The position numbers were made by a program, and so were the translations under genes. The notes under the pieces were generated by a model, which was not told where the DNA came from, did not search any database, and was given only the letters and a program-made list of their open reading frames with translations. This document shows, piece after piece, positions 1 to 64,000 of a DNA stretch of 64,000 bases; position 1 is the first letter of the stretch; every line of letters starts with the position of its first letter. Source of the stretch: Flavobacterium johnsoniae (lineage in GTDB: Bacteria > Bacteroidota > Bacteroidia > Flavobacteriales > Flavobacteriaceae); contig NZ_MLFK01000010.1 in assembly GCF_001879205.1 (NCBI RefSeq), positions 124,001 to 188,000 on the forward strand. Reading direction: 5' to 3'.

Positions 1-42
1 GAAAATTGATGATGATAAATTTACCCTATCGAAATTATGCTT

Positions 43-62
43 AACAGTATTAGAATATTGTT
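43..62. promoter_or_regulatory. Candidate operator palindrome upstream of nadA
   Basis: AACAGTATTAGAATATTGTT is a dyad with 9-base arms that match in 8 of 9 positions around a 2-base centre. It lies about 80 bases upstream of nadA, the first gene of the nad-ric-nrd run. The size and symmetry suit a Crp/Fnr-type or other redox regulator, but the identity of the regulator is inference. It may also overlap the 3' end of a gene lying to the left of the window. Confidence 0.3.
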
Positions 63-95
63 TCTGATACAAAACCACTAAACTTTATCTGCACT

Positions 96-121
96 AAAAT
101 ATGCTGGAAACGGCATATTTT
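96..121. repeat. Perfect 9-bp hairpin before nadA
   Basis: Arms at 96-104 (AAAATATGC) and 113-121 (GCATATTTT) pair perfectly around an 8-base loop. The hairpin ends 23 bases before the nadA start codon. It could end transcription from the left or form a leader structure in the nadA mRNA. It has no run of T long enough to call a strong terminator. Confidence 0.4.
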
Positions 122-144
122 ATGCAGAAATAATAAAATTAAAA

Positions 145-1077
145 ATGGACAAAAATTCTCTGATAAAGGAAATAATACGATTAAAGCAAGAAAAAAATGC
201 GGTTATTCTGGCTCATTATTATCAAGATGAGGAAATTCAGGATATTGCAGATTTTATTGGAGACAGTCTTGAATTATCAAAAAAGGCGCAGCAAACCAAT
301 GCTTCTATTATTCTTTTTGCCGGAGTCCATTTTATGGCAGAAACAGCCAAAATACTAAATCCGGATAAAAAGGTAATAATACCTGATTTTAATGCAGGAT
401 GTTCTCTTGCAGACGGATGTGATCCTGCCGATTTTAAAATTTTTAAAGCAAAACACCCCGGGCATATTGTGGTAACTTACATAAACTGCTCTGCTGAAAT
501 AAAAGCAATGAGCGATTTGGTTTGTACCTCATCAAATGCAAAAAAAATAATTGCTTCTATACCTGCAGATAAGGAAATTATATTTGCACCGGATAAAAAT
601 TTAGGACATTATTTACAAAAAGAAACAAAGCGTAAACTAGTGCTTTGGGATGGATCATGTGTGGTTCACGAAGCCTTTTCGCTAGAAAAACTAATTGACC
701 TTTACAAGAAAAATCCAACTGCCAAAATTGCGGCACATCCGGAATCTGAGAGCCATATTTTAAAAATTGCCCATTACATTGGTTCAACCTCCGGAATTAT
801 CAACTTTATTAAAACGGATCCTGCCGCTGTTTTCATAGTGGCTACAGAAGCTGGTATTTTGCATGAACTCTCAAAAGCGGCACCTGAAAAAACGCTGATT
901 CCCGCTCCTTCTACCGAAGATAATACTTGTGCCTGCAGTGAATGCGCATTTATGAAAATCAATACACTCGAAAAATTATATTGGTGTCTTAAATATGAAA
1001 GTCCCGAAATTATAGTAGATGAACAGCTGAGAATTAAAGCCTTAAAACCTATAAAAAGAATGCTTGAACTGTCTTAA
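145..1077 (+). CDS. nadA: Quinolinate synthase NadA
   Basis: Cytoplasmic [4Fe-4S] enzyme that condenses iminoaspartate with dihydroxyacetone phosphate to quinolinate in de novo NAD synthesis. At 310 residues it is the normal length for a stand-alone NadA. The N-terminus has the [19 protein letters not shown] block. The three conserved cluster cysteines are visible in [10 protein letters not shown], in GSCVVHEAF and in [13 protein letters not shown] near the C-terminus. It overlaps the longest nadB frame and almost certainly forms an operon with it. The cluster is oxygen-sensitive, which fits its place next to ric and nrdD. No nadC is present in the window, so the last step to NAD precursor must be encoded elsewhere. 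Identification is firm. Confidence 0.96.
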
Positions 1078-1102
1078 AATTGAACCTCAAAACCCTTATA
1101 AA

Positions 1103-2626
1103 ATGCTCAAAACTGATATACTCATAATAGGTTCCGGTATTTCCGGATTATTTTTTGCCATGAAAACTGCCAAAAAACGTCCGGATTTATCTATTGTAAT
1201 TATGACCAAGAAAACTGCACCAAACACTAATACACAACTCGCACAAGGTGGTATTGCAGTTGTTACAAATCATATAAAGGATAGTTTTGAGCAGCATATA
1301 AAAGACACTTTAAAATCAGGCGGCGGACACTGCGACCAGGCTATTGTAAAAATGGTTATTGAGCAGGCACCGGAAAGGCTCGAAGAACTTCTGAAGATTG
1401 GAACCTCTTTTGATAAAAACCAGGAAGGACAATGGGATTTAGGTCTTGAAGGAGGTCATTCACAGCATCGTATTCTGCATCATAAAGACAGTTCAGGCCT
1501 TGAAATAGAAAAGAAGCTTTTGAAAATAATCGAACAATTACCCAATATTCAATTATTCGAAAATTATCAGGTTATCGATCTCAATACAGAAACCAAACAA
1601 GAGCAGACAACTTCCTGCGGTGCCTTTTTTTATGATAAAAACACGGACCAGATAAAATATATCAGGACTCGTTGTATAGTGCTGAGTACAGGCGGATGCG
1701 GCCAATTGTTCGAAAATACAACCAATCCGGAAATTGCAACCGGAGACGGAATTGCAATGGCGGCGCGTGCAGGAGCCGAAATCGAAGATATGCAGTATAT
1801 TCAATTTCATCCTACAGCCTTATTTAGAGGAGAAAAAAATCCTTTGTTTTTAATTTCAGAAGCGGTTCGCGGATTTGGAGCTCATATTGTTAATGAAGAA
1901 GGAAAAAGATTTTTGTTTAAATACGATTCGCGGGGCGAGTTAGCAACAAGAGATATTGTTTCGCACGCTATTTATCGGGAAATGCATGAAAGCAGAAAAA
2001 AACATGTTTATCTAGACTGCAGGCATTTAGATCCTTCGGCTTTTTATCAAAAGTTTCCCTCTATTGCAAAACACTGCAATGAAATAGAATTGTTTCCGGA
2101 AAAAGATTTAATCCCCATAGTACCTGCGGCTCATTATCAATGCGGCGGTATTAAGGTAGACAGAAACGGTCTCACTACAGTTAAAAATTTATATGCTATT
2201 GGTGAGTGCGCCAGAACCGGATTACACGGGAAAAATCGTCTGGCTTCTAACTCTTTACTCGAAGCTTTGGTATTTGCTCATCAGGCTTCAGAAAACATTA
2301 ACAGCACAATAGATTCATTTGAGTTTTCATCAAAAATACTTGTTCCCAAATTCACGGGTACAGAAAATAAAAAAGACCATGTAACATTTTTAGTCTTAAA
2401 AAAAGAAATACAGGCACTCCTGACCAATTTCTACCTGAGTGAAGAACGCGATACTGATTTTGCTTTTCAAAAAATAAAATTGATAAAAAATGCTGCCGAA
2501 ACACTTGCGGCTAAACAGCAAATTACAATTCCGTTTATAGAATTTTCTAATATGCTTACCGTGGCCCTAATAATTATTAAACACTGCAAAAAAAGAAAAA
2601 CACCTTTTATAATGTCTTTAAATTAA
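1103..2626 (+). CDS. nadB: L-aspartate oxidase NadB
   Basis: Flavoprotein that oxidises L-aspartate to iminoaspartate, the substrate of NadA. It belongs to the succinate dehydrogenase/fumarate reductase flavoprotein family and can use fumarate instead of oxygen as acceptor. The FAD dinucleotide motif IIGSGISG follows the start directly. TNTQLAQGGIAV, GGHSQHRILHH, IQFHPTAL and GECARTGLHGKNRLASNS are family blocks. An in-frame ATG exists at 1064 inside nadA, but the 13 residues it adds precede the Rossmann strand and look non-native, so I place the start at 1103, 25 bases after the nadA stop. The ability to work without oxygen fits the anaerobic neighbours. Confidence 0.95.
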   Translation: MLKTDILIIGSGISGLFFAMKTAKKRPDLSIVIMTKKTAPNTNTQLAQGGIAVVTNHIKDSFEQHIKDTLKSGGGHCDQAIVKMVIEQAPERLEELLKIGTSFDKNQEGQWDLGLEGGHSQHRILHHKDSSGLEIEKKLLKIIEQLPNIQLFENYQVIDLNTETKQEQTTSCGAFFYDKNTDQIKYIRTRCIVLSTGGCGQLFENTTNPEIATGDGIAMAARAGAEIEDMQYIQFHPTALFRGEKNPLFLISEAVRGFGAHIVNEEGKRFLFKYDSRGELATRDIVSHAIYREMHESRKKHVYLDCRHLDPSAFYQKFPSIAKHCNEIELFPEKDLIPIVPAAHYQCGGIKVDRNGLTTVKNLYAIGECARTGLHGKNRLASNSLLEALVFAHQASENINSTIDSFEFSSKILVPKFTGTENKKDHVTFLVLKKEIQALLTNFYLSEERDTDFAFQKIKLIKNAAETLAAKQQITIPFIEFSNMLTVALIIIKHCKKRKTPFIMSLN

Positions 2627-2645
2627 AACATGATAATCAAAGCTA

Positions 2646-3383
2646 ATGACTATGGAAATAACAAGTAAATCTACAATTGGGGAAATTGTTGCCAATGATT
2701 TTAGAACAGCTGCTGTTTTTTCGAAATACAGCATAGATTTTTGCTGCAAAGGACATCGCACAATAGCAGAAGTCTGCAAAAAAAGAGATATCACAGAAAA
2801 TATCCTTATGCAACAGCTTCAAATTGCAAAGGAGAGCCCGGCAAACCAGTCTTTTGATTATAAATCATGGCCGGTGGATTTATTGACAGATTATATTGAA
2901 AAAACACATCACAGATATGTAGAAGAAAAAACACCGGTTTTACTTCAGTTTTTAAATAAAGTATGCCGTGTTCATGGCGAGATACATCCTGAACTGCATG
3001 AAATTAATACCATCTTTAATGCATCAGCATCTGATCTTGCTGCTCATATGAAAAAAGAAGAAACGGAACTTTTTCCTTTCATTCGAGAAATGAAAAAGGC
3101 AAAAGACAAAGGTTTATCATTTCAAACACCTGTTTTCGGAAGTATTGAAAATCAAGTTCTTTTAATGAAAGAAGATCATTTGGGAGAAGGACAGCGCTTT
3201 AAAAAAATTGCTGCGCTAACCAATGATTATACTCCTCCTGCAGGAGCCTGCAACACATACAAAGTTACTTTTTCGATGCTGCAGGAATTTGAAAGCAACT
3301 TGTATAAACACATTCATATGGAAAACAATATTTTATTCCCAAAAGCAATTAAACTAGAAAAAAACTTTAAGAGAGTTTTTTAA
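2646..3383 (+). CDS. ric: Iron-sulfur cluster repair di-iron protein (Ric/YtfE/ScdA)
   Basis: Cytoplasmic di-iron protein of the Ric family, which restores iron-sulfur and other iron centres damaged by nitric oxide or peroxide. The N-terminal ScdA_N region (about residues 5-55) has TIGEIVANDFRTAAVFSKY followed by the FCCKG cysteine pair. A hemerythrin-like helical bundle follows, with iron-ligand candidates in HHRYVEE, RVHGEIHPEL, HMKKEETELFPF, KEDHLGEG and HIHMENNILFP. It starts 19 bases after nadB and ends 13 bases before nrdD, so it is embedded in the operon. NadA and the NrdG activase both carry oxygen- and NO-labile clusters that Ric could service. A second in-frame ATG lies at 2652. Confidence 0.93.
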   Translation: MTMEITSKSTIGEIVANDFRTAAVFSKYSIDFCCKGHRTIAEVCKKRDITENILMQQLQIAKESPANQSFDYKSWPVDLLTDYIEKTHHRYVEEKTPVLLQFLNKVCRVHGEIHPELHEINTIFNASASDLAAHMKKEETELFPFIREMKKAKDKGLSFQTPVFGSIENQVLLMKEDHLGEGQRFKKIAALTNDYTPPAGACNTYKVTFSMLQEFESNLYKHIHMENNILFPKAIKLEKNFKRVF

Positions 3384-3396
3384 ATACAAATAAAAC

Positions 3397-5520
3397 ATGG
3401 AAAAATATGTAATCAAAAGAAACGGAGATTACAGACCCTTTGAGTCTTTTAAAATTAAGGACGCAATTGAAAAAGCTTTTCAAAGCGTTAGTCAGCCCGT
3501 CGACAAAAAAATCTTTAAACTTGTTAGTACTGCATTAGAATCTAAGTATTCATGGTCAGTAGAAGAAATACAGGATATTATTGAAAGAACTTTGTTTGAG
3601 AATGGTTATTTCTTAACCATGCGCTCGTTTATAATTTATCGTCATACGCGTAAACTGCAGAGAGAACACATAAATGGTCTTAATGATGATACAACCTATG
3701 TAAACAGCACGCAAACAATAGAAGAATACATCAATCAGTCTGACTGGCGAATCAATGCAAATGCTAATACTTCGTACTCAAATGCCGGATTGGTTAATAA
3801 TACCTCGGGCAAAATAATTGCAAATTACTGGCTCGATAAAATTTATAACAAAGAAGAAGGTTTTGCCCATCGAAACGGGGATATTCATATTCACGATCTG
3901 GACTGCTTAACGGGATACTGTGCCGGGTGGAGTCTGCGTGTGCTGTTAAACGAAGGCTTTAATGGTGTTCGGGGCCGTGTAGAAAGTAAAGCTCCTTCTC
4001 ATTTTAGAGAAGCACTAGGGCAAATGGCAAATTTCCTGGGAATTCTTCAAAGCGAATGGGCAGGTGCTCAGGCATTCAGTTCTTTTGATACTTATCTCGC
4101 TCCTTATGTTTTTAAGGATCAGCTTTCTTACGATCAGATTTTAAAAGCTGTTCGAAGTTTTGTGTATAACTTAAATGTTCCTGCACGCTGGGGACAATCA
4201 CCTTTTACCAATATAACGCTAGACTGGATTGTTCCGGATGATCTTAAAGAACAAATACCAACCAGAAACAATGACCATTTGTTTCTTAATGTAGAAAATA
4301 AAGAATTAGCCGCTAAAGCAAAAGAAAGAGGAATTGAAAAATTAACAAACTTAAAATATGCTGATTTTCAGCAGGAAATGAACCTCATTAACAAGGCTTA
4401 TTATACCGTAATGACCGAAGGCGATGCAAACGGACAGCCTTTTACCTTCCCTATTCCAACTGTAAATATTACAGAAGATTTTGACTGGGAAGGAGAAAAT
4501 GTCGATTTGTTATTTGAAAACACGGCTAAAATAGGATCCTCGTATTTTCAAAACTTCATTGGAAGCCAGTATCTTCTTGATGAAAAAGGAAATAAAATTG
4601 AGAATCCGGATGCTTATAAACCAAACGCCGTTCGAAGTATGTGCTGCAGGTTACAGCTTGATCTTCGTGAATTATTAAAACGAGGAAATGGGCTTTTTGG
4701 AAGCGCAGAAATGACGGGGAGCATTGGCGTTGTAACTATTAATATGGCCAGATTAGGATTCTTGCATAAAGGAAATATTATAGATTTATTTAAACATCTC
4801 GATGAACTTCTTTTAATTGCGAAATCAACTTTAGAGAAGAAAAGAATTTTTATACAGGAAATGTACGACCGCGGACTTTATCCGTATACCAAACGCTATC
4901 TGGATCATTTTAGAAACCATTTTTCGACTATAGGCGTAAACGGAATGAATGAAATGATACTTAATTTTACGAATGGAAAACAAGACATTACGGCCAATTC
5001 AGGGATTCATTTTGCATCGGAAATTCTAGATCACATCCGATTAAGAATGAAAGAATTTCAGGAAGAAACCGGAAATCTATATAATCTTGAAGCCACCCCT
5101 GCAGAAGGAACAACTTATCGTTTTGCAAAAGAAGATAAAAAACGTTTTCCTGAAATTCTTCAGGCAGGCTGTGACCAAAACATCTATTATACCAATAGTT
5201 CTCAAATACCTGTTGACCATACCGAGGATCCTTTTGAAGCTCTGCTGCTGCAGGATGAATTACAATGCAAATATACAGGAGGCACAGTGCTTCACCTTTA
5301 TATGAGAGAAAAAATAAGCAGCCCTAAAGCCTGTAAAAACTTTGTAAAAAAAGTATTAACCAGCTTTAAACTGCCTTATATTACCGTAACTCCGGTTTTC
5401 AGCGTCTGCCCTATTCACGGTTATCTTAATGGAGAACATGAATATTGTCCGAAATGCGATGAAATTTTATTAAATGAAAACAATAAAAAAATGATGATAT
5501 ATGAAAACACAAACACATGA
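3397..5520 (+). CDS. nrdD: Anaerobic ribonucleoside-triphosphate reductase NrdD, main chain
   Basis: Class III ribonucleotide reductase, which makes deoxynucleotides without oxygen using a glycyl radical. Residues 1-95 form an ATP-cone (KRNGDYRPFESFKIKDAI), the dATP/ATP activity switch. The catalytic barrel includes DIHIHDLDCLTGYCAGW, the RSMCCRLQLDL cysteines and GSIGVVTINMARLGF. The C-terminus carries the metal-binding block SVCPIHGYLNGEHEYCPKC. The usual final segment with the radical glycine (RVxGY) is missing from this 707-residue chain. The frame stops at 5518-5520, and the radical motif is found in a different frame immediately downstream (5501-5668). So the chain as read cannot hold its own radical. 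Confidence 0.93.
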   Translation: MEKYVIKRNGDYRPFESFKIKDAIEKAFQSVSQPVDKKIFKLVSTALESKYSWSVEEIQDIIERTLFENGYFLTMRSFIIYRHTRKLQREHINGLNDDTTYVNSTQTIEEYINQSDWRINANANTSYSNAGLVNNTSGKIIANYWLDKIYNKEEGFAHRNGDIHIHDLDCLTGYCAGWSLRVLLNEGFNGVRGRVESKAPSHFREALGQMANFLGILQSEWAGAQAFSSFDTYLAPYVFKDQLSYDQILKAVRSFVYNLNVPARWGQSPFTNITLDWIVPDDLKEQIPTRNNDHLFLNVENKELAAKAKERGIEKLTNLKYADFQQEMNLINKAYYTVMTEGDANGQPFTFPIPTVNITEDFDWEGENVDLLFENTAKIGSSYFQNFIGSQYLLDEKGNKIENPDAYKPNAVRSMCCRLQLDLRELLKRGNGLFGSAEMTGSIGVVTINMARLGFLHKGNIIDLFKHLDELLLIAKSTLEKKRIFIQEMYDRGLYPYTKRYLDHFRNHFSTIGVNGMNEMILNFTNGKQDITANSGIHFASEILDHIRLRMKEFQEETGNLYNLEATPAEGTTYRFAKEDKKRFPEILQAGCDQNIYYTNSSQIPVDHTEDPFEALLLQDELQCKYTGGTVLHLYMREKISSPKACKNFVKKVLTSFKLPYITVTPVFSVCPIHGYLNGEHEYCPKCDEILLNENNKKMMIYENTNT

Positions 5521-5668
5521 AATCCTAAAGAAACAGGAATCGAAAAGAAGTAAATGCTTAGTGTATACAAGAGTAATGGGTTATCACAGACCAGTAGAAA
5601 GTTTTAATATTGGAAAAAAAGGCGAACACCAGCAGCGAAATCATTTTAAAGAAATCAGGATCGAATAA
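5501..5668 (+). CDS. Separate glycyl-radical domain of NrdD (55 residues)
   Basis: Small ORF in the +1 frame relative to nrdD, with its own ATG at 5501 and a 20-base overlap with the nrdD end. It contains the class III glycyl-radical signature TRVMGYHRPVESFNIGKK, with the radical glycine at residue 27, plus Cys19 just before it and the GEHQQRNHF tail. These are the residues that normally end NrdD. It could be translated as a separate subunit by coupling to nrdD, or joined to it by a +1 shift near the ACA-UGA stop at 5515-5520, or the genome could carry a frameshift mutation or sequencing error. Frame 2 has a stop at 5495-5497, so any shift must fall in 5498-5520. Confidence 0.8.
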   Translation: MKTQTHEILKKQESKRSKCLVYTRVMGYHRPVESFNIGKKGEHQQRNHFKEIRIE

Positions 5669-6344
5669 AGCAGTTTACAGCATCACTCCATTTACTTTAT
5701 TAGATTATCCCGATAAAACAGCCTGCATAATTTGGTTTGCAGGCTGTAATATGCGGTGTTTATATTGTTATAATCCGGATATTGTTTTAGGAAAAGGAAA
5801 AATTGATTTTGAAACGGTTCTTACTTTTCTAAAATCCAGAAAAGGATTATTGGATGGTGTAGTTTTAAGCGGAGGCGAATGCAGCATCCATAAAAATATC
5901 CTTGATTTTATAAAACAAATAAAACTCTTGGGATTTAATGTAAAAATAGACACAAACGGTTCCAGTCCCCGGGTGCTGAAAAAAATGATACATGAGAAAC
6001 TGATTGACTATGCTGCTTTAGATTTTAAAAGTCTCCCGGCGGCTTTTAAAACTATTACGCAATCTAACCTATTTGCTGAATTTGAAGAAAGTCTTACACT
6101 TTTAATGAATTCCTCCATTCCATTTGAAGTTCGGACTACGCTTCATTCAGCACTTATAAACAGATCAGAATTAGCAGCAATGAGAAATTATCTCGAAGCT
6201 CAAAACTATGAAGGAAATTATTATATACAACATTTCGTAAATAATGTGCCAACCATAGGTAATTTAGAATATTCAGAAAAATCATTAAGATTTGAAAATT
6301 TTTCGACCTCAAAAATAAATGTTATTTTTAGGGAACAATTATAA
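5610..6344 (+). CDS. nrdG: Anaerobic ribonucleotide reductase activating protein NrdG
   Basis: Radical SAM enzyme that creates the glycyl radical on NrdD with S-adenosylmethionine and a [4Fe-4S] cluster. The cluster motif CNMRCLYC (CxxxCxxC) follows SITPFTLLDYPDKTACIIWF, and DGVVLSGGECSIHK is the glycine-rich SAM-binding region. There is no ATG ahead of the radical SAM core. The only reasonable start is TTG at 5610, inside the glycyl-radical ORF, giving a 59-base overlap. Homology would place the mature start near residue 20, so the exact start is uncertain. The overlap suggests translational coupling of radical domain and activase. Confidence 0.9.
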   Translation: MEKKANTSSEIILKKSGSNKAVYSITPFTLLDYPDKTACIIWFAGCNMRCLYCYNPDIVLGKGKIDFETVLTFLKSRKGLLDGVVLSGGECSIHKNILDFIKQIKLLGFNVKIDTNGSSPRVLKKMIHEKLIDYAALDFKSLPAAFKTITQSNLFAEFEESLTLLMNSSIPFEVRTTLHSALINRSELAAMRNYLEAQNYEGNYYIQHFVNNVPTIGNLEYSEKSLRFENFSTSKINVIFREQL

Positions 6345-6382
6345 TCTCTATTTGAGATCATCGCAATTAAAAAGTTGGTATT

Positions 6383-6829
6383 ATGGCACTTCATCACTTC
6401 ATTTTGATAGTTCATCTAATTGCGGCAACAATTTGGGTGGGTGGTCATTTAACACTCTGCATCATTTTTCTTCCCGAAGCTTTAAGAAAAAAAGATCCTT
6501 CCATTATTCTAAAATTTGAGAGACAGTTCGAACCGCTTGGCATGTCGGCACTGCTTACACTTGCTGTATCCGGAATTTGGATGGCTTATGATTTTGGAAT
6601 TACGCTTGGCACTTGGTTTAGCTTTTCCGGCGGTTTTGAAAAAGTCGTTTCTATTAAGTTACTGCTGCTCTTTTTAACCATTATTTGCGCCCTGATTGCT
6701 CAATTTCGAATTATTCCAAATCTCAATCAATATAACCTTAACAAAATGGCTGTATTAATTATCACAGTTACCTTAATTGGAGTTACGATGCTTATTTTAG
6801 GGTCAACTTTTAGATATGGAGGGCTGTAG
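6383..6829 (+). CDS. CopD-family membrane protein
   Basis: Integral membrane protein of 148 residues with four predicted helices. The first helix carries VHLIAATIWVGGHL, the histidine-containing pattern of CopD/HemJ-like proteins that may bind heme or copper. FEPLGMSALLTLAVSGIWM and KVVSIKLLLLFLTII are further family-like stretches. It starts 38 bases after nrdG on the same strand and is probably the last gene of the operon. Its role is unknown. A link to copper or heme handling under low oxygen is inference from family and context. Confidence 0.75.
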   Translation: MALHHFILIVHLIAATIWVGGHLTLCIIFLPEALRKKDPSIILKFERQFEPLGMSALLTLAVSGIWMAYDFGITLGTWFSFSGGFEKVVSIKLLLLFLTIICALIAQFRIIPNLNQYNLNKMAVLIITVTLIGVTMLILGSTFRYGGL

Positions 6830-6831
6830 GC

Positions 6832-6860
6832 AAAAAAAAACCGTAAAATCTTTACGGTTT
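6832..6860. terminator. Bidirectional terminator hairpin
   Basis: CCGTAAA (6841-6847) and TTTACGG (6851-6857) form a perfect 7-bp stem with a 3-base loop. A run of nine A on the left serves as U-run for the minus-strand lipoprotein, and TTT follows on the right. It separates two convergent genes. Confidence 0.75.
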
Positions 6861-6870
6861 ATAAGTCATA

Positions 6871-7062
6871 CTATCTGTTCTTTTTTTGCTGTCCCGGCGC
6901 ATAAGCTTTTGCACTTTTACTTCCTGACATTTTTTTTGCCTGCCCAGGAGGAATTTTTCCTGATCGCGAAGACGATGAAGAGGAACTGTGGACACTGCAT
7001 CCTGTAATACTCAAAATAAGTACAACGCAGGTTAGAGTTTTAATAAATTTAGTCAATTTCAT
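6871..7062 (-). CDS. Small serine-rich lipoprotein
   Basis: 63-residue predicted lipoprotein. A signal peptide (KFIKTLTCVVLILSITG) ends in the lipobox residue Cys22 and is followed by a run of serines and a basic PPGQAKK tail. Similar short proteins with GKIPPGQAKK are common in flavobacteria and are often mislabelled as a quinol oxidase subunit; no real function is known to me. It is a single gene, convergent with the CopD-like gene across a terminator. Confidence 0.7.
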   Translation of the reverse strand: MKLTKFIKTLTCVVLILSITGCSVHSSSSSSSRSGKIPPGQAKKMSGSKSAKAYAPGQQKKNR

Positions 7063-7126
7063 ATTTTAGTTATTTTTGAGTCAAAAATACGTGTTTAAAA
7101 AGAACTGCAGGCATTTTTACTCACAT

Positions 7127-7161
7127 AAAAAAAACCTGCAGTAAAAAACACTGCAGGTTTA
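7127..7161 (-). terminator. Terminator of the 7181-7387 lipoprotein gene
   Basis: AACCTGCAGT (7133-7142) pairs perfectly with ACTGCAGGTT (7150-7159) around a 7-base loop. The run of A at 7127-7134 gives the U-run in the minus-strand transcript. The stem lies 22 bases beyond the stop codon. Confidence 0.8.
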
Positions 7162-7180
7162 CTATCTTAAGTTCTAAAAC

Positions 7181-7387
7181 TTACTTTTTAACCGTATCAG
7201 TTTTAATAGTTCTAACTGTATCGGTTGCTGTCGTATCGATATCCGGACCAACAGTATCAATTATTGCTTCGGTCGAATCAGTGTAAGTTTGAGAGTCAGT
7301 AGTGTTCGTATCGTTCTTCTTACACGAAAATGCCAGTCCCGTTAACAGAATCAGCATTGCAATTTTGGTTTTTAATAGCGTTTTCAT
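7181..7387 (-). CDS. Small threonine/aspartate-rich lipoprotein
   Basis: 68-residue predicted lipoprotein with signal peptide MKTLLKTKIAMLILLTGLAF followed by the lipobox SCKKND. The mature part is almost wholly Thr, Asp, Val and Ser (DTVGPDIDTTATDTVRTIK) and has no recognisable fold. A TAAATTTG element, the -7 consensus, lies at 7426-7433 on the minus strand about 40 bases upstream. Function unknown; it appears to be a monocistronic gene. Confidence 0.7.
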   Translation of the reverse strand: MKTLLKTKIAMLILLTGLAFSCKKNDTNTTDSQTYTDSTEAIIDTVGPDIDTTATDTVRTIKTDTVKK

Positions 7388-7597
7388 AATTATATTTTTT
7401 TCTGTTTGTATTAATATTAATATTTCAAATTTAAACTACTGGTTATCAATATCATTACATAATTATAAGTATCATTTATAAAAATCAAAGAAATTACTCA
7501 AAAACCTGATTAACAATGCAAAAACTATAAATTCAAAAGTTAATTATGTAAGCCGCTTCGATATCGTTTTATGAAATTTGTACAAACATTTTTCAAA

Positions 7598-8254
7598 ATG
7601 AAAACTTTTCTTCGCAATAACGGTTTGAGTATCTGCTTTCTGGTACTTTTTTTCGGATCCTTAATAGGCCAGATTTTCTTAGGTTTTGAGGAACATAATA
7701 AAGAGCTTGTAGACGAAGGAGGAAAAATCATAACTCTTAGTTCTTATCTTGTATCCGGACATTTTATTGAATCTACTTTTGAAAACTGGGAAAGCGAATT
7801 TCTTCAGATGGGGCTCTTTGTTGTACTCACCATTTTCTTAAAACAGAAAGGATCTTCAGAATCAAAAAAACTGAATGAAAAAGAAGAAGTCGACCGGGAG
7901 CCCGATCCTAATCGAAAAAACGCTCCTCTTGCCGTTAAAAAAGGAGGTTTTATTCTCGCTTTGTACAAACATTCACTTACAATTGCATTGCTGCTGTTAT
8001 TTTTGATTTCACTGGTAATGCATTTCTACGGAAGTTTAAAAGACGAAAATGAAAAACTGCTTTTAGAAGGAAAACCACTAGAAACGATTTCATCCTATTT
8101 AGTAAATTCAAGATTTTGGTTTGAATCTTTTCAAAATTGGCAGAGTGAATTTTTATCGGTTTTTGCTATTGTAATATTGTCGGTTTATCTCCGCCAAATC
8201 GGTTCATCACAATCCAAACCGGTAGATGCACCACATTTTCAAACCGGTGATTAA
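7598..8254 (+). CDS. DUF6766-like membrane protein with internal duplication
   Basis: Membrane protein made of two similar halves. Each half has a hydrophobic helix, a charged hinge, the motif SSYLV, an ESxxNWxSEFL block, a second helix and a GSSxSK end. First half: ISSYLV equivalent LSSYLVSGHFIESTFENWES; second half: ISSYLVNSRFWFESFQNWQS. A hydrophilic linker of about 45 residues joins them. I recognise the DUF6766 pattern; the function is unknown. An ATG at 7571 is also in frame, but family members begin near KTFLRNNGLSI, so I prefer 7598. Related proteins often appear in stress-associated settings, but nothing here proves that. Confidence 0.7.
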   Translation: MKTFLRNNGLSICFLVLFFGSLIGQIFLGFEEHNKELVDEGGKIITLSSYLVSGHFIESTFENWESEFLQMGLFVVLTIFLKQKGSSESKKLNEKEEVDREPDPNRKNAPLAVKKGGFILALYKHSLTIALLLLFLISLVMHFYGSLKDENEKLLLEGKPLETISSYLVNSRFWFESFQNWQSEFLSVFAIVILSVYLRQIGSSQSKPVDAPHFQTGD

Positions 8255-8291
8255 TGATTAGAAAGCATCAAATTAATAATTAAAAAAGATT

Positions 8292-9893
8292 TTATTCCTC
8301 ATACATCTCCATCCATAATCTAGTTTCTTCCAGATCGAGTTCTTTTTCTATTTTACGGAAAATTTCTTCATTCACAGAACCTTTTTTGTGCATACTTTCG
8401 AGTTTAGCACGTTCTACATTTAAAAGATCTATTTGAATTTTGGTAAAATCATTAAAAATTTCATTCCCTAATAACTTTCCGTTTCCAAAAAAATTAGCCG
8501 GAAGTTCTGTTTTTTGTAAACGATTAAACTTTACTTCATATTTACTTTTAATGTTATGCAGTAATTCATCATCCAGTAATGAAAAGTTATCTTCGATATG
8601 CGTTATGGTTTCTGAAACGATTTTATTTCGAACATCATACTCTTCAGCTAAAATAGAATAACGTTCGATTTTCAGTTTTTTAATTATCCACGGAAGTGTA
8701 AGCCCCTGAATAACTAAAGTAGAAAGTATAACGCAAAAAACCAGATAAATGATAAGATTTCTAAGCGGAAATTCTTCGGTTTTATTAAGCATAAGCGGTA
8801 ATGCCAAAGCTGCGGCCATAGAAACTACACCCCGCATACCCGACCAGCCAAAGATGATCATATTGCGATAATCAAATTCTTCTTTTAAGCGAATGTTTTT
8901 ACTGATTATTCTTGGCAGTACTGCAGCAGGAATAACCCATAGAAAACGCACTGCAATTACCACAATACTAATTACAGCTCCCCAGATAAACAAAGATGTT
9001 CCGGAATAATTGCTGATTCCTTCTATGATTTGTCTCAGTTGCAATCCGATTAAAATAAAGATCAAACCATTTAAAATATTCGTTAAAACACTCCAGATTG
9101 TTCCGGTCATAATACGGCTTTCATGAGTAAAAATAGTTCCTGATCGTGCTGATAAATACAATCCGGTTGCTACAACAGCCAAAACTCCTGAGCCTTCAAA
9201 ATGTTCTGCCAATAAATAAGATGAAAATGGAGTCAGTAATGTCAGCGTTACTTCTATAATATCATCACACACGAATCTTTTATGAATATAGCTCATGACA
9301 AAACCTACTCCCAAACCAATCGCGATCCCTAATGTCGACATTAAAACAAAGTTTAATCCGGCCTGCCATAAAATAAAATTTCCGGCTGTAATGGCTGTTA
9401 AAGCATATTTATAAGCCACAAGACCACTGGCATCATTAACGAGACTCTCGCCTTCCAGAATGGCGATTAATCTTGGGTGCAGCCCCAGACCTTTTGTTAT
9501 GGAAGTTGCCGAAACCGCATCTGGTGGAGAAACAATAGCACCCAGCAGAAAGGCTAACGGCCAGGAAATATCATCTATAAGCATATGTGCTGCAATTGCA
9601 ACCGCGGTTGTGGTAAAGAAAACCAAACCAACTGCCGCCAAAGTAATAGGCCTGATAGTCTGCTTGAAATCAGACCAGCTGGTGTACCAGGCCGCATGGT
9701 ATAAAAGAGGGGGTAAAAAAACAATAAATACTACTTCAGGACTCAGCGCAATAACCGGGAGACCAGGGACAACGCTAATAATTACACCGCAGAGAACTAA
9801 AACTATTGGAATTGGAAAATTATATCTTTTGCTTACTAAACTAAGAAAAGCTACGCCAAAAAGTAACATTATAATTACTGTAATATTCTCCAT
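8292..9893 (-). CDS. Na+/H+ antiporter, CPA1 family
   Basis: Inner-membrane monovalent cation/proton antiporter of 533 residues. About 12 membrane segments occupy residues 1-410. The core motif GESLVNDASGL, with the Asn-Asp pair of CPA1 exchangers, sits after SPPDAVSATSI. FLPPLLYHAAW and WSGMRGVVSMAAALALPL are also typical. A cytoplasmic tail of about 120 charged residues follows. It resembles the bacterial NhaP/YjcE type that controls pH and Na+ or K+. It is transcribed away from ribB, with a shared 176-base upstream region that holds an Fnr-like site closer to ribB. Confidence 0.92.
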   Translation of the reverse strand: MENITVIIMLLFGVAFLSLVSKRYNFPIPIVLVLCGVIISVVPGLPVIALSPEVVFIVFLPPLLYHAAWYTSWSDFKQTIRPITLAAVGLVFFTTTAVAIAAHMLIDDISWPLAFLLGAIVSPPDAVSATSITKGLGLHPRLIAILEGESLVNDASGLVAYKYALTAITAGNFILWQAGLNFVLMSTLGIAIGLGVGFVMSYIHKRFVCDDIIEVTLTLLTPFSSYLLAEHFEGSGVLAVVATGLYLSARSGTIFTHESRIMTGTIWSVLTNILNGLIFILIGLQLRQIIEGISNYSGTSLFIWGAVISIVVIAVRFLWVIPAAVLPRIISKNIRLKEEFDYRNMIIFGWSGMRGVVSMAAALALPLMLNKTEEFPLRNLIIYLVFCVILSTLVIQGLTLPWIIKKLKIERYSILAEEYDVRNKIVSETITHIEDNFSLLDDELLHNIKSKYEVKFNRLQKTELPANFFGNGKLLGNEIFNDFTKIQIDLLNVERAKLESMHKKGSVNEEIFRKIEKELDLEETRLWMEMYEE

Positions 9894-9997
9894 TTACTGC
9901 CGGTATTTATTTAATTGGGATGATAATTTGTGAGTGCTAAATTAAGATATTATGATAATTAAATGAGAATATCACTAAAAAAAGAATACTCGATTTA

Positions 9998-10011
9998 TTG
10001 ACTTATATCAA
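9998..10011. promoter_or_regulatory. Fnr/Crp-like binding site upstream of ribB
   Basis: TTGACTTATATCAA matches the Fnr-type dyad TTGAT-N4-ATCAA in 9 of 10 fixed positions. It lies 59 bases upstream of ribB. The second gene of that unit is itself a Crp/Fnr-family regulator, so autoregulation is a reasonable inference. No FMN riboswitch is visible in front of ribB. Confidence 0.4.
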
Positions 10012-10069
10012 ACTTTTTCATCCTGGACAAGTTTAGATTTGTTTCAAATTTATTTATAAAAACAGCAAA

Positions 10070-10732
10070 ATGATAAGTACAGAATTAAGTCCGTTAATGC
10101 AGTTTGGAGTTACAAGCCAGGAGCGTGTTGAAAATGCCTTAGAACAGCTAAAAAACGGAAAAGGAATAATAGTAACCGATGACGAAGACCGCGAAAATGA
10201 AGGGGATCTTATTTTTTCTGCGCAGTCTATGAATGTTGCCGATATGGCCTTAATGATTCGGGAATGCAGCGGTATTGTCTGTCTTTGTCTTTCTAACGAA
10301 AAAGCAGATCAGCTTGATCTTCCCTATATGGTAAAAGAAAATACAAGCAGTTTTCAAACTCCTTTTACTATTACCATTGAAGCCAAAAAAGGCGTAACCA
10401 CCGGAGTTTCTGCCGCTGACAGAATAGCTACGATTAAAACCGCCATTGCACAAAATGCAAAACCCGAAGATTTAGCCAGACCCGGACATATTTTTCCGCT
10501 TCGTTCCCGAGACAACGGCGTTCTCGAAAGAAACGGCCACACTGAAGGAAGTGTCGATTTAATGAAATTAGCAGGTTTACAACCCGAAGCTGTTCTCTGC
10601 GAATTGATGAACGAAGACGGAAGTATGGCTAAACTGGACAAAATCATTAGCTTTGCACAACAGCATGATTTAGTAGTTTTATCTATCGAAGATATTGTCT
10701 GCTACCGTAAATTCGTGCGAGATTATAACTAA
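10070..10732 (+). CDS. ribB: 3,4-dihydroxy-2-butanone-4-phosphate synthase
   Basis: Cytoplasmic enzyme of riboflavin synthesis that turns ribulose 5-phosphate into dihydroxybutanone phosphate and formate. The active-site acidic loop [15 protein letters not shown], the substrate loop [12 protein letters not shown], and [20 protein letters not shown] with GHTEGSVDL are all intact. The protein is monofunctional at 220 residues and lacks the GTP cyclohydrolase II half of RibBA. It overlaps closely with the Crp/Fnr gene (3 bases between stop and next start). Riboflavin supply could serve the flavin-rich iron/redox locus further right, but that link is only inference. Confidence 0.93.
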
Positions 10733-10735
10733 AGA

Positions 10736-11308
10736 ATGATATACGAACAGCTTGGTAATTACATCAAAAAAAGTATTGAAGTTTCTGATGAAGATTTAAA
10801 AACAATTCTCTCCTACTTTAAGCCTTTAAAGAAAAACAAAAACGATATTTTACTGTCGCAGGGTGAAACCAGCCAGCAGACTTTTTTTGTTGGAAAAGGA
10901 TGTGTACGAATCTTTTTTATCAATGAAGAAGGAAAAGATGCAACTCGTTATATTGCTTTTGAAAATCAGTTTGCCACAGCTTTAGTCAGTTTTATTACTA
11001 AAATGCCTTCTGTAGAAAATATTCAGGTAATCGAAAAATCTGAATTGCTGGCCATTACACATGAAGACTTTAAACATTTGATGCGACTAATCCCGCAATG
11101 GCGTGAATTTTACAGCAATTATTTGGAAAAAGCGTATGTAAACAATGCCAATAGGCTGATGTCGTTTACCACTATGGATGCTCTGGAAAGATACAATCAG
11201 CTTTTGAAAATTAATCCAACGATTGTAAAACGGCTGCCAAATAAAATTGTGGCGTCGTACATTAATATTTCTCAGGAAACGTTGAGCAGGTTAAAATCTA
11301 AAGTTTGA
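10736..11308 (+). CDS. Crp/Fnr-family transcription regulator
   Basis: 190-residue cytoplasmic regulator with a cyclic-nucleotide-binding-like beta-barrel (about residues 25-120; LLSQGETSQQTFFVGKGCVR) and a C-terminal helix-turn-helix (RLPNKIVASYINISQETLSR). There is no N-terminal cysteine cluster, so it is not a classical iron-sulfur Fnr. Many Bacteroidota Crp/Fnr proteins have this short form and act locally. It follows ribB with a 3-base gap and shares its promoter, which has an Fnr-like site at 9998-10011. The effector is unknown. Confidence 0.85.
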   Translation: MIYEQLGNYIKKSIEVSDEDLKTILSYFKPLKKNKNDILLSQGETSQQTFFVGKGCVRIFFINEEGKDATRYIAFENQFATALVSFITKMPSVENIQVIEKSELLAITHEDFKHLMRLIPQWREFYSNYLEKAYVNNANRLMSFTTMDALERYNQLLKINPTIVKRLPNKIVASYINISQETLSRLKSKV

Positions 11309-11412
11309 TTTTTTAAGACCAAGAAATAGCTATCGGGATTATGTGTGTAGAAACTAGTTTCTTTTTTTGTTTTCTTTTCATTTCGCTAAAAACTATATTT
11401 CTATGTGTTTAA

Positions 11413-11434
11413 TTTTCACGCAGATTTAGCAGAT
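11413..11434. repeat. Single arm of the GCAGATTTAGCAGAT word family
   Basis: CACGCAGATTTAGCAGAT after a run of T is identical to one arm of the inverted repeat at 34987-35060 and closely matches arms at 51671-51700 and 62067-62083. Here it stands without a full partner, in the 234-base spacer between the Crp/Fnr gene and nrdA. Confidence 0.5.
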
Positions 11435-11501
11435 TTTTTCTCATCTTTTAAATCCTGTGAAGATTTTTTACTGCTTATTGTAATGTAAACTTAAGAATAC
11501 T

Positions 11502-11538
11502 AAAAAAACCGAATCTAAATTTAGATTCGGCCTTTTTA
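11502..11538. terminator. Bidirectional terminator between the crp-like gene and nrdA
   Basis: CCGAATCTAAA (11509-11519) joins TTTAGATTCGG (11520-11530) in a perfect 22-base palindrome. It has seven A on the left and CCTTTTTATTTTTT on the right, so it works in both directions. It ends five bases from the T-rich end preceding the nrdA stop. Confidence 0.85.
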
Positions 11539-11542
11539 TTTT

Positions 11543-13240
11543 TTATGATTCGCAGCTGCTGCAAGTAACTAAACTTGTTACCAATTCTTTAGAAACACTT
11601 TGGCTTCTTTGGTAATACAAGCTTTTTACGCCCAATTGCCAGGCTTCGATCATTAAACGGTTTACCTCCTTAATTGGCAGTTCTGCCGGAATATTAAGGT
11701 TCAGACTTTGTCCCTGATCTACAAATTTCTGGCGGATCGCTGCCTGCTGTACAATTTCAAGCTGACTGATTTCTTTAAAGGTTTTAAAAACATCTTTTTC
11801 AGTCTGCGAAAGCTGCGACATGTGCTGTACACTTCCTCCGTTCAGCATAATTTCTCTCCAGACTTCTTCGTTATCAAGACCTTTTTTTTCTAATAATGCT
11901 TTTAGGTATTTATTTTTACGCATAAAATTACCTTTACTTAAACCCGCTTTATAGTAATTACTGCTAAAAGGCTCGATTCCCGGAGAAGTTTGTCCTAAAA
12001 TTGCCGACGATGAAGTTGTTGGAGCAATTGCCATTGTTGTGGTATTGCGTTTTCCGTATCCTTTCAGCAATTCTGGTTCGCCATAAATTCTGGCCAGTTC
12101 CTGAGTTGCTTTATCAGCTTTATCACTTATATGTTTGAAAATTTCTGTTGTTTTCATTTTAGCTTCCATTCCTTCAAACGGAATCATATTTTTCTGCAGA
12201 TAAGAATGCCATCCTAAAACACCTAAACCTAATGCACGGTGTCTTTTAGCAAATTTATTGGCTGCCGAAAGATAATAGTTGCCTTCTGTTTTTTCGATGA
12301 ATTCCTGCAATACAGCATCCAGGAAAAAGATCGCTAATTTAACTGCTTCTGTATCTTTCCATTCTTCATAAAGCTCCAAATTCATTGATGATAAACAGCA
12401 AATAAACGATTCGTCCTGACTCGACGGAAGCATAATTTCACTGCACAAATTACTTGCATTAATACGCAGGTTTTTATCTTTATAAACTTGCGGTTTGCTT
12501 TTATTCACATTATCGCTGAAGAAAATATAAGGAAGTCCTTTCTGCTGACGGCTTTCTAAAACTTTGGCCCAAATTTGTCTTTTGTCGGCATCTCCGTCAA
12601 TCATTTCCTGCATCCAATAATCTGGAACACAAATTCCGGTAAATAAATTCTGAATTGGATTACCAATGCTTTTAATTTTAAGGAATTCCTCAATATCCGG
12701 ATGGTCAATATCCAAATAAGCGGCAAATGCACCGCGACGCACACCACCCTGCGAAATCGTATCCATAGCCGTATCAAATAGTTTCATAAAACTTACGGCT
12801 CCGCTGCTTTTTCCGTTATCGGTTACGGCACTTCCGCGCTCACGTAATTCCCCAAAATAGCCAGATGTTCCACCGCCTATTTTAGTCTGCATAATTACTT
12901 CGCCCAATTTATGTGTAATTCCTTCAATTTTATCCGGAACGTGTACGTTGAAACAAGAAATTGGCAAACCTCTTTCGGTTCCCATATTGGCCCAAACCGG
13001 CGAACTGATACTCATCCAGCCGCGTTCGATCATTTCTACAAAAGATTCTTTTAATTCCGGTTTGTATAATCTTTTTGCTGCAGCGGTACATATTCTGTCA
13101 ATTGCCCCTTCTACAGTTTCACCTTTTAAAAGATAACCGCGATTTAAAATTTGTTCACTTTCAGAGTTCTTCCACCACATTTTGGTCCCTGTTTCATTTT
13201 GCGGAAGACTATTTACTTCATTTGTATCTATTGTATTCAT
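11543..13240 (-). CDS. nrdA: Class I ribonucleoside-diphosphate reductase alpha subunit
   Basis: Aerobic class I catalytic subunit that reduces ribonucleoside diphosphates. Redox and radical residues are visible: Cys96 (LPISCFNV), the Asn264-Cys266-Glu268 triad in NLCSEIMLP, the second redox cysteine at 281-282 in FICCLSSMN, the paired tyrosines in KSLYYQRS, and the C-terminal CSSC thiols. The 565-residue chain begins about 20 residues before the reductase fold and has no ATP-cone, so it lacks the usual dATP overall-activity switch. It follows nrdB by 11 bases in one minus-strand operon. The size and the partner match the F. johnsoniae class Id enzyme. Confidence 0.95.
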   Translation of the reverse strand: MNTIDTNEVNSLPQNETGTKMWWKNSESEQILNRGYLLKGETVEGAIDRICTAAAKRLYKPELKESFVEMIERGWMSISSPVWANMGTERGLPISCFNVHVPDKIEGITHKLGEVIMQTKIGGGTSGYFGELRERGSAVTDNGKSSGAVSFMKLFDTAMDTISQGGVRRGAFAAYLDIDHPDIEEFLKIKSIGNPIQNLFTGICVPDYWMQEMIDGDADKRQIWAKVLESRQQKGLPYIFFSDNVNKSKPQVYKDKNLRINASNLCSEIMLPSSQDESFICCLSSMNLELYEEWKDTEAVKLAIFFLDAVLQEFIEKTEGNYYLSAANKFAKRHRALGLGVLGWHSYLQKNMIPFEGMEAKMKTTEIFKHISDKADKATQELARIYGEPELLKGYGKRNTTTMAIAPTTSSSAILGQTSPGIEPFSSNYYKAGLSKGNFMRKNKYLKALLEKKGLDNEEVWREIMLNGGSVQHMSQLSQTEKDVFKTFKEISQLEIVQQAAIRQKFVDQGQSLNLNIPAELPIKEVNRLMIEAWQLGVKSLYYQRSQSVSKELVTSLVTCSSCES

Positions 13241-13251
13241 ATTATTGTCTT

Positions 13252-14226
13252 TTAGAAAAGGTCGTTTGCTGTGATGCTTTTATCATGTTTTGTATATTCT
13301 ACAGGACGTTTTGCAAAGAAATCGTCTAAACTGTTAGCAAAAACTTCTTCTTCAAACCAGGCCAGTGCTTTATAATCTTCGACTTTTACATCAAATATGG
13401 TTGGAATATTAATTTGTTTCAGGCTCTCGTCAATTCTAAATTTCATAAAGTTCACTAAATCACCTTTTTTAATACTTTCAATTTCACCTTCTTCAAATAT
13501 CCAGTCTAATATGTCTGATTCCACTTCGATAGAACTCTTAACCGTTTCTCTAACAAGCGTTAATGTTTCTTCATCAAAATAATCCGGGAATTCTTCTCTG
13601 ATTTTATTGATGATGTAAATACCGCCGTTAGCGTGAATCTGTTCGTCGATTGATGTCCAGGCAATAATGTTGCTCACATTTTTCATGTAACCTTTAAATC
13701 GGGTAAACGAAAGCAAAATGGCAAACTGGCTGAAAAGTGACACATTCTCGATTAGAATACTAAATAAAATAAGCGAAACCATATATTTACGGTTATCCTG
13801 AGAACGCGTATCTTTTAAAACCTCCGAAAGATATTCGACACGTTTACGGATCACCGGAACGTCAAGAAGTTTTTCAAATTCATCATTATAGCCCAACACT
13901 TCAAGAAGACGTGAATAGGCCTCAGAGTGCCTGAATTCGCACTCTGCAAAAGTACTTCCCAACCCATTAAACTCAGGTTTCGGAAAGTGTTCGTAGATAT
14001 TTCCCCAAAAGCTTTTTACAGCTACCTCTATTTGTGCAATTGCTAGTAAACTATTCTTAACTGCTGTTTTTTCAGCCAAAGTTAAATGAGCATGAAAATC
14101 CTGAGTATCAGCAGTGAAATCGACTTCTGTATGAACCCAATACGCTTTATTTATCGCTTCTGTAAATTGTAAAACCTCCGGGTATTCAAAAGGTTTATAA
14201 TTGACTCTCTTATCAAATATAGACAT
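13252..14226 (-). CDS. nrdB: Class I ribonucleotide reductase beta (radical) subunit
   Basis: Ferritin-like helical subunit that carries the dimetal cofactor and tyrosyl radical. Metal ligands can be placed at Glu67, Glu97, His100, Glu159, Glu194 and His197, with the radical Tyr104 in ECEFRHSEAYSRLLE. The first ligand is Glu rather than Asp, and Tyr104 has the number reported for the F. johnsoniae dimanganese, superoxide-activated class Id protein, so I infer the same cofactor. At 324 residues it has no N-terminal ATP-cone, unlike some other Bacteroidota NrdB proteins. First gene of the nrdBA operon. Confidence 0.95.
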   Translation of the reverse strand: MSIFDKRVNYKPFEYPEVLQFTEAINKAYWVHTEVDFTADTQDFHAHLTLAEKTAVKNSLLAIAQIEVAVKSFWGNIYEHFPKPEFNGLGSTFAECEFRHSEAYSRLLEVLGYNDEFEKLLDVPVIRKRVEYLSEVLKDTRSQDNRKYMVSLILFSILIENVSLFSQFAILLSFTRFKGYMKNVSNIIAWTSIDEQIHANGGIYIINKIREEFPDYFDEETLTLVRETVKSSIEVESDILDWIFEEGEIESIKKGDLVNFMKFRIDESLKQINIPTIFDVKVEDYKALAWFEEEVFANSLDDFFAKRPVEYTKHDKSITANDLF

Positions 14227-14307
14227 ATATATAGTATTTAATGGTGACTAATTTAGAATAGAAAAGAAACAGGATTTGGGGTTGGGAACTGCGTTTTTCT
14301 ATATTTA

Positions 14308-14315
14308 CAAAATTA
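14308..14315 (-). promoter_or_regulatory. Candidate -7 box of the nrdBA promoter
   Basis: On the minus strand this reads TAATTTTG, a match to the Bacteroidota -7 consensus TAnnTTTG, about 80 bases before the nrdB start. No clear TTG -33 element is seen at the ideal spacing, so the call is tentative. Confidence 0.35.
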
Positions 14316-14364
14316 ACCCACGAATCTTCTTTTGACTAGAGTTTGATGTTAAAAATCCGAGCAA

Positions 14365-14532
14365 TTATCAACAGTGAAAAGTGAGATCGAAAACCATCAA
14401 AAAAACATTTTATCAACAGGCTCATAATTTTTCGTACTTGCCCAATTATCAGTTATTTATACTAAATCTAAATAGAGTTGTCAACAAAAAAAATGAAAAT
14501 ATTGCTCCGAATAAAAAAACAGTTATCAACAG
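14365..14532 (+). repeat. Four TTATCAACAG-like elements upstream of nrdB
   Basis: Three exact TTATCAACAG copies start at 14365, 14410 and 14523, and TTGTCAACAA starts at 14478. All point the same way and the spacings are 45, 68 and 45 bases. TTATCAACA differs by one base from the DnaA box TTATCCACA. The cluster lies 50-225 bases upstream of the candidate nrdBA -7 box. DnaA control of nrdAB is known in E. coli. Whether this is a DnaA site set or a binding site for another regulator is inference. Confidence 0.5.
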
Positions 14533-14849
14533 ACAAGTTTTAAATTTTGCTGTTTTTTGCCAAAATTTGGGTTAATTTCAAAGATCATTTTCGTCTCAAA
14601 AACCTTTTTTCTCTCGTAAGAAAATATGAATCCGAATTTCCAAAATGTTTTAGCTCATAAAAACCTAAAAAGCTAATTTTTAACATTTTAAATCATTATA
14701 CAAGATAAAACATTAAACACTTACTAAACCAAAATTCAAAATGAAAATCTTACAATTTCAGGAAATCGTTATAGTAAACAGATAGATAATTGTAAACCAG
14801 TATATAGATTAAAAAATCATTAGAATTAAACTTTTACAGACAATATAAG

Positions 14850-14879
14850 TTGATATAAAAATATAAATCTTTACATTTG
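14850..14879 (+). promoter_or_regulatory. Promoter of the ankyrin/iron-redox genes
   Basis: TTG at 14850-14852 and TACATTTG at 14872-14879 are separated by 19 bases, an excellent match to the Bacteroidota TTG-N19-TAnnTTTG promoter. The start codon of the ankyrin protein follows 84 bases later. Confidence 0.7.
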
Positions 14880-14963
14880 CCATTATTTTGATTTATTCTA
14901 AATAGACTTTAAATATATCTATACTATTTGAATAGCAAACTCCAATAAACAACATAGTAAAAT

Positions 14964-16454
14964 ATGAAAAAGAATCTTTTTATTTCTTTAGCATTAGCCG
15001 CTACTCTATTTGTAAGCGCACAGCAAAAAAATACGCTTTTAGAACAATCTTTTTGGAAAACTTCTCCTGATGTTGCTCTTGTTAAAGCAGAAATAGCAAA
15101 AGGAAACAATCCGGCCGAAGCCAATGCAAATGCCTTTGATGTTACTACACTGGCAATTAATAATGATGCACCAGCTGCAACTATCAAATTCTTAATAGAC
15201 CAGCCTGGAAATTCAATTACAAAATTAACACACGATAATCGTATCTATTTACACTGGGCTGCTTACAGAGGCAATACTGAATTAGTAGAATATCTAATTT
15301 CAAAAGGCTCTGACGTAAATTTTGAAGACAGCCATGGTACTACTCCCGTTGATTTTGCAGCAGCAAACGGACAATCAAACCCAGCTTTGTATGATGCTTT
15401 TTTTAAAGCCGGAATTGATCCGAAGAAAAAATATGCAAACGGTGCGAACTTACTTCTTTTAGCTATTGCTTCTGATAAAGATTTAAAAGCGGCCGATTAT
15501 TTTGCCACAAAAGGAATGTCACTTAAAGATGTAGATAACGACGGAAATACTGCTTTTACATACGCTGCACGATCTGGAAATATTGCACTTTTAAAGAAAC
15601 TTTTAGAAAAAGGAATAAAACCAACTGACGGCGCACTTTTTACTGCTGCACAGGGAAGCCGCAGAGAAACCAATACTATAGAAACATATAAATATTTGGT
15701 TGAAGAAGTAAAACTAAAACCAAATGCACAAAACAAAGCTGGACAAAATGTATTGCACTTTTTAGCAGGAAAACCAAATCAGGCTGAAATTGTGAAGTAT
15801 TTTTTAAGTAAAGGTGCTGATGCAAACAAAGCTGATAAAGATGGAAACACGCCTTTAATGATTGCAGCTTCGGCAAGAGATAATGCAGTTTTGGAGATTT
15901 TACTTCCATTATCTAAAAATATCAATGCCCAAAATACAAAGGGAGAATCAGCTTTAACAAATGCTGTGAGATCTGGCACTCCTCAGGCTGTAAGCTTGCT
16001 TTTAAGTAAAGGTGCTGATGTAAACGTAAAAGATAAAGACGGAAATAACCTGGGAGTGTATCTGGTACAATCTTATCGTCCTGCCGGAAGAGAGAAAGAA
16101 GCTGTTGATCCTTTTGATGCCAAAGCAAAATTACTTCAGGAGAAAGGTTTAAATTTAGCCGCTCCACAAAAAGACGGAAACACATTGTATCACTTGGCGA
16201 TTACAAAAAATGACGTTTCGCTTCTTAAAAAAATCACTGATTTAAAAGTTGATATAAATGCAAAAAACAAAGACGGTTTAACAGCTTTGCACAGAGCAGC
16301 AATGACTGCTAAAGATGATTCAATCTTAAAATACCTGATCGATGCAGGCGCTAAAAAAGAGGTTAAAACTGAATTTGACGAAAGTGCTTATGCCTTAGCA
16401 AAAGAAAATGAACTGCTTACAAAAAATAATATATCGGTTGAATTTTTAAAATAA
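14964..16454 (+). CDS. Exported ankyrin-repeat protein
   Basis: 496-residue protein with a signal peptide (KKNLFISLALAATLFVSAQQ) and then a solenoid of about twelve ankyrin repeats across residues 45-490. Recurring units look like DGNTPLMIAAS, GADANKADKDG and NGADVN-type turns; clear examples are LHWAAYRGNTELVEYLISKG and LTALHRAAMTAKDDSILKYL. Ankyrin solenoids bind proteins, and this one would sit in the periplasm. It heads a plus-strand run with a DUF2271 protein 49 bases downstream and the PepSY reductase after that, so it may be an assembly partner for that redox system. The direct function is not known. Confidence 0.85.
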   Translation: MKKNLFISLALAATLFVSAQQKNTLLEQSFWKTSPDVALVKAEIAKGNNPAEANANAFDVTTLAINNDAPAATIKFLIDQPGNSITKLTHDNRIYLHWAAYRGNTELVEYLISKGSDVNFEDSHGTTPVDFAAANGQSNPALYDAFFKAGIDPKKKYANGANLLLLAIASDKDLKAADYFATKGMSLKDVDNDGNTAFTYAARSGNIALLKKLLEKGIKPTDGALFTAAQGSRRETNTIETYKYLVEEVKLKPNAQNKAGQNVLHFLAGKPNQAEIVKYFLSKGADANKADKDGNTPLMIAASARDNAVLEILLPLSKNINAQNTKGESALTNAVRSGTPQAVSLLLSKGADVNVKDKDGNNLGVYLVQSYRPAGREKEAVDPFDAKAKLLQEKGLNLAAPQKDGNTLYHLAITKNDVSLLKKITDLKVDINAKNKDGLTALHRAAMTAKDDSILKYLIDAGAKKEVKTEFDESAYALAKENELLTKNNISVEFLK

Positions 16455-16503
16455 AAATTTAAAAATCAAAAATTTAAAATTTAAAATTCCAATTAAAAAA
16501 TAT

Positions 16504-16986
16504 ATGAAATCTATATTTAAAATTGCACTTACCAGTGCTCTTATCTGTCTTGTTTCCTTTCAGTCAAATGCACAATCGAGCAAATACAAATGTATGCTGC
16601 AAATGAATAATTATATGGGAGAAGGTGCTTACATCGTAGTTTCGCTTATAAACCCAACAGGCGCATACGAAAAAACGCTTTATGTAATGGGCGATGATAA
16701 AAAATGGTACAAATCATTAAAGGAATGGAACAAATTTCAGACTCAAAAAACAGAAGATATCAGCGCTAAAACAGGAGCTTCTGTTACAGGAGGCGACCGC
16801 AGCGTAACAACCATAGAAATTGAAAATTCTAAAATAAACAAAGGTTATAAATTACGTTTCGAATCTGCAGTTGAGGATCAAAAATATTACGTGAGCGATC
16901 TTGAAATTCCGCTTACAACTGAAGGTCTTGCTGATAAAACAGATGGAAAAGGTTACATTAAATATGTAAGACTGAATAAAATATAA
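16504..16986 (+). CDS. DUF2271 periplasmic protein, probable flavinylation substrate
   Basis: 160-residue exported protein (signal peptide ending FQSNAQ) of the DUF2271 family. This family is often encoded with PepSY membrane proteins and ApbE, as here. Residues 90-95 read TGASVT, close to the [ST]GA[ST]-x-[TS] sequence to which ApbE links FMN, with Asp85 shortly before it; Ser93 would be the acceptor. The mature protein is small and beta-rich. I infer a periplasmic electron carrier that takes electrons from the PepSY-flavodoxin-reductase encoded next. A terminator-like hairpin follows. Confidence 0.75.
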   Translation: MKSIFKIALTSALICLVSFQSNAQSSKYKCMLQMNNYMGEGAYIVVSLINPTGAYEKTLYVMGDDKKWYKSLKEWNKFQTQKTEDISAKTGASVTGGDRSVTTIEIENSKINKGYKLRFESAVEDQKYYVSDLEIPLTTEGLADKTDGKGYIKYVRLNKI

Positions 16987-17041
16987 TCTTATATTAACCT
17001 ACATAAGCATGAATTATTTTTCTGCTTAAACTTAAAATCCG

Positions 17042-17076
17042 AGCTTTGTCAAAGTTGTAAAAACCTTGACAAAGCT
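17042..17076. terminator. Stem-loop after the DUF2271 gene
   Basis: AGCTTTGTCAA (17042-17052) pairs with TTGACAAAGCT (17066-17076), perfect over 11 bases. A T-rich stretch follows (TTAAATATTTTATT). The core word CTTTGTCAAAG also occurs in the hairpin at 52639-52671. Read-through into the PepSY gene remains possible. Confidence 0.55.
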
Positions 17077-17110
17077 TTAAATATTTTATTACATTACTAG
17101 AATACACTCC

Positions 17111-19294
17111 ATGACTCTTTCTTTCTGGCGTTACGCGCACCTGGCTCTGGCCTTATTTTCTTCGATATTTTTGCTTTTAGCTTCGGTAACCGGAACCATT
17201 CTGGCGGTCGACGCAGTACAGGAAAAAACACTTCCGTACAAAGCATCCAATTTTGATATAATAACGCTGGGAGAAACACTGCCAATATTAAAAAAAGAGT
17301 ACTCTGAAATTACAGAATTAAGCGTTGATTATAATCAGTTTGTTACGCTTCAGGGCGTTGATAAAGACGGAAATGATGTCAATGCGTATATTGATCCCAA
17401 AACGGGGAAAACCTTAGGAACTCCAGCTAAAAAAAGCGAATTTATTAAATGGGTTACGGGTTTTCACCGCTCGTTGTTTCTTCATGAAACCGGACGATTT
17501 TTTGTAGGCGTAATTTCTTTTTGTTTATTACTGATTTCTATTTCAGGATTTGTGCTTGTTTTAAAAAGACAAAGAGGCATTCGTAATTTCTTTTCAAAAG
17601 TAATCAAAGAATATTTTGCCCAATATTATCATGTCGTTTTCGGAAGATTAGCACTGATTCCTATTTTTATTATTGCGCTGACCGGAACTTATTTGTCTCT
17701 CGAGCGATTCAACTTTTTTATGGGTGAAGAAAAAACAAAACCTGTAAAAACCGAACTTTCGGCGGAAGCCAAAAAAACTTCGATCTTTAAAACCACTCTT
17801 CTTTCTGACGTAAAAAAAATCGAATTTCCCTTTACCGATGATCCCGAAGAATATTACATCATAGAACTTAAAGACCGTGAAGTTGAAGTAAACCAGGTTG
17901 ACGGCACTTTACTTTCAGAAAAACGTTCGCCGTTTACCGTTCAATTATCCGCTTTAAGCCTTGACCTTCATACCGGAAGAATTAATGCAATCTGGGCGGT
18001 AATTGCAGCCATTGCATGCCTGAATATTCTTTTCTTTATTTATTCCGGTTTTGCGATTACTTTAAAACGAAGATCAAGCCGAATTAAAAATAAATTCAAA
18101 GCAAACGAAAGTAATTATATTCTATTGGTTGGTTCTGAAAACGGAAGCAGTTTTAGATTTGCCAATTCAATTCAGAAACAATTGATCGGTCATGGTAAAA
18201 AAGCTTTTATAACCGAATTAAATAGTTTTTCAGTTTATCCGAAAGCAGAGCATATAATTGTATTTTCTTCTACACATGGTCTGGGCGACCCGCCATCTAA
18301 TGCAAAAAAATTCAAAGCACTTTTACAAAAACAAAATCAGGGACATAAAATTAAATTCTCAGTCGTGGGTTTTGGTTCTCAATCATATCCTGATTTCTGT
18401 CAGTTTGCCATAGAAATCGACGCGCTTTTAGCTTCTCAAAACTGGGCAGAACGCTTTTTAGATTTACAAACAGTAAACGATAAATCGGCAGTTGAATTTG
18501 TAGAATGGGTTAAATTATGGAGTACAAAAACTGAAATCCCGTTAGTCTCTACTCCATCTTTATACAATCATGTTCCGAAAGGATTACAGAAATTGATGGT
18601 TTTAGACAAAACTCCAATTTCTGAAACTGAGCATACTTTTATATTGACTTTGCGAGCTAACAGCAGAACAAAATTTGCCTCTGGTGATTTATTGGCCATT
18701 TATCCTGCCAATGATTCCCGAGAGCGCCTCTACTCTATTGGAAATCATTCCGGAAATGTACAATTAGTTGTAAAACTGCATCCAAACGGATTAGGTTCCG
18801 AATTTTTAAATAACCTGGAAGTTGGAAATACGATCAAAGCCAGAATTATTAATAACAAAGCTTTTCATTTTCCTGCTAAAGCGCCTAAAATTGCTTTTAT
18901 TTCAAACGGAACCGGAATTGCTCCTTTCCTTGGAATGATTGAACAAAATAAAACCAAAAAAGAAATTCAACTTTACAGCGGTTTTAGAATGGAAACTCCA
19001 ACACTTTTAGCCTACAAAAAGTTTGCAAAAGTAATGATTCAAAAAGAGCATTTAGATCATTTTCACGTAGCCTTATCGCGGGAAGGACAGCAAATTTATG
19101 TGATGGATTTGATAAAAAGAGATACTGCATTTTTTGTTGATTTATTGAAACAAGGCGGTGTAATCATGATATGCGGTTCGCTTGCCATGCAAAAAGATGT
19201 TGAAATTATTCTGAATGAATTGTGCCTGGCAAATGGAACTAAAAGCCTTTCAGAATACAAAGAAAATGGTCAATTATTAACAGATTGCTATTAG
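17111..19294 (+). CDS. PepSY-flavodoxin-NADPH reductase membrane fusion
   Basis: 727-residue inner-membrane protein. Order: TM helix 7-30; PepSY-like periplasmic region to about 125; TM near 130-152 and 187-205; second PepSY-like region near 230-280; TM 290-317; cytoplasmic flavodoxin domain about 337-475 (LLVGSENGSSFRFANSIQKQ, FSSTHGLGDPPSN); FAD/NADPH reductase domain about 490-727 (RLYSIGNHSG for FAD, ISNGTGIAPFLG and MICGSLAMQKDVE for NADPH). It should move electrons from cytoplasmic NADPH through flavins across the membrane. In iron systems such proteins reduce ferric siderophores; the PepSY part corresponds to XusC, with the reductase fused on. Neighbours DUF2271 and ApbE fit. Confidence 0.88.
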   Translation: MTLSFWRYAHLALALFSSIFLLLASVTGTILAVDAVQEKTLPYKASNFDIITLGETLPILKKEYSEITELSVDYNQFVTLQGVDKDGNDVNAYIDPKTGKTLGTPAKKSEFIKWVTGFHRSLFLHETGRFFVGVISFCLLLISISGFVLVLKRQRGIRNFFSKVIKEYFAQYYHVVFGRLALIPIFIIALTGTYLSLERFNFFMGEEKTKPVKTELSAEAKKTSIFKTTLLSDVKKIEFPFTDDPEEYYIIELKDREVEVNQVDGTLLSEKRSPFTVQLSALSLDLHTGRINAIWAVIAAIACLNILFFIYSGFAITLKRRSSRIKNKFKANESNYILLVGSENGSSFRFANSIQKQLIGHGKKAFITELNSFSVYPKAEHIIVFSSTHGLGDPPSNAKKFKALLQKQNQGHKIKFSVVGFGSQSYPDFCQFAIEIDALLASQNWAERFLDLQTVNDKSAVEFVEWVKLWSTKTEIPLVSTPSLYNHVPKGLQKLMVLDKTPISETEHTFILTLRANSRTKFASGDLLAIYPANDSRERLYSIGNHSGNVQLVVKLHPNGLGSEFLNNLEVGNTIKARIINNKAFHFPAKAPKIAFISNGTGIAPFLGMIEQNKTKKEIQLYSGFRMETPTLLAYKKFAKVMIQKEHLDHFHVALSREGQQIYVMDLIKRDTAFFVDLLKQGGVIMICGSLAMQKDVEIILNELCLANGTKSLSEYKENGQLLTDCY

Positions 19295-19386
19295 ATAATT
19301 GTTGATGGTTGATGGTTAATTGTTGGTTGTTGGTTGTTAATGTTTGATTTTGGAATTTAGATATTTGATTTTTAGATTAAGTAAAT

Positions 19387-19455
19387 CCCAGAGGGATTAA
19401 ATATTTATAGACAATTAAATTCGTTCAAAAGCAAAAGCCCATCGGGGCGACATAT
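19387..19455. repeat. Bipartite intergenic repeat, copy 1
   Basis: Two short hairpins joined by a conserved spacer. The first is ATCCC-AGA-GGGAT, then TTAAATATTTATAGA, then after about 20 variable bases AAAAGCCC-ATC-GGGGCGACATATG. Copy 2 at 25808-25877 has the same plan with different but still paired stem bases. The element reaches into the ATG at 19454, which argues for the later apbE start. The 159-base spacer before it also has simple TTGTTGATGG/TTGGTTG repeats. Confidence 0.65.
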
Positions 19456-19465
19456 GTTTAAATTT

Positions 19466-20458
19466 ATGCATAAATTATTTTCATATAAATTTTTATTTCT
19501 ATTTGTAATAACATGCAGCTTTTCGAGCAATGCACAAGTATTACGAAAAAGGACTACATTGTTGATGGGAGGTCGTTTTGACATCAGTATTGTGGCCAAA
19601 GACTCTTTAACTGCCGAACAAAATATAAACGAAATAATTACCGAAATTACCCGAATTGAAAATCTAATTTCCGACTGGAAACCGGATTCTCAAGTTTCTC
19701 AGGTCAATCAAAATGCGGGAATAAAACCCATTAAAGTCGATCGCGAAGTTTTTGAACTGACTCAAAGAGCCATTAAATTATCGGAAATAACAAACGGCGG
19801 ATTTGATGTAAGTTTCGCTGCAATGGACCGAATCTGGAAATTTGATGGATCGATGACTGAAATGCCTTCGGCGGAAGCCATAAAAAAATCGGTTGAGAAA
19901 GTTGGATATAAAAATATAATTCTCGACAGCGTTCAATCGACTATTTTCTTGAAATTAAGCGGTATGAAAATTGGTTTTGGCGCTTTGGGTGAAGGCTATG
20001 CCACCGATAAATGCCGAACAATGATGATCGCAAAGGGCGTTCAGGCCGGAATCATAAACGGTTCAGGAGATATGAGTACCTGGGGAAAACAAACCAACGG
20101 ACAAGACTGGAAAATCGGGATCACGAATCCGTTTAAGCCTGAAAAAGTTTTGGCTGTAGTTCCCTTAAATTCTGGTGCTGTCACTACTTCCGGCAGTTAT
20201 GAAAAATTTGTTGTTTTTAACGGAAAACGATATTCTCATATTATAAATCCCGCAACCGGATATCCCGCAGCAGGTTTGTGCAGTGTAACTGTTTTTGGCC
20301 CAAATGCCGAAACCGCAAATGGATTGAGTACTTCGATGATGGTTTTGGGGAAAGCCGAAGGTTTGCTTTTACTTCAAAAATTCCCAGATTACAGCTGCGT
20401 AGTGATTACAGATAACGGAAAAGTGATTAAGTCTAAGAATTTTTCTTATAAGCTGTGA
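19466..20458 (+). CDS. apbE: FAD:protein FMN transferase ApbE
   Basis: Exported enzyme that attaches FMN from FAD to Ser/Thr of target proteins. Signal peptide HKLFSYKFLFLFVITCSFSS; family blocks include GGFDVSFAAMDRIWKFDG, GALGEGYATDKCR, NGSGDMSTWGK and YSHIINPATGYPA. The C-terminal metal-binding block, usually ADALxT, reads ANGLST here, so Asn replaces the Asp that normally helps hold Mg2+. That may lower or alter activity. A start at 19454 is also open but lies in an intergenic repeat. Its likely client is the DUF2271 protein at 16504-16986. Confidence 0.9.
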   Translation: MHKLFSYKFLFLFVITCSFSSNAQVLRKRTTLLMGGRFDISIVAKDSLTAEQNINEIITEITRIENLISDWKPDSQVSQVNQNAGIKPIKVDREVFELTQRAIKLSEITNGGFDVSFAAMDRIWKFDGSMTEMPSAEAIKKSVEKVGYKNIILDSVQSTIFLKLSGMKIGFGALGEGYATDKCRTMMIAKGVQAGIINGSGDMSTWGKQTNGQDWKIGITNPFKPEKVLAVVPLNSGAVTTSGSYEKFVVFNGKRYSHIINPATGYPAAGLCSVTVFGPNAETANGLSTSMMVLGKAEGLLLLQKFPDYSCVVITDNGKVIKSKNFSYKL

Positions 20459-20521
20459 ATTGTGAGATGTGAATTGTGAGATGTGAGTTTGGGTTTTGGG
20501 TTTTGGGTTTTGGGTTTTGGG
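20454..20521 (+). repeat. Tandem repeats after apbE, including G-rich (GGGTTTT)4GGG
   Basis: TGTGAATTGTGAGA is repeated 2.4 times at 20454-20487, beginning within the apbE stop. It runs into five GGG triplets separated by TTTT at 20491-20521, a sequence able to form a G-quadruplex on the plus strand. It probably arises by slippage. An effect on transcription between apbE and the TonB receptor is possible. Confidence 0.7.
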
Positions 20522-20817
20522 TTGCGAACTAACTCGAGATCATAATTACATAGCCTTTAATTTCGATCACAGGAAACGTGTTTTTTAGAAATGTAGTTAA
20601 TAGTCTCTAGCTTTATCTGGAGTTTTTAAATATCCAAAACAAAAGGCTTTAGCAAAAATTTGCTAATTTTCTAAAATAAACTTTTAATCTCGGAAGGCCA
20701 AAAACTTCAATTAACTTATATCACTTATATGGTTAAAAAAATCCCAACATTAAAATTTCTAATGTAAATTTAATAATCTTCTAATTGCTTTATTTAGATC
20801 AAATTTAAATAATACCA
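20522..20817. other. Rest of the apbE / TonB-receptor spacer
   Basis: The full spacer is 393 bases. After the tandem repeats it is AT-rich without a gene. It contains CTTATATCACTTATATGGTT at about 20726-20745, the same word found as inverted-repeat arms at 28374-28395, 42498-42511 and 59254-59276. I see no clear Fur box. Confidence 0.5.
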
Positions 20818-20825
20818 TAAGTTTG
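20818..20825 (+). promoter_or_regulatory. Candidate -7 box of the TonB-receptor operon
   Basis: TAAGTTTG fits TAnnTTTG and lies 26 bases before the start codon. A TTG at the standard distance is not present, so the -33 element is weak or absent. Confidence 0.4.
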
Positions 20826-20851
20826 CTGTCACAATAATAGGTAAACTTACT

Positions 20852-23029
20852 ATGAGATTTTTTTACTTTCTCCTTTTCATATTCACAATTTCCGGATGGT
20901 CTCAAACCGGAGAAAAAACAGACCCGAAAATTCTTAATGAAGTCCTGATTCAAAAAAAGTCGGTCAAAAAAGAAATCATAGAAAAAGGCTTTTCTGTAAA
21001 TGTGATAGAAACTCAGGAAGCTGCAAAAAGAAATATTCAAACTAATGATTTATTAAGCCAGTCGGTTGGGGTTCGCGTGAGACAAAACGGCGGATTAGGC
21101 TCAAGCGTAAATTACAATTTAAACGGAATGACCGGAAATTCAATCCGAATTTTCATAGACGGAATCCCGATTTCAACTTATGGTTCTTCTTTTAGTTTAA
21201 ACAGCATTCCACCCGCATTAATTGAAAGAATCGAAGTTTACAAAGGCGTAATTCCCGCTCATTTAGCAGATGATGCTTTAGGCGGTGCTATTAATGTAAT
21301 TTTAAAAAAAGGTGCTAAAAACACTTTAAATGCATCAGCATCTTACGGATCGTTCAATACATTTCAATCTAATTTTAACACCACTTACCGAGATAAAAAT
21401 GGTTTCACTATAAAGGGTTCCGGGTTTTATAATTACTCTGACAACGATTATGAAATTTGGGGAAAATTTGCCTATAATATTTTACCAAACGGACAAAAAA
21501 CATTCATAAAAGCAAAACGCTTTGAGGATGCTTACCGCTCTTACGGAGGCAGAATTGAGGCCGGTTTTACAGATGTAAACTGGGCAGATACTTTCTTAAT
21601 TGGTTTTAATGCCTCTGATGATTATAACGAAATTCAGCATGGCCAGGCAATGTCAAGACCTTACAAAGGAAGGTTTACAGAGTCTGATGCGAAAGTAATC
21701 AGCATAAACTACAGCAAAAAAGACTTCATTGTAAAAGGATTAGAGTTTACAGTAAATTCTGTTTTCAGCCAAAGAAACGAAGTGCTTAATGATACGGTTA
21801 AATACAATTATAACTGGTTTGGTGAAAAAGCCCTTGGACTCCATGGAGAACCAATTTTATCAAGCACAGGTGCACAGCAGGGACCTGCAACAATTCTGCA
21901 TCTAAACAATAAAATATTCAGCACAAGAGGAGGCTTAAATTACACACTGAATGAGAATCATAAATTTGTGTTCAGCAGTATGCTTTATTCTTTTGACAGA
22001 GATGATTATGACGAAAAGAAATCACAGCTGGAACGAAACTTTCAGCAAAAACGTGATCTGCAAAAAAATATTCTGTCACTTGCATATGAACTTGAAGCTT
22101 TTAATTCGAGATTAAGAACCAATTTATTTGGAAAACGATATAATCAAAAAACAGAACAAAGAACACCATTATTGACCACTGCAGGCGGACAGACAACCAT
22201 TGAGGAAAAATTAGAAAAAAACAATACTACATTTTACGGTTACGGACTGGCGGCATCTTACTTTATTATTCCAAAACTGATGTTTACTTTATCTGCAGAA
22301 AAAGCCATAAGACTTCCATCAGAAAACGAAATATTTGGTAATCCCGGTGAAAACCAAACACCAAATGCTTCCCTAAAGCCGGAACAGAGTAACAATCTAA
22401 ACGTAGGCTTACGATTTGGTCCTTATAAGATCAATGATCATAAATTTAGTTTTAATGGATCTGGTTTTTGGAGAAATTCTAAAGATAAAATTATACGCGA
22501 ATTTAGTAATCGTGTCAACGAAGCTTTACAGACCTCTCCATCTGTAAATTTAGGTACAGCACAATCAGTTGGTTACGAAGCTTCCGCAGAATACTCACAC
22601 AATAACCGATTATTCATATCCATGAATATGTCGAAGTTTAATTCCCTTTTCAAAACTAAATATGATGACAAAGGACAAATACTTGATAATTATAATAAAC
22701 AATTACCAAATGAACCTTTCTTCACTGTAAATGGAAATGCACAATATAATTTTAAAGATGTGATACAGAAAAACTCAGAGTTGAATCTTTATTACAATGT
22801 GGGTTATGTAGGTTCATTTTATACCACCTGGCTGGAACTTGAAAATGACAAAACTCCTACTCAATTTCCGCAAGACCTTGGCGTAACTTATACTTTTCCA
22901 AATAAAAGAATCACAGCGAGTTTTGATGCCAAAAATATTACTAATGTGCAGGTTTACGACAATTTTGCTGTTCAAAAACCCGGAAGAGGTTTCTACTTTA
23001 AAATAAACTATACAATCAATAAATTTTAA
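20852..23029 (+). CDS. TonB-dependent receptor (XusA-like)
   Basis: 725-residue outer-membrane receptor with signal peptide (FFYFLLFIFTISGWSQ). The plug spans about residues 50-160, with LNGMTGNSIRIFIDGIPIS, ERIEVYKGVIPAHLADDALGGAINV. The rest is a 22-strand-type barrel that ends with an aromatic residue (NKF). It lacks the carboxypeptidase-like N-terminal domain of SusC proteins, so it is a classical metal-chelate receptor rather than a glycan one. A DUF4374 surface lipoprotein starts 30 bases after it. That pair plus a PepSY protein is the composition of the XusABC siderophore system of Bacteroides thetaiotaomicron. The ligand cannot be read from sequence. Confidence 0.88.
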   Translation: MRFFYFLLFIFTISGWSQTGEKTDPKILNEVLIQKKSVKKEIIEKGFSVNVIETQEAAKRNIQTNDLLSQSVGVRVRQNGGLGSSVNYNLNGMTGNSIRIFIDGIPISTYGSSFSLNSIPPALIERIEVYKGVIPAHLADDALGGAINVILKKGAKNTLNASASYGSFNTFQSNFNTTYRDKNGFTIKGSGFYNYSDNDYEIWGKFAYNILPNGQKTFIKAKRFEDAYRSYGGRIEAGFTDVNWADTFLIGFNASDDYNEIQHGQAMSRPYKGRFTESDAKVISINYSKKDFIVKGLEFTVNSVFSQRNEVLNDTVKYNYNWFGEKALGLHGEPILSSTGAQQGPATILHLNNKIFSTRGGLNYTLNENHKFVFSSMLYSFDRDDYDEKKSQLERNFQQKRDLQKNILSLAYELEAFNSRLRTNLFGKRYNQKTEQRTPLLTTAGGQTTIEEKLEKNNTTFYGYGLAASYFIIPKLMFTLSAEKAIRLPSENEIFGNPGENQTPNASLKPEQSNNLNVGLRFGPYKINDHKFSFNGSGFWRNSKDKIIREFSNRVNEALQTSPSVNLGTAQSVGYEASAEYSHNNRLFISMNMSKFNSLFKTKYDDKGQILDNYNKQLPNEPFFTVNGNAQYNFKDVIQKNSELNLYYNVGYVGSFYTTWLELENDKTPTQFPQDLGVTYTFPNKRITASFDAKNITNVQVYDNFAVQKPGRGFYFKINYTINKF

Positions 23030-23059
23030 GTAACTAATTAATTTTTTAATGCTATCAAT

Positions 23060-24394
23060 ATGAAAAAAAGTACATTTAAACTACTTGCATGTGGATTGGT
23101 TTTAACCACATTTGCGCTTACAACAAGCTGCAGCAGTGATGATAATAAAAATGAAGAACAAGTTCTGCCTCCGGTTGCAGAAAGCCGATGGATAACGGTT
23201 GCCGGAGCTTTAATGCAGACTACCCCCGGAGACGGAAACGGTGGTACTAGAGTATATTCTGTTACTAAGGAAGATGCAAAAAATCCAAACATTTCTATTA
23301 ATGTTTATGATAACGGAGAACCTGTACAATCGACAAGAACAGCACGTTTGCAATCATCTGTCGATGGAAGCACACTTTTTAACATTACCTATACCGGCGC
23401 TAATGGCGGCGAATTCATGACGTATAAAGTTAATGGAGGAAAAAATTTCGCACAATCAGGAACTACGGTAAATATTTCGCAGTATGCGGGAACATCTCCA
23501 AGATGGGTAAAACTTTTTGATGGTGATAAAACCGGTGTAGCTGTAAACGTAACAGCTCCTGTAATTGTTACAGAAGCAGACGGTACAACATATAAGCACA
23601 CAAGAGGTTCTGCAACTGTTTTAAGCCTTGATTTACAAAAGTTTTTAATTTCTGATTACAGACAATACGAAATCCCGTTATCTCCTGCAGAAGAAGCTCT
23701 AGGACACCACATTTTCCGTTTAGATGCCCCAACTTTAAACAAAGCCGGAAACAAACTAATCATCGGAACCTGGATGCGTAAAACGAATCCTGCTACTGGA
23801 GCTAATGAAAGTGATTTCGAACGTTTAGGATCAAAATCTGTTGTGGTTGATTACCCATCTTTACAAAATCCTAAAGTAATTACTTCTACCGTTGGTTTTG
23901 GAGATACCAGCGGATACAGAAGCTTTAACAGTTTTGTGGCTAACGATGGAAACATCTACCAGGCAACACAAAGAGATTCTAAAAAAGGTTCTTACATCTT
24001 AAAAATCGGTCAAAATAATGAATATGACAACTCTTATGTTTTCAGTTTAGATGCCGCTCTTGGAGTTAAAGGTTCTTATATTGATGCATGGAGATATGTT
24101 GGAAACGGAATTGCTTACGCTGTTTACACCTACGAAGGTACAAACCAAGGTTACGTAGCAAGACTTGATCTTAATGCTAAAACGGCAAAATTAGTGGATG
24201 GTATTGCTTATGATGCCGACTTAGATTTTGGTCAATACCAAGGTTTTGTAGTAGACGGAAACGAAATATATATTGCCGTTACACCTGTTGGTAAAGATGG
24301 AAATATTTACATTATAGATGCTGTTACCGGTACAGTTACAAAAGGTGCTAAACTGGTTAACAAAGCAGGAAACCACTACATTGGTGTTTTCTAG
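23060..24394 (+). CDS. DUF4374 surface lipoprotein (XusB-like)
   Basis: 444-residue lipoprotein with lipobox TTSCSSDD; the acidic residues after the cysteine suit surface export in Flavobacteriia. The body is a beta-propeller-like DUF4374 domain with repeats such as AVAESRWITVAGA-type strands, GNKLIIGTWMRKTN and GNGIAYAVYTYEGTNQG. In B. thetaiotaomicron the DUF4374 protein XusB binds ferric siderophore at the cell surface and hands it to the receptor XusA. The same job is inferred here from the gene pair. A strong terminator 52 bases downstream ends the locus. Confidence 0.85.
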   Translation: MKKSTFKLLACGLVLTTFALTTSCSSDDNKNEEQVLPPVAESRWITVAGALMQTTPGDGNGGTRVYSVTKEDAKNPNISINVYDNGEPVQSTRTARLQSSVDGSTLFNITYTGANGGEFMTYKVNGGKNFAQSGTTVNISQYAGTSPRWVKLFDGDKTGVAVNVTAPVIVTEADGTTYKHTRGSATVLSLDLQKFLISDYRQYEIPLSPAEEALGHHIFRLDAPTLNKAGNKLIIGTWMRKTNPATGANESDFERLGSKSVVVDYPSLQNPKVITSTVGFGDTSGYRSFNSFVANDGNIYQATQRDSKKGSYILKIGQNNEYDNSYVFSLDAALGVKGSYIDAWRYVGNGIAYAVYTYEGTNQGYVARLDLNAKTAKLVDGIAYDADLDFGQYQGFVVDGNEIYIAVTPVGKDGNIYIIDAVTGTVTKGAKLVNKAGNHYIGVF

Positions 24395-24445
24395 AAACGT
24401 GAAATTCGAGTTATAGCGAAATTCTTGATTTTTTTTTAATGGTGA

Positions 24446-24489
24446 CATTCCGCTTCAAAACTGAAGCGGAATGTTTTTTTTTTTTTTTA
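24446..24489 (+). terminator. Strong intrinsic terminator of the iron locus
   Basis: CATTCCGCTTCA (24446-24457) pairs perfectly with TGAAGCGGAATG (24462-24473) around a 4-base loop and is followed by about 16 T. It ends plus-strand transcription before the convergent DUF4272 gene. Confidence 0.92.
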
Positions 24490-24499
24490 GAATAAAATC

Positions 24500-25711
24500 T
24501 TACGTATCACAAGTTACATTGTCCCAATCTTGGTCCATATAATTGATAAGCCAATTTAAAGCGTATTGTCTCTCATAAACAATTCCGGGATTAATGCTTT
24601 CCATTTGTCTTCCGTTAATTCTTTCATCTACGCACGCCCAGTTGTATCTGTAATACAAATCATTTGCATCTAAAATTTCACTTTTTGATCGCGTAGAAAC
24701 TATGGAGTTAATAAAATCAAAAGGATCTTTGTCCTTTCCTACTGGATAATCATCAGAATTTATGTTTTCTAAATTGCAGAATTCATTCGGAAAATCAAGA
24801 TTATCAACCTTATTTAAGGCCCACATTAAAGTCCAGATGCCTTCACATTTCCAGCTTTCATAAGCCTTTTTATCATCTGTTGGATCGGCCAGAAACTCTT
24901 TTTCACCTTCTGTCGTAACATCCCACAATTTATAATTTTGAAGATAATCAACCGCTTCTTCCGAAGAAATACTATTAAACGCAACTAAATTGGTTACAGC
25001 CAAAACACTTACTCTTTCTGCAATTTCTTTTGGTGTTCGAATTGTAGTTTCATTTTCAGATTCAATACAAGGCAGATGCTTGTTTATTTTGATATTTTCT
25101 TTTTCAAGAGTTTTTTCGCTGTTCTCTTTTCTTAGTTTTTGATCTTCGTCTAACTCATTTTGATCGTTATCAAAATAAACCGAATTTATACTCACTCCTA
25201 AATCATCGATTTCGCAGTTTCCATCAGCATCAATTATCAAATTTAAATCCTTATCTAAAAAATGCTGAGAGTCAGATTTACTAATAATTGTTTTTGGTTC
25301 TAAAAATAAAACTGCATCAAACTCTTTCGCAATATCTTCAACAATTGCTTTTAATTCCTTGATCTCCCCTTTTTCCTGATTGATTGAAAACTCAGAATTC
25401 AGCGTTAGTATTTTATGAAGGAATAAATTTTTAACCTTTTCGTTTACAGTTGGCAATGAGTTCACAAAGCCATATAATCCTTTCAAATTAGTTGTTAGTT
25501 CAGAATCGTCTGTTTCAGGGATTTTATAAGACGGAACCGCCCTTTCTCTGTAGGATATCCTTAACTTTTTTGAAGGATTTAAAATCCCTCCCTTAATTTC
25601 AAATTCTAGAAATTCATTATCACCTGAGAAACTTCCTTTAGGAACATGCGAAAGAAATATTTCCTTTATTCTTTCAAGTCCTAAATGATGTGAATAAATG
25701 GTACAAATCAT
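24500..25711 (-). CDS. DUF4272-domain protein
   Basis: 403-residue soluble protein without signal peptide. The C-terminal half (about 225-395) is a DUF4272 domain: RTPKEIAERVSVLAVTNLVA, CEGIWTLMWALNKVD, ANDLYYRYNWACVDERING and YERQYALNWLINYMDQDWDN. The N-terminal half has no family I recognise and includes a Lys/Glu-rich stretch. The function of DUF4272 is unknown. It is a lone gene between the iron locus and the PUL, with an intergenic repeat upstream, so the setting gives no clue. Confidence 0.8.
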   Translation of the reverse strand: MICTIYSHHLGLERIKEIFLSHVPKGSFSGDNEFLEFEIKGGILNPSKKLRISYRERAVPSYKIPETDDSELTTNLKGLYGFVNSLPTVNEKVKNLFLHKILTLNSEFSINQEKGEIKELKAIVEDIAKEFDAVLFLEPKTIISKSDSQHFLDKDLNLIIDADGNCEIDDLGVSINSVYFDNDQNELDEDQKLRKENSEKTLEKENIKINKHLPCIESENETTIRTPKEIAERVSVLAVTNLVAFNSISSEEAVDYLQNYKLWDVTTEGEKEFLADPTDDKKAYESWKCEGIWTLMWALNKVDNLDFPNEFCNLENINSDDYPVGKDKDPFDFINSIVSTRSKSEILDANDLYYRYNWACVDERINGRQMESINPGIVYERQYALNWLINYMDQDWDNVTCDT

Positions 25712-25807
25712 TTTATGGCTTTTAAATTATTTAGGCTAAAATAAGTTTAATTTTACAAAAGATCCAAGAGTAATTTTATAAACCTTAAACCATTTTCTAT
25801 AAAAAAA

Positions 25808-25877
25808 GCTCCAGAGGAGCTTAATATTTATAGAAAAAATGAGATATTAATCAAAAGCCCCAGCGAGGCGGCATATT
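25808..25877. repeat. Bipartite intergenic repeat, copy 2
   Basis: Same plan as 19387-19455: AGCTCC-AGA-GGAGCT, then TTAATATTTATAGA, about 18 variable bases, then AAAAGCCCC and GAGGCGGCATATTA. The first stem differs from copy 1 yet stays fully paired, with the AGA loop kept. It abuts the stop codon of the GH2 gene at 25876. Confidence 0.65.
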
Positions 25878-28281
25878 AATTAACCTCTATCTGAATCGAC
25901 GAAACCGGAATTCCATTTCCTGTCGTCGCTTTTAACTGAGTATTTTCTTTCTTACCGTTTGATTGAATAATCGCAATACATTTTCCGTTAAACAACTTAC
26001 AGGAATTCGCTTTAAACGAATCGAGATTAGCCTGATAGCCGTTATCAACACCAACTAATTTTCCACCGCCAGTCACTTCAAAATTGATTAAATCCATGGC
26101 ATTTGGAAGAAGATTTCCATCTTTATCAACAATTGAAACCGTTACATAAACCAAATCGTAAGTATCATTTTTAATTGTTGATTTATCTGCTTTTAGATCT
26201 ATTTTAGAAGCTTCTCCCGCTGTGTGAATTTCTTTTTCTAAAACTACTTTTCCGTTCTTTCTTGAAACAGCTTTTAATGTTCCCGGTTCAAATTTTACTT
26301 TCCATGAAATATGCAAGTCATCATTTTGTTTTGCTTTTGTTCCGAGAGATTTTCCGTTTAAGAATAATTCCACTTCATCGGCATTGTTGTAATATGCCCA
26401 AACTTCTACTTCCTGATCTTTTTTCCAGTTCCAATGCGGAAAAATATGCAGCATTGTTTTGTTCGACCATTCACTTTGGTACATATAATACACATCTTTT
26501 GGAAGTCCGGCCAAATCCACAATTCCGAAATAAGAACTTCTTGCAGGATACGGATACGGATCTGGTTCGCCGATATAATCAAAACCGGTCCAGATAAAAG
26601 TTCCCGCCATGAAATCCAGCTTTTTAATCGTTTTCCAGTTTTCTTCGTGCGTTGCACCCCAGTACGATTTCACCTGATCGTAAGCCGAAACCGTCCAGTC
26701 TGCGTTACCGTCAAACGAAGCACCGTGTTTGGTTGGCCACGCTTTAATTCCGTCTGGAAAATCATAATGTCCGCGCGTTTCTAAAGCCGAAACACTTTCT
26801 GAAGCTAATATTTTCTGCCCTTTAAAACGAGTTGGAAAATCTTTATAATCTTCGTGTTTGTAATTGAACCCTAAAAGATCCAAAGCACCCGACTGATAAA
26901 TAAAATTCTTCTCAATAACATTTTCCGTCAAAGCCGAAGTTACTGGACGAGTCGTATCTAACGATTTCACGATTTTAGCCAATTCTCTGGTAATCGCAAT
27001 TCCTGTCGAATCAAATTGTTCTCTAATTTCGTTACCAATACTCCACATCATAACCGATGGGTGATTGCGGTCTCTTTTAATAAAATCTTCTAAATCCTGT
27101 TTGTGCCACGCATCCCAATCTTTATGGTAGTCGTTGGTTACTTTTTTCTTCTTCCAAACATCAAAAGCTTCATCCTGAACGATGAACCCCATTTCGTCAC
27201 ACAATTGCATCATTTCCAAAGAATGAGGGTTATGTGACATTCTGATAGCGTTTGCACCCATTTCTTTCATCAAAGTCAGTTTTCTTCTCACCGCATGAAT
27301 ATTTTCAACAGCTCCCAAAGCGCCGTTATCATGATGCAGGCAGACTCCTAAAATCTTCGTTGGTTTTCCGTTTAAAGAAAATCCTTTCTCCGAATCAAAA
27401 CTAAAGAAACGGAAACCTAGCGGCGTTTCGTAATTGTCAACTAATTTCGATTTTTCGTATATTTTAGTGATCACTTTATACAAATACGGGTTTTCAGTAT
27501 CCCACAATTTTGGCTGATTTAAAACCAAATCGTGAATCTTTTTCTCTGAAGTTTTCGCCGATATTTTTTCTGTTGAAGTGAAATTAGCAACCTCTTTATT
27601 ATCCCCATTTAAAACTGAAGTAACAAGTTTAAATTCTTTCGAAGTTTCATTGTCATTATCAATTGTAACTTCTAAATGAATTTTAGATTTTGCTGCAGAA
27701 ACTTCTGGCGTTGTTACAAAAGTTCCCCACTTCCCTACGTGCAATTTTTCAGTTGCAACCAAGCGCACATTTCTATAAATTCCAGATCCTGTGTACCACC
27801 TTGAATTCGGCTGTGCATCGTTATCGACTTTTACCGCGATTACATTCTCTTTTCCAAAGTTGACATATTTTGATAAATCATAACCAAAAGAAATATACCC
27901 GTTTGGACGAATTCCCAATGATTTGCCATTTATGAAAACTTCGCAGCTCTTAAAAACACCATCAAATTCTATTGAAACTGTTTTGTTTTTCCAGTTAGCA
28001 GGAATAGAAAAAACTTTGCGGTACCAGCCTTTTCCAGCAGGTAAAAAACCTTGTGCTTGTTTGGTTTTAGCATCTTTATCAAAAGCACCTTCAATACTCC
28101 AGTCATGAGGCAGTTGAAGCATTCTCCAATCAGCAGTACTGAAACCAGCTTGTGGAGCCGATGGATAATCTCCTAATTTGAAGTTCCAGTTTTTATTGAA
28201 ATCTTCGACAATTCTGGCTTGTTTTTGCGCAAAAATGGAAACTGAAAACAATAACGCAATTGTAATTTTTTTTAAAATCAT
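25876..28281 (-). CDS. GH2 glycoside hydrolase, beta-galactosidase type
   Basis: Exported 801-residue GH2 enzyme (signal peptide ITIALLFSVSIFAQ). Sugar-binding jelly roll about 25-180, immunoglobulin-like domain about 185-290, catalytic TIM barrel about 295-590. The acid/base is Glu418 (WSIGNEIREQ) and the nucleophile is probably Glu495 (ILASESVSAL). A DUF4982-like and further beta domain follow to the end. Substrate may be beta-galactosyl, alpha-arabinopyranosyl or beta-glucuronyl residues of pectin; the sequence alone does not decide. Last gene of the PUL on the minus strand. Confidence 0.9.
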   Translation of the reverse strand: MILKKITIALLFSVSIFAQKQARIVEDFNKNWNFKLGDYPSAPQAGFSTADWRMLQLPHDWSIEGAFDKDAKTKQAQGFLPAGKGWYRKVFSIPANWKNKTVSIEFDGVFKSCEVFINGKSLGIRPNGYISFGYDLSKYVNFGKENVIAVKVDNDAQPNSRWYTGSGIYRNVRLVATEKLHVGKWGTFVTTPEVSAAKSKIHLEVTIDNDNETSKEFKLVTSVLNGDNKEVANFTSTEKISAKTSEKKIHDLVLNQPKLWDTENPYLYKVITKIYEKSKLVDNYETPLGFRFFSFDSEKGFSLNGKPTKILGVCLHHDNGALGAVENIHAVRRKLTLMKEMGANAIRMSHNPHSLEMMQLCDEMGFIVQDEAFDVWKKKKVTNDYHKDWDAWHKQDLEDFIKRDRNHPSVMMWSIGNEIREQFDSTGIAITRELAKIVKSLDTTRPVTSALTENVIEKNFIYQSGALDLLGFNYKHEDYKDFPTRFKGQKILASESVSALETRGHYDFPDGIKAWPTKHGASFDGNADWTVSAYDQVKSYWGATHEENWKTIKKLDFMAGTFIWTGFDYIGEPDPYPYPARSSYFGIVDLAGLPKDVYYMYQSEWSNKTMLHIFPHWNWKKDQEVEVWAYYNNADEVELFLNGKSLGTKAKQNDDLHISWKVKFEPGTLKAVSRKNGKVVLEKEIHTAGEASKIDLKADKSTIKNDTYDLVYVTVSIVDKDGNLLPNAMDLINFEVTGGGKLVGVDNGYQANLDSFKANSCKLFNGKCIAIIQSNGKKENTQLKATTGNGIPVSSIQIEVN

Positions 28282-28296
28282 ATTCTTTAGTTTTCT

Positions 28297-28427
28297 CTCG
28301 CAAAGTCGCAGAGACGCAAAGAAAGTTAAACCATATAAGTAATATAAGATAATTTAAGTTTGTCTTCATTGAACTTATATTACTTATATGGTTAAGAAAA
28401 ACCTTTGCGCTTTTGCGACTTTGCGAG
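28297..28427. repeat. Nested inverted repeat between two GH2 genes
   Basis: Outer arms at 28297-28321 and 28403-28427 match in 22 of 25 positions and contain CTTTGCGACTTTGCGAG-type words. Inner arms at 28326-28348 and 28374-28395 contain AACCATATAAGTAATATAAG and match apart from one missing base. The structure starts 14 bases after the stop of the upstream GH2 gene. There is no U-run, so it is not a standard terminator. Confidence 0.8.
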
Positions 28428-28441
28428 ATTAATTTTTTATT

Positions 28442-31400
28442 TTATTGAAATTCGAAATTATCCAGCATCAATCCCTTCAAATCATCGCCTTCTAATGTAA
28501 TTTTATACGTTCCCGCATTAATATAACCACCGGAAGTTGTATTTAAAATCTTCCATTTTTCTGGTGCTGTAAAAAATTCAATGGTATCGTTTCGCATTAA
28601 AATTCCGTATGCATCTTCCATTTTAAATTTGACTTTTAAAGGCGTTTCATTTCTGTTCATGAATTTAAAACGCATCAAATAAATTCCCGCAACACCAGGT
28701 TTTACTTCAAACTGAATGCTGTTTGCTGTTTTTTTGGTAAACTCAATATAATCGGCTTTTTTGAAATTTCCCTTTTCAATTCCGGTTCCTGTGGTTTTCG
28801 CATTTTCAGCTTCAATGATTACAACAGGTCTTGAGTCGTCTTTTTCTCCCATATCGTAAACCGGAACAACCGCAATTGTACTTATCGACTCAGCATTATC
28901 AAAAAGAATTTTTTCTCCTTTTTTTACTTTTTTGTTGAAGATGGCAAACGAAACTCCATTGCTGTTTTTTGCTTTTTCCTCTATTTTTTTATAATCAGAA
29001 AACGAAGCTGATTCTTTGATTTTACTATCAACTAAAACATAAATATTCGAATCTTCTTTGGCAGTAAACGAACCTTTATTTTTAGAAGTAACTGAAAATT
29101 GTAAATAATCAGCACCAAATAATTCAGAAGGCAATTCGGTAAAAACAACATCAGAATCTGAAAATTGTTTTGAATTGATATCCATCCACGAAGCTATTTT
29201 GTTGGTTTTATCATAAGAATCTAGAACCAGATTCTGAATATTTTTTGGAGATGCATCAGCAGGTCTCAGTTTTCGATCTTTAGTCCCGATGGCAATTGCA
29301 GAAATAATAGCCTGCCCTGCTTTTACATTCGGAAACGAAATCACAATTTTTCCGTCTTTGCTTTTTACTGTAAAAGTTTTTTTCAGCGCCTGATCGTGTC
29401 CCGCTTCTGCCCAAATATCAAAATCTTTTAAAACGACATTTTCGTTGATGGCAACATCAAATAAACGCCAGCCTTTGCAGTCCATTCCGCCTCCCGTTCC
29501 GTACCACGGTTCTGTAAAATATAGTTCTACTAAATATTCTCCATTGGCAACAGGAAATTCGTAACGCAATTTGTCAACGCCATATCTAAAACTCTGAAAT
29601 AATTCGGGATCTTTTGTACCGTTTATTGGATCAAAAGTCGTTCTCTGACTCGCAAAGAAATCTGGAAGTTTTTCAAAATTATCTGTCCATGATGAAGAAC
29701 CCCAAGTATATTTTCCGCTTTTGTGCGTATCTGTAAACCAAGTGTTTCCTGAACTATCTGTAAATTCAGATCCACCGCAATTTACTCTGTAAATATAATT
29801 ATATCCTTTTGTATCTTTTACTAAATCTGTTTTTTCAGGAGTTAAATCGGCTAAATTTGGCGCTTTCGGCAGTGTATTCAAAACGACATAATCTTTGGCA
29901 ACCGCCACTCCGTTTACATATCCAACAGCATACAAAACATTGTATTGAATATTGACATTATTAAACTGAAAATGTTTTCCGATTCCTGGATTTTTTAATT
30001 TTCCTAAAGAAGATTTATTGACGTCATTAAACAATTCTACTTCGTCACAATTTGAATAAATATCGATTCCGTTTTTGATTCCGGGTTTATCCCAACGGCT
30101 TGGCCAAGTGTGCGAAACAATATACACCATCGGATTGGTTTTGTTCGAAACATAATTGGCGCGGTACATATAAAAGGCGTCCAAAGGTTCGCCCCAAATA
30201 GTAAAAAGTCCTTTGTAATTTACCGGACCGACTTTGTCAATATCTCGAAATCCTTCTCCGTTTTGTACTCTCCCTGGATTTTCGTGCGAAGCAAAAAGCC
30301 AGTTGAACTGCCCCGCAATTTTATCTTTAACCGATTCGGCTTCGCGGACTTTAATTTCCATTAATTGAGAAAAACGGTTTTCGCTCAAAGTTCCTTTTTG
30401 GTCAAACTCACCTTCGGCATGTAAATCAGCTGAACGCCAAGCGCCGTATTCGCCATTTAACAACTGCGTGCTCATTTCCAAATGATATTTTAACGGATCT
30501 CCGCCATACGTTCCTGACCAGTTTTGAACGACATTCCAATCTGTTCCTTCTCCTCCGTTGCAAGTCGTCACGATTCGTTGAGAAGCTGATAACGGATCCA
30601 TTTCACGAATAATCTGAGTACATTCTTCGGCAAATTCCTTTGGAATGGTACTTTCATTCTGCAAACCCCACATCACTACAGACGGACTGTTTCTACGTTC
30701 CTTAATCCATTCGCGTAATAAGGTCTTGAAATTTTCTTTAAACTCCGGTGTGTCGTACCAAATATGTGCCGAAAACTGACTCCAAAATAAAATCCCGTTT
30801 TCGTCTAATTCTTTTTGGTACAATAAATTATGAGGCTGATGCGCTTCTCTAAAAGCGTTAAATCCGCCCGCGTTAATTTGTTCGATTCTGGAATGAATCA
30901 TTTCGTCTGAAAACGAATGACTGTTTCCAATTAAATGTTCGTATTCGCAGGTTCCGTTGATGAATAAGGGTTCGTCATTGATAAAAAAACGATTGTCTTT
31001 TCCGTCACGGCTAACCGGCCAGCTCACCCAGCGGATTCCGTAAGGCGTTGTTAACTGATCAATTATTTTTCCGTTTTCATAAACTGAAGTCACTAATTTA
31101 TACAAATACGGATTTGACGGCGACCATAATTTCGGATTTACAATCTCTGGAAGTGTCTGTGCTATTTCTTTTGTTTCTTCTGAATTAATTTTGTTGGCGT
31201 TTTTTGTAATGGCAACTTTCTTTCCTGAAGCATCAAAAAGGATGTTTTCGATCGTTAAATTTCGGTTTGAAGTGCCGTAATTTCTGATCTCTGTTGTAGT
31301 ATGAAGAATCGCTTTTTGTTTGGAAACCGATTTATCATTCCAGATATGAACGCCAAAAGGTTCTATCCGAACGTCGTTTGTTACAACTAAAGAAACTGGT

Positions 31401-31969
31401 CTGAAAATCCCCATTGGCTGAGAACCTTCAGAGAATCCCCATTCTCCGGAACAGCCTCCGCAAACCCACGGAAGATCTGCAATAAAAGAGGGATGTGCTG
31501 CTTTAACCAAAATCTGGTTTTCTTTATCGAAAGAAACGGCTTTTGTTATGTTTAATGTGAAAGTGGTTCTGCCTCCTTTGTGTTCGCCCACTTTTTTGCC
31601 GTTTACCCAAACGGTCGCATACGAACTTACGCCTTCAAAATATAGAAAAAGCTGTTTTGAAACGTCTTTTTTATCGAGTTTTAAAGTTTTTTTATACCAG
31701 GCGGTACCGTGTAAATTACCGTGTTTTGTTCTTCTGAAACCATAATACTGATCCCAGTTGTGAGGCACATTTACATGCTGCCATGAAGTTTGCGTTTTTG
31801 GGTTCTCTACAAAAGATTTTTCGTCTTGAGGATTATCCAAAATAATGGTTTCCCAAGATGAGTTCAGCGAAACTTCTTTACGAAATTTCGCTGCGCTCTT
31901 TGTGCTTTGACTCCAAACAAAGCATAAACTTGAAAAAAAACAAAAAATAAAAAAAAATATTCTGTTCAT
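28442..31969 (-). CDS. GH2 glycoside hydrolase with malectin and CBM6/35-like domains
   Basis: Large exported enzyme of 1175 residues (signal peptide FFFIFCFFSSLCFVWSQ). GH2 sugar-binding domain about 30-200, immunoglobulin-like about 205-315, TIM barrel about 320-620 with acid/base Glu439 (VVMWGLQNEST) and likely nucleophile Glu507 (LLNGEYGAWRS). A malectin-like domain lies about 735-905 (FDVAINENVVLKDFDIWAEA). The C-terminal 125 residues look like a CBM6/35 module (IIEAENAKTTGTG to LMLDNFEF). Two carbohydrate-binding parts suggest action on large branched pectin pieces. Exact specificity is not visible. Confidence 0.88.
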   Translation of the reverse strand: MNRIFFFIFCFFSSLCFVWSQSTKSAAKFRKEVSLNSSWETIILDNPQDEKSFVENPKTQTSWQHVNVPHNWDQYYGFRRTKHGNLHGTAWYKKTLKLDKKDVSKQLFLYFEGVSSYATVWVNGKKVGEHKGGRTTFTLNITKAVSFDKENQILVKAAHPSFIADLPWVCGGCSGEWGFSEGSQPMGIFRPVSLVVTNDVRIEPFGVHIWNDKSVSKQKAILHTTTEIRNYGTSNRNLTIENILFDASGKKVAITKNANKINSEETKEIAQTLPEIVNPKLWSPSNPYLYKLVTSVYENGKIIDQLTTPYGIRWVSWPVSRDGKDNRFFINDEPLFINGTCEYEHLIGNSHSFSDEMIHSRIEQINAGGFNAFREAHQPHNLLYQKELDENGILFWSQFSAHIWYDTPEFKENFKTLLREWIKERRNSPSVVMWGLQNESTIPKEFAEECTQIIREMDPLSASQRIVTTCNGGEGTDWNVVQNWSGTYGGDPLKYHLEMSTQLLNGEYGAWRSADLHAEGEFDQKGTLSENRFSQLMEIKVREAESVKDKIAGQFNWLFASHENPGRVQNGEGFRDIDKVGPVNYKGLFTIWGEPLDAFYMYRANYVSNKTNPMVYIVSHTWPSRWDKPGIKNGIDIYSNCDEVELFNDVNKSSLGKLKNPGIGKHFQFNNVNIQYNVLYAVGYVNGVAVAKDYVVLNTLPKAPNLADLTPEKTDLVKDTKGYNYIYRVNCGGSEFTDSSGNTWFTDTHKSGKYTWGSSSWTDNFEKLPDFFASQRTTFDPINGTKDPELFQSFRYGVDKLRYEFPVANGEYLVELYFTEPWYGTGGGMDCKGWRLFDVAINENVVLKDFDIWAEAGHDQALKKTFTVKSKDGKIVISFPNVKAGQAIISAIAIGTKDRKLRPADASPKNIQNLVLDSYDKTNKIASWMDINSKQFSDSDVVFTELPSELFGADYLQFSVTSKNKGSFTAKEDSNIYVLVDSKIKESASFSDYKKIEEKAKNSNGVSFAIFNKKVKKGEKILFDNAESISTIAVVPVYDMGEKDDSRPVVIIEAENAKTTGTGIEKGNFKKADYIEFTKKTANSIQFEVKPGVAGIYLMRFKFMNRNETPLKVKFKMEDAYGILMRNDTIEFFTAPEKWKILNTTSGGYINAGTYKITLEGDDLKGLMLDNFEFQ

Positions 31970-31974
31970 ATTTT

Positions 31975-32095
31975 TAAACCATATAAGTGATATAAGGTAA
32001 TTTAGATCCCTCTCCCGAAGCCTCGGGATCGGGATGACAAGATTGTGTTTACTTTGCGTATAAACCTGACGGATTTTAAAAACCCATCAGGTTTA
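31975..32095. repeat. Mixed intergenic hairpins after the GH67/GH20-like gene region
   Basis: AAACCATATAAGTGATATAAGG at 31978 onward is a lone arm of the AACCATATAAG word family. TCCCGA-AGCC-TCGGGA forms a small perfect hairpin. AAACCTGACGG near 32062 pairs with CCCATCAGGTTT ending near 32094, with one mismatch. These lie upstream of the GH2 gene at 28442-31969 on the minus strand. Confidence 0.5.
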
Positions 32096-32110
32096 ACTTT
32101 ACATTTATTC

Positions 32111-32217
32111 GCGTGAGGGATTGAGGCGGTATCTCCCGATTTAGAAAAACAAGGCTTTTTAGCCGTAGTTTTTGTTAATCGGGAATATAGCCGAAAGCCC
32201 GACCCGGAGGGACACGC
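32111..32217. repeat. Multi-stem structured intergenic element
   Basis: The ends GCGTG (32111-32115) and CACGC (32213-32217) can pair. Inside, CCCGATT pairs with AATCGGG, with AGGCT/AGCC nested between, followed by a conserved-looking ATATAGCCGAAAGCCCGA. From memory, elements with GCGTGAGGGATTGA at one end and GCCGAAAGCCCGA near the other are scattered through flavobacterial genomes. Function is unknown; I cannot tell whether it is an RNA or a mobile palindrome. Confidence 0.5.
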
Positions 32218-32225
32218 CCAAATTA

Positions 32226-34955
32226 TTAATAAAACAACCAGTCAATAGCCGCTTTTTCTCCTGCATCGATATACCCAACATCGCGCGGTGTGATGGTTTG
32301 ATCTGCGTCTATAAAGCCTAAAATCAATACTTTTCCTTTTCCTAAATCTAATTTATTTTCGCCCGGCTGGAAAGTATACGTATGAATGTTTACTCTCGGA
32401 AGCTCTTTTAAATTCATGGCACTTGCCAAAATTACTTCGGCCTGACCGTGCGCATTTCCTGCTGCATCTGTTTCCAAACTTGGCGGTAACAAAAATCTCT
32501 TTTGATCTGAATTGAAATAACCAACCACTAATTTAACCGCTTTTGTGTTTCTAAACTTCAAATGTGTCCCTTTTTCATTCTGGTCATTTTCTACAAACGA
32601 AAATCCTCTTAAGTTTTGAAGTTCAGGAGCGATTTTCGTTAATTCAGAAATATCGGTTCCGTAAACTTTTGTTCCTGTTTTTACTAAATAAGTTCCCGGT
32701 TTTTCGTCGATGAAAGTAACTTCTGCCGTTTTCCAAGGTTTTCCTTCTTTGGTTTCAATTTTTCCGTCTTTTGAAGCTTTTAATTTCTCCAGATTTCTTT
32801 TGAAATTCGCCAATTCACGTTCGTAATGCGGCAATAATTCAGCCCACGTTTTGTTATTTCCGTCATCGCCTCCAATTGGAATTCGGCGTTGAGCCGTCTG
32901 CATACTGTTGGCATAGTAATACGTATCTTTTGTCAGTTTTACCAGTAATTCGTAATACTCGATACTTTTCTCTAAATGAGGCATAGCTTTGTCTAAATCG
33001 CTGATATCGTTTGAATAACTGTATCTTAAAACCAATAAGGCTGCTTTTACTTTTTCTGAAAAGAAATCGGCGAACGCTTTATAGGCATGCATATCGTTTT
33101 TAAGACGGGCAAATTCTTCTTTGTCTTTGGTTACGCTAGCTTCGGCTTTGTCGATGGCTTCAACTGCTAATCTTCCGTGTTCTGTGATTTCAGCAATAAT
33201 CTGTGTTGGAAGTTCGCCCGAATGCGGTTCTTTATTCCATTCTTTTTTAGCATATTCCAAAAGCAATTCTCCCGCAGGACCACAAGATTCGTGGAATCCC
33301 GGATAAACACGCCATTTCGACGGATTTACCAATTGGCTTTCAAACATTCCTAATAATAAGGTTTGACGGTTTCCTTCGGTGATTCCGAAACGTCTTAATG
33401 TTTTTGGAGCAATTTCTCCTGTTTCTTCGTATGCTTTTAAGATGTTATTTGCAGCTTCCTGACTAGTTCCAAATTTAGCAGCTAAATCATTATCCCAGAA
33501 TTTCACCTCTTCATTTCGGTCTCTTTTGCTGTCCCAAGCATATCTTGCCCACGCTTTGTACCAGATCCAGTCACGATCCATTTCTAGTAAACGCTCGCCT
33601 GTTTTAGTTTTATCGGCAGAGTACGGCCAATCCCAATACGATGCCTGTGGATACAAGTGTAATGCATTAGCACCGTGAACGCTGTGCATGGCTTTAACCG
33701 TTTTTTGAATAAAGTCCGGCGAACCGTATCTGAAAGGTTCTAAGTTGGCCAAGATATGCACGTTTTCAATATGGATTGATTTTAAAGCGCTCAATTGTTT
33801 ATGCGTTTCACCCCAAGGTCCTCCCGGCGTATAAGTCGTCAAAGATTCTCCTGTATATTTACTTTCTGTGTACAGGTTTTTGTATAACGGAAGCGATTTT
33901 TCCATAACCAAAGGCCCGTCCGTATCATGCGAACGCAAAATAATTGGCGGTTCGTCTGTTCTTCCCAATGCTTTTAATCCATCCTGAACGCCTGGAATAA
34001 TCGTTTTGGTAAACCATTCTACGTCATCATCAATGGTGTTGATGGCTTCTCCTAAACAAACTAACAATCCCACATTTGGATATTTTTCGATAAAAGCGGC
34101 AATAGATTTTCTGGTATAATCTGAAAGTAATGGCGTAATTGGACGCGAACGATCTTGTGTTTTAATGTTGTAATGTTCTGCAAAAGGCTTAGAAACAATA
34201 ATATTATAAAACATCTGAATTACCCATATTCCTCTTTTATTGGCTTCTACCGTTAAGAATTTATAGATTTCTTCGTTCTTTTTGAAATCTTCGTCGCTTA
34301 CTTCTACAGCAAACGGATATTCTTTTAGTTTTACTAAAGAGGCAAATGGGTGTCCGTTCCATAAATACAAAGAGTTCATGCGGTTTTCAACCAGCATATC
34401 CAGATACTTTATCCATAAAGCTTTATCGTAAAACCAAGGAAAAGTTTCTGGTGTATAAGGATATTCGTAAACGTCACGCCCCGGAAGATAAACCGGTTTC
34501 TGCATTCCGATACAGGCTCCTCTTAGAACCATTTCCGGACTGTCATCCAAATTAATTTCTGACGGAAGTTTTCCTGAACTTTTAATACGGTCTGCTAATT
34601 CTAAAGCACCATACAAAGCTCCAGAAGCATCTGTTCCTTCAATGTAAATGATATTTTTTTGTGTGCGAATTTGAAAACCTTCTTTTTTAGTCAGTTTACT
34701 ATCGTCGATTTTCGCGCTTTTGGCATTTTGTTTCCAGAAATCGGTTCCTTTTTCCCCAATAACAATTACCTGATCTTTTGATTTTGTAATTTTATTAGAA
34801 GAAGTGATTTTTAAACCTTTTGAAGTAAGAGTTTCTGATAGTTTTTCGGCTCCAAATTTTGCTCTTGGCGAATTGGTATCACTAACAATTGTGACATTCT
34901 GCGCTGTCGCAAAAGTGACGAAGCAACCTAAAAAAAGTAAGCTTAAATATTTCAT
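32226..34955 (-). CDS. Exported glycoside hydrolase-like protein, GH67/GH20-type N-domain
   Basis: 909-residue exported protein (signal peptide YLSLLFLGCFVTFATAQ). Residues 20-130 form the alpha/beta domain seen before the barrel in GH67, GH20 and GH115 enzymes (IVSDTNSPRAKFGAEKLSET, GTDASGALYGALELADRI). A TIM barrel follows (about 135-480) with ENRMNSLYLWNGHPF and GLLVCLGEAINTIDDD, whose Glu near 302 is a catalytic candidate. A helical part and a C-terminal beta domain (about 720-909) complete it. I cannot assign a CAZy family; an alpha-galacturonidase or alpha-glucuronidase role fits the pectin context but is inference. Confidence 0.65.
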   Translation of the reverse strand: MKYLSLLFLGCFVTFATAQNVTIVSDTNSPRAKFGAEKLSETLTSKGLKITSSNKITKSKDQVIVIGEKGTDFWKQNAKSAKIDDSKLTKKEGFQIRTQKNIIYIEGTDASGALYGALELADRIKSSGKLPSEINLDDSPEMVLRGACIGMQKPVYLPGRDVYEYPYTPETFPWFYDKALWIKYLDMLVENRMNSLYLWNGHPFASLVKLKEYPFAVEVSDEDFKKNEEIYKFLTVEANKRGIWVIQMFYNIIVSKPFAEHYNIKTQDRSRPITPLLSDYTRKSIAAFIEKYPNVGLLVCLGEAINTIDDDVEWFTKTIIPGVQDGLKALGRTDEPPIILRSHDTDGPLVMEKSLPLYKNLYTESKYTGESLTTYTPGGPWGETHKQLSALKSIHIENVHILANLEPFRYGSPDFIQKTVKAMHSVHGANALHLYPQASYWDWPYSADKTKTGERLLEMDRDWIWYKAWARYAWDSKRDRNEEVKFWDNDLAAKFGTSQEAANNILKAYEETGEIAPKTLRRFGITEGNRQTLLLGMFESQLVNPSKWRVYPGFHESCGPAGELLLEYAKKEWNKEPHSGELPTQIIAEITEHGRLAVEAIDKAEASVTKDKEEFARLKNDMHAYKAFADFFSEKVKAALLVLRYSYSNDISDLDKAMPHLEKSIEYYELLVKLTKDTYYYANSMQTAQRRIPIGGDDGNNKTWAELLPHYERELANFKRNLEKLKASKDGKIETKEGKPWKTAEVTFIDEKPGTYLVKTGTKVYGTDISELTKIAPELQNLRGFSFVENDQNEKGTHLKFRNTKAVKLVVGYFNSDQKRFLLPPSLETDAAGNAHGQAEVILASAMNLKELPRVNIHTYTFQPGENKLDLGKGKVLILGFIDADQTITPRDVGYIDAGEKAAIDWLFY

Positions 34956-34986
34956 TACATTATAATTTTATACTGGAAAATTTCCC

Positions 34987-35134
34987 GATTTAATCTGCTC
35001 AATCTGCTAAATCTGCGAGAGTTTATTTTTCACGCAGATTTAGCAGATCAAGCAGATTTATTTTGCTTTTTTGCCACAGATTAAAGGATTAAAAAGATTT
35101 TTTTCAATCTGGGGAAATCTTTTAATCTGTGGGC
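34987..35134. repeat. Two inverted repeats after the epimerase-like gene
   Basis: First pair: arms at about 34989-35019 and 35031-35060 built from AATCTGCTAAATCTGCG and its complement, matching in about 26 of 30 positions. Second pair: CCACAGATTAAAGGATT (from 35074) and AATCTTTTAATCTGTGG (to 35132). The second begins 11 bases after the upstream gene's stop. No U-run. Confidence 0.75.
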
Positions 35135-35144
35135 TAAATATTAT

Positions 35145-36029
35145 TTAATTCTGAAAAATCTTTTTCAAATACGCCACATTCGCACCGTAATTGACTTTTA
35201 CATTATGTACCTGCGTTACGTCGCGTGAACGCTCTACAATCAGCCAGCCGCTCCATTTCATTTCATCAAGCGTTTTTTTGATTGCAGGCATATTGATTGC
35301 GGTGTCATTTTCCAGCCAGACTTTATCAGTATTTGAAGCGTGAATTTGTGCTAAATATTTCTTTCCTAAAATCTTTAATTCAGATACGATATCTCTTCCG
35401 TTATCAACCGCATTGGCAAAATTAAAAGAGCTTTTAATATATTTTGAATCGATCTCTTCTAAAAGTTTTTTCTCTTCTGTCGCGCTCAATGAAGTTTCAA
35501 TCGCAATAACGCCGCCAATTTTCCCGACTTGTTTTCCTGCCCACTGCAATCTCTTGATCACTTCTGGACGTAATTCTGGATTCTTAACCAAATCGGTTTG
35601 AGTTCCTAACGGAAGATAGGCCACCTTAACTTTCATGTTTTTCATGGCTTGAATACAATCTGTAATCATTGGCGTGATTTCTCTTGTGGCAAAAGACTGT
35701 GCATAAAATCCAGACATAGCAATAGAACTGATTCCAACGCCGGTTTCTTTCGATTTATCTAAGAATTTTTGTCTCTCAACTGGATCTCCTAATTTGCTGT
35801 CAAAAGTTGGTCGATTTCCTAAACCTCCCATGTCCAGTTCGATTCCGTCTGCTTTTATTTCAGCCGCCAAACCAAAAGCGCCTAGTTTTTGTCTTTTTAA
35901 AATCATCCAGTCGCAAACTGCTACTTTATATTTTTGCTTTTTATTGGAAGACTGAGCTGTTGCACAACTGTTGAATGTTGTTGATACTGCAACGAACATA
36001 GCAATTAATAAATGTTTATTATATATCAT
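35145..36029 (-). CDS. Exported sugar isomerase/epimerase-like TIM-barrel protein
   Basis: 294-residue protein of the xylose-isomerase-like TIM barrel superfamily (AP_endonuc_2 fold). Blocks: ADGIELDMGGLGNR, GISSIAMSGFYAQ, IAIETSLSATEEKKLLEE, LAQIHASNTDKVWLEND and SGWLIVERSRD supply the usual acidic metal ligands. It has an N-terminal signal with a Cys in NSCATAQ, so it is probably a lipoprotein, unlike most sugar-phosphate isomerases, which are cytoplasmic. It lies between a GH and a sialidase-like gene. It could isomerise or epimerise a released sugar in the periplasm; this is inference. Confidence 0.75.
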   Translation of the reverse strand: MIYNKHLLIAMFVAVSTTFNSCATAQSSNKKQKYKVAVCDWMILKRQKLGAFGLAAEIKADGIELDMGGLGNRPTFDSKLGDPVERQKFLDKSKETGVGISSIAMSGFYAQSFATREITPMITDCIQAMKNMKVKVAYLPLGTQTDLVKNPELRPEVIKRLQWAGKQVGKIGGVIAIETSLSATEEKKLLEEIDSKYIKSSFNFANAVDNGRDIVSELKILGKKYLAQIHASNTDKVWLENDTAINMPAIKKTLDEMKWSGWLIVERSRDVTQVHNVKVNYGANVAYLKKIFQN

Positions 36030-36041
36030 GTGTATATTTTT

Positions 36042-36116
36042 TTTGCCGCGAATTACACGAATTCACACTAATTTTTTAATCTTAATTCGTGGAAATTTGT
36101 GCAATTCGTGGCGAAA
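36042..36116. repeat. Inverted repeat of the CACGAATTNCACGAATT family
   Basis: Left arm 36042-36066 (GCCGCGAATTACACGAATTC) and right arm about 36085-36116 (TGTGCAATTCGTGGCGAAA) pair imperfectly. The right arm ends five bases from the upstream gene's stop at 36121. Same word family as 44988-45107, 49601-49688 and 55890-56058. Confidence 0.7.
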
Positions 36117-36120
36117 TATT

Positions 36121-37266
36121 TTACTCTTCTTCAGCCTTAACAGCCGTTACTACTTTTCCTTCTTCGCCAGGCCAGATTCCGTTTTTGATTGGAAGTGCTT
36201 TTAACTTAGTTGGATCGATTTTTACGTATTTCAGTTTTTCTCGTCTCCAAGTGTATACAATATGCACCATTCCATCAGTACTCTGAATCATTGATGGATA
36301 CGAATACTGGCTGATTTTTGAATCTTCTAAAACCAAAGCCGCTTTCCAGTTAATTCCGTCATCCGAAATCGAAACATTTAAAGGCGTTCTTGGACCTTTA
36401 GCTTCTTTTCCGGGAGGTAAAACGTGATTATAAACTAATAAATGTTTGCCGTTTTTAAGGGTTACGGCATCTGTTCCTGAGTTGTTATTTGGAAGTCCGA
36501 TTAATTCTACATCCGACCAGGTTTTTCCATTGTCTTTTGAGAAAGTGCTGAAAATAGCACGATTTCTGGTTCTTCCGATGGCCTGAATGCTTCCGCCTTT
36601 ATGAAATAAAATACTTGGCTGAATCGCATTTATTTTTTGTTTTCCTCTTGAAAGCGTATCGCCCATTATCCAGGTTTTTCCAAAATCAGGAGTTGATTCC
36701 ATACGAAGTCTCCAGCCATCACCTTCGATACTTGACGGACATAATAATGTTCCGTTGCTTAATAAAACCGGTTTGTTTTTGATTGGCCCTAAGAAACCAT
36801 CAGGCATTTTTTGTGCGTCAGACCAGGTTTTTCCGCCGTCAGATGAAGTTCTGATTACACCCCACCATTCTGATGGTTTTGGTCCAATTTTGTAGAAAAG
36901 CATTAAATCACCACCCGGAATTTGATACAAAACCGGATTCCATGTTGGTAATCTCGGGCCTTCTTTCATTACGCCGTCGGCAACTTTAACACCTTCACCC
37001 CATTTATCACTTCCTTTAGGTTTAATGCTTACATAAATACAAACATCAGGATGTCTTTCGTGCGTTCCTCCAAACCAAGATGAAACTAAATCTCCATTTG
37101 TCGCTTCGACAATTGTAACTGCATGGCAAGACGGATAAGGTGCTTTGTCGTATATAAATTCATCTACTAAAATACCTTCTTTCCATGTTTTTTTCTCTAA
37201 AGCAGATTTACAACTTCCTAAAAGGAACAGTCCAAACAAGACAAATGTCAATTTTATGATCTTCAT
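36121..37266 (-). CDS. Sialidase-like beta-propeller lipoprotein (BNR)
   Basis: 381-residue lipoprotein (lipobox LGSC) with a BNR/sialidase propeller. Asp-box repeats are seen in SSDGGKTWSDAQ, TPDFGKTWIMG, SKDNGKTWSDVE and SDDGINWKAA. The N-terminal blade has SSWFGGTHERHPDVCIYVS. It belongs to the BNR_2 group often annotated as exo-sialidase, but no FRIP-type GH33 signature is evident. In pectin the related sugars Kdo and Dha of rhamnogalacturonan II are possible targets; that is inference. An unproven TATTTTTG -7-like sequence lies upstream at 37328-37335. Confidence 0.75.
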   Translation of the reverse strand: MKIIKLTFVLFGLFLLGSCKSALEKKTWKEGILVDEFIYDKAPYPSCHAVTIVEATNGDLVSSWFGGTHERHPDVCIYVSIKPKGSDKWGEGVKVADGVMKEGPRLPTWNPVLYQIPGGDLMLFYKIGPKPSEWWGVIRTSSDGGKTWSDAQKMPDGFLGPIKNKPVLLSNGTLLCPSSIEGDGWRLRMESTPDFGKTWIMGDTLSRGKQKINAIQPSILFHKGGSIQAIGRTRNRAIFSTFSKDNGKTWSDVELIGLPNNNSGTDAVTLKNGKHLLVYNHVLPPGKEAKGPRTPLNVSISDDGINWKAALVLEDSKISQYSYPSMIQSTDGMVHIVYTWRREKLKYVKIDPTKLKALPIKNGIWPGEEGKVVTAVKAEEE

Positions 37267-37403
37267 TCTTAATTTTATTATGAATTAAAATTTTTCATTA
37301 TAAATACGTACCTAACATTTTTTTAGGCAAAAATATTTATTAAGTGTAAAAATAACACTAAAAAATTAAAAATCTATCCTGTACTGTCCCGAATTGTCTA
37401 AAA

Positions 37404-40160
37404 TTAACGCTTTACGGCGATAGCGTAAGATCCGGATGACAAATTCAGAACTAAATTGTTGTTTTCAATTTTATAAGAAGATGAAGATTGACTGCTTAAT
37501 TTTTGATTATCTATGGTGACATCAGAAGCGCTGGAAACCGGCAGATACACTAAGGCAGAACTGTTTGCCGGAATTGTAATTTTCCAGTCCAGTTTATTTT
37601 TAGTCTTTTTCCAATCACTTTTAATTAAACCGTAAATCGATTCGTAAGAAGCATTTACATAAGTCAATCCGGCATTAAAATCTGGTTTCATAATAATTTG
37701 TTTGAAACCCGGAGTTTCAGGATTGCTTTTGATTCCGGCCATATTTTCGTAATACCAAATCAATAAATCGCCCAAAAGCATTACGTGATTTTGCGAATTC
37801 ATAGCTGGATCTGCAGTATTTCCGTTCCAAAGTTCCCAAATGGTCGTTGCACCGTTTTCAACCATATAACCCCAGCTTGGATAGGTTTTGTTTGATGCTA
37901 ATTTGAAAGCCAAATCCCCGCGTCCGAAATTGGTTAACGTTCGCATTAAAAACTGCGTTCCGATAACTCCTGTGCTTACATGACCATTTTTAGTGACTTC
38001 AACCTCGTGCACCAGATTTTCAAATACTTTTTGCTGTAATTCTTCTGGAACCATTCCGAAAGTCAACGGCAAAAGATTGGCTGTTACAGTATTGTTAGCG
38101 TAATTGTTTTTTGATGCATTAAAATATTTCGAATTAAATGCTTTTTTGATTCTTGAAGCCAGATCCTCATAATGTGCAATATCTTTTTCAGCATTGGCAA
38201 TTACCGCAAACTTTTTCATCGTATTTAAAAGCTGATAGAAAAAGGCGCTTGAGATCAATTCTCCATCTGTTAAGCGAGCAGGATCTTTAGAACGAATTAA
38301 CTCTAATGATTCTGGCGGAACACACCAATCACCGTATTTATCTTTAGTCATGATGTCATCAACCAAATAATTTTCTTCCATATAATCCATCCATTTTTTC
38401 ATAGACGGATATTGTTTTTCAATTACCTTTTTATCTCCAAACTGTTGATACAGCATATCAGCAACCGTAATATAGGTTCCCGGCCAAGTTACATTATCAC
38501 CGTAATAACGCCAGAAAGCTGGTGCAACATCTGGAATTCCGCCATCAATAGTCTGTGCGTTTTTAATATCGTCGAGCCATTTTGCATACAAAGTCTGATT
38601 ATCGAATAAAAAACTTTCTCCGTAAGCACCTGTTGTTCTGTCTCCCAACCAAGGCTGACGCTCGTTTCGTTGCGGACAATCGATTGGCATTCCTTTATAA
38701 TTTCCGCTGATTCCCCACCACGCATTCTTAAAAATCTGATTCATTATCGGGTTTGAAGAATCAAAAGTTCCTGTTGTAGCGATATCATCATAAACGACTT
38801 TTCCAACAAAATTCTCTATACTTGGTTTGGTTTTAAAACCTGAAATTTCAACAAATCTAAAACCATGAAAAATAAAACGAGGTTCCCAGACTTCTTCTCC
38901 TTCACCTTTTAAAGTATAGATGTCGGTGGTTTTAGCATCGCGAAGATTGGCAATATATAACGAACCATCCGGCTGTAAAGATTCTGCAAACTTCATCGTG
39001 ATTTTCTCCCCCGCATTTCCTTTCACTTTCAATTGCAGCCAGCCTACCATGTTCTGTCCCATATCTAAGATATAAGTTCCTTTTGGTGTCTGTTTGATTG
39101 AAATAGGTTTTACTTCGCGTTTAATTTTCATATTCGCCGACATCTGTCCTTCATAAAATCCGCCTGGTTCCTGAACATATTCTGCCGAAAGCCATTTTTT
39201 ATCATCAAAATTAATGATGTTCCAGCCTTTCATTTCTTTACGGGCATCGTATTCTTCTCCGTCGTATTCGTTGTTTGATAAAATTGGTCCGTCAGTTGTA
39301 ATTTTCCAGGTATCGTCTGTGCGAATAACGTCTTTACTTCCATCGGTATATTCTACAAACAACTGTAAAGCCATTTTCGGATACCCAAAAGTTTTGATTT
39401 TATAAGGTTTATAATCCTGACGCATCGTAAAAAAACGTCCGTTTCCTAAAATCGTCCCTAATGCATTTTTACCTTCCTTCAAGTGCGAAGTAACATCAAA
39501 AACATTGTATTTCACATTCTTCGTGTAATCCGTAGGAACGGGAGCCAAAACCTGATCGCCAATTTTATTTCCGTTAATGTACAGCTCGTACAAACCCATT
39601 CCCATGATATAAACTTTGGCATTTTTAACTTTCTTTTTTAAGTCAATTTCTTTTCTTAAATATCTGGCTGATAATCGAGAATACTGCGAAATGCTATCGC
39701 CTGGAGAAGTTTTTTCATACCCAATCCAACGCGTCGATTTCCAGTCGGCATAAGTCAAAATCCCGATGCTGAAATGAGCCGGTTCTACTGATTTTACTTC
39801 CCCTTTATTGGTGAAAATAATTACTTTCCAGTAAACGTCTTGTCTGTCTCTTAGCTTTTTTCCATTGTAAATTACGTTTACAGATTCATCACTTTGTACT
39901 TTTCCGCTATCCCATAAATCAGTGTTTTCAGCGTTTAGTTTCTCTAACGTTGAAGCAGCTAAAATTTGAAAATGGGTTTGTTTGACATCATTTACGTTTG
40001 CTTTTATTTTCCAGCTCAATCTTGGCTGTAAAACATCAATTCCTTCCGGATTGGTCAGCATTTCGCATTTTAAATCCACAACACTGATATTATTTTGGGC
40101 TTTCGCCGAAAGTGTAAAAAGTGAGATTATTATGGTTAGATGTAAAAAAAACTTTTTCAT
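37404..40160 (-). CDS. GH78 alpha-L-rhamnosidase (first)
   Basis: Exported 918-residue inverting alpha-L-rhamnosidase. After a signal peptide (LHLTIIISLFTLSAKA) come the N-terminal beta domains (ECRL-type start NISVVDLKCEMLTNPEGID, MGLYELYINGNKIGD), the rhamnosidase domain (YILDMGQNMVGWLQL), the (alpha/alpha)6 barrel from about 480, and a C-terminal beta domain. The catalytic acid region is DCPQRNERQPWLGD near residue 493 and the base region is TIWELWNG near 775. It would remove rhamnose from rhamnogalacturonan fragments or side chains. The 79-base gap to the next gene upstream has no inverted repeat. Confidence 0.93.
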   Translation of the reverse strand: MKKFFLHLTIIISLFTLSAKAQNNISVVDLKCEMLTNPEGIDVLQPRLSWKIKANVNDVKQTHFQILAASTLEKLNAENTDLWDSGKVQSDESVNVIYNGKKLRDRQDVYWKVIIFTNKGEVKSVEPAHFSIGILTYADWKSTRWIGYEKTSPGDSISQYSRLSARYLRKEIDLKKKVKNAKVYIMGMGLYELYINGNKIGDQVLAPVPTDYTKNVKYNVFDVTSHLKEGKNALGTILGNGRFFTMRQDYKPYKIKTFGYPKMALQLFVEYTDGSKDVIRTDDTWKITTDGPILSNNEYDGEEYDARKEMKGWNIINFDDKKWLSAEYVQEPGGFYEGQMSANMKIKREVKPISIKQTPKGTYILDMGQNMVGWLQLKVKGNAGEKITMKFAESLQPDGSLYIANLRDAKTTDIYTLKGEGEEVWEPRFIFHGFRFVEISGFKTKPSIENFVGKVVYDDIATTGTFDSSNPIMNQIFKNAWWGISGNYKGMPIDCPQRNERQPWLGDRTTGAYGESFLFDNQTLYAKWLDDIKNAQTIDGGIPDVAPAFWRYYGDNVTWPGTYITVADMLYQQFGDKKVIEKQYPSMKKWMDYMEENYLVDDIMTKDKYGDWCVPPESLELIRSKDPARLTDGELISSAFFYQLLNTMKKFAVIANAEKDIAHYEDLASRIKKAFNSKYFNASKNNYANNTVTANLLPLTFGMVPEELQQKVFENLVHEVEVTKNGHVSTGVIGTQFLMRTLTNFGRGDLAFKLASNKTYPSWGYMVENGATTIWELWNGNTADPAMNSQNHVMLLGDLLIWYYENMAGIKSNPETPGFKQIIMKPDFNAGLTYVNASYESIYGLIKSDWKKTKNKLDWKITIPANSSALVYLPVSSASDVTIDNQKLSSQSSSSYKIENNNLVLNLSSGSYAIAVKR

Positions 40161-40239
40161 GATTTTATTTTAAACTGCTATTTTTTATGTTCCGAAGACT
40201 GGTATATTTAGTAATCAAGCTAATTGAAACTGTCACATT

Positions 40240-40842
40240 TTATAGAGAATAGACATTACCATATCTCCCTCTGATTTTATCCATTAAACTTAAATCTTTA
40301 ACTTGAATATTCCTTCCCGTTAGCATCTTGTGCGCGTTCCAGCGAATTTTCCAATTGGTATCTTTTGTTTTCTCTCTTAGTTTTGAAATAACCGACTGTT
40401 TAATTCCTAAACCATCAAAATCCAGCCAATATTCTAATAACGACAACGAATTAAATCGAATTTGCAATTTTTGATTATCAAGCTCTTTAACCAAAATTTC
40501 TCTAACCTTTTCTGCATCTAAAGAATTCGTTTCATCAACTGTAATATTCTCTAAAAGAGGATAAAGCTTCTCCATTTTATTTTGATTGATGGCGATTTCA
40601 AAAACCCTGATAAATTCTTTGGTTAAAAAATCATTCCAAAAACTATAATTTTCGCATTCAGACAAAGAATAATAGATTAGACTAATTTTATCTGTTTCTG
40701 AAAAAAGCTTTTCTTCACAGAAACTTTTTAATTCTTCAACATTGTTTCTGCATATTTTTTCTGTAGCTGCTTCTACTTTTTCTGATGCATCAAAATCCAG
40801 ATTCGAATATTCTTCATAACCCATTATAGAATCAAATACCAT
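40240..40842 (-). CDS. Cytoplasmic HEAT-like helical protein
   Basis: 200-residue acidic, all-helical protein without signal peptide. The region from about 110 (EILVKELDNQKLQIRFNSLS and VISKLREKTKDTNWKIRWNA) looks like two HEAT repeats. I recognise no family function. It lies within the PUL, 13 bases after the MGH1-like gene and 79 bases before GH78, so it is co-transcribed, yet it is the only clearly cytoplasmic protein among exported enzymes. It may be a passenger gene. Confidence 0.65.
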   Translation of the reverse strand: MVFDSIMGYEEYSNLDFDASEKVEAATEKICRNNVEELKSFCEEKLFSETDKISLIYYSLSECENYSFWNDFLTKEFIRVFEIAINQNKMEKLYPLLENITVDETNSLDAEKVREILVKELDNQKLQIRFNSLSLLEYWLDFDGLGIKQSVISKLREKTKDTNWKIRWNAHKMLTGRNIQVKDLSLMDKIRGRYGNVYSL

Positions 40843-40855
40843 ATTGTTTTTTTAT

Positions 40856-42421
40856 TTAATTGGAAACCAACTTCTCCAATCTCTCAGAAAAAGCAATTTC
40901 TTTTCCGTTTTTAAAGATCCTGAAACCTTTTCCTTTTTTATATTTTTCTCCAGTTTTATCCCAAAGAATCGTAATAATATTGCCGTGATACAAAACATTA
41001 TCCATACAAAACCAATCCCATTTTTCCTGCGGAATCAATGGATTCACTTCTATCTTTTCATCTGCTCTCGGACGCAAACCAACCAATCCTGTAATCATCA
41101 AATCGTTAAAAGTCGAGTGATTGTAATAACGGCTTCTTTCTCTGTCTCCCATTAGCCAATAACCTGTTGTTTCGTCTAAATACTCGCCAAGATAAGGCTT
41201 CCCTCTGTAATATTGTGACTGAACGTACAAATCCATTTGTTTGAAATAATCCGTTTTAGCCACAAAATTCTGATCATAATTATTCAAAACATTCGCTAAA
41301 GCCGTCAAAGTCTGCGAACTTGCAAATGGCCAAATGGCTCCGTCCCACTCGCAGGTTCCGGTTCCGTGAGTTCTAAAACGCGGACTTCTTCTTTCTGCGG
41401 TTGTCAAACCAAACGGCGCCGAAAATCCTTTTTCGTCCTTAATTTGTTCCCATGCTTTTTCAAAACCTTTTCCTTTTTCTGGAAGATTAAAATACCACGG
41501 AATAAATCCAATCGCTTCTCTAACCTGCGCTAATGTATCTTTTTCTGTTAAAGTTTCAAAAAAATCGCTTTTAGCATTCCACAATTTGGTTTCTACTAAT
41601 TGCTGTAAAACATCCGCTTTCGCTTTAAATTTTGTTTCCGCTTCCTTATCGCCTTTCATGGCTGCCATTTTAGAAATCGCCACAGCGTTACCATACATAT
41701 AACTGTTAATCGTTGGTCTTGCATTTTGCACTTTACGCCCGCCGCTTAAAGATTCTTCCATTCCATCTTTTACATCGTGCTGCCAAAACAAACCATCCTT
41801 GCGCTGACGGTCTTTTTCCCAAACGGCATAATCTGTAACCATGTCTGGATACAGATTCAATAAGAATTTTTCGTCCTTATTTACCAAATAACGATTGTAC
41901 AAAGCATCGGCTGTCCAACTACTGAATTTATACAATTTGTTCATCGGTTTTCCATCATTTCCCCGGTACCAAATTTTCACATCCTGCTCAATATACTGCG
42001 GATCATGCACCCATCGAAATTCATTAATGTGATGCCCCAAAGCACAGCTGATCATGTTGTATTTATCTGCATACGAACGATCTACCAAAAACTCGGTAAT
42101 CGCAAATCCCTGTGGTGTTTTTTTAATATGCTTTCTCGCACTCCACCAACGGAAATAGTAAATCTCCTCAAAATTCTGCTGCGGACATTCAAACAACGGA
42201 ATATTCTTTTCCATCCACGCCCACGCACTGTCATTCGGAATCGCAAATTTCAAATTTTCATCTTCCATCGTGTTGAAATAATCAACATAATGTTTGAAGT
42301 TTTTTTCTTTTAAAATAACCGCTTTCCCTTTTTGAGAATGCCCTGCACCCGATTTACAGCTTGTATTTAAAGCTATTAAAACTGAAAGCGCTATTATTTT
42401 GTATTTAAGATTTGTCAACAT
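40856..42421 (-). CDS. MGH1-like (alpha/alpha)6 glycoside hydrolase, lipoprotein
   Basis: 521-residue lipoprotein (lipobox LNTSC) with an (alpha/alpha)6 toroid of the MGH1/GH63/GH37-like group. Visible blocks are EIYYFRWWSARKHI, CALGHHINEFRWVHD, WQHDVKDGMEESLSGG (acidic candidates), NAYMYG-type NSYMYGNAVAISKMA, CEWDGAIWPFASSQTL and NHSTFNDLMITGLVGLRP. The final 70 residues form a small beta domain. Family and substrate are not resolved. In the pectin PUL it probably removes a terminal sugar from side chains. Gene spacing of 13 bases to the HEAT-like gene shows tight coupling. Confidence 0.75.
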   Translation of the reverse strand: MLTNLKYKIIALSVLIALNTSCKSGAGHSQKGKAVILKEKNFKHYVDYFNTMEDENLKFAIPNDSAWAWMEKNIPLFECPQQNFEEIYYFRWWSARKHIKKTPQGFAITEFLVDRSYADKYNMISCALGHHINEFRWVHDPQYIEQDVKIWYRGNDGKPMNKLYKFSSWTADALYNRYLVNKDEKFLLNLYPDMVTDYAVWEKDRQRKDGLFWQHDVKDGMEESLSGGRKVQNARPTINSYMYGNAVAISKMAAMKGDKEAETKFKAKADVLQQLVETKLWNAKSDFFETLTEKDTLAQVREAIGFIPWYFNLPEKGKGFEKAWEQIKDEKGFSAPFGLTTAERRSPRFRTHGTGTCEWDGAIWPFASSQTLTALANVLNNYDQNFVAKTDYFKQMDLYVQSQYYRGKPYLGEYLDETTGYWLMGDRERSRYYNHSTFNDLMITGLVGLRPRADEKIEVNPLIPQEKWDWFCMDNVLYHGNIITILWDKTGEKYKKGKGFRIFKNGKEIAFSERLEKLVSN

Positions 42422-42443
42422 TAAATCAATCTTTAAAAGAGTT

Positions 42444-42511
42444 AAACCATATAAGTGCTATAAGTTCAGTTAAGTTTTACTTTATATTTTCTTCTATCAC
42501 TTATATGGTTT
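42444..42511. repeat. Inverted repeat of the AACCATATAAGTG family
   Basis: AAACCATATAAGTG (42444-42457) pairs perfectly with CACTTATATGGTTT (42498-42511). It starts 11 bases after the GH95 stop and fills the gap to the MGH1-like gene. Same word family as 28326-28395 and 59254-59276. Confidence 0.75.
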
Positions 42512-42521
42512 TTAAATATAT

Positions 42522-44972
42522 TTAATTCCCCGTAAAAGTATACGTCTGCCCTGCTTTCATATTTACATCGTAAATAGTATAATTTGGCAGTTTTACTTTT
42601 CCTAATTTCGCCTGATCAGAAATAATCGGTTTCTTTACTTCAACATCATAAAAAAGCGGACTTGGATTTTTGCCTTTTGCTTTTTTAAGCGAATTTCCTT
42701 TTAAAGTATTTTCTACTTTCAATCTACAGTTTCCTCCAATTTTGGAGTAGATTTTCAACTCCGAAACCTTATTGTTTTTCCAAGTCATATCAATTACAAA
42801 TCCGCCTCTGGCCACCAGACCTTTTATGCTTCCTTCTTTCCAAACGCTTGGTAAAGCCGGTAATAAATGTATTGCATCTTCCTGACTCTGCATTAACATT
42901 TCTGCAAAACCGGCTGTGCATCCAAAGTTACCATCAATTTGAAACGGCTGATGTGCATCTAACATATTCGGATACGTTCCGCCACCTTTTCTTTGGTCGG
43001 CTGTTACCAAATGCAATTGATCCTGAATTAATTTATAAGCGTGATTTCCGTCTAAAAGTCTCGCCCATAAATTTACTTTCCATCCCATCGACCAGCCTGT
43101 CGATTCGTCTGTTCTGTAAATCAAAGATTGCTTGGCTGCTTCAAACAATTCAGGCGTTTTAATTGCCGAAATCTGATTACTCGGATACAATCCGTATAAA
43201 TGCGAAACGTGTCGGTGATTGTCTTTTGGATTATCCCAATCATCCTGCCATTCTTGTAACTGACTGTGTTTTCCAACCTTCATTGGAGGCATTTTAGCCA
43301 AAGCATCACTTACTTTTTTCACATAAGCTGGATCCGGAGAAACCAAAGCCGAAGCTTCAATAACATGCGTAAACAAATCAAAAATCAGCTGATTGTCCAT
43401 TGTAGTTCCAGAAGCAATTGTTGCTTTTCCTGTTCCACCCGCGTGTGTGTTTTCAGGTGAACTTGAAGGAACAACTACCAAATATTTTGTATTCGGATCG
43501 CTCACCATAAAATCAAGGAAGAAATCTGCCGCGCCTTTCATAATTGGATAAATTTCTGCCAAATATTTTTTATCACCTGTGTATAAATATCTTTCCCATA
43601 AATCCTGACAAACCCATGCACCGCCTGTCGGCCACATTCCTGATGCAGCAGAATCTACCGGAGCCGTTACACGCCAGATATCGGTATTGTGGTGCAAAAC
43701 CCAACCGCTGGCATTGTACATCATTTTCGCAGTTTCTGCGCCCGTAACACTTAATTCTTTTGCCATTTGTACAAAAGGCTCGTGCATTTCCTGAAGATTG
43801 GTTACCTGTGCAGGCCAATAATTCATTTCGGCATTGATGTTTGTCGTGTATTTACTATCCCAGGGCGGCGTCACCATATCATTCCAAATTCCCTGCAAAT
43901 TCGCTGGCTGACCACCTGGCTGTGAACTCGAAATTAAAAGATAACGTCCAAACTGAAAATACAAAGCTGCCAATTGCGGATCAAATTGTTTCGAGAAGTC
44001 GCGAATTCTTTCGTTTGTTGGTTGCTTCACTAAATCATTCGAACCTAAATTTAAAGAAACTCTGTTGAAGAATTTTTGGTAAAAATCAACGTGGGCTTTC
44101 TTTATCGTTTCAAAATCTTTTGCTTCGGCTTTAGCCAAATAGTCTTTGCTTTTGGCGATTTCGTCACCCGATATATCCTGATAGTTTTTAAAATTAGTTG
44201 CAATCGAAATATATAAGGTTACTTCATCGGCTTTGTTAATGCTTAAGATTCCGTTACTAGCGTTAACTTCGCCGCCTTTATTTTTAGCAGTTAAACGCCC
44301 CTGAAATTTTACTTTTCCTTTTACACCTTCAAAATTAGTTCCTAAACCCGAAAGTATAATTTGGTTTCCTTCTGTCGAAGCCACTGTTTTATCAATCGGA
44401 CTGTTCATGAAAACATTGCAGGTAATCTGTCCCGGCTGACTCGCCGAAAGTTTCACCACAATAACCTGATCTGAAAATGCGGTTAGAATTTCTCTTGTAA
44501 ATTCGACACCATTTACCTTGTATTTTACTTTTGCGGTTGCGTTGCTGATATCTAAATCACGGTAATAATCGGTATATTTTTGATGTCCTGCAAAGGAAAT
44601 ATAAACGCTTCCAAAAGTTTGGTACGGCATTCCGTCATTGGTTTGCGACATGATATCTCTTGTTGCCAAATCCTGTGCTTCATCAAATTTTCCGTCAAAA
44701 ATAAGCTGTCTTACTTTTGGCAAAGCTTCAATTGATTTGGAATGTGCATTGCTGTTTGGAGAACCCGCCCAAATGGTTTCTTCATTCAATTGCAAACGCT
44801 CCACCGCCGGATCACCAAAAACCATCGCCCCCAAACGTCCGTTTCCTAATGGCAACGCTTCGTTCCAGATTGTAGCCGGTTTATCGTACCATAATTTGAG
44901 ATCGCTTTGAGCTGTTGCTGTAAGCGAAAAAATTCCGAGACAGATTGCTGTAATTTTACTTTTTAATTTCAT
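42522..44972 (-). CDS. GH95 glycoside hydrolase (alpha-L-fucosidase/alpha-L-galactosidase)
   Basis: Exported 816-residue inverting enzyme. The N-terminal super-beta-sandwich begins LWYDKPATIWNEALPLGNGR; the (alpha/alpha)6 catalytic domain starts near 300. Catalytic-type residues: the Asn pair in TTNINAEMNYWPA (about 377), Glu in SSSPENTHAG (about 506), and Asp in QIDGNFGCTAGFAEML (about 679). GH95 enzymes take alpha-L-fucose or alpha-L-galactose; both occur in rhamnogalacturonan II, where a GH95 alpha-L-galactosidase acts in B. thetaiotaomicron. Which one applies here cannot be told from the motifs I can see. Confidence 0.92.
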   Translation of the reverse strand: MKLKSKITAICLGIFSLTATAQSDLKLWYDKPATIWNEALPLGNGRLGAMVFGDPAVERLQLNEETIWAGSPNSNAHSKSIEALPKVRQLIFDGKFDEAQDLATRDIMSQTNDGMPYQTFGSVYISFAGHQKYTDYYRDLDISNATAKVKYKVNGVEFTREILTAFSDQVIVVKLSASQPGQITCNVFMNSPIDKTVASTEGNQIILSGLGTNFEGVKGKVKFQGRLTAKNKGGEVNASNGILSINKADEVTLYISIATNFKNYQDISGDEIAKSKDYLAKAEAKDFETIKKAHVDFYQKFFNRVSLNLGSNDLVKQPTNERIRDFSKQFDPQLAALYFQFGRYLLISSSQPGGQPANLQGIWNDMVTPPWDSKYTTNINAEMNYWPAQVTNLQEMHEPFVQMAKELSVTGAETAKMMYNASGWVLHHNTDIWRVTAPVDSAASGMWPTGGAWVCQDLWERYLYTGDKKYLAEIYPIMKGAADFFLDFMVSDPNTKYLVVVPSSSPENTHAGGTGKATIASGTTMDNQLIFDLFTHVIEASALVSPDPAYVKKVSDALAKMPPMKVGKHSQLQEWQDDWDNPKDNHRHVSHLYGLYPSNQISAIKTPELFEAAKQSLIYRTDESTGWSMGWKVNLWARLLDGNHAYKLIQDQLHLVTADQRKGGGTYPNMLDAHQPFQIDGNFGCTAGFAEMLMQSQEDAIHLLPALPSVWKEGSIKGLVARGGFVIDMTWKNNKVSELKIYSKIGGNCRLKVENTLKGNSLKKAKGKNPSPLFYDVEVKKPIISDQAKLGKVKLPNYTIYDVNMKAGQTYTFTGN

Positions 44973-44987
44973 AGTATATTTTTTTTC

Positions 44988-45107
44988 GCCACGAATTCAC
45001 GAATTAACTCTAATCATTCTTTGCGTTTAATTTCTCAAATTTATTTTTCCAATAATTAAAAATTACTCTCGCAGATTATGGAGATTAATAATTCGTGAAT
45101 TCGTGGC
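44988..45107. repeat. Perfect 19-bp inverted repeat after the esterase gene
   Basis: GCCACGAATTCACGAATTA (44988-45006) and TAATTCGTGAATTCGTGGC (45089-45107) match perfectly. The right arm touches the esterase stop codon at 45107. The interior holds a stray GCAGATTATGGAGATT. There is no U-run for the minus transcript. Confidence 0.8.
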
Positions 45108-46525
45108 TATTTTTTAACCTCGTAAACTTTCAGATTTTTTTCTCCAAACATTTCATATAATTTGTTGATGTCTTTCAAAGCATTTTTAGGCAGATTTTCG
45201 CCTTTATCTCCAAAAACAAACAGTTTTTCTTTTGGCTCAATCACACAAGTCGATTCGTCGATTTCGCCTTTATCATTCTTCACTATATTCAAATCTAAAT
45301 TTAAATATTTCGCCATAAACGGATACAAAGCCATACGTTTTGAAACTCCAAAATCATGTCCTTCTTTTGCAAAATGAGCATTTTCGACTAAATCTTTCTT
45401 TCCGTACAATTCATACGTTCTCTGGATAAAAGGAAATTCCAGTTCCGGAACTGCCAAGGTCCAGTCTTTTCCATCTGAAACAATTAATTGTGGTTTTGGC
45501 GCCATCATTGCTGAGATTTCCGCATTATTTGTTCCGTTGCCGCATAAGTGAACGCCGCGACCGCTTTCGCACGGACAACCGCCTGAGAAATGAGATGAAA
45601 CCATCACAACTGGAGCAGAAACTTTTACCCTGTCATCAATCGCTGCTAAAAACATCGTATGCGAACCTCCACCAGAGCCACCTGTAACACCAACTCTTGA
45701 CATATCAGCATTTTTTACGGTTGCCAAATAATCCAGAAAACGTATTCCGGTTAAGACCTGAACTGTCGATGCAATACTATTTCTATGCGTTTCTTCCGGA
45801 AATTGAAGCAGTGATTCTCCCCATGCAAATAAATCATAAGCCACAACAATTGCGCCCATTTTAGCCATAATCGCACACCGGTACTGCTCGTCTTTTCTAT
45901 ATCTTCCGTCGCCGAAATGTCCGTCAGGAGTTAAAATAACTGCTGCTTTTTTATTTAACGGATACGGTTTGTAAATCGAACCAGTCGCGTAAACGCCCGG
46001 CAAGATTTCCAAAGCGATATTTTCTACGCTGTAATCTTTATAAATTCTCTTTGGAGTTAAAAGTGGTTTAGATTTTGGCATTGGGGGAGCCTTTTCTAAT
46101 CCAAATGAGGTTATCATACAAGCTTTTAACTCCGTTTTACGTTTTTCCCATTGTTCTTTTGTCGAATAAAGGCTTTCTAAGTAGAACAAACGTTCTTTTC
46201 CTTTATCAACTGAAACTTTATGGTTTTCATATTTACGAATAATGTAGGTTCCATCCGGCTGTTTGAAATACATCAATTCAAACGGAGCCAGAATGTTAGT
46301 TAACGAAACAGCCAGATTTCCGGGTTCAATTCTCCAGTCGGCATAATCGAGTTCTTTCCCTTTTAGTAAACCTCGGTCGTCGTTAATCGTGACATTAAAA
46401 ACGGTTTCAATTTTCTTTAAAGTTTCTGAAACTGGTTTTCTAAAATTAGTATCAGAAGTGCTTTGGGCATTGGCAAATGTCAAAGCAAAAATGGAAACTA
46501 AGAAGATGTATTTTATTCTTTTCAT
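45107..46525 (-). CDS. STN-domain-fused acetyl esterase (alpha/beta hydrolase)
   Basis: 472-residue exported protein (signal peptide IKYIFLVSIFALTFANA). Residues 25-100 resemble an STN/DUF4974-type module (LAVSLTNILAPFELMYFKQP then DGTYIIRK), normally found in TonB receptors and anti-sigma factors. Residues 150-472 are an acetyl-xylan-esterase-like alpha/beta hydrolase with nucleophile Ser284 (TGGSGGGS) and likely His390 (KEGHDFG). Cys-rich HFSGGCPCESGRGVHLCGNG follows strand 6. It probably removes acetyl (or methyl) esters from pectin so that the lyases and GH enzymes can act. The domain pairing is unusual. Confidence 0.78.
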   Translation of the reverse strand: MKRIKYIFLVSIFALTFANAQSTSDTNFRKPVSETLKKIETVFNVTINDDRGLLKGKELDYADWRIEPGNLAVSLTNILAPFELMYFKQPDGTYIIRKYENHKVSVDKGKERLFYLESLYSTKEQWEKRKTELKACMITSFGLEKAPPMPKSKPLLTPKRIYKDYSVENIALEILPGVYATGSIYKPYPLNKKAAVILTPDGHFGDGRYRKDEQYRCAIMAKMGAIVVAYDLFAWGESLLQFPEETHRNSIASTVQVLTGIRFLDYLATVKNADMSRVGVTGGSGGGSHTMFLAAIDDRVKVSAPVVMVSSHFSGGCPCESGRGVHLCGNGTNNAEISAMMAPKPQLIVSDGKDWTLAVPELEFPFIQRTYELYGKKDLVENAHFAKEGHDFGVSKRMALYPFMAKYLNLDLNIVKNDKGEIDESTCVIEPKEKLFVFGDKGENLPKNALKDINKLYEMFGEKNLKVYEVKK

Positions 46526-46546
46526 TTTGATATTGTTGTAATTGGC

Positions 46547-46667
46547 ACACGGATGACACGGATTCGCTATCGCGAAAACGCTGATTTAAGCGGATTTTTT
46601 TTTATTTTCTTTCAAAATAATCCGTTTTTATCCGCGTCTTTACGAAGTAAATCCGTGTCATCCGTGT
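46547..46667. repeat. Long inverted repeat of the ACGGATGACACGGATT family
   Basis: Left arm 46547-46596 and right arm 46619-46667. The outer 18 bases ACACGGATGACACGGATT and AATCCGTGTCATCCGTGT are a perfect match; the inner part pairs imperfectly. The left arm contains TTCGCTATCGC. The right arm ends two bases from the GH78 stop at 46669. Confidence 0.8.
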
Positions 46668-46668
46668 T

Positions 46669-49443
46669 CTATATTTTGCATTCGATTATATATTTTCCTG
46701 AACCTAATTCTAAATTTGGTTTCGTTCCATCAAAACCTGCCCTAACTTTCTTATTATCAATCTTTATTTCCGAACTTTTAGAAACGGGCAATTCTATTGT
46801 TGCCGTTGTATTCACCGGAATTTCAACATTCAGAATAAATTTGCCGTCTTTCTTTTCCCAAGACGAAACAATTTTTCCGTAAACCGATTGATAGTCCGCT
46901 TTCGCGAAAGTCATATCGCCCACTACTTCCGGCTGAATAAAGAAATGTTTGAAGCCCGGTTTTTCTGGATCAGCCATAATTCCGGCTAAGCTTTGATAAA
47001 ACCATTCTTCAATCTGCCCAAGCATAAAATGATTCCACGAATTTCCTTTTCTCGGATCCCATTGTTCCGTTAAAGTCGTTAAACCAAATTTAATCTGAAA
47101 ACCATAACCCGGCGCATCGTAATGATTATGCATTTTGAACATCGTTTCGTTCTCGCCATTTCTTGCCAAAGTTTGGAATAAATAACGATTTCCAACATCT
47201 CCAGTTGTTAAACGATCGCCTTTTTCTTTGATATCAGCTAGTAAATTCTGCATTACAGCATCCTTGTATTGCGGTTCTACGATATTCATAAAAATCGGAA
47301 CTGCATTGCTAAACTGACTGTTTGTACCGTATTGCTTCGTTTCTGGATTGAAAAATTTTGCATTGAAAGCCGTTTTAATCTCAGAAGCCAAGGTTTCGTA
47401 TTTCTCGATATCTTCCGTTTTTCCCAACATTTTAGCCGCTTTCGCCACTAAATAAGCGCCATAATAATAATGCGAAGTAGCCGAAAGCGCAATCGGACTG
47501 TTTTTTGAATAGCCTGCTGCGTGCGCTCCGTAATCATACCAGTCTCCTAATCCGTGCGATACAATATGATTTTCAGCTTTTGTGCCTAAATAGTCTACAT
47601 ATTTTTTCATTACAGGAAAATATTTTTCCAATAAAGAAGCATCACCGTAATATTCATAATACATCCAGGGCAGAATCACGCCTGTTACACCCCATTCCGG
47701 CGAATCGGTAAAGTCACCTCCAAAAATTACATATTCAGGAACGATGGTCGGAATTAATCCGTTATCGCGTTGTGAATCAGAAATATTCTGCATCGTTGCA
47801 GGAATGAAAGTCTGCAAGTTATAATTGAACATTAAACCCGGACCATTCAAATGAATTTCTTCCAACCAGCCTAATTTTTCACGCTGCGGACAATCGGTAA
47901 AAACACTTTGGAAATTACTTTTTATCGAATTATTAATCAGCTCGTGTGTTTTATTGAAGATTTCATTCGAACAGGCAAAACTTCCTGCTTCTCCCGCCGA
48001 ATTGTAAATGAAATTCGATTTCAATTCTACTAAAGTTGGAAGTTCCTTATTCTTATCTTCTTTATAATTAATGTTTTCAATCTGAACATATTGATAGCCG
48101 TAGAAACTGAATTTTGGTGTCCATTCTTCGACGTCTTTTCCCTTTAAAGTATAATCATAATAGTATGGTTTTCCGGATCTTCCCTGAGCAATTGTTCCTT
48201 CTTCATTTAGACCTTCAGCTACCCAAACACGAATCGTCTGTCCTTTTTTTCCTTTTACTTTGATAGTTGGAAATCCCGAAAGATTCTGCCCCATATCAAA
48301 AACATAGAAATTCGGTTTTAACTCTTTTACGGTTTTTACTTCGTATTGCTTCTGAATTTTAACCGGCGGTGCAGTCTGCGGTCTTAAAACTCCTTTTGGC
48401 GCTTCCTGAATTACAACTTTTTTCCAGTCAGCATCTTTGAAACCTTTCCTGTTCCAGCCTTTTTGTTCTAAATTGGCGTTATAATCTTCTCCCCCAAAAA
48501 TACTGTTATAAGTAATCGGACTTTTACTGTATTTCCAGGTTTCATCCGATTTTATAATTTCTTCTGAACCGTCTTTATAACTAATTTTCATTTTGAAGAA
48601 TAAAGTAGGCGGACCAAAACTCACGAAGAATTTGGTATATCTTTCTGCCAACGTATTGTACATTCCGTTTCCTAACAAAACACCAATTGCGTTATCACCT
48701 TTTTGAAATTCTTTTGCGCTCAATTCATAAACATTGTAATTAACCGTTTTATCATAATCTGTCCATAAAGGTGCAAATTGGCTGTTTCCAACTTTTTTAC
48801 CATTGATAGTCAATTCATAATGTCCTAAACCTGAAATATAAACAACCGCTTCCTTGATTTCTTTTTTTACTTCAAAAGGTTTACGAAGCATGATACTTCT
48901 GCGCGACAGCGAATCTGAAGCGTTGATAAACGAGTTCTTTTTTTCTCTGTTGAAAGTGGCTGTGTGATAATTTCGACCTTCCGGCAGATGACTGTCGGCT
49001 TTGGTAATCGCCCCAATCCAAATCGGATTCAATTCTGATTCTAATGAAGCGGTTCTGAAAAAAGCTGTTTTACTCCATTTAGAAATTTTTCCAACTTGAT
49101 TCCAGACTTTCACTTTCCAGAAATATTTGGTTTCATTTTTTAACGGACTTCCGCCATAAGTAATCTGCAGATTTTTAATGGAATTGACTCTTCCGGAATT
49201 CCAGATATCTCCCTCGTCATTTTTTAGTTTTTCTTCTGAAGAAGCAACCAAAATATGATACGCAATTTGAGAGGCATTCAATTCTTTTGAAACCAGCTGC
49301 CAGCTCAACCTTGGCTGATTCTGAATTACAGCTAATGGGTTTTCAGCCATTTCTGTTGTTAAATGTACAGGCAAAATTTGTCCTTTAGAAACTAAGGTTA
49401 CTAAAAGACAAATTGCTAATACTATATTTTTGAAATTCTTCAT
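46669..49443 (-). CDS. GH78 alpha-L-rhamnosidase (second)
   Basis: Exported 924-residue alpha-L-rhamnosidase paralogous to 37404-40160. Same order: signal peptide, N-terminal beta domains (GLGHYELTINGKKVG), rhamnosidase domain (FYVFDMGQNLSGFPTI), (alpha/alpha)6 barrel and C-terminal beta domain. The acid region is DCPQREKLGWLEE near residue 519, where the order differs from the other copy (CPQRNERQPWLGD). The base region is TLTEQWDPRKG near 794. The two copies are clearly diverged, so they likely serve different rhamnosyl linkages. Confidence 0.92.
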   Translation of the reverse strand: MKNFKNIVLAICLLVTLVSKGQILPVHLTTEMAENPLAVIQNQPRLSWQLVSKELNASQIAYHILVASSEEKLKNDEGDIWNSGRVNSIKNLQITYGGSPLKNETKYFWKVKVWNQVGKISKWSKTAFFRTASLESELNPIWIGAITKADSHLPEGRNYHTATFNREKKNSFINASDSLSRRSIMLRKPFEVKKEIKEAVVYISGLGHYELTINGKKVGNSQFAPLWTDYDKTVNYNVYELSAKEFQKGDNAIGVLLGNGMYNTLAERYTKFFVSFGPPTLFFKMKISYKDGSEEIIKSDETWKYSKSPITYNSIFGGEDYNANLEQKGWNRKGFKDADWKKVVIQEAPKGVLRPQTAPPVKIQKQYEVKTVKELKPNFYVFDMGQNLSGFPTIKVKGKKGQTIRVWVAEGLNEEGTIAQGRSGKPYYYDYTLKGKDVEEWTPKFSFYGYQYVQIENINYKEDKNKELPTLVELKSNFIYNSAGEAGSFACSNEIFNKTHELINNSIKSNFQSVFTDCPQREKLGWLEEIHLNGPGLMFNYNLQTFIPATMQNISDSQRDNGLIPTIVPEYVIFGGDFTDSPEWGVTGVILPWMYYEYYGDASLLEKYFPVMKKYVDYLGTKAENHIVSHGLGDWYDYGAHAAGYSKNSPIALSATSHYYYGAYLVAKAAKMLGKTEDIEKYETLASEIKTAFNAKFFNPETKQYGTNSQFSNAVPIFMNIVEPQYKDAVMQNLLADIKEKGDRLTTGDVGNRYLFQTLARNGENETMFKMHNHYDAPGYGFQIKFGLTTLTEQWDPRKGNSWNHFMLGQIEEWFYQSLAGIMADPEKPGFKHFFIQPEVVGDMTFAKADYQSVYGKIVSSWEKKDGKFILNVEIPVNTTATIELPVSKSSEIKIDNKKVRAGFDGTKPNLELGSGKYIIECKI

Positions 49444-49462
49444 TTCTTATTGTTGAGATTTT

Positions 49463-49592
49463 GAACGCGGATGAAACTGATTCGCTATCGCGAAGACGCT
49501 GATTGATGCGGATTTTATATTCTAGCTATTAAATAATAAAAAATTCGTTTTAATCCGTGTTTTTACGAAGTAAATCCGCGTCATCCGTGTTC
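49463..49592. repeat. Inverted repeat of the ACGGATGACACGGATT family, second copy
   Basis: Left arm about 49463-49514 and right arm about 49541-49592 repeat the plan at 46547-46667: GCGGATGAAACTGATT, TTCGCTATCGC (49481-49491), and AATCCGCGTCATCCGTGT. More diverged than the first copy. It lies in the 250-base spacer after the propeller gene. Confidence 0.7.
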
Positions 49593-49600
49593 TTTTTTTT

Positions 49601-49688
49601 GCCACTAATTACACAAATTTTCACTAATTTTTAAATTATAATCAAAAATAATTCGTGACAATTCGTGACAATTCGTGTAATTCGCGGC
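49601..49688. repeat. Inverted repeat of the CACGAATT family
   Basis: GCCACTAATTACACAAATT (49601-49619) pairs imperfectly with the tandem AATTCGTGACAATTCGTG and AATTCGTGTAATTCGCGGC (49650-49688). The right side has three tandem AATTCGTG units about 10 bases apart. It ends six bases from the upstream gene's stop. Confidence 0.65.
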
Positions 49689-49693
49689 TATAT

Positions 49694-51556
49694 TTAATTT
49701 CTTTTCGTTATCAACGATTCAATATTGAATACCGCTTCCGGAATTAATTTTCCAGTTTGAGGCAGATCGTCGTAATCATCTGTATCTGGTGCTGTGTCCG
49801 GATTTGGCGTATATCTTTGCTCGCCTGTACGGAACATAATTCGCTCAAAACCATCTACCGGAGCATAAAAAATTCTCGTTGATTCTTTTTCGTCGTTTAC
49901 TTTTACAGTGTACGAACGGGTTTTAACGTTCAGTTTTACATTTACTTTATATTCCTTTCCGGCTTCGTATTTGGCAATCGTATTGAAACGAGCTCCCGTT
50001 TTTGTTTTCAACTGCCCATCCGAATCAAAAGTTAATCGTACCGCTGGCAATCCTTGTTTATTCTGAAATTCAACTTGTAATAGACCGTGATTATTCTGTT
50101 CTGGTTTAACTGTAAAAGTCACTTCCATTTTTTCTGCAAACGGAACAACACGTTCTGCACGCGCATAATCAAAATAATCCTGATCTCTTAAAGTCAGCCA
50201 TTTTTTGCCGTCTTTCTTTTCGATTTTGGTTGATGCCCATGATAAATCGTAGGTATTCCATAACTTTAATTCTTGTCCGTCAGGAAGATTACTAAAAACA
50301 TCATTCGCATTTTCTGTCACAACCGAAGTAACCGGAACCGGAATCGATGCTACCCAAATATCTTCTTTGTTTACGCTGTAGCTTACCCAGAGTTTTCCGT
50401 CAGGCGGAGTTCCGTCGCCTTCTGAGATACCTCGAACGTATTGAGGCCCTGCTGATTTGTAGTTGCCGCCATAACGCATCGGACTGATTTCCCCGTGAAC
50501 TAATAGTAAATCTTTGTAATTCAATCCGTCATCACTTGTTGAAATTGCCAAAGGCCAGCGGTATTCTGATGGATTGTAAACGGTCGCATAACGATTATCA
50601 GACGTTTTTTGTCCCCAGATTTTAGCATTGCTGTTTACGAAACCGGGAGCACGAACAGGAGTGTATTCCCATGTTTTTCCACCGTCTTTACTGATCGAAG
50701 TCAGAGCGTGCTTCCATAAACCTACAACATCACCATTTGGTAAATGATAAGAACTTAATGCCTTGTAAGGTTTCTTTAGCGGAATTAATTCGTCATCACG
50801 ATCTGCTTCTTCTACCCATTGCTGTAAAACCAACGGATCAGATAAAATTTCTTCGCAGGCTTTTTTCAAACCTTTATCTTTTGCCTGCGTATAAAATGGA
50901 AAAGCCGATTTCGACTTGTCCCATGATTTATTGTATCTGATGAAATAAATTTCGCCAAAACTTCCGTCTTTTTTGATTTCGCGAATTACACGTCCAATTC
51001 CTTTTCCGTCATTTGGATCGTCTTTTTCATCCATCGCAATTCCGTAATACGCCAAAGCAAAAAGTCGTTTGTCTTTTGAAGTATAAAAGCCCATTCTCTG
51101 GTGCATAATCGCATCCAGATTTTTAGCAACGCCTTCTACGCCCTCTTTTTTCCATCCGTCCGGAATATGATAAATTGGGAAAATTACTTTTGGTATTTTC
51201 CAGCTTACGCCGTCTTTTGAAGTCATAATCAGCGTCTGGCTTGGCGGAATATGCTCGCCCGCAGGATCGCTTAAATACTGCAGATAAAAAGTATCATTCC
51301 AATACGCCATTGTAGGCTGATGATTGTATGTCCAGCCAAAACCATCGGCTTTTTCCGGATGTTCTCTGCTCGCACGCATAATCTGCGTAGCGTGAACTCC
51401 AACTGCCGGACTTAACTGCCCGTGATGATAATCAACATTTGAAAGTGTTTTACCAACGTAACGGACGGTGTCATTCTGCGCATTTACAGCTGTACCAATC
51501 AATAAAATTGTGGCTGTAGTTAGGAGGTTGGTTTTTATTTTTTGGAAAGCAATCAT
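49694..51556 (-). CDS. Exported beta-propeller protein with C-terminal LamG-like domain
   Basis: 620-residue exported protein (signal peptide LLTTATILLIGTAVNA). Residues 30-430 form a sialidase-like propeller with Asp-box turns (TSKDGVSWKIP, SKDGGKTWEYTP, STSDDGLNYKDLL) and conserved HHGQLSPAVGVHATQIM and WTYNHQPTMAYW. Residues 435-610 look like a concanavalin/LamG-type sandwich (EVTFTVKPEQNNHGLLQVEF). Propeller folds serve GH145, PL24, PL25 and other pectin or ulvan enzymes; early histidines (His42, His43, His52) are candidate catalytic residues. I cannot assign a family. Confidence 0.65.
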   Translation of the reverse strand: MIAFQKIKTNLLTTATILLIGTAVNAQNDTVRYVGKTLSNVDYHHGQLSPAVGVHATQIMRASREHPEKADGFGWTYNHQPTMAYWNDTFYLQYLSDPAGEHIPPSQTLIMTSKDGVSWKIPKVIFPIYHIPDGWKKEGVEGVAKNLDAIMHQRMGFYTSKDKRLFALAYYGIAMDEKDDPNDGKGIGRVIREIKKDGSFGEIYFIRYNKSWDKSKSAFPFYTQAKDKGLKKACEEILSDPLVLQQWVEEADRDDELIPLKKPYKALSSYHLPNGDVVGLWKHALTSISKDGGKTWEYTPVRAPGFVNSNAKIWGQKTSDNRYATVYNPSEYRWPLAISTSDDGLNYKDLLLVHGEISPMRYGGNYKSAGPQYVRGISEGDGTPPDGKLWVSYSVNKEDIWVASIPVPVTSVVTENANDVFSNLPDGQELKLWNTYDLSWASTKIEKKDGKKWLTLRDQDYFDYARAERVVPFAEKMEVTFTVKPEQNNHGLLQVEFQNKQGLPAVRLTFDSDGQLKTKTGARFNTIAKYEAGKEYKVNVKLNVKTRSYTVKVNDEKESTRIFYAPVDGFERIMFRTGEQRYTPNPDTAPDTDDYDDLPQTGKLIPEAVFNIESLITKRN

Positions 51557-51572
51557 TCTGTTTTATTTTTTG

Positions 51573-51700
51573 TTTCATGCAGATTTAAAAATGATTTTAA
51601 ATCTGCGTGAAATTTTTCTAACTATTTCTTTATCTGCTTAATATCCAAAATCTGCGGGAAAAAAATTTACTCTCGCAGATTTAGCAGATTTATCAGATTT
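51573..51700. repeat. Two inverted repeats of the AATCTGC family
   Basis: First: TTTCATGCAGATTTAAAA (51573-51590) and TTTTAAATCTGCGTGAAA (51595-51612), matched but for a G-T type change. Second: ATCTGCTTAATATCC...AAAATCTGCGGG (51632-51657) against CTCGCAGATTTAGCAGATT (51671-51690), imperfect. The second ends six or so bases before the GH43 stop. Confidence 0.7.
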
Positions 51701-51705
51701 TTTAT

Positions 51706-52623
51706 TTATTTCTTTTCTTTCAAACCTTTTAAAACTTCTTCAGAGATTGTTGTAATCGTTCCGTGTTTGTGTCCTTCGGGAAGGCTTATTTTTGATGAAA
51801 CGTCTTCAAAATGAACAAAATCTGAAGTACTTAAAGCTTTATAATTTTTTGAACCGTAATTGTCATAATACAACAGCCATTTTTTAGCGACTTTCACCAC
51901 CGTTGGTCCTTCTGATAAATATTCTGTCAAAGGTTCTGAACTTTTACTGAATGGCCCTAAAGGTGATTTTCCGAAAGCTACTTTTATGTTTCGCATGGGT
52001 CTAGTGTTGTCTTTTAGAACCAAAACATAGTCTTTTTTGCCTTTCTTTACAATCACACAGTCAATTACGCTGAAACCTGGTTCGTAATACAATTTTGTAT
52101 CAGAGAATGTTTTGAAATCTTTTGTAGTTACATAATACATTCTGTGATTGTTTTTTTCTTCCTCGACACCTTTTTCAAATCGGAACGGAATTGTCGATGC
52201 CCAGATAATGATGTATTCTTTTTTGACATCATCATAAAAAATTTCCGGCGCCCAAACGTTTACCACTTCCGTTTCGTTTTTCATTACCGGAATATATTCT
52301 TGTTTTGACCAATGAATTAAATCTTTAGAACTTGCATATCCAAAACCATTTCCGCCTTTCCAGTCAGTTGTCCAAACCATGTGATAGGTTCCATCTGCGC
52401 CTTTTGTAATCGACGGATCACGCATAATTTTGCTTGCGCCGATTTCAGGTTTTAAGAATGAGCCTTCCAGACCTTTCCAGTTGTAACCGTCTTCGCTGTA
52501 AGCCAGATATAAACCTTCTGTTGCTGGTTCACGAAATGACGTAAAAAGGTATAAATCTTTTTTTTTCTGCGAATAACTAATCGCAAAAAGGAAAAAGGTT
52601 ACTATGATGACTATTTTTTTCAT
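51706..52623 (-). CDS. GH43-like five-bladed propeller hydrolase
   Basis: Exported 305-residue protein (signal peptide KKIVIIVTFFLFAISYSQ) with a GH43-type five-bladed propeller and no extra domain. Catalytic-type residues: Asp in IMRDPSITKG, Asp in FSVIDCVIVKKG, and Glu in LSEGPTVVKVA; VWAPEIFYD is the typical blade motif. His near the end (GHKHGT) is the usual metal-site position. GH43 enzymes mostly cleave alpha-L-arabinofuranose or beta-xylose; removal of arabinose from pectin is the likely role. Confidence 0.82.
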   Translation of the reverse strand: MKKIVIIVTFFLFAISYSQKKKDLYLFTSFREPATEGLYLAYSEDGYNWKGLEGSFLKPEIGASKIMRDPSITKGADGTYHMVWTTDWKGGNGFGYASSKDLIHWSKQEYIPVMKNETEVVNVWAPEIFYDDVKKEYIIIWASTIPFRFEKGVEEEKNNHRMYYVTTKDFKTFSDTKLYYEPGFSVIDCVIVKKGKKDYVLVLKDNTRPMRNIKVAFGKSPLGPFSKSSEPLTEYLSEGPTVVKVAKKWLLYYDNYGSKNYKALSTSDFVHFEDVSSKISLPEGHKHGTITTISEEVLKGLKEKK

Positions 52624-52638
52624 GTTGTATTGCGTTTA

Positions 52639-52671
52639 AACTTTGTCAAAGTTTTAAACTTTGACAAAGTT
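52639..52671. repeat. Perfect 16-bp palindrome between GH43 and GH28
   Basis: AACTTTGTCAAAGTTT (52639-52654) and AAACTTTGACAAAGTT (52656-52671) match perfectly around one base. It lies midway in the 61-base spacer. Without a U-run it is more likely a stable mRNA hairpin or dyad site than a full terminator. Word shared with 17042-17076. Confidence 0.8.
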
Positions 52672-52684
52672 GACTCACCAGTTT

Positions 52685-54253
52685 TTATTCTGTAATTGCT
52701 TTTTTATCTAAATCTTTTCCTTTTTTAACTGATGTTGTTACATTGTTAAAAACATTATTTTTTAGGAAAACATTCTTTGTGTCTTTTCCGTTTGCTTCGA
52801 TGAAAACATCCGTAGCATTGAATGGAAAATTATTATTAATCAACACATTAGAAACATTATCTAATTTGATAACCGGAACATTTTTAATTGGTGTTGAAGA
52901 TCCAACGTTATCTAAAATGATATTTTTGGAATCTGATATTTTGAAAGAAGAACCAATCGTTGCATTTACTTTTACATCGTGAAATTCAACATCTGTCGCC
53001 GTGTTAACTGTAAAACCTTCTTTTCCGTCCATATTGATGTTGGAGAAAGTGATGTTCTGAATCGGCATTTCGGTAATTCCTAAAATTTGTCCTGCTTTGT
53101 TCACGTTTGAAGCTGTGATATTGCTCATGTGAATGTTTCTGAAAATCGGTGTTTTCTCGGTTACAGGTTCTACTTTGGTATCTTTATCATAGAAAAGGCT
53201 TAGTACAATTGCTTCTTCTTTAATGTTTTTCATTACGATATTATCGACGCGAATATCTTCTACAACACCGCCTCGTCCGCGTGCTGCTTTGATACGGATT
53301 CCTCGATCTGTTCCGTCGAAAACACAGTTTGAAATCGTGATTTTCTTGATTCCGCCCGACATTTCACTTCCAATAACAACGCCGCCATGACCGCTTAACA
53401 TTGTACAATTGGTAATCGTAACATTTTCAGTCGCTTTTCCGTATTTACGTCCGTCACCGTCTCTTCCTGATTTAATCGTAATGCAGTCGTCTCCAACGCT
53501 GATATGACAATTTGAAATATGAACATTTGTGCAAGACGAAGGATTGATCCCGTCTGTATTTGGCGAATGCGGATTAAAAATCGAAATTCCGGTTACCGTT
53601 ACATTATCACAAAACTCAGGATTTATGGTCCAGAAAGGTGAATTTTGAAACGTAACGCCTTCAATTAAAATATTTTTACAGTTATAAGCCTGAAAAAAAG
53701 AAGGCCTGAAGAATTTTTTATCAACCGTTCTTTTGTAATAGGGCTCGGTGTAAAGGCCTTTGTTTTGCTCTTCCCACATCGTTTGGTATTTGGTTGGAGG
53801 AAGCGGTTCTTTGGCTGTTTCGATTCGGTACACTTCATTCCACCACGCTTTTCCTTGTCCGTCGATTACGCCTCTTCCTTTGATCGTAATATTTTCTACA
53901 TCTTTCGCATAAAATAATGGCTGGAAACTTTTCATTACGATTCCTTCGTAACGCATTTCTACATAAGGCAGATAGTCATCAAAATTTTCTGAAAACTTTA
54001 AAAGCGCACCTGAATCCAAATGAATTGTGATGTTGCTTTTTAGTCTTAAAGCGCCGGTTAAATATTCCCCGGCAGGGAAAAAGATGGTTCCACCTCCATT
54101 TTTAGAAGCTTTTTCAATGGCGTTTTGAATGGCTTGGGTGCATTTTATTCCTTTGTTGTTTCCTCCTTCATTTAAGATGTTTAACCAGCCGTCGTTTGCG
54201 AAAGTGGTATTAAGTCCGGTTATGAAGCAGAGGATTATTAGTATATTTTTCAT
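52685..54253 (-). CDS. GH28 polygalacturonase / rhamnogalacturonan hydrolase
   Basis: Exported 522-residue right-handed beta-helix enzyme of GH28. The four classical motifs are present: NTDGINPSS, GDDCITIKSGRDG, GHGGVVIGSEM and RGIRIKAARGRGG, giving the three catalytic aspartates and the Arg/Lys substrate clamp. It hydrolyses alpha-galacturonosyl linkages. A C-terminal stretch (about 400-522) of short beta repeats (NVLINNNF, NVFLKNNVFNN) extends the helix beyond the usual length. The sequence does not tell endo from exo action. Confidence 0.92.
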   Translation of the reverse strand: MKNILIILCFITGLNTTFANDGWLNILNEGGNNKGIKCTQAIQNAIEKASKNGGGTIFFPAGEYLTGALRLKSNITIHLDSGALLKFSENFDDYLPYVEMRYEGIVMKSFQPLFYAKDVENITIKGRGVIDGQGKAWWNEVYRIETAKEPLPPTKYQTMWEEQNKGLYTEPYYKRTVDKKFFRPSFFQAYNCKNILIEGVTFQNSPFWTINPEFCDNVTVTGISIFNPHSPNTDGINPSSCTNVHISNCHISVGDDCITIKSGRDGDGRKYGKATENVTITNCTMLSGHGGVVIGSEMSGGIKKITISNCVFDGTDRGIRIKAARGRGGVVEDIRVDNIVMKNIKEEAIVLSLFYDKDTKVEPVTEKTPIFRNIHMSNITASNVNKAGQILGITEMPIQNITFSNINMDGKEGFTVNTATDVEFHDVKVNATIGSSFKISDSKNIILDNVGSSTPIKNVPVIKLDNVSNVLINNNFPFNATDVFIEANGKDTKNVFLKNNVFNNVTTSVKKGKDLDKKAITE

Positions 54254-54275
54254 GGTTGTGTTGTTTTCTCATTTT

Positions 54276-54373
54276 TGTCATTTCGACGAAGGAGAAATCT
54301 TCGTTAGTAGCTCCGCATGATTGAGCAACTTTGTAGAGTTTCTTGCGAAGATTTCTCCTTCGTCGAAATGACA
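54276..54373. repeat. Perfect 28-bp inverted repeat after GH140
   Basis: Arms at 54276-54303 and 54346-54373 match in all 28 positions; the core word is TTTCGACGAAGGAGAAATCT. A 42-base centre includes TAGCTCCGCATGATTGAGCA. A degenerate copy lies at 59314-59441. This is the longest perfect dyad in the window. Confidence 0.9.
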
Positions 54374-54447
54374 ATATTGTGGATAATCTGTGATTACTTA
54401 TTTCAAGAATTGCATTTCACTAATTACTTTTTACTTTTCACTAATTA

Positions 54448-55851
54448 CTAAATAGATTTCAAAATCAAAACCCAGTCATTACCGTCTTCTTTTTTTCCTG
54501 CTGGTTGAAAATTTTGAGTTCCTTTATTATCAAAAGTTCCAATTTTAGTTTTCTTGCCATTTCTTGGATTGTACCAAGCTGCTTCGAATTTATCCCCGGA
54601 AATTTTTCCTAGTTTGGCTTCAATTATTCTTCCGTTGTAGGTGTAAAACAAAGCATATTTTTCTCCTCTTATCACCGGAATGTAATCGTATTTTTCTCCT
54701 TGGTTGACTACTAATGAAACATCTGGAGTTCCTTCTAAAAAGGGAAATTCCTCCATTAGTTTTTTAATATAAACCATCTGCTTTGCTCCTGGTGCATTAA
54801 TGGCTGATGTCCATAGTTTCTTGTTTCCGTACGCTGGTTTATCGCCTTTTCTAAACATCTGCATTACAGCGTTGTGTCCGTACGTATAACCTGCTGCGCC
54901 TGATAAAACTGACCAATATCCGTAACGGCGAATATCATTTGCGGTCCATTTTGGTTGTAGAGTATCGTGGAGTCCGTGCGGAATTGCTTCGTAAGATGGT
55001 TCTCCGTCAAGCGTAGGTTTGGTTGGTTTTAATTCGAAATCTCTAAGCACAAATTTGTAATTGTCTTCTTTGAAATTCGTTTTTATTGAATCCTGATCGT
55101 ATCTCCTGTGTCCTGACTGAAACATATTGAAATCCAGCCATTTTGCGTTGTGAAAATTCTCCGAAGAATCGGTTCTTCCAAACGGGTGAAAAGTCACTAA
55201 TTGGTTTGGATTGTTTGTTTTTAAAGTATTCCCGATGGCGTTCCAGATATCCTGAAATTCATTTCCGTGTGTATCACCGCCATTTAACCAAATTACGTTG
55301 CTTTTGTTTTTATATCTGTCAGCCAAGAATTTAGCATATACAATTGCCTGTTCTTTGCTTACTTTATTTCCTTTAGAAACGTTGGTTCCCCAAACCGGAA
55401 CCATTGCTAAATAAATTCCGTTTTTGCGAGCGACTTCTAATGTATAATCTACGTGATCCCAATAATCGTATTGTTTTGCATCTTTAAAATCATTCCCTGC
55501 AGTAAGCAATGGTTTTGATACGTCTTCATTGATTAAAGCTGGATCGCCATACACGTTAACGGCATTGATGTTGTGCAAAACCATCACCTGAACAACGTTG
55601 AATCCTTTGTCTTTTCTGTCTTTAAAATATTTGTCTACTCCTGCTCTGTCTAATTTTCCGAATGCCAGCCAGCCTGTGTCGCCCAGCCAGAAAAATGGTT
55701 TTTCATCTCCGGTAACAAAATAATGCTGATTTTTAGAAATTTTGATTTCAGGCAGGGCATCTTTTGTTTTGGCAGCCTGCGAAAATCCGCTTTGTGCTGT
55801 CAATAAAAAGCTTGCACTTAGGGCGTATAAATATTTAATTTTCAGATTCAT
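54448..55851 (-). CDS. GH140 apiosidase (DUF4038)
   Basis: Exported 467-residue TIM-barrel enzyme of the DUF4038/GH140 family. Signal peptide ends GFSQA. Family blocks: FFWLGDTGWLAFGKLD, VVQVMVLHNINAVNVYGD and NVIWLNGGDTHGNE, with catalytic candidates Asp193 and Glu284 (PTLDGEPSYEAIPHG). The C-terminal 85 residues form the beta domain usual in this family (GRIIEAKLGKISGDKFEAAW). GH140 cleaves the beta-D-apiose to galacturonate link of rhamnogalacturonan II side chains, so this gene is the best marker of the PUL's substrate. Confidence 0.88.
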   Translation of the reverse strand: MNLKIKYLYALSASFLLTAQSGFSQAAKTKDALPEIKISKNQHYFVTGDEKPFFWLGDTGWLAFGKLDRAGVDKYFKDRKDKGFNVVQVMVLHNINAVNVYGDPALINEDVSKPLLTAGNDFKDAKQYDYWDHVDYTLEVARKNGIYLAMVPVWGTNVSKGNKVSKEQAIVYAKFLADRYKNKSNVIWLNGGDTHGNEFQDIWNAIGNTLKTNNPNQLVTFHPFGRTDSSENFHNAKWLDFNMFQSGHRRYDQDSIKTNFKEDNYKFVLRDFELKPTKPTLDGEPSYEAIPHGLHDTLQPKWTANDIRRYGYWSVLSGAAGYTYGHNAVMQMFRKGDKPAYGNKKLWTSAINAPGAKQMVYIKKLMEEFPFLEGTPDVSLVVNQGEKYDYIPVIRGEKYALFYTYNGRIIEAKLGKISGDKFEAAWYNPRNGKKTKIGTFDNKGTQNFQPAGKKEDGNDWVLILKSI

Positions 55852-55889
55852 TTTGGTTGTATTTTGAATTTATGTTTTTTGATATTTGT

Positions 55890-56058
55890 CACGAATTACA
55901 CTAATTTTCACTAATTTTTTCTTTGCTTTGATTTTTTAGATTTGCGTAAAATATTTTATTCTCGCAGATTTGCTTCGCCAGTTCGCTATCGCTCCGGTGG
56001 CAGATACAGCAGATTTAATTTAAAATTAATTCGTGCAATTCGTGTAATCCTTGGCAAA
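55890..56058. repeat. Composite inverted repeat between GH140 and the beta-helix gene
   Basis: CACGAATTACACTAATTTTC (from 55890) pairs imperfectly with AATTCGTGCAATTCGTGTAA (56029-56047). Inside are CTCGCAGATT, TTCGCTATCGC (55982-55992) flanked by GCCA and TGGC, and ACAGCAGATT. Two word families are therefore mixed in one spacer. Confidence 0.6.
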
Positions 56059-56067
56059 CATTTTCTT

Positions 56068-59000
56068 TTATTTCTTCACTACAAAAAGTACTTTTTCTTT
56101 TATTTCAGCTTGTGGAATTGTTACTTGTTTTCCTCCGCTTACATTGGCTTTTTTGTTGAAAGTTCCTGTTTCTCCGTTTATTGCGTATACTTCAAAAGTT
56201 CCTTTGCTATTTGATAAGTCGATTGTAATATCCTGATCGGTTTTCAGATAAAAAAGATAGCTTTTTCCTTTGTTTTCGAGTTTCCAGAGATTGTCTGAAA
56301 ACGTATTTCCGTCTACTAATTTCATCTCGCTTAAAGCGGTATAAAAGTCTGGAAGCTCGATTTTCGGAATATTTGCTAATGAAGCGCCCGCCATTAAAGC
56401 CGGCCATCCGAATCTTGGCGAACCGTCGGTTGAATATAAAATTACCTTTTCAGGATATTTTTCCCGGTATTCACGCACGGCACGATATACCTGATTATCC
56501 GTTTCTTTTCCGGTTTTTAATTTTCGGGCGTGTTGTCTTGGTGCTAAATTTTTACCGCCTTCTGGTGCGTAAGCCGATCCGTCTTCTTTGTAATACCAAT
56601 AACGAATATCAATGGCATCTACAGTTTTAGCTCTTTTGGCATCATTTAAAATAGCATCCTGAACGTCTTTTGTAGCACTTAAACCAATGATTGCTTTTTT
56701 ACCCCTTTCGTCTTTCCATTTTTGAACTTCGTCCAGCCAGAATTCCATAAAGTGCAGCGGACCTGTATATTCGGCACTTGTTAATTGAATTACGTTGCTG
56801 TTTTCTGCAAAATTCTCCAGCGATTTTCTGATGAAGCCCTGGTGCAATTTTCTTCTTACAGTATTCGTAACATCATAAAACTGCTCTGCCATAAAAATAC
56901 GTTTGTCTCCTGCATACGGCGGCGGTTCTGGAAAACCAGTGCTGTTTATATTGTTGGCCGAACGCCACGGTGAACTTGACCAGTGTGCTCCAGCTTCAAT
57001 AATATTATGCTGAAAATATTGCTGATTGACTAATAATTGCCCATTCGCTTCTGCCGCATTCGCAAAAAGCGACAAACGATCCCAGTACCAATCATTGAAT
57101 TTTGTTAAATCATATTTACTTAATTGATCCCAAGCCAAATCCTGACCGCTTCTGGCAAATGGCTGTTCGTAAAACGGCGGCCAAACATCGGCATCAAAAC
57201 GGCGAACTCTTTCATGATCGTCCATTCTTCTTTCGTACCACAAACCGTAATTGTGCTCTAAAGCAACCATATTATTGGTACTCAAATAATCTGATACTTC
57301 ATTGATATTATCTGTAAATCCGGTTCCGGTTCTTCCCGGAACGAATCTTGTAACATCCGGAACTGATTTAGAAATATCACTATCTCTAAGACTTCCTCTC
57401 CACCACGGCACGCTTAATCTGTTTCCGGCGATTACTTTATTGTCATAAGTAAGCCATCCATTTTTTGTGGTTACTTTTTTATCTGAAATTGTATTTTGTG
57501 TCGAATTTATTTTTAGATCATTCGCATTTTTAAGTCCTGAATTGTTTGTATTGATTGGATTTGCTTTTGAAACTTCTGCAATCCATTCTACTAAACTTTG
57601 CTTTGGAGCGACTGAATTTTTGGTTAATTCGGTGGCAACTTCCATTGTAGGACTTGAAGAAGGTTCTGAACCTAAATCATAAATATGCGGATTGACAGGA
57701 AGTTTTTCCAGTCTGTTTTCTAGTTGTGCATAAAATAAACTTCTTGGTGAAATATGGTTGTTTACGTCTTTCCAGTGCCCGTCTCCAGCCATAATGCCGC
57801 CCCAAGTTCCAAAAGCCCAGTTTTGCGCTGTTGGCGGATTGTAACATTCGATTTTTGATGCTGAAGTTTCCCAAATAACGCTGTTTGCAGCGGTCCATCC
57901 TGCTCCTCTTCCGTTTTGTTCCCTGTTATTGTAGCTTAAAGCGTGGCCGTCTACATAAGAAATTTCAAATAATACGCCTGTTGCCCAGCTTCCAATGGCG
58001 CCGCTGTTATTGAATGGTAAAAATGATTCGCATTGAATAAATACATTTGGTCCTGTTGTACCAAAGCCGCCTACCGTAAAATCGTGGTAGCCGTATTCTG
58101 AATAACAGCGTTGAAATAAGGTCTGCTGTCCTTCTGTATAAAAAGTATGACGTCTAAAACCTGCAATTTCAGAAACGGGTTCGGTGGCAATACAGTCTTC
58201 AACTGTAATTTGCTGTGCCGATTTTAATACCGAAACCGCTCCGCCGGCAAAATGCTTAAAACTGACTTGTTTTACCCAGGTATTTCTTGCGTTTTCAATG
58301 CTGATTCCGAACCATCTGTGTTCTTCGTCTTTTGGTTTTGAAGTATCATAAGCTGATTTCAATAAAATATTTTCGATTCCGATTTGCTCGATTCTTCCCG
58401 ACCATGAATAGGTGTTTACTTTTGCAGTTCCGTAAACATCATCTAAAGCCATTGTTAGTGGAGCATTTAATGTCACTTCATTGCCATTGATTTTGGTTAC
58501 AACTCTGTTCCAGGTAATATCCCAGTCATTTTTTTTCCAGCCAACCCAGCCTGTTTCTGCACCAAAATCATCCATTTTCAACTCTTTAATCCAATTATCG
58601 GTTAAAGGTTTTGTGATGATAATTTCATCTGATGGCTTTAATTTTGAGGTATTTTTTAACTGAATTGTTTTGGTTCCAAGCGACGTATAATTTGTACTGA
58701 ATTCAAAGATTTCACCGAATTTTTTATCGTCAATTCCTAAAATTCTGATTACAGCTTCTCTTTTTAATCCAGTTCCTAAAAGAATGGTTCCGTTTTCATT
58801 ATTACCGCTTCCGCGTAAAATAACGCCTGATTTTTTAATAAATAAAGTACCGCTGATTTTAAAAGTTCCCTTGTCTAAAAGTACTGCTCCGCGAAAACCT
58901 GATTTGTTTGGTTTTAAATTACTTACATAATCAATCGCAGCCTGAATTCTTTGAGTTGCATCTGTTTCTTGTTTTGGAACAAAAATTTTATTCTCGACAT

Positions 59001-59226
59001 TCGGAATTGCTTTTTCTGATGCCATGTATCCTGCATAAGAAAAATCAGGAATTTGGTTTCCTTTATTATCAGTTGTGAAAGAAAGTTTTCCTTCTTTGGT
59101 TTTGATAATGTCCGGGAAATTGGTTTGTGCTGTTGCAAGGCTAATGCTGAAAAGCATCACGAAAGCCGATAAAACTATTTTATCTTTTTGAAGGGAGATT
59201 GTATTTTTTAACTGGATAAAATTCAC
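56068..59226 (-). CDS. Bimodular beta-helix plus TIM-barrel-like exported protein (DUF4955 type)
   Basis: Exported 1052-residue protein. Residues 85-560 resemble a pectate-lyase-3-type right-handed beta-helix (RIQAAIDYVSNLKPNKSGFR, GTFKISGTLFIKKSGVILRG, RQHTF-like FRRHTFYTEGQQTLF). After a linker, residues 600-1000 look like a separate TIM-barrel domain (DVWPPFYEQPFARSGQDLAW, IRYWYYKEDGSAYAPEGG), with a C-terminal beta tail. From memory these parts correspond to DUF4955 and DUF6298, common in pectin PULs. The enzymatic activities are not known to me. The helix half could bind or cleave galacturonan. Confidence 0.7.
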   Translation of the reverse strand: MNFIQLKNTISLQKDKIVLSAFVMLFSISLATAQTNFPDIIKTKEGKLSFTTDNKGNQIPDFSYAGYMASEKAIPNVENKIFVPKQETDATQRIQAAIDYVSNLKPNKSGFRGAVLLDKGTFKISGTLFIKKSGVILRGSGNNENGTILLGTGLKREAVIRILGIDDKKFGEIFEFSTNYTSLGTKTIQLKNTSKLKPSDEIIITKPLTDNWIKELKMDDFGAETGWVGWKKNDWDITWNRVVTKINGNEVTLNAPLTMALDDVYGTAKVNTYSWSGRIEQIGIENILLKSAYDTSKPKDEEHRWFGISIENARNTWVKQVSFKHFAGGAVSVLKSAQQITVEDCIATEPVSEIAGFRRHTFYTEGQQTLFQRCYSEYGYHDFTVGGFGTTGPNVFIQCESFLPFNNSGAIGSWATGVLFEISYVDGHALSYNNREQNGRGAGWTAANSVIWETSASKIECYNPPTAQNWAFGTWGGIMAGDGHWKDVNNHISPRSLFYAQLENRLEKLPVNPHIYDLGSEPSSSPTMEVATELTKNSVAPKQSLVEWIAEVSKANPINTNNSGLKNANDLKINSTQNTISDKKVTTKNGWLTYDNKVIAGNRLSVPWWRGSLRDSDISKSVPDVTRFVPGRTGTGFTDNINEVSDYLSTNNMVALEHNYGLWYERRMDDHERVRRFDADVWPPFYEQPFARSGQDLAWDQLSKYDLTKFNDWYWDRLSLFANAAEANGQLLVNQQYFQHNIIEAGAHWSSSPWRSANNINSTGFPEPPPYAGDKRIFMAEQFYDVTNTVRRKLHQGFIRKSLENFAENSNVIQLTSAEYTGPLHFMEFWLDEVQKWKDERGKKAIIGLSATKDVQDAILNDAKRAKTVDAIDIRYWYYKEDGSAYAPEGGKNLAPRQHARKLKTGKETDNQVYRAVREYREKYPEKVILYSTDGSPRFGWPALMAGASLANIPKIELPDFYTALSEMKLVDGNTFSDNLWKLENKGKSYLFYLKTDQDITIDLSNSKGTFEVYAINGETGTFNKKANVSGGKQVTIPQAEIKEKVLFVVKK

Positions 59227-59253
59227 CTTATTATTTTTTTTTAGACTTTAAAA

Positions 59254-59441
59254 TTAAACCATATGAGTAATATAAGCTCATATAATTTTTAGGTTTGTCT
59301 TTCTCCACAATCTTGTCATTTTTCTATGAAGGAGAAATCTCCGTTAGTTGCTCCACTTGCTGGATAAACTTTGTATTAGTTACTTGCAGAGATTTGCTGC
59401 GCCCGTTCGCTATCGCTCGGGTTTTCTTCGTTGAAATGACA
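59254..59441. repeat. Intergenic repeats before the beta-helix gene
   Basis: TTAAACCATATGAGTAATATAAG (59254-59276) and CTCATATAA form a short hairpin of the AACCATATAAG family. A degenerate copy of the 54276-54373 repeat spans 59314-59441 (TGTCATT...AAGGAGAAATCT and TTCGTTGAAATGACA). CCCG-TTCGCTATCG-CTCGGG lies inside it. The whole spacer is 290 bases and holds no gene. Confidence 0.6.
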
Positions 59442-59516
59442 AACTTTGTGTGTATTCTTTATGTTAAAACCTATCAGATTTAATTTGAGAATAATCTAGT
59501 GACTAAATTTAAGACT

Positions 59517-61223
59517 TTATTGTAATAATCCTTTTAATTTCGCCAATGTATCCGTGTTATTTTCGGTTTTTGTCCAGTCAATTTTATTGTTTGGATCGAT
59601 TCCGTTAAAATATTTCTCGATGTTTGTATATCCGTCTCCGTTTGAATCTTTAACCGCATCTGAAGCATCATTCGGGTTTAACCCAAATTTTTTCTCCCAT
59701 GCATCCGGAATTCCGTCATTATCAGAATCTTTGTATGCTTTTCCTTTGTACTTTGGATAACCTCCCACTTGGTCAGGATGCGTTATAATTCCTTTTTTAT
59801 AAGAATCTGCAGGCAGTCTTCTTTTAATGTATTCTTTTCCAATTGCGTTTTCTAAACCGTCTTTTACTTCAATTTTTCCTGTGCGGACTTGTTTGATGAT
59901 TCTTTCGTCAACTGCATCTCTTTTCGGAATTGTTGCTCCCACATTCGTCAAAACAAAATCATACGCTTCCTGTGCCGGCATGATATTAAACTTTGGCATT
60001 GAGAAAGGTTTTGGCTGTTTTATTGCAGCTAAAAAATCTTTTGTTTGCGCTTCCGGAAGATCTTCTAATTGTACACCGCCATTCCAGTTATCTGCTGTAA
60101 CTTCTGGAGAACCCACGATAAAGTTACCTGAAACATAAGCTCTTCCGTATTGTTTTGGCTCAATGTAGCCAGATTCTGGTTTTACAATTCTGTAACGAAT
60201 TGGCTGATCTGCTGGTGTTATTGGACCTGGTTTGAAGTAATTATTGATGATATTCAGCATCGAACGGTAATCACCTCCGTCAAGGGTACGATTCCACCAA
60301 TTGAATACTACGTTATTGACGAAATTAAAATCGCCGTACATTCCGATAGAAGCATTTCTTGAAATGTTATCTGCCCATAAATTTCGCATAAACGTACTGT
60401 TTAATCCGCCGATTGTACTTCCAAAAGCGTGATTATAAGTATCTAAACCTTCCGAAGAAATGGTATTTTGAATGGTGATGTTACAAGCTGGTAATTTCTC
60501 CAGTTTTGATTTTGCATTAGCTGCGAATTGATGTCTGTATAGCGAAATATTCTCGTCTAATCCCCAGCTTACTGAGCAGTGGTCTACGATAATATTTCCC
60601 ATCGGATTTCCGCCTAATGCATCATCTCTTCTTGTTACTTCGGTTGCACCGCGTCTAAAACGCATGTGTCTGATAATAACGTCATGAGTATCAATTTCTA
60701 AAGTTTCTCCAGCGATGCAAATTCCGTCACCCGGTGCAGTCTGCCCGGCAATTGTAACGTAAGGCGCTCTCATGCTGATTCTTTTTTTCAATTGAATAAT
60801 TCCCGAAACATTAAAAACAATGGTTCTTGCTCCAACCGCTTCGCAGGCTTCACGAAAAGTTCCTTTTCCGCTGTCTTCTAAACTGGTAACTACAAATATT
60901 TTTCCGCCACGTCCGCCTTGTGTGTATGCTCCACCCCCTTCAGCACCCGGAAAAGCCGGAATATCTGCCTGAACAAAATCTTTAGGATAAGATGCCCAAG
61001 GTAAATAAGGCTTTCCTTGTTTTGCCTGCTCCTGAATAATATGATAGTTGCTTGTCCAGATTTCGTTTAGTCTTTTTTCTTCATCTGCTAAAACTGCATC
61101 TGCTTTTTCCTGAACTGGTTTTGGAATTACAGGATATTGCGCATAAGCAGATGATACAAGAGAACAAAATGACAACGCCATAAATGTTCTTTTTAAAGTA
61201 CGGTTGGGGAAAATAGTATGCAT
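59517..61223 (-). CDS. PL1 pectate lyase (first)
   Basis: Exported 568-residue polysaccharide lyase of family PL1. After the signal peptide (FMALSFCSLVSSAYAQ) and a helical stretch, the beta-helix starts at IPAFPGAEGGGAYTQGGRGG. Typical blocks are TIAGQTAPGDGICIAG, VIIRHMRFRRG, IIVDHCSVSWGLDENIS and FMRNLWADN. The C-terminus has Ca2+-binding DSDNDGIPDAWEKKFGLNP and DSNGDGYTNIEKYFNG repeats. It cleaves polygalacturonate by beta-elimination. A paralogue lies at 62108-63817, with a DUF3826 gene between. Confidence 0.92.
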   Translation of the reverse strand: MHTIFPNRTLKRTFMALSFCSLVSSAYAQYPVIPKPVQEKADAVLADEEKRLNEIWTSNYHIIQEQAKQGKPYLPWASYPKDFVQADIPAFPGAEGGGAYTQGGRGGKIFVVTSLEDSGKGTFREACEAVGARTIVFNVSGIIQLKKRISMRAPYVTIAGQTAPGDGICIAGETLEIDTHDVIIRHMRFRRGATEVTRRDDALGGNPMGNIIVDHCSVSWGLDENISLYRHQFAANAKSKLEKLPACNITIQNTISSEGLDTYNHAFGSTIGGLNSTFMRNLWADNISRNASIGMYGDFNFVNNVVFNWWNRTLDGGDYRSMLNIINNYFKPGPITPADQPIRYRIVKPESGYIEPKQYGRAYVSGNFIVGSPEVTADNWNGGVQLEDLPEAQTKDFLAAIKQPKPFSMPKFNIMPAQEAYDFVLTNVGATIPKRDAVDERIIKQVRTGKIEVKDGLENAIGKEYIKRRLPADSYKKGIITHPDQVGGYPKYKGKAYKDSDNDGIPDAWEKKFGLNPNDASDAVKDSNGDGYTNIEKYFNGIDPNNKIDWTKTENNTDTLAKLKGLLQ

Positions 61224-61277
61224 TGAATTGTGTGTGGTTGTAGTTAATAGTTGTAATAGAAAATTTGATGGAAAAAA

Positions 61278-61967
61278 TTATTCTTTTGCAGTCGAATCTT
61301 TTACTTTATTCTTTTCTCTCTGCTCAACACGTTCGTGCCAGTCTTTACTTTCTTTGTTTAGATCGTAACCTTGTTTTGATAAATAGTTGTTGATTCTTCC
61401 TTTATATTTACCAAACCAGCCGTGCTTTTCTTTAGATGAACCACCGTCCATGGCATGTTCTCTTGCTTCTACTAAAGCTTTGTAGATATAGTCTTTTTGT
61501 TCTGCCGTTAAATTTGGAAGCATATCGTTATAACCTGCAACAGTTATAGGAAGCACGCCGTAAGTCATTCCGTCTTTAACTTCAGTAATTTTTTCTTCTG
61601 ACAATTCTTTACCTAATTTTTTAAGGTAAGATTTGTGCAATTTTGCAATTGATTCATCTGCTTTTGATTTCAGTTTATCAATCTTCTCGTTTTGTTTTTC
61701 TTTGGCTAAAGCAGTATCTTCTTTTACTTTTTTGATTTCTGCATCTCTTCCATCTTGAATTTCAGTTAAATCTCTAAACTGCTGTGCAATAATATTTGAA
61801 ACTGCTTTTTCCTTTGCCTCGTTTTTTAAATCTAATTTCGTTACAATTTTTGCAGCTCTTTCGTTTGTAACTTTAACATATTCAGGATCTAAATGCTGCT
61901 GCGCACTTAAAGTTGAAAAGGCAAAAACAAGCGATAATAGACCAATATTTATTCTATTTAGTGCCAT
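61278..61967 (-). CDS. DUF3826 exported protein
   Basis: 229-residue exported protein (signal peptide NIGLLSLVFAFSTLSA). It is mostly helical and highly charged; blocks such as YVKVTNERAAKIVTKLDLKN, YGVLPITVAGYNDMLPNLT and DGGSSKEKHGWFGKYKGRIN identify DUF3826. The family is common beside PL1 genes in pectin PULs, but its role is unknown. Its position between two pectate lyases, with gaps of 54 and 140 bases, suggests a partner for pectin binding or lyase function. Confidence 0.8.
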   Translation of the reverse strand: MALNRINIGLLSLVFAFSTLSAQQHLDPEYVKVTNERAAKIVTKLDLKNEAKEKAVSNIIAQQFRDLTEIQDGRDAEIKKVKEDTALAKEKQNEKIDKLKSKADESIAKLHKSYLKKLGKELSEEKITEVKDGMTYGVLPITVAGYNDMLPNLTAEQKDYIYKALVEAREHAMDGGSSKEKHGWFGKYKGRINNYLSKQGYDLNKESKDWHERVEQREKNKVKDSTAKE

Positions 61968-62034
61968 GATATTTTTATTTATTTGAAAAAATCTTAGAGA
62001 TTCTTAAAGGCTTTATTTTTTAATCTTGCTAACT

Positions 62035-62083
62035 AATCTGCTAAATCTGCGGGCTAATTTTTTTCTCGCAGATTTAGCAGATT
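62035..62083. repeat. Perfect 17-bp inverted repeat of the AATCTGC family
   Basis: AATCTGCTAAATCTGCG (62035-62051) and CGCAGATTTAGCAGATT (62067-62083) match perfectly. It starts 24 bases after the PL1 stop. Each arm is two tandem AATCTGC units nine bases apart. Confidence 0.8.
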
Positions 62084-62107
62084 TGTAGATTTTTATTCTG
62101 ATGTTTC

Positions 62108-63817
62108 TTATTTTAAATCTAGTAAAGGTCTAACTAAAGTTTCTTTGTTATTAGCTAAATCTTTCCAGTTTACTTTTATTGCCGGGTTTACGCCATTGAT
62201 GTAATCTTCAATATTCGAGTATCCGTCTCCGTTTAAATCTCCTTTTGCATCAGATGGATCGTTTGGATTTAAACCGTATTTTTTCTCCCATGCATCCGGC
62301 ATACCGTCTTTGTCTGTATCTAAATAAGGTTTTCCCTTGTATTCAGGATATCCTCCAACTTGAGAAATATCTGTAATGATTCCTTTTTTATAAGAATCCA
62401 TCGGTAAACGTCTGTGTTCGAATTGATAGAATTCTTTTTTCTCTAATCCTTTTGCATATTCAGGAACTCCCGTTTTTACAGTTCTTACGATTCTTTCGTC
62501 AACTTTATCTCTAATTGGCAATGTTGCTCCAACATTTTTAAGAACAAACTCATAAGATTCTTCTGCAGTCATGAATTTATTGAACCAAGGCATTGGGAAT
62601 GGTTTGTCGCTTTTCATTTTTGCAAAATATTCTTTTGCTTCATCGTACGTCATCAATTCACCTTTCTTGTTTTCAAGCTGAATTCCGCCGTCCCAGTTGT
62701 CTTTAGTTACTTTTTCGTTGTTGTTAACCACGTTTCCGTTTACATACGCACGACCGAAAACCATGTACGGCAATTTGCTTCTTCCTGATTCTGGTTTCAA
62801 GATTCTATAGCTGATTGGCTGCGTTAAATCAGTAACCGGACCTGGTTTGTAAAAGTTATTAATGATGTTGTAATTTGCGGTGTAATCTCCACCATCTGTT
62901 GATCTGTTGTACCAGTTAAAAACAACGTTATTTACAAAATTGAAAATTCCGTTCCACCCAATTGAAGGGTTTCTACCGGCATTATTTGCCCACATATTTC
63001 TCATGAAAGAGCAGTTTTCTCCACCTAAAGTACTTCCGAAAGCATGGTTGTAAGTGTCTAATGCTTCTCCAAATAAACTGTTTTGAATTGTAATATTTAC
63101 AGTTCCAACTTTGATGTCTGGATACCCCGGTCCCGGATTGTACATGTGTCTGTAGATTGACATATTTTCGTCTAATCCCCAAGTTGCAGAAACGTGATCG
63201 ATCATGATATTTCCAACGGGATTTCCTCCAATAGCATCATCACGACGACCTACGAAAGTTTCTCCGCGACGGAAACGTACGTGTCTGATAATTACGTCAT
63301 GCGTATCAATCCAAGTTGACTCTCCGGCGATACAAATACCATCACCTGGTGCAGTTTGTCCAGCGATTGTAATGTAAGGTGCACGAATGATTAATGGGCT
63401 TTTAAGTCTGATAATTCCAGCTACATTAAATACTACAATTCTTGCTCCTCCTTTTTCGCAGGCTTCACGCAAAGTACCTGGTCCGCGATCTTCTAAACTT
63501 GTAACGGTGTATACATTTCCTCCGCGACCACCAAATGTGTACATTCCTCCTCCTTCAGCTCCCGGAAAAGCAGGAATTTCTGCCTGAGGTAAATCTGTTG
63601 GACGAGATGCCCACGGAATATATGGTTTTCCATGCTTTGCTTCTTCTTCAATAATCACTAAAGCTTTGGCCCAAGCTTCGTCAGAAAGTCTTGCAGCTTC
63701 TTCTTTAATTGCTTTTTCCTGCGCCTGAACTTCTGGACTTATCTTCGGATATTGAGCAAAACATTTTGCACTTCCCAAAAAAAGCAGAGATGCGATAAAT
63801 AATGCGGAATTTTTCAT
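62108..63817 (-). CDS. PL1 pectate lyase (second)
   Basis: Exported 569-residue PL1 lyase close to 59517-61223. Blocks: IPAFPGAEGGGMYTFGGRGG, TIAGQTAPGDGICIAG, VIIRHVRFRRGETF, IMIDHVSATWGLDENMS and FMRNMWANN, plus C-terminal DTDKDGMPDAWEKKYG and DLNGDGYSNIEDYING Ca2+ repeats. In the motif that reads VDHCS in the other copy, this one has IDHVS, so a cysteine is lost. The longer frame to 63856 adds 13 basic residues before a normal signal peptide (KNSALFIASLLFLGSAKCFA), so I start at 63817. First enzyme gene after SusD. Confidence 0.9.
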   Translation of the reverse strand: MKNSALFIASLLFLGSAKCFAQYPKISPEVQAQEKAIKEEAARLSDEAWAKALVIIEEEAKHGKPYIPWASRPTDLPQAEIPAFPGAEGGGMYTFGGRGGNVYTVTSLEDRGPGTLREACEKGGARIVVFNVAGIIRLKSPLIIRAPYITIAGQTAPGDGICIAGESTWIDTHDVIIRHVRFRRGETFVGRRDDAIGGNPVGNIMIDHVSATWGLDENMSIYRHMYNPGPGYPDIKVGTVNITIQNSLFGEALDTYNHAFGSTLGGENCSFMRNMWANNAGRNPSIGWNGIFNFVNNVVFNWYNRSTDGGDYTANYNIINNFYKPGPVTDLTQPISYRILKPESGRSKLPYMVFGRAYVNGNVVNNNEKVTKDNWDGGIQLENKKGELMTYDEAKEYFAKMKSDKPFPMPWFNKFMTAEESYEFVLKNVGATLPIRDKVDERIVRTVKTGVPEYAKGLEKKEFYQFEHRRLPMDSYKKGIITDISQVGGYPEYKGKPYLDTDKDGMPDAWEKKYGLNPNDPSDAKGDLNGDGYSNIEDYINGVNPAIKVNWKDLANNKETLVRPLLDLK

Positions 63818-63849
63818 GTTAATTTTTCTTTTGGTAATTCTTTTTAAAC

Positions 63850-63885
63850 AAATCACCTGTACTTTTTTAAGAATACAGGTGATTT
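63850..63885 (-). promoter_or_regulatory. Hairpin between susD-like gene and PL1
   Basis: AAATCACCTGTA (63850-63861) and TACAGGTGATTT (63874-63885) form a perfect 12-bp stem with a 12-base loop. It lies 31 bases after the stop of the susD-like gene. It is not followed by a U-run on the minus transcript, so partial attenuation or mRNA processing is more likely than full termination. Confidence 0.6.
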
Positions 63886-63916
63886 CTTTTATGTAATTTT
63901 CTTTTAACTTTAAAAT

Positions 63917-64000
63917 TTATTCTTGATAATCATAAGTACCAGAAGCACCATTTGCATCTTTCCATCCAACAGTTTGTGTTAACCACGGATTTTGTGCTAA
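63917..64000 (-). CDS. C-terminal end of a probable SusD/RagB lipoprotein (partial)
   Basis: The last 27 codons of a gene that enters from the right, ending LAQNPWLTQTVGWKDANGAS and then TYDYQE. The NPWLTQTVGW segment resembles the NPxLxQNPGW close typical of SusD proteins. Position just upstream of the PL1 lyase is where SusD lies in a pectin PUL. The SusC partner should follow outside the window. Only the tail is visible, so the family call is tentative. Confidence 0.55.
   Translation of the reverse strand, partial: LAQNPWLTQTVGWKDANGASGTYDYQE

What the first reader, a model, noticed from the sequence alone, without database searches (positions are those of the whole stretch)
5461..5668. 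Anaerobic ribonucleotide reductase with its glycyl-radical tail in a separate reading frame
NrdD (3397-5520) ends just after its metal-binding cysteines without the radical glycine. The missing motif TRVMGYHRPVESFNIGKK is intact 20 bases further in the +1 frame, with its own ATG at 5501 overlapping the nrdD stop, and the activase NrdG starts inside it. Either the radical domain is a 55-residue separate subunit, or NrdD is completed by a +1 frameshift near ACA-UGA, or there is a mutation. A separable radical subunit would be unusual for class III enzymes, where the glycine must reach the active site within one chain.
Basis: partly seen in the sequence, partly recalled or inferred. Interest (0 to 1): 0.75.

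Follow-up and report, generated by a model that had tools for sequence, protein, structure and literature searches.

The report
DNA-building enzyme with detachable radical subunit
In this Flavobacterium the oxygen-sensitive radical-carrying tail of the anaerobic enzyme that makes DNA building blocks is a separate tiny gene, a layout conserved in many bacteria and phages, which suggests that the fragile part can be made, and perhaps replaced, on its own.

Summary
NrdD (3397-5520) ends 20 residues after its zinc-ribbon cysteines. The glycyl-radical motif lies in a separate 55-residue ORF (5501-5668), overlapped by nrdG. The genome has one nrdD, one such ORF and no fused copy found. In 249 same-genus genomes nrdD and the small ORF occur together in 89 and singly in 2 fragmentary assemblies; none of 92 small ORFs is fused. 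Among 102 distinct split loci the ORF lies in all three frames relative to nrdD, up to 631 bp away; its core evolves with pN/pS about 0.04. The layout recurs in Campylobacterota and Proteobacteria and in phages, where the small gene can lie upstream, about 110 kb away or on the opposite strand. Best explanation: a two-chain class III ribonucleotide reductase in which NrdG charges a separate radical subunit that docks into NrdD. A replaceable 'spare part' role is plausible but unproven. RefSeq annotates both pieces; my searches found no paper describing a two-subunit enzyme, but one key paper (Siedow 1999) could not be read.

The parts
3397..5520 (+). nrdD: class III RNR catalytic chain (707 aa) with ATP-cone (aa 3-86), barrel, Cys175, MCCR finger loop (aa 415-418), Zn ribbon, but no glycyl-radical motif
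   Evidence: (PF03477, PF13597 2-528; NF006126 1076 bits), alignment
5407..5457 (+). zinc-ribbon ligands of NrdD (C671, H674, C684, C687), the last conserved element before the chain ends
   Evidence: columns invariant in all 9 aligned sequences; Zn-ribbon role from PMC4493059 (passages)
5501..5668 (+). separate glycyl-radical subunit gene (55 aa, 6.7 kDa, computed pI 10)
   Evidence: conserved
5501..5520 (+). 20-nt overlap of the small gene's ATG region with the end of nrdD
   Evidence: ATG-to-stop distance tabulated
5567..5620 (+). glycyl-radical motif TRVMGYHRPVESFNIGKK; radical Gly codon 5579-5581 (Gly27 of the small protein)
   Evidence: structural equivalence to T4 Gly580 and T. maritima Gly621 by end offsets
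5610..6344 (+). nrdG activase (NrdG2 family); exact start uncertain (TTG 5610 is a mechanical choice); overlaps the small gene
2646..3383 (+). RIC/ScdA/YtfE di-iron Fe-S repair protein directly upstream of nrdD
   Evidence: TIGR03652; a homologue lies in 74 of 80 named split loci
145..2626 (+). nadA (145-1077) and nadB (1064-2626) upstream of RIC
   Evidence: homologues in 41 and 37 of 80 named loci, some of which are truncated

Best explanation
This is a two-chain class III (anaerobic) ribonucleotide reductase. NrdD is the catalytic chain with ATP-cone, barrel, active-site cysteines and zinc ribbon. The separately translated 55-aa protein carries the radical glycine. NrdG, encoded next, puts the radical on that glycine, and the small protein docks with its glycine loop in the NrdD barrel so that the radical can pass to the active-site cysteine, as the C-terminal loop does in single-chain NrdD. 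Shown here: two genes, strong protein-level conservation, co-occurrence, no fused copy found. Inferred: translation of the small ORF, docking, activation in trans and radical transfer. Also inferred, and less sure: the split lets a cell replace a 6.7-kDa damaged part instead of an 81-kDa enzyme after O2 or NO exposure.
For: One nrdD and one small ORF in the genome, no fused copy. Same genus: 89 of 249 genomes have both, 1 (G221) has only an N-terminal part of nrdD and 1 (G046) only the small ORF at a contig edge, both fragmentary assemblies; 0 of 92 small-ORF hits (all E below 1e-26) sit in a long frame. 102 distinct split loci: frames +1/0/+2 in 78/18/6, ATG from before the nrdD stop to 631 bp after it, and 1-16 stops in the nrdD frame before the glycine. 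pN/pS 0.030/0.71, while the other two frames give pN above pS. 12 of 17 plasmid and phage records are split. Phages: small gene upstream (L212), about 110 kb away (G919) or on the other strand (G927, G928). Tree: main split clade of 37 rows, SH-aLRT 99. AlphaFold2 model of the two chains read as one: pLDDT 86.3, 86-91 over the glycine loop; VIA-align end offsets put Gly728 level with T4 Gly580 (four entries) and T. maritima Gly621 (4col, 4coj, 4com). [quoted passage not shown] eutrophus H16; the pHG1 nrdD of that strain is split.
Against: No protein or activity data. The model is not independent proof: fused phage NrdDs in its alignment and solved NrdDs in AlphaFold's training show it where to put the loop, and the first try with split rows only failed (pLDDT 50). 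The end offsets give residue 712 in P. copri 8p2s (glycine 711) and 623 in T. maritima 4coi (glycine 621), so they are approximate. Fused forms occur inside or beside the split clade (Actinomyces oris L170, Acidiphilium L178, phage contig L209), so separation is not indispensable. In Thiothrix (L171) the catalytic chain itself is broken between two frames, so that record may not make a working enzyme. For 3 of 80 phage loci (L187, L210, L215) no small gene was found in the record, possibly because records are fragments. The replaceable-part idea rests on correlation: PF00115 oxidase-type genes in 11 of 11 split genomes, but also in 9 of 9 same-family genomes with a different, fused NrdD.
Confidence: 0.9

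Rival explanations
1. Programmed +1 ribosomal frameshift near ACA-UGA joins the two frames into one normal NrdD.
For: In the window the frames overlap by 20 nt with offset +1, as is the offset in 78 of 102 distinct loci.
Against: Offset 0 with stops in 18 loci and +2 in 6; distances to 631 bp with up to 16 stops in the nrdD frame; small gene upstream or on the other strand in phages; no unusually stable RNA structure at the junction (z -0.69).
Confidence: 0.02
2. Sequencing error or recent mutation broke a normal nrdD.
For: Only the appearance of a one-base offset in a single genome.
Against: 89 of 249 same-genus genomes carry the same two pieces; the motif is under strong purifying selection; seven plasmid records of other phyla annotate both pieces as two CDS.
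Confidence: 0.01
3. Spare-part version (a refinement of the best explanation, not an alternative to it): the small protein is an exchangeable radical cartridge. NrdG charges it, it serves NrdD, and it is replaced when O2 or NO destroys the glycine, like YfiD/GrcA for pyruvate formate-lyase but obligate rather than back-up.
For: O2 cleaves glycyl-radical enzymes at the glycine and YfiD repairs cleaved PFL (PMC8683613, passages). Split genomes tested have PF00115 oxidase-type genes (11 of 11). Neighbours include RIC in 74 of 80 and a NorB-like gene in 24 of 80, and nor, nap or nos genes near nrdD on pHG1, Sulfuricurvum and Shinella plasmids.
Against: 9 of 9 same-family genomes with a distant fused NrdD also have PF00115 genes; exchange was not tested; phylogeny confounds the association; an effect of NO is inference.
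Confidence: 0.4
4. Neutral version (also a refinement): the split is a gene fission kept because the two chains still bind; the separation brings no advantage.
For: Other RNRs survive splitting (NrdJa/NrdJb, Aeh1 NrdA-a/-b; PMC3267527 passages). Fused forms nested in the split clade suggest either state works.
Against: Retention across at least three phyla and phages, and a second separate split in the L212 lineage, hint at some advantage.
Confidence: 0.4

Closest known systems
Single-chain class III RNR NrdD (P. copri, T. maritima, T4)
   Same: barrel, finger loop, zinc ribbon, glycyl-radical motif, NrdG partner; model aligns to P. copri 8p2s_B Z 34.1, rmsd 2.4 over 554 residues
   Different: The radical glycine is on another polypeptide; the zinc ribbon stays on NrdD, so the cut falls inside what PMC11226230 calls the GRD (passages)
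YfiD/GrcA and T4 Y06I spare-part proteins for pyruvate formate-lyase
   Same: Small stand-alone protein carrying a glycyl-radical motif
   Different: Those back up an enzyme that has its own glycine; here the enzyme has none. The small protein matches PF13597 and no PF01228, and 10 of 11 split genomes have no PF01228 hit at E 0.01
Split class II RNR NrdJa/NrdJb (P. aeruginosa)
   Same: Catalytic function divided between two genes
   Different: Class II, B12-dependent; [quoted passage not shown]
Split class I NrdA-a/NrdA-b of phage Aeh1
   Same: Two chains form one catalytic subunit
   Different: Attributed to an inserted homing endonuclease in one phage (PMC3653736 passages); not a conserved cellular layout
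RefSeq pairs 'ribonucleoside triphosphate reductase' + 57-66 aa 'nrdD'
   Same: The same gene pair, in Sulfuricurvum, Sulfuricystis, C. necator, Shinella, Azospira, Bradyrhizobium and Aquabacterium; in Thiothrix only the small CDS is listed
   Different: Automatic names only; the listings do not say that one enzyme is meant

Membership tests
Class III ribonucleotide reductase (as a system) | NrdD barrel family match | tested here: met
   NF006126 1076 bits (cut-off 548), TIGR02487 408 bits (cut-off 326), PF13597
Class III ribonucleotide reductase (as a system) | active-site Cys175 and MCCR finger loop | tested here: met
   invariant in all 9 aligned sequences; motif meaning from PMC9669993 section 9
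Class III ribonucleotide reductase (as a system) | glycyl-radical motif encoded with NrdD | tested here: met
   separate ORF 5501-5668, PF13597 530-562
Class III ribonucleotide reductase (as a system) | radical-SAM activase NrdG | tested here: met
   TIGR02495 196 bits, cut-off 131
Class III ribonucleotide reductase (as a system) | formation of a glycyl radical and dNTPs | not testable with these tools
   needs EPR and activity assay
Canonical single-chain NrdD | radical glycine on the same polypeptide as the barrel | tested here: not met
   nrdD stops at 5520; 0 of 92 same-genus hits of the small ORF are in a long frame
GrcA/YfiD spare-part proteins | PF01228 glycine-radical domain | tested here: not met
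   at E 0.1 the 55-aa protein hits only PF13597 in Pfam
GrcA/YfiD spare-part proteins | partner enzyme keeps its own radical glycine | tested here: not met
   NrdD has none and no second nrdD was found in the genome
GrcA/YfiD spare-part proteins | restores an O2-cleaved enzyme | not testable with these tools
   bench assay needed
Programmed frameshift gene | fixed frame relation and distance between the two ORFs | tested here: not met
   frames 78/18/6, distance up to 631 bp
Programmed frameshift gene | stimulatory RNA structure at the junction | tested here: inconclusive
   none evident, z -0.69 for 5470-5620, but a short or pseudoknotted stimulator could be missed

The most novel reading that the evidence does not exclude
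An ancient branch of class III RNR uses its glycyl radical as a mobile, replaceable protein cofactor: one small radical protein is charged by NrdG, docks into NrdD in trans, is swapped out after O2 or NO damage, and has become so independent that phages place its gene far from nrdD or on the other strand and might in some cases borrow the host's.
Probability: 0.35. Interest if true: 0.85.

Novelty: new variant of a known kind. Interest (0 to 1): 0.65.

Why it matters
The authors of the YfiD work (PMC8683613, passages) write that only two spare-part proteins, both for PFL, had been validated and that others might exist. This gene pair looks like a natural two-chain glycyl-radical enzyme for an essential reaction, spread over at least three bacterial phyla and phages. 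It would let one mix radical carrier, catalytic chain and activase freely and ask directly whether the radical part is exchangeable, which chain NrdG recognises, and how the glycine reaches the active site. It also means that the nrdD gene of these bacteria lacks its radical domain unless the neighbouring small gene is counted, so constructs or phylogenies using nrdD alone may miss it.

Tried and rejected
Frameshift and mutation were rejected (see rivals). A structure from split rows only was too poor to use (pLDDT 50), and the first alignment for it misplaced the short rows (identities of 23-31%). No solved chain matched the 55-aa protein by sequence at E 0.1. An FNR-like box search was uninformative: 83 hits against 86 expected. 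Rfam gave no hit at gathering thresholds in the interrupted phage gene. The aerobe association was kept as weak because aerobe-like genomes with fused NrdD exist; PF00115 also covers NO reductases. Ten paper searches and passages (one whole section in one case) from 15 papers gave no description of a separately encoded glycyl-radical domain of NrdD; the library holds only open-licence papers. Siedow et al. 1999 (J Bacteriol 181:4919), on C. necator nrdD/nrdG, was not held. I recall from its abstract an NrdD of 76.2 kDa; the truncated H16 chain computes to 76.19 kDa, so that paper probably worked with the split form and may have noted the small ORF.

Counts, with drops: one search sorted 162 loci into 102 distinct split, 20 duplicate split, 11 fused, and 29 distant NrdDs whose zinc motif my pattern did not fit (their Pfam matches reach 559-562, so fused). 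One search repeated the sorting (122 split, 11 fused, 29) and checked that L035, for which a search tool reported an 802-aa frame, has three stops between the pieces. In one search the pattern labelled 18 of 80 phage loci 'noGRD'. Reading the tails, 7 of these are fused with a variant motif (L247, L250, L252, L257, L260, L261, L263), 8 have a small gene that the pattern missed, nearby or elsewhere in the record (L184, L186, L188, L192, L212, L239, L246, L249), 2 have none found (L210, L215) and L255 is unclear. With the pattern's own calls that makes 46 fused, 21 separate, 3 not found (L187 at an edge, L210, L215), 1 unclear, 9 without a 3' end; near-copies were not removed from the 80.

Full report
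What is there. nrdD (3397-5520, 707 aa) is one open frame with an ATP-cone, the NrdD barrel, Cys175, an MCCR finger loop and a C/H/C/C zinc ribbon, and it stops 20 residues after the last zinc cysteine. The last ~34 positions of the NrdD Pfam model, with the radical glycine, match a separate 55-aa ORF at 5501-5668 in the +1 frame. nrdG (NrdG2 family) opens inside that ORF. A search of the window's own genome found one nrdD and one such small ORF. The neighbourhood is nadA-nadB-RIC-nrdD-small gene-nrdG-copD-like.

It is a conserved gene, not a break. In 249 same-genus genomes, 90 have the nrdD main piece and 90 have the small ORF (leaving out one weak small-ORF hit, G184, E 8.5e-4, and two weak nrdD hits, G057 and G245). 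89 have both. The exceptions are G221 (75% complete, nrdD match ends at model position 321) and G046 (87% complete, small ORF at a contig edge). None of the 92 small ORFs sits in a long frame: open lengths are 55-133 aa. Among 102 distinct split loci, small gene and nrdD are offset by +1 in 78, 0 in 18 and +2 in 6, the distance from the nrdD stop to the first in-frame ATG runs to 631 bp, and 1 to 16 stops stand in the nrdD frame before the glycine (122 loci). A frameshift cannot join such pairs in general. Over 30 core codons in 94 distinct sequences pS is 0.71 and pN 0.030, while the two other frames give pN above pS. In 100 of 101 split loci where nrdG was found its frame is open before the small gene ends (in the one further locus the contig ends), which suggests coupled translation (inference). 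The RNA at the junction is not unusually structured (z -0.69).

How widely. In the family sample (299 genomes, 30 with a match over the cut-off) the split type appears in the window's genus and in genera g31 and g95, while 24 genomes carry a distant fused NrdD. In the phylum sample (395 genomes, 27 over the cut-off) 10 are split (eight of the same genus, one each of families f3 and f8) and 17 are fused (readings). Named carriers include Algoriphagus, Cyclobacterium, Indibacter, Cecembia and Chitinophaga tropicalis. Of 17 plasmid and phage records fetched, 12 are split: Sulfuricurvum (Campylobacterota, NrdD 70% identical), Sulfuricystis, Azospira, Cupriavidus necator, C. metallidurans, Aquabacterium, Thiothrix, Shinella, Bradyrhizobium, Cereibacter, and two Paracoccus; in Thiothrix the catalytic chain is itself broken between two frames. 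Five are fused: Actinomyces oris, Acidiphilium, Geoalkalibacter and two phages. Eight of the 12 split records list a separate small CDS named nrdD, one calls it hypothetical, three show none.

Phages. Of 80 viral-contig loci encoding a relative of NrdD (the best 80 of 106, near-copies included), 46 are fused, 21 have a separate small gene, 3 have none found in the record, 1 is unclear and 9 lack the 3' end. The small gene lies upstream of nrdD in G924 (locus L212). In G919 it lies about 110 kb from nrdD. In G927 (weaker match, E 3.2e-9) and G928 (3' part only, E 2.9e-10) it lies on the opposite strand. These places rule out a single colinear product for those records.

Evolution. A tree of 62 NrdD cores (radical end excluded, rooted on three phage sequences) puts the window's type in a clade of 37 rows with SH-aLRT 99. 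A split phage form branches first, and the fused forms L170, L178 and L209 lie inside. L212 is a second, separate split. Five changes are the fewest. A smaller tree of 53 rows agrees on one main split clade, with three changes. Re-fusions after an early split fit best, but several inner forks are weak and the L209 branch is long.

Structure. With fused phage NrdDs as extra alignment rows, the two chains read as one gave pLDDT 86.3 and pTM 0.80, with the glycine loop at 86-91 and the finger loop at 46-56 (block means). VIA-align matched P. copri 8p2s_B at Z 34.1, rmsd 2.4, 554 residues, model 79-751. Using the end offsets, model Gly728 (Gly27 of the small protein) falls on T4 residue 580 in four entries and on T. 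maritima residue 621 in 4col, 4coj and 4com, their radical glycines; in 4coi the offset gives 623 and in 8p2s 712 against glycine 711, so this is approximate (glycine numbers). The model shows that the small protein can take the normal place, not that it does.

What it does. The catalytic logic is that of class III RNRs, with the radical carrier on its own chain. Known structures make this believable: in P. copri NrdD the GRD is mobile and is disordered with dATP (PMC11226230, passages), and for class III RNR the GRD is described as flipping out for activation (PMC12662201, passages). [quoted passage not shown] eutrophus H16, whose pHG1 nrdD is split. The same passage lists CH34 nrdDG as Rmet_5137 and Rmet_5139; a small gene follows nrdD there, so it may be Rmet_5138 (inference).

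Why split. A cheap replaceable radical part would help cells that shift between oxygen, nitrate and anoxia. A RIC homologue lies in 74 of 80 named split loci and a NorB-like gene in 24 of 80. PF00115 (haem-copper oxidase and NO reductase type) was over the cut-off in 11 of 11 split genomes, 4 of 11 genomes with the nearest fused NrdD in the phylum, 0 of 5 other distant fused ones, but 9 of 9 same-family genomes with a distant fused NrdD. So the link is suggestive only. PFL-type glycyl-radical domains were not found in 10 of 11 split genomes, the window's own being the exception, so the small protein is unlikely to be a PFL spare part there.

Novelty. Both genes carry automatic RefSeq names in several records, so the pair is visible in databases. 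Ten searches of the open-licence library did not find it described as a two-subunit enzyme; the passages seen describe split class I and class II RNRs and fragmented phage nrdD genes. The 1999 C. necator paper could not be read and may anticipate part of this. I therefore call it a new variant of a known kind.

Noticed in passing
L275 (G919 contig, 184900-186700): A phage's small radical gene is interrupted right after the radical glycine codon by about 0.8 kb holding a LAGLIDADG-like endonuclease ORF (motif recognised by eye); Rfam gave no hit.
   Followed up: partly
L094 (Flavobacterium fluvii), between nrdD and the small gene: An extra 62-aa ORF looks like a chimera of the small protein's leader and the NrdD zinc-ribbon tail, a possible trace of recombination between the two genes.
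   Followed up: no
L183, L197, L201, L243, L244 (phage NrdDs): These phage NrdD frames run on beyond the radical domain into what looks like a glutaredoxin/thioredoxin-like extension (by eye; CPNC-type motif visible in L183, L243, L244).
   Followed up: no
window 11543-13240 (-): An aerobic-type ribonucleotide reductase large chain (PF02867) lies about 5 kb from nrdG, so two RNR classes sit close together.
   Followed up: no
L034 (G342), L012, L107, L128: Intergenic stretches of about 200-630 bp between nrdD and the small gene; several hold AT-rich repeat-like runs.
   Followed up: no
L171 (Thiothrix fructosivorans pTfr153): The nrdD catalytic chain is split between two frames (about 375 and 321 codons) while the small radical gene beside it is intact.
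   Followed up: partly
L118: A contig labelled Bifidobacterium breve MAG groups with Flavobacterium and is probably mislabelled.
   Followed up: no
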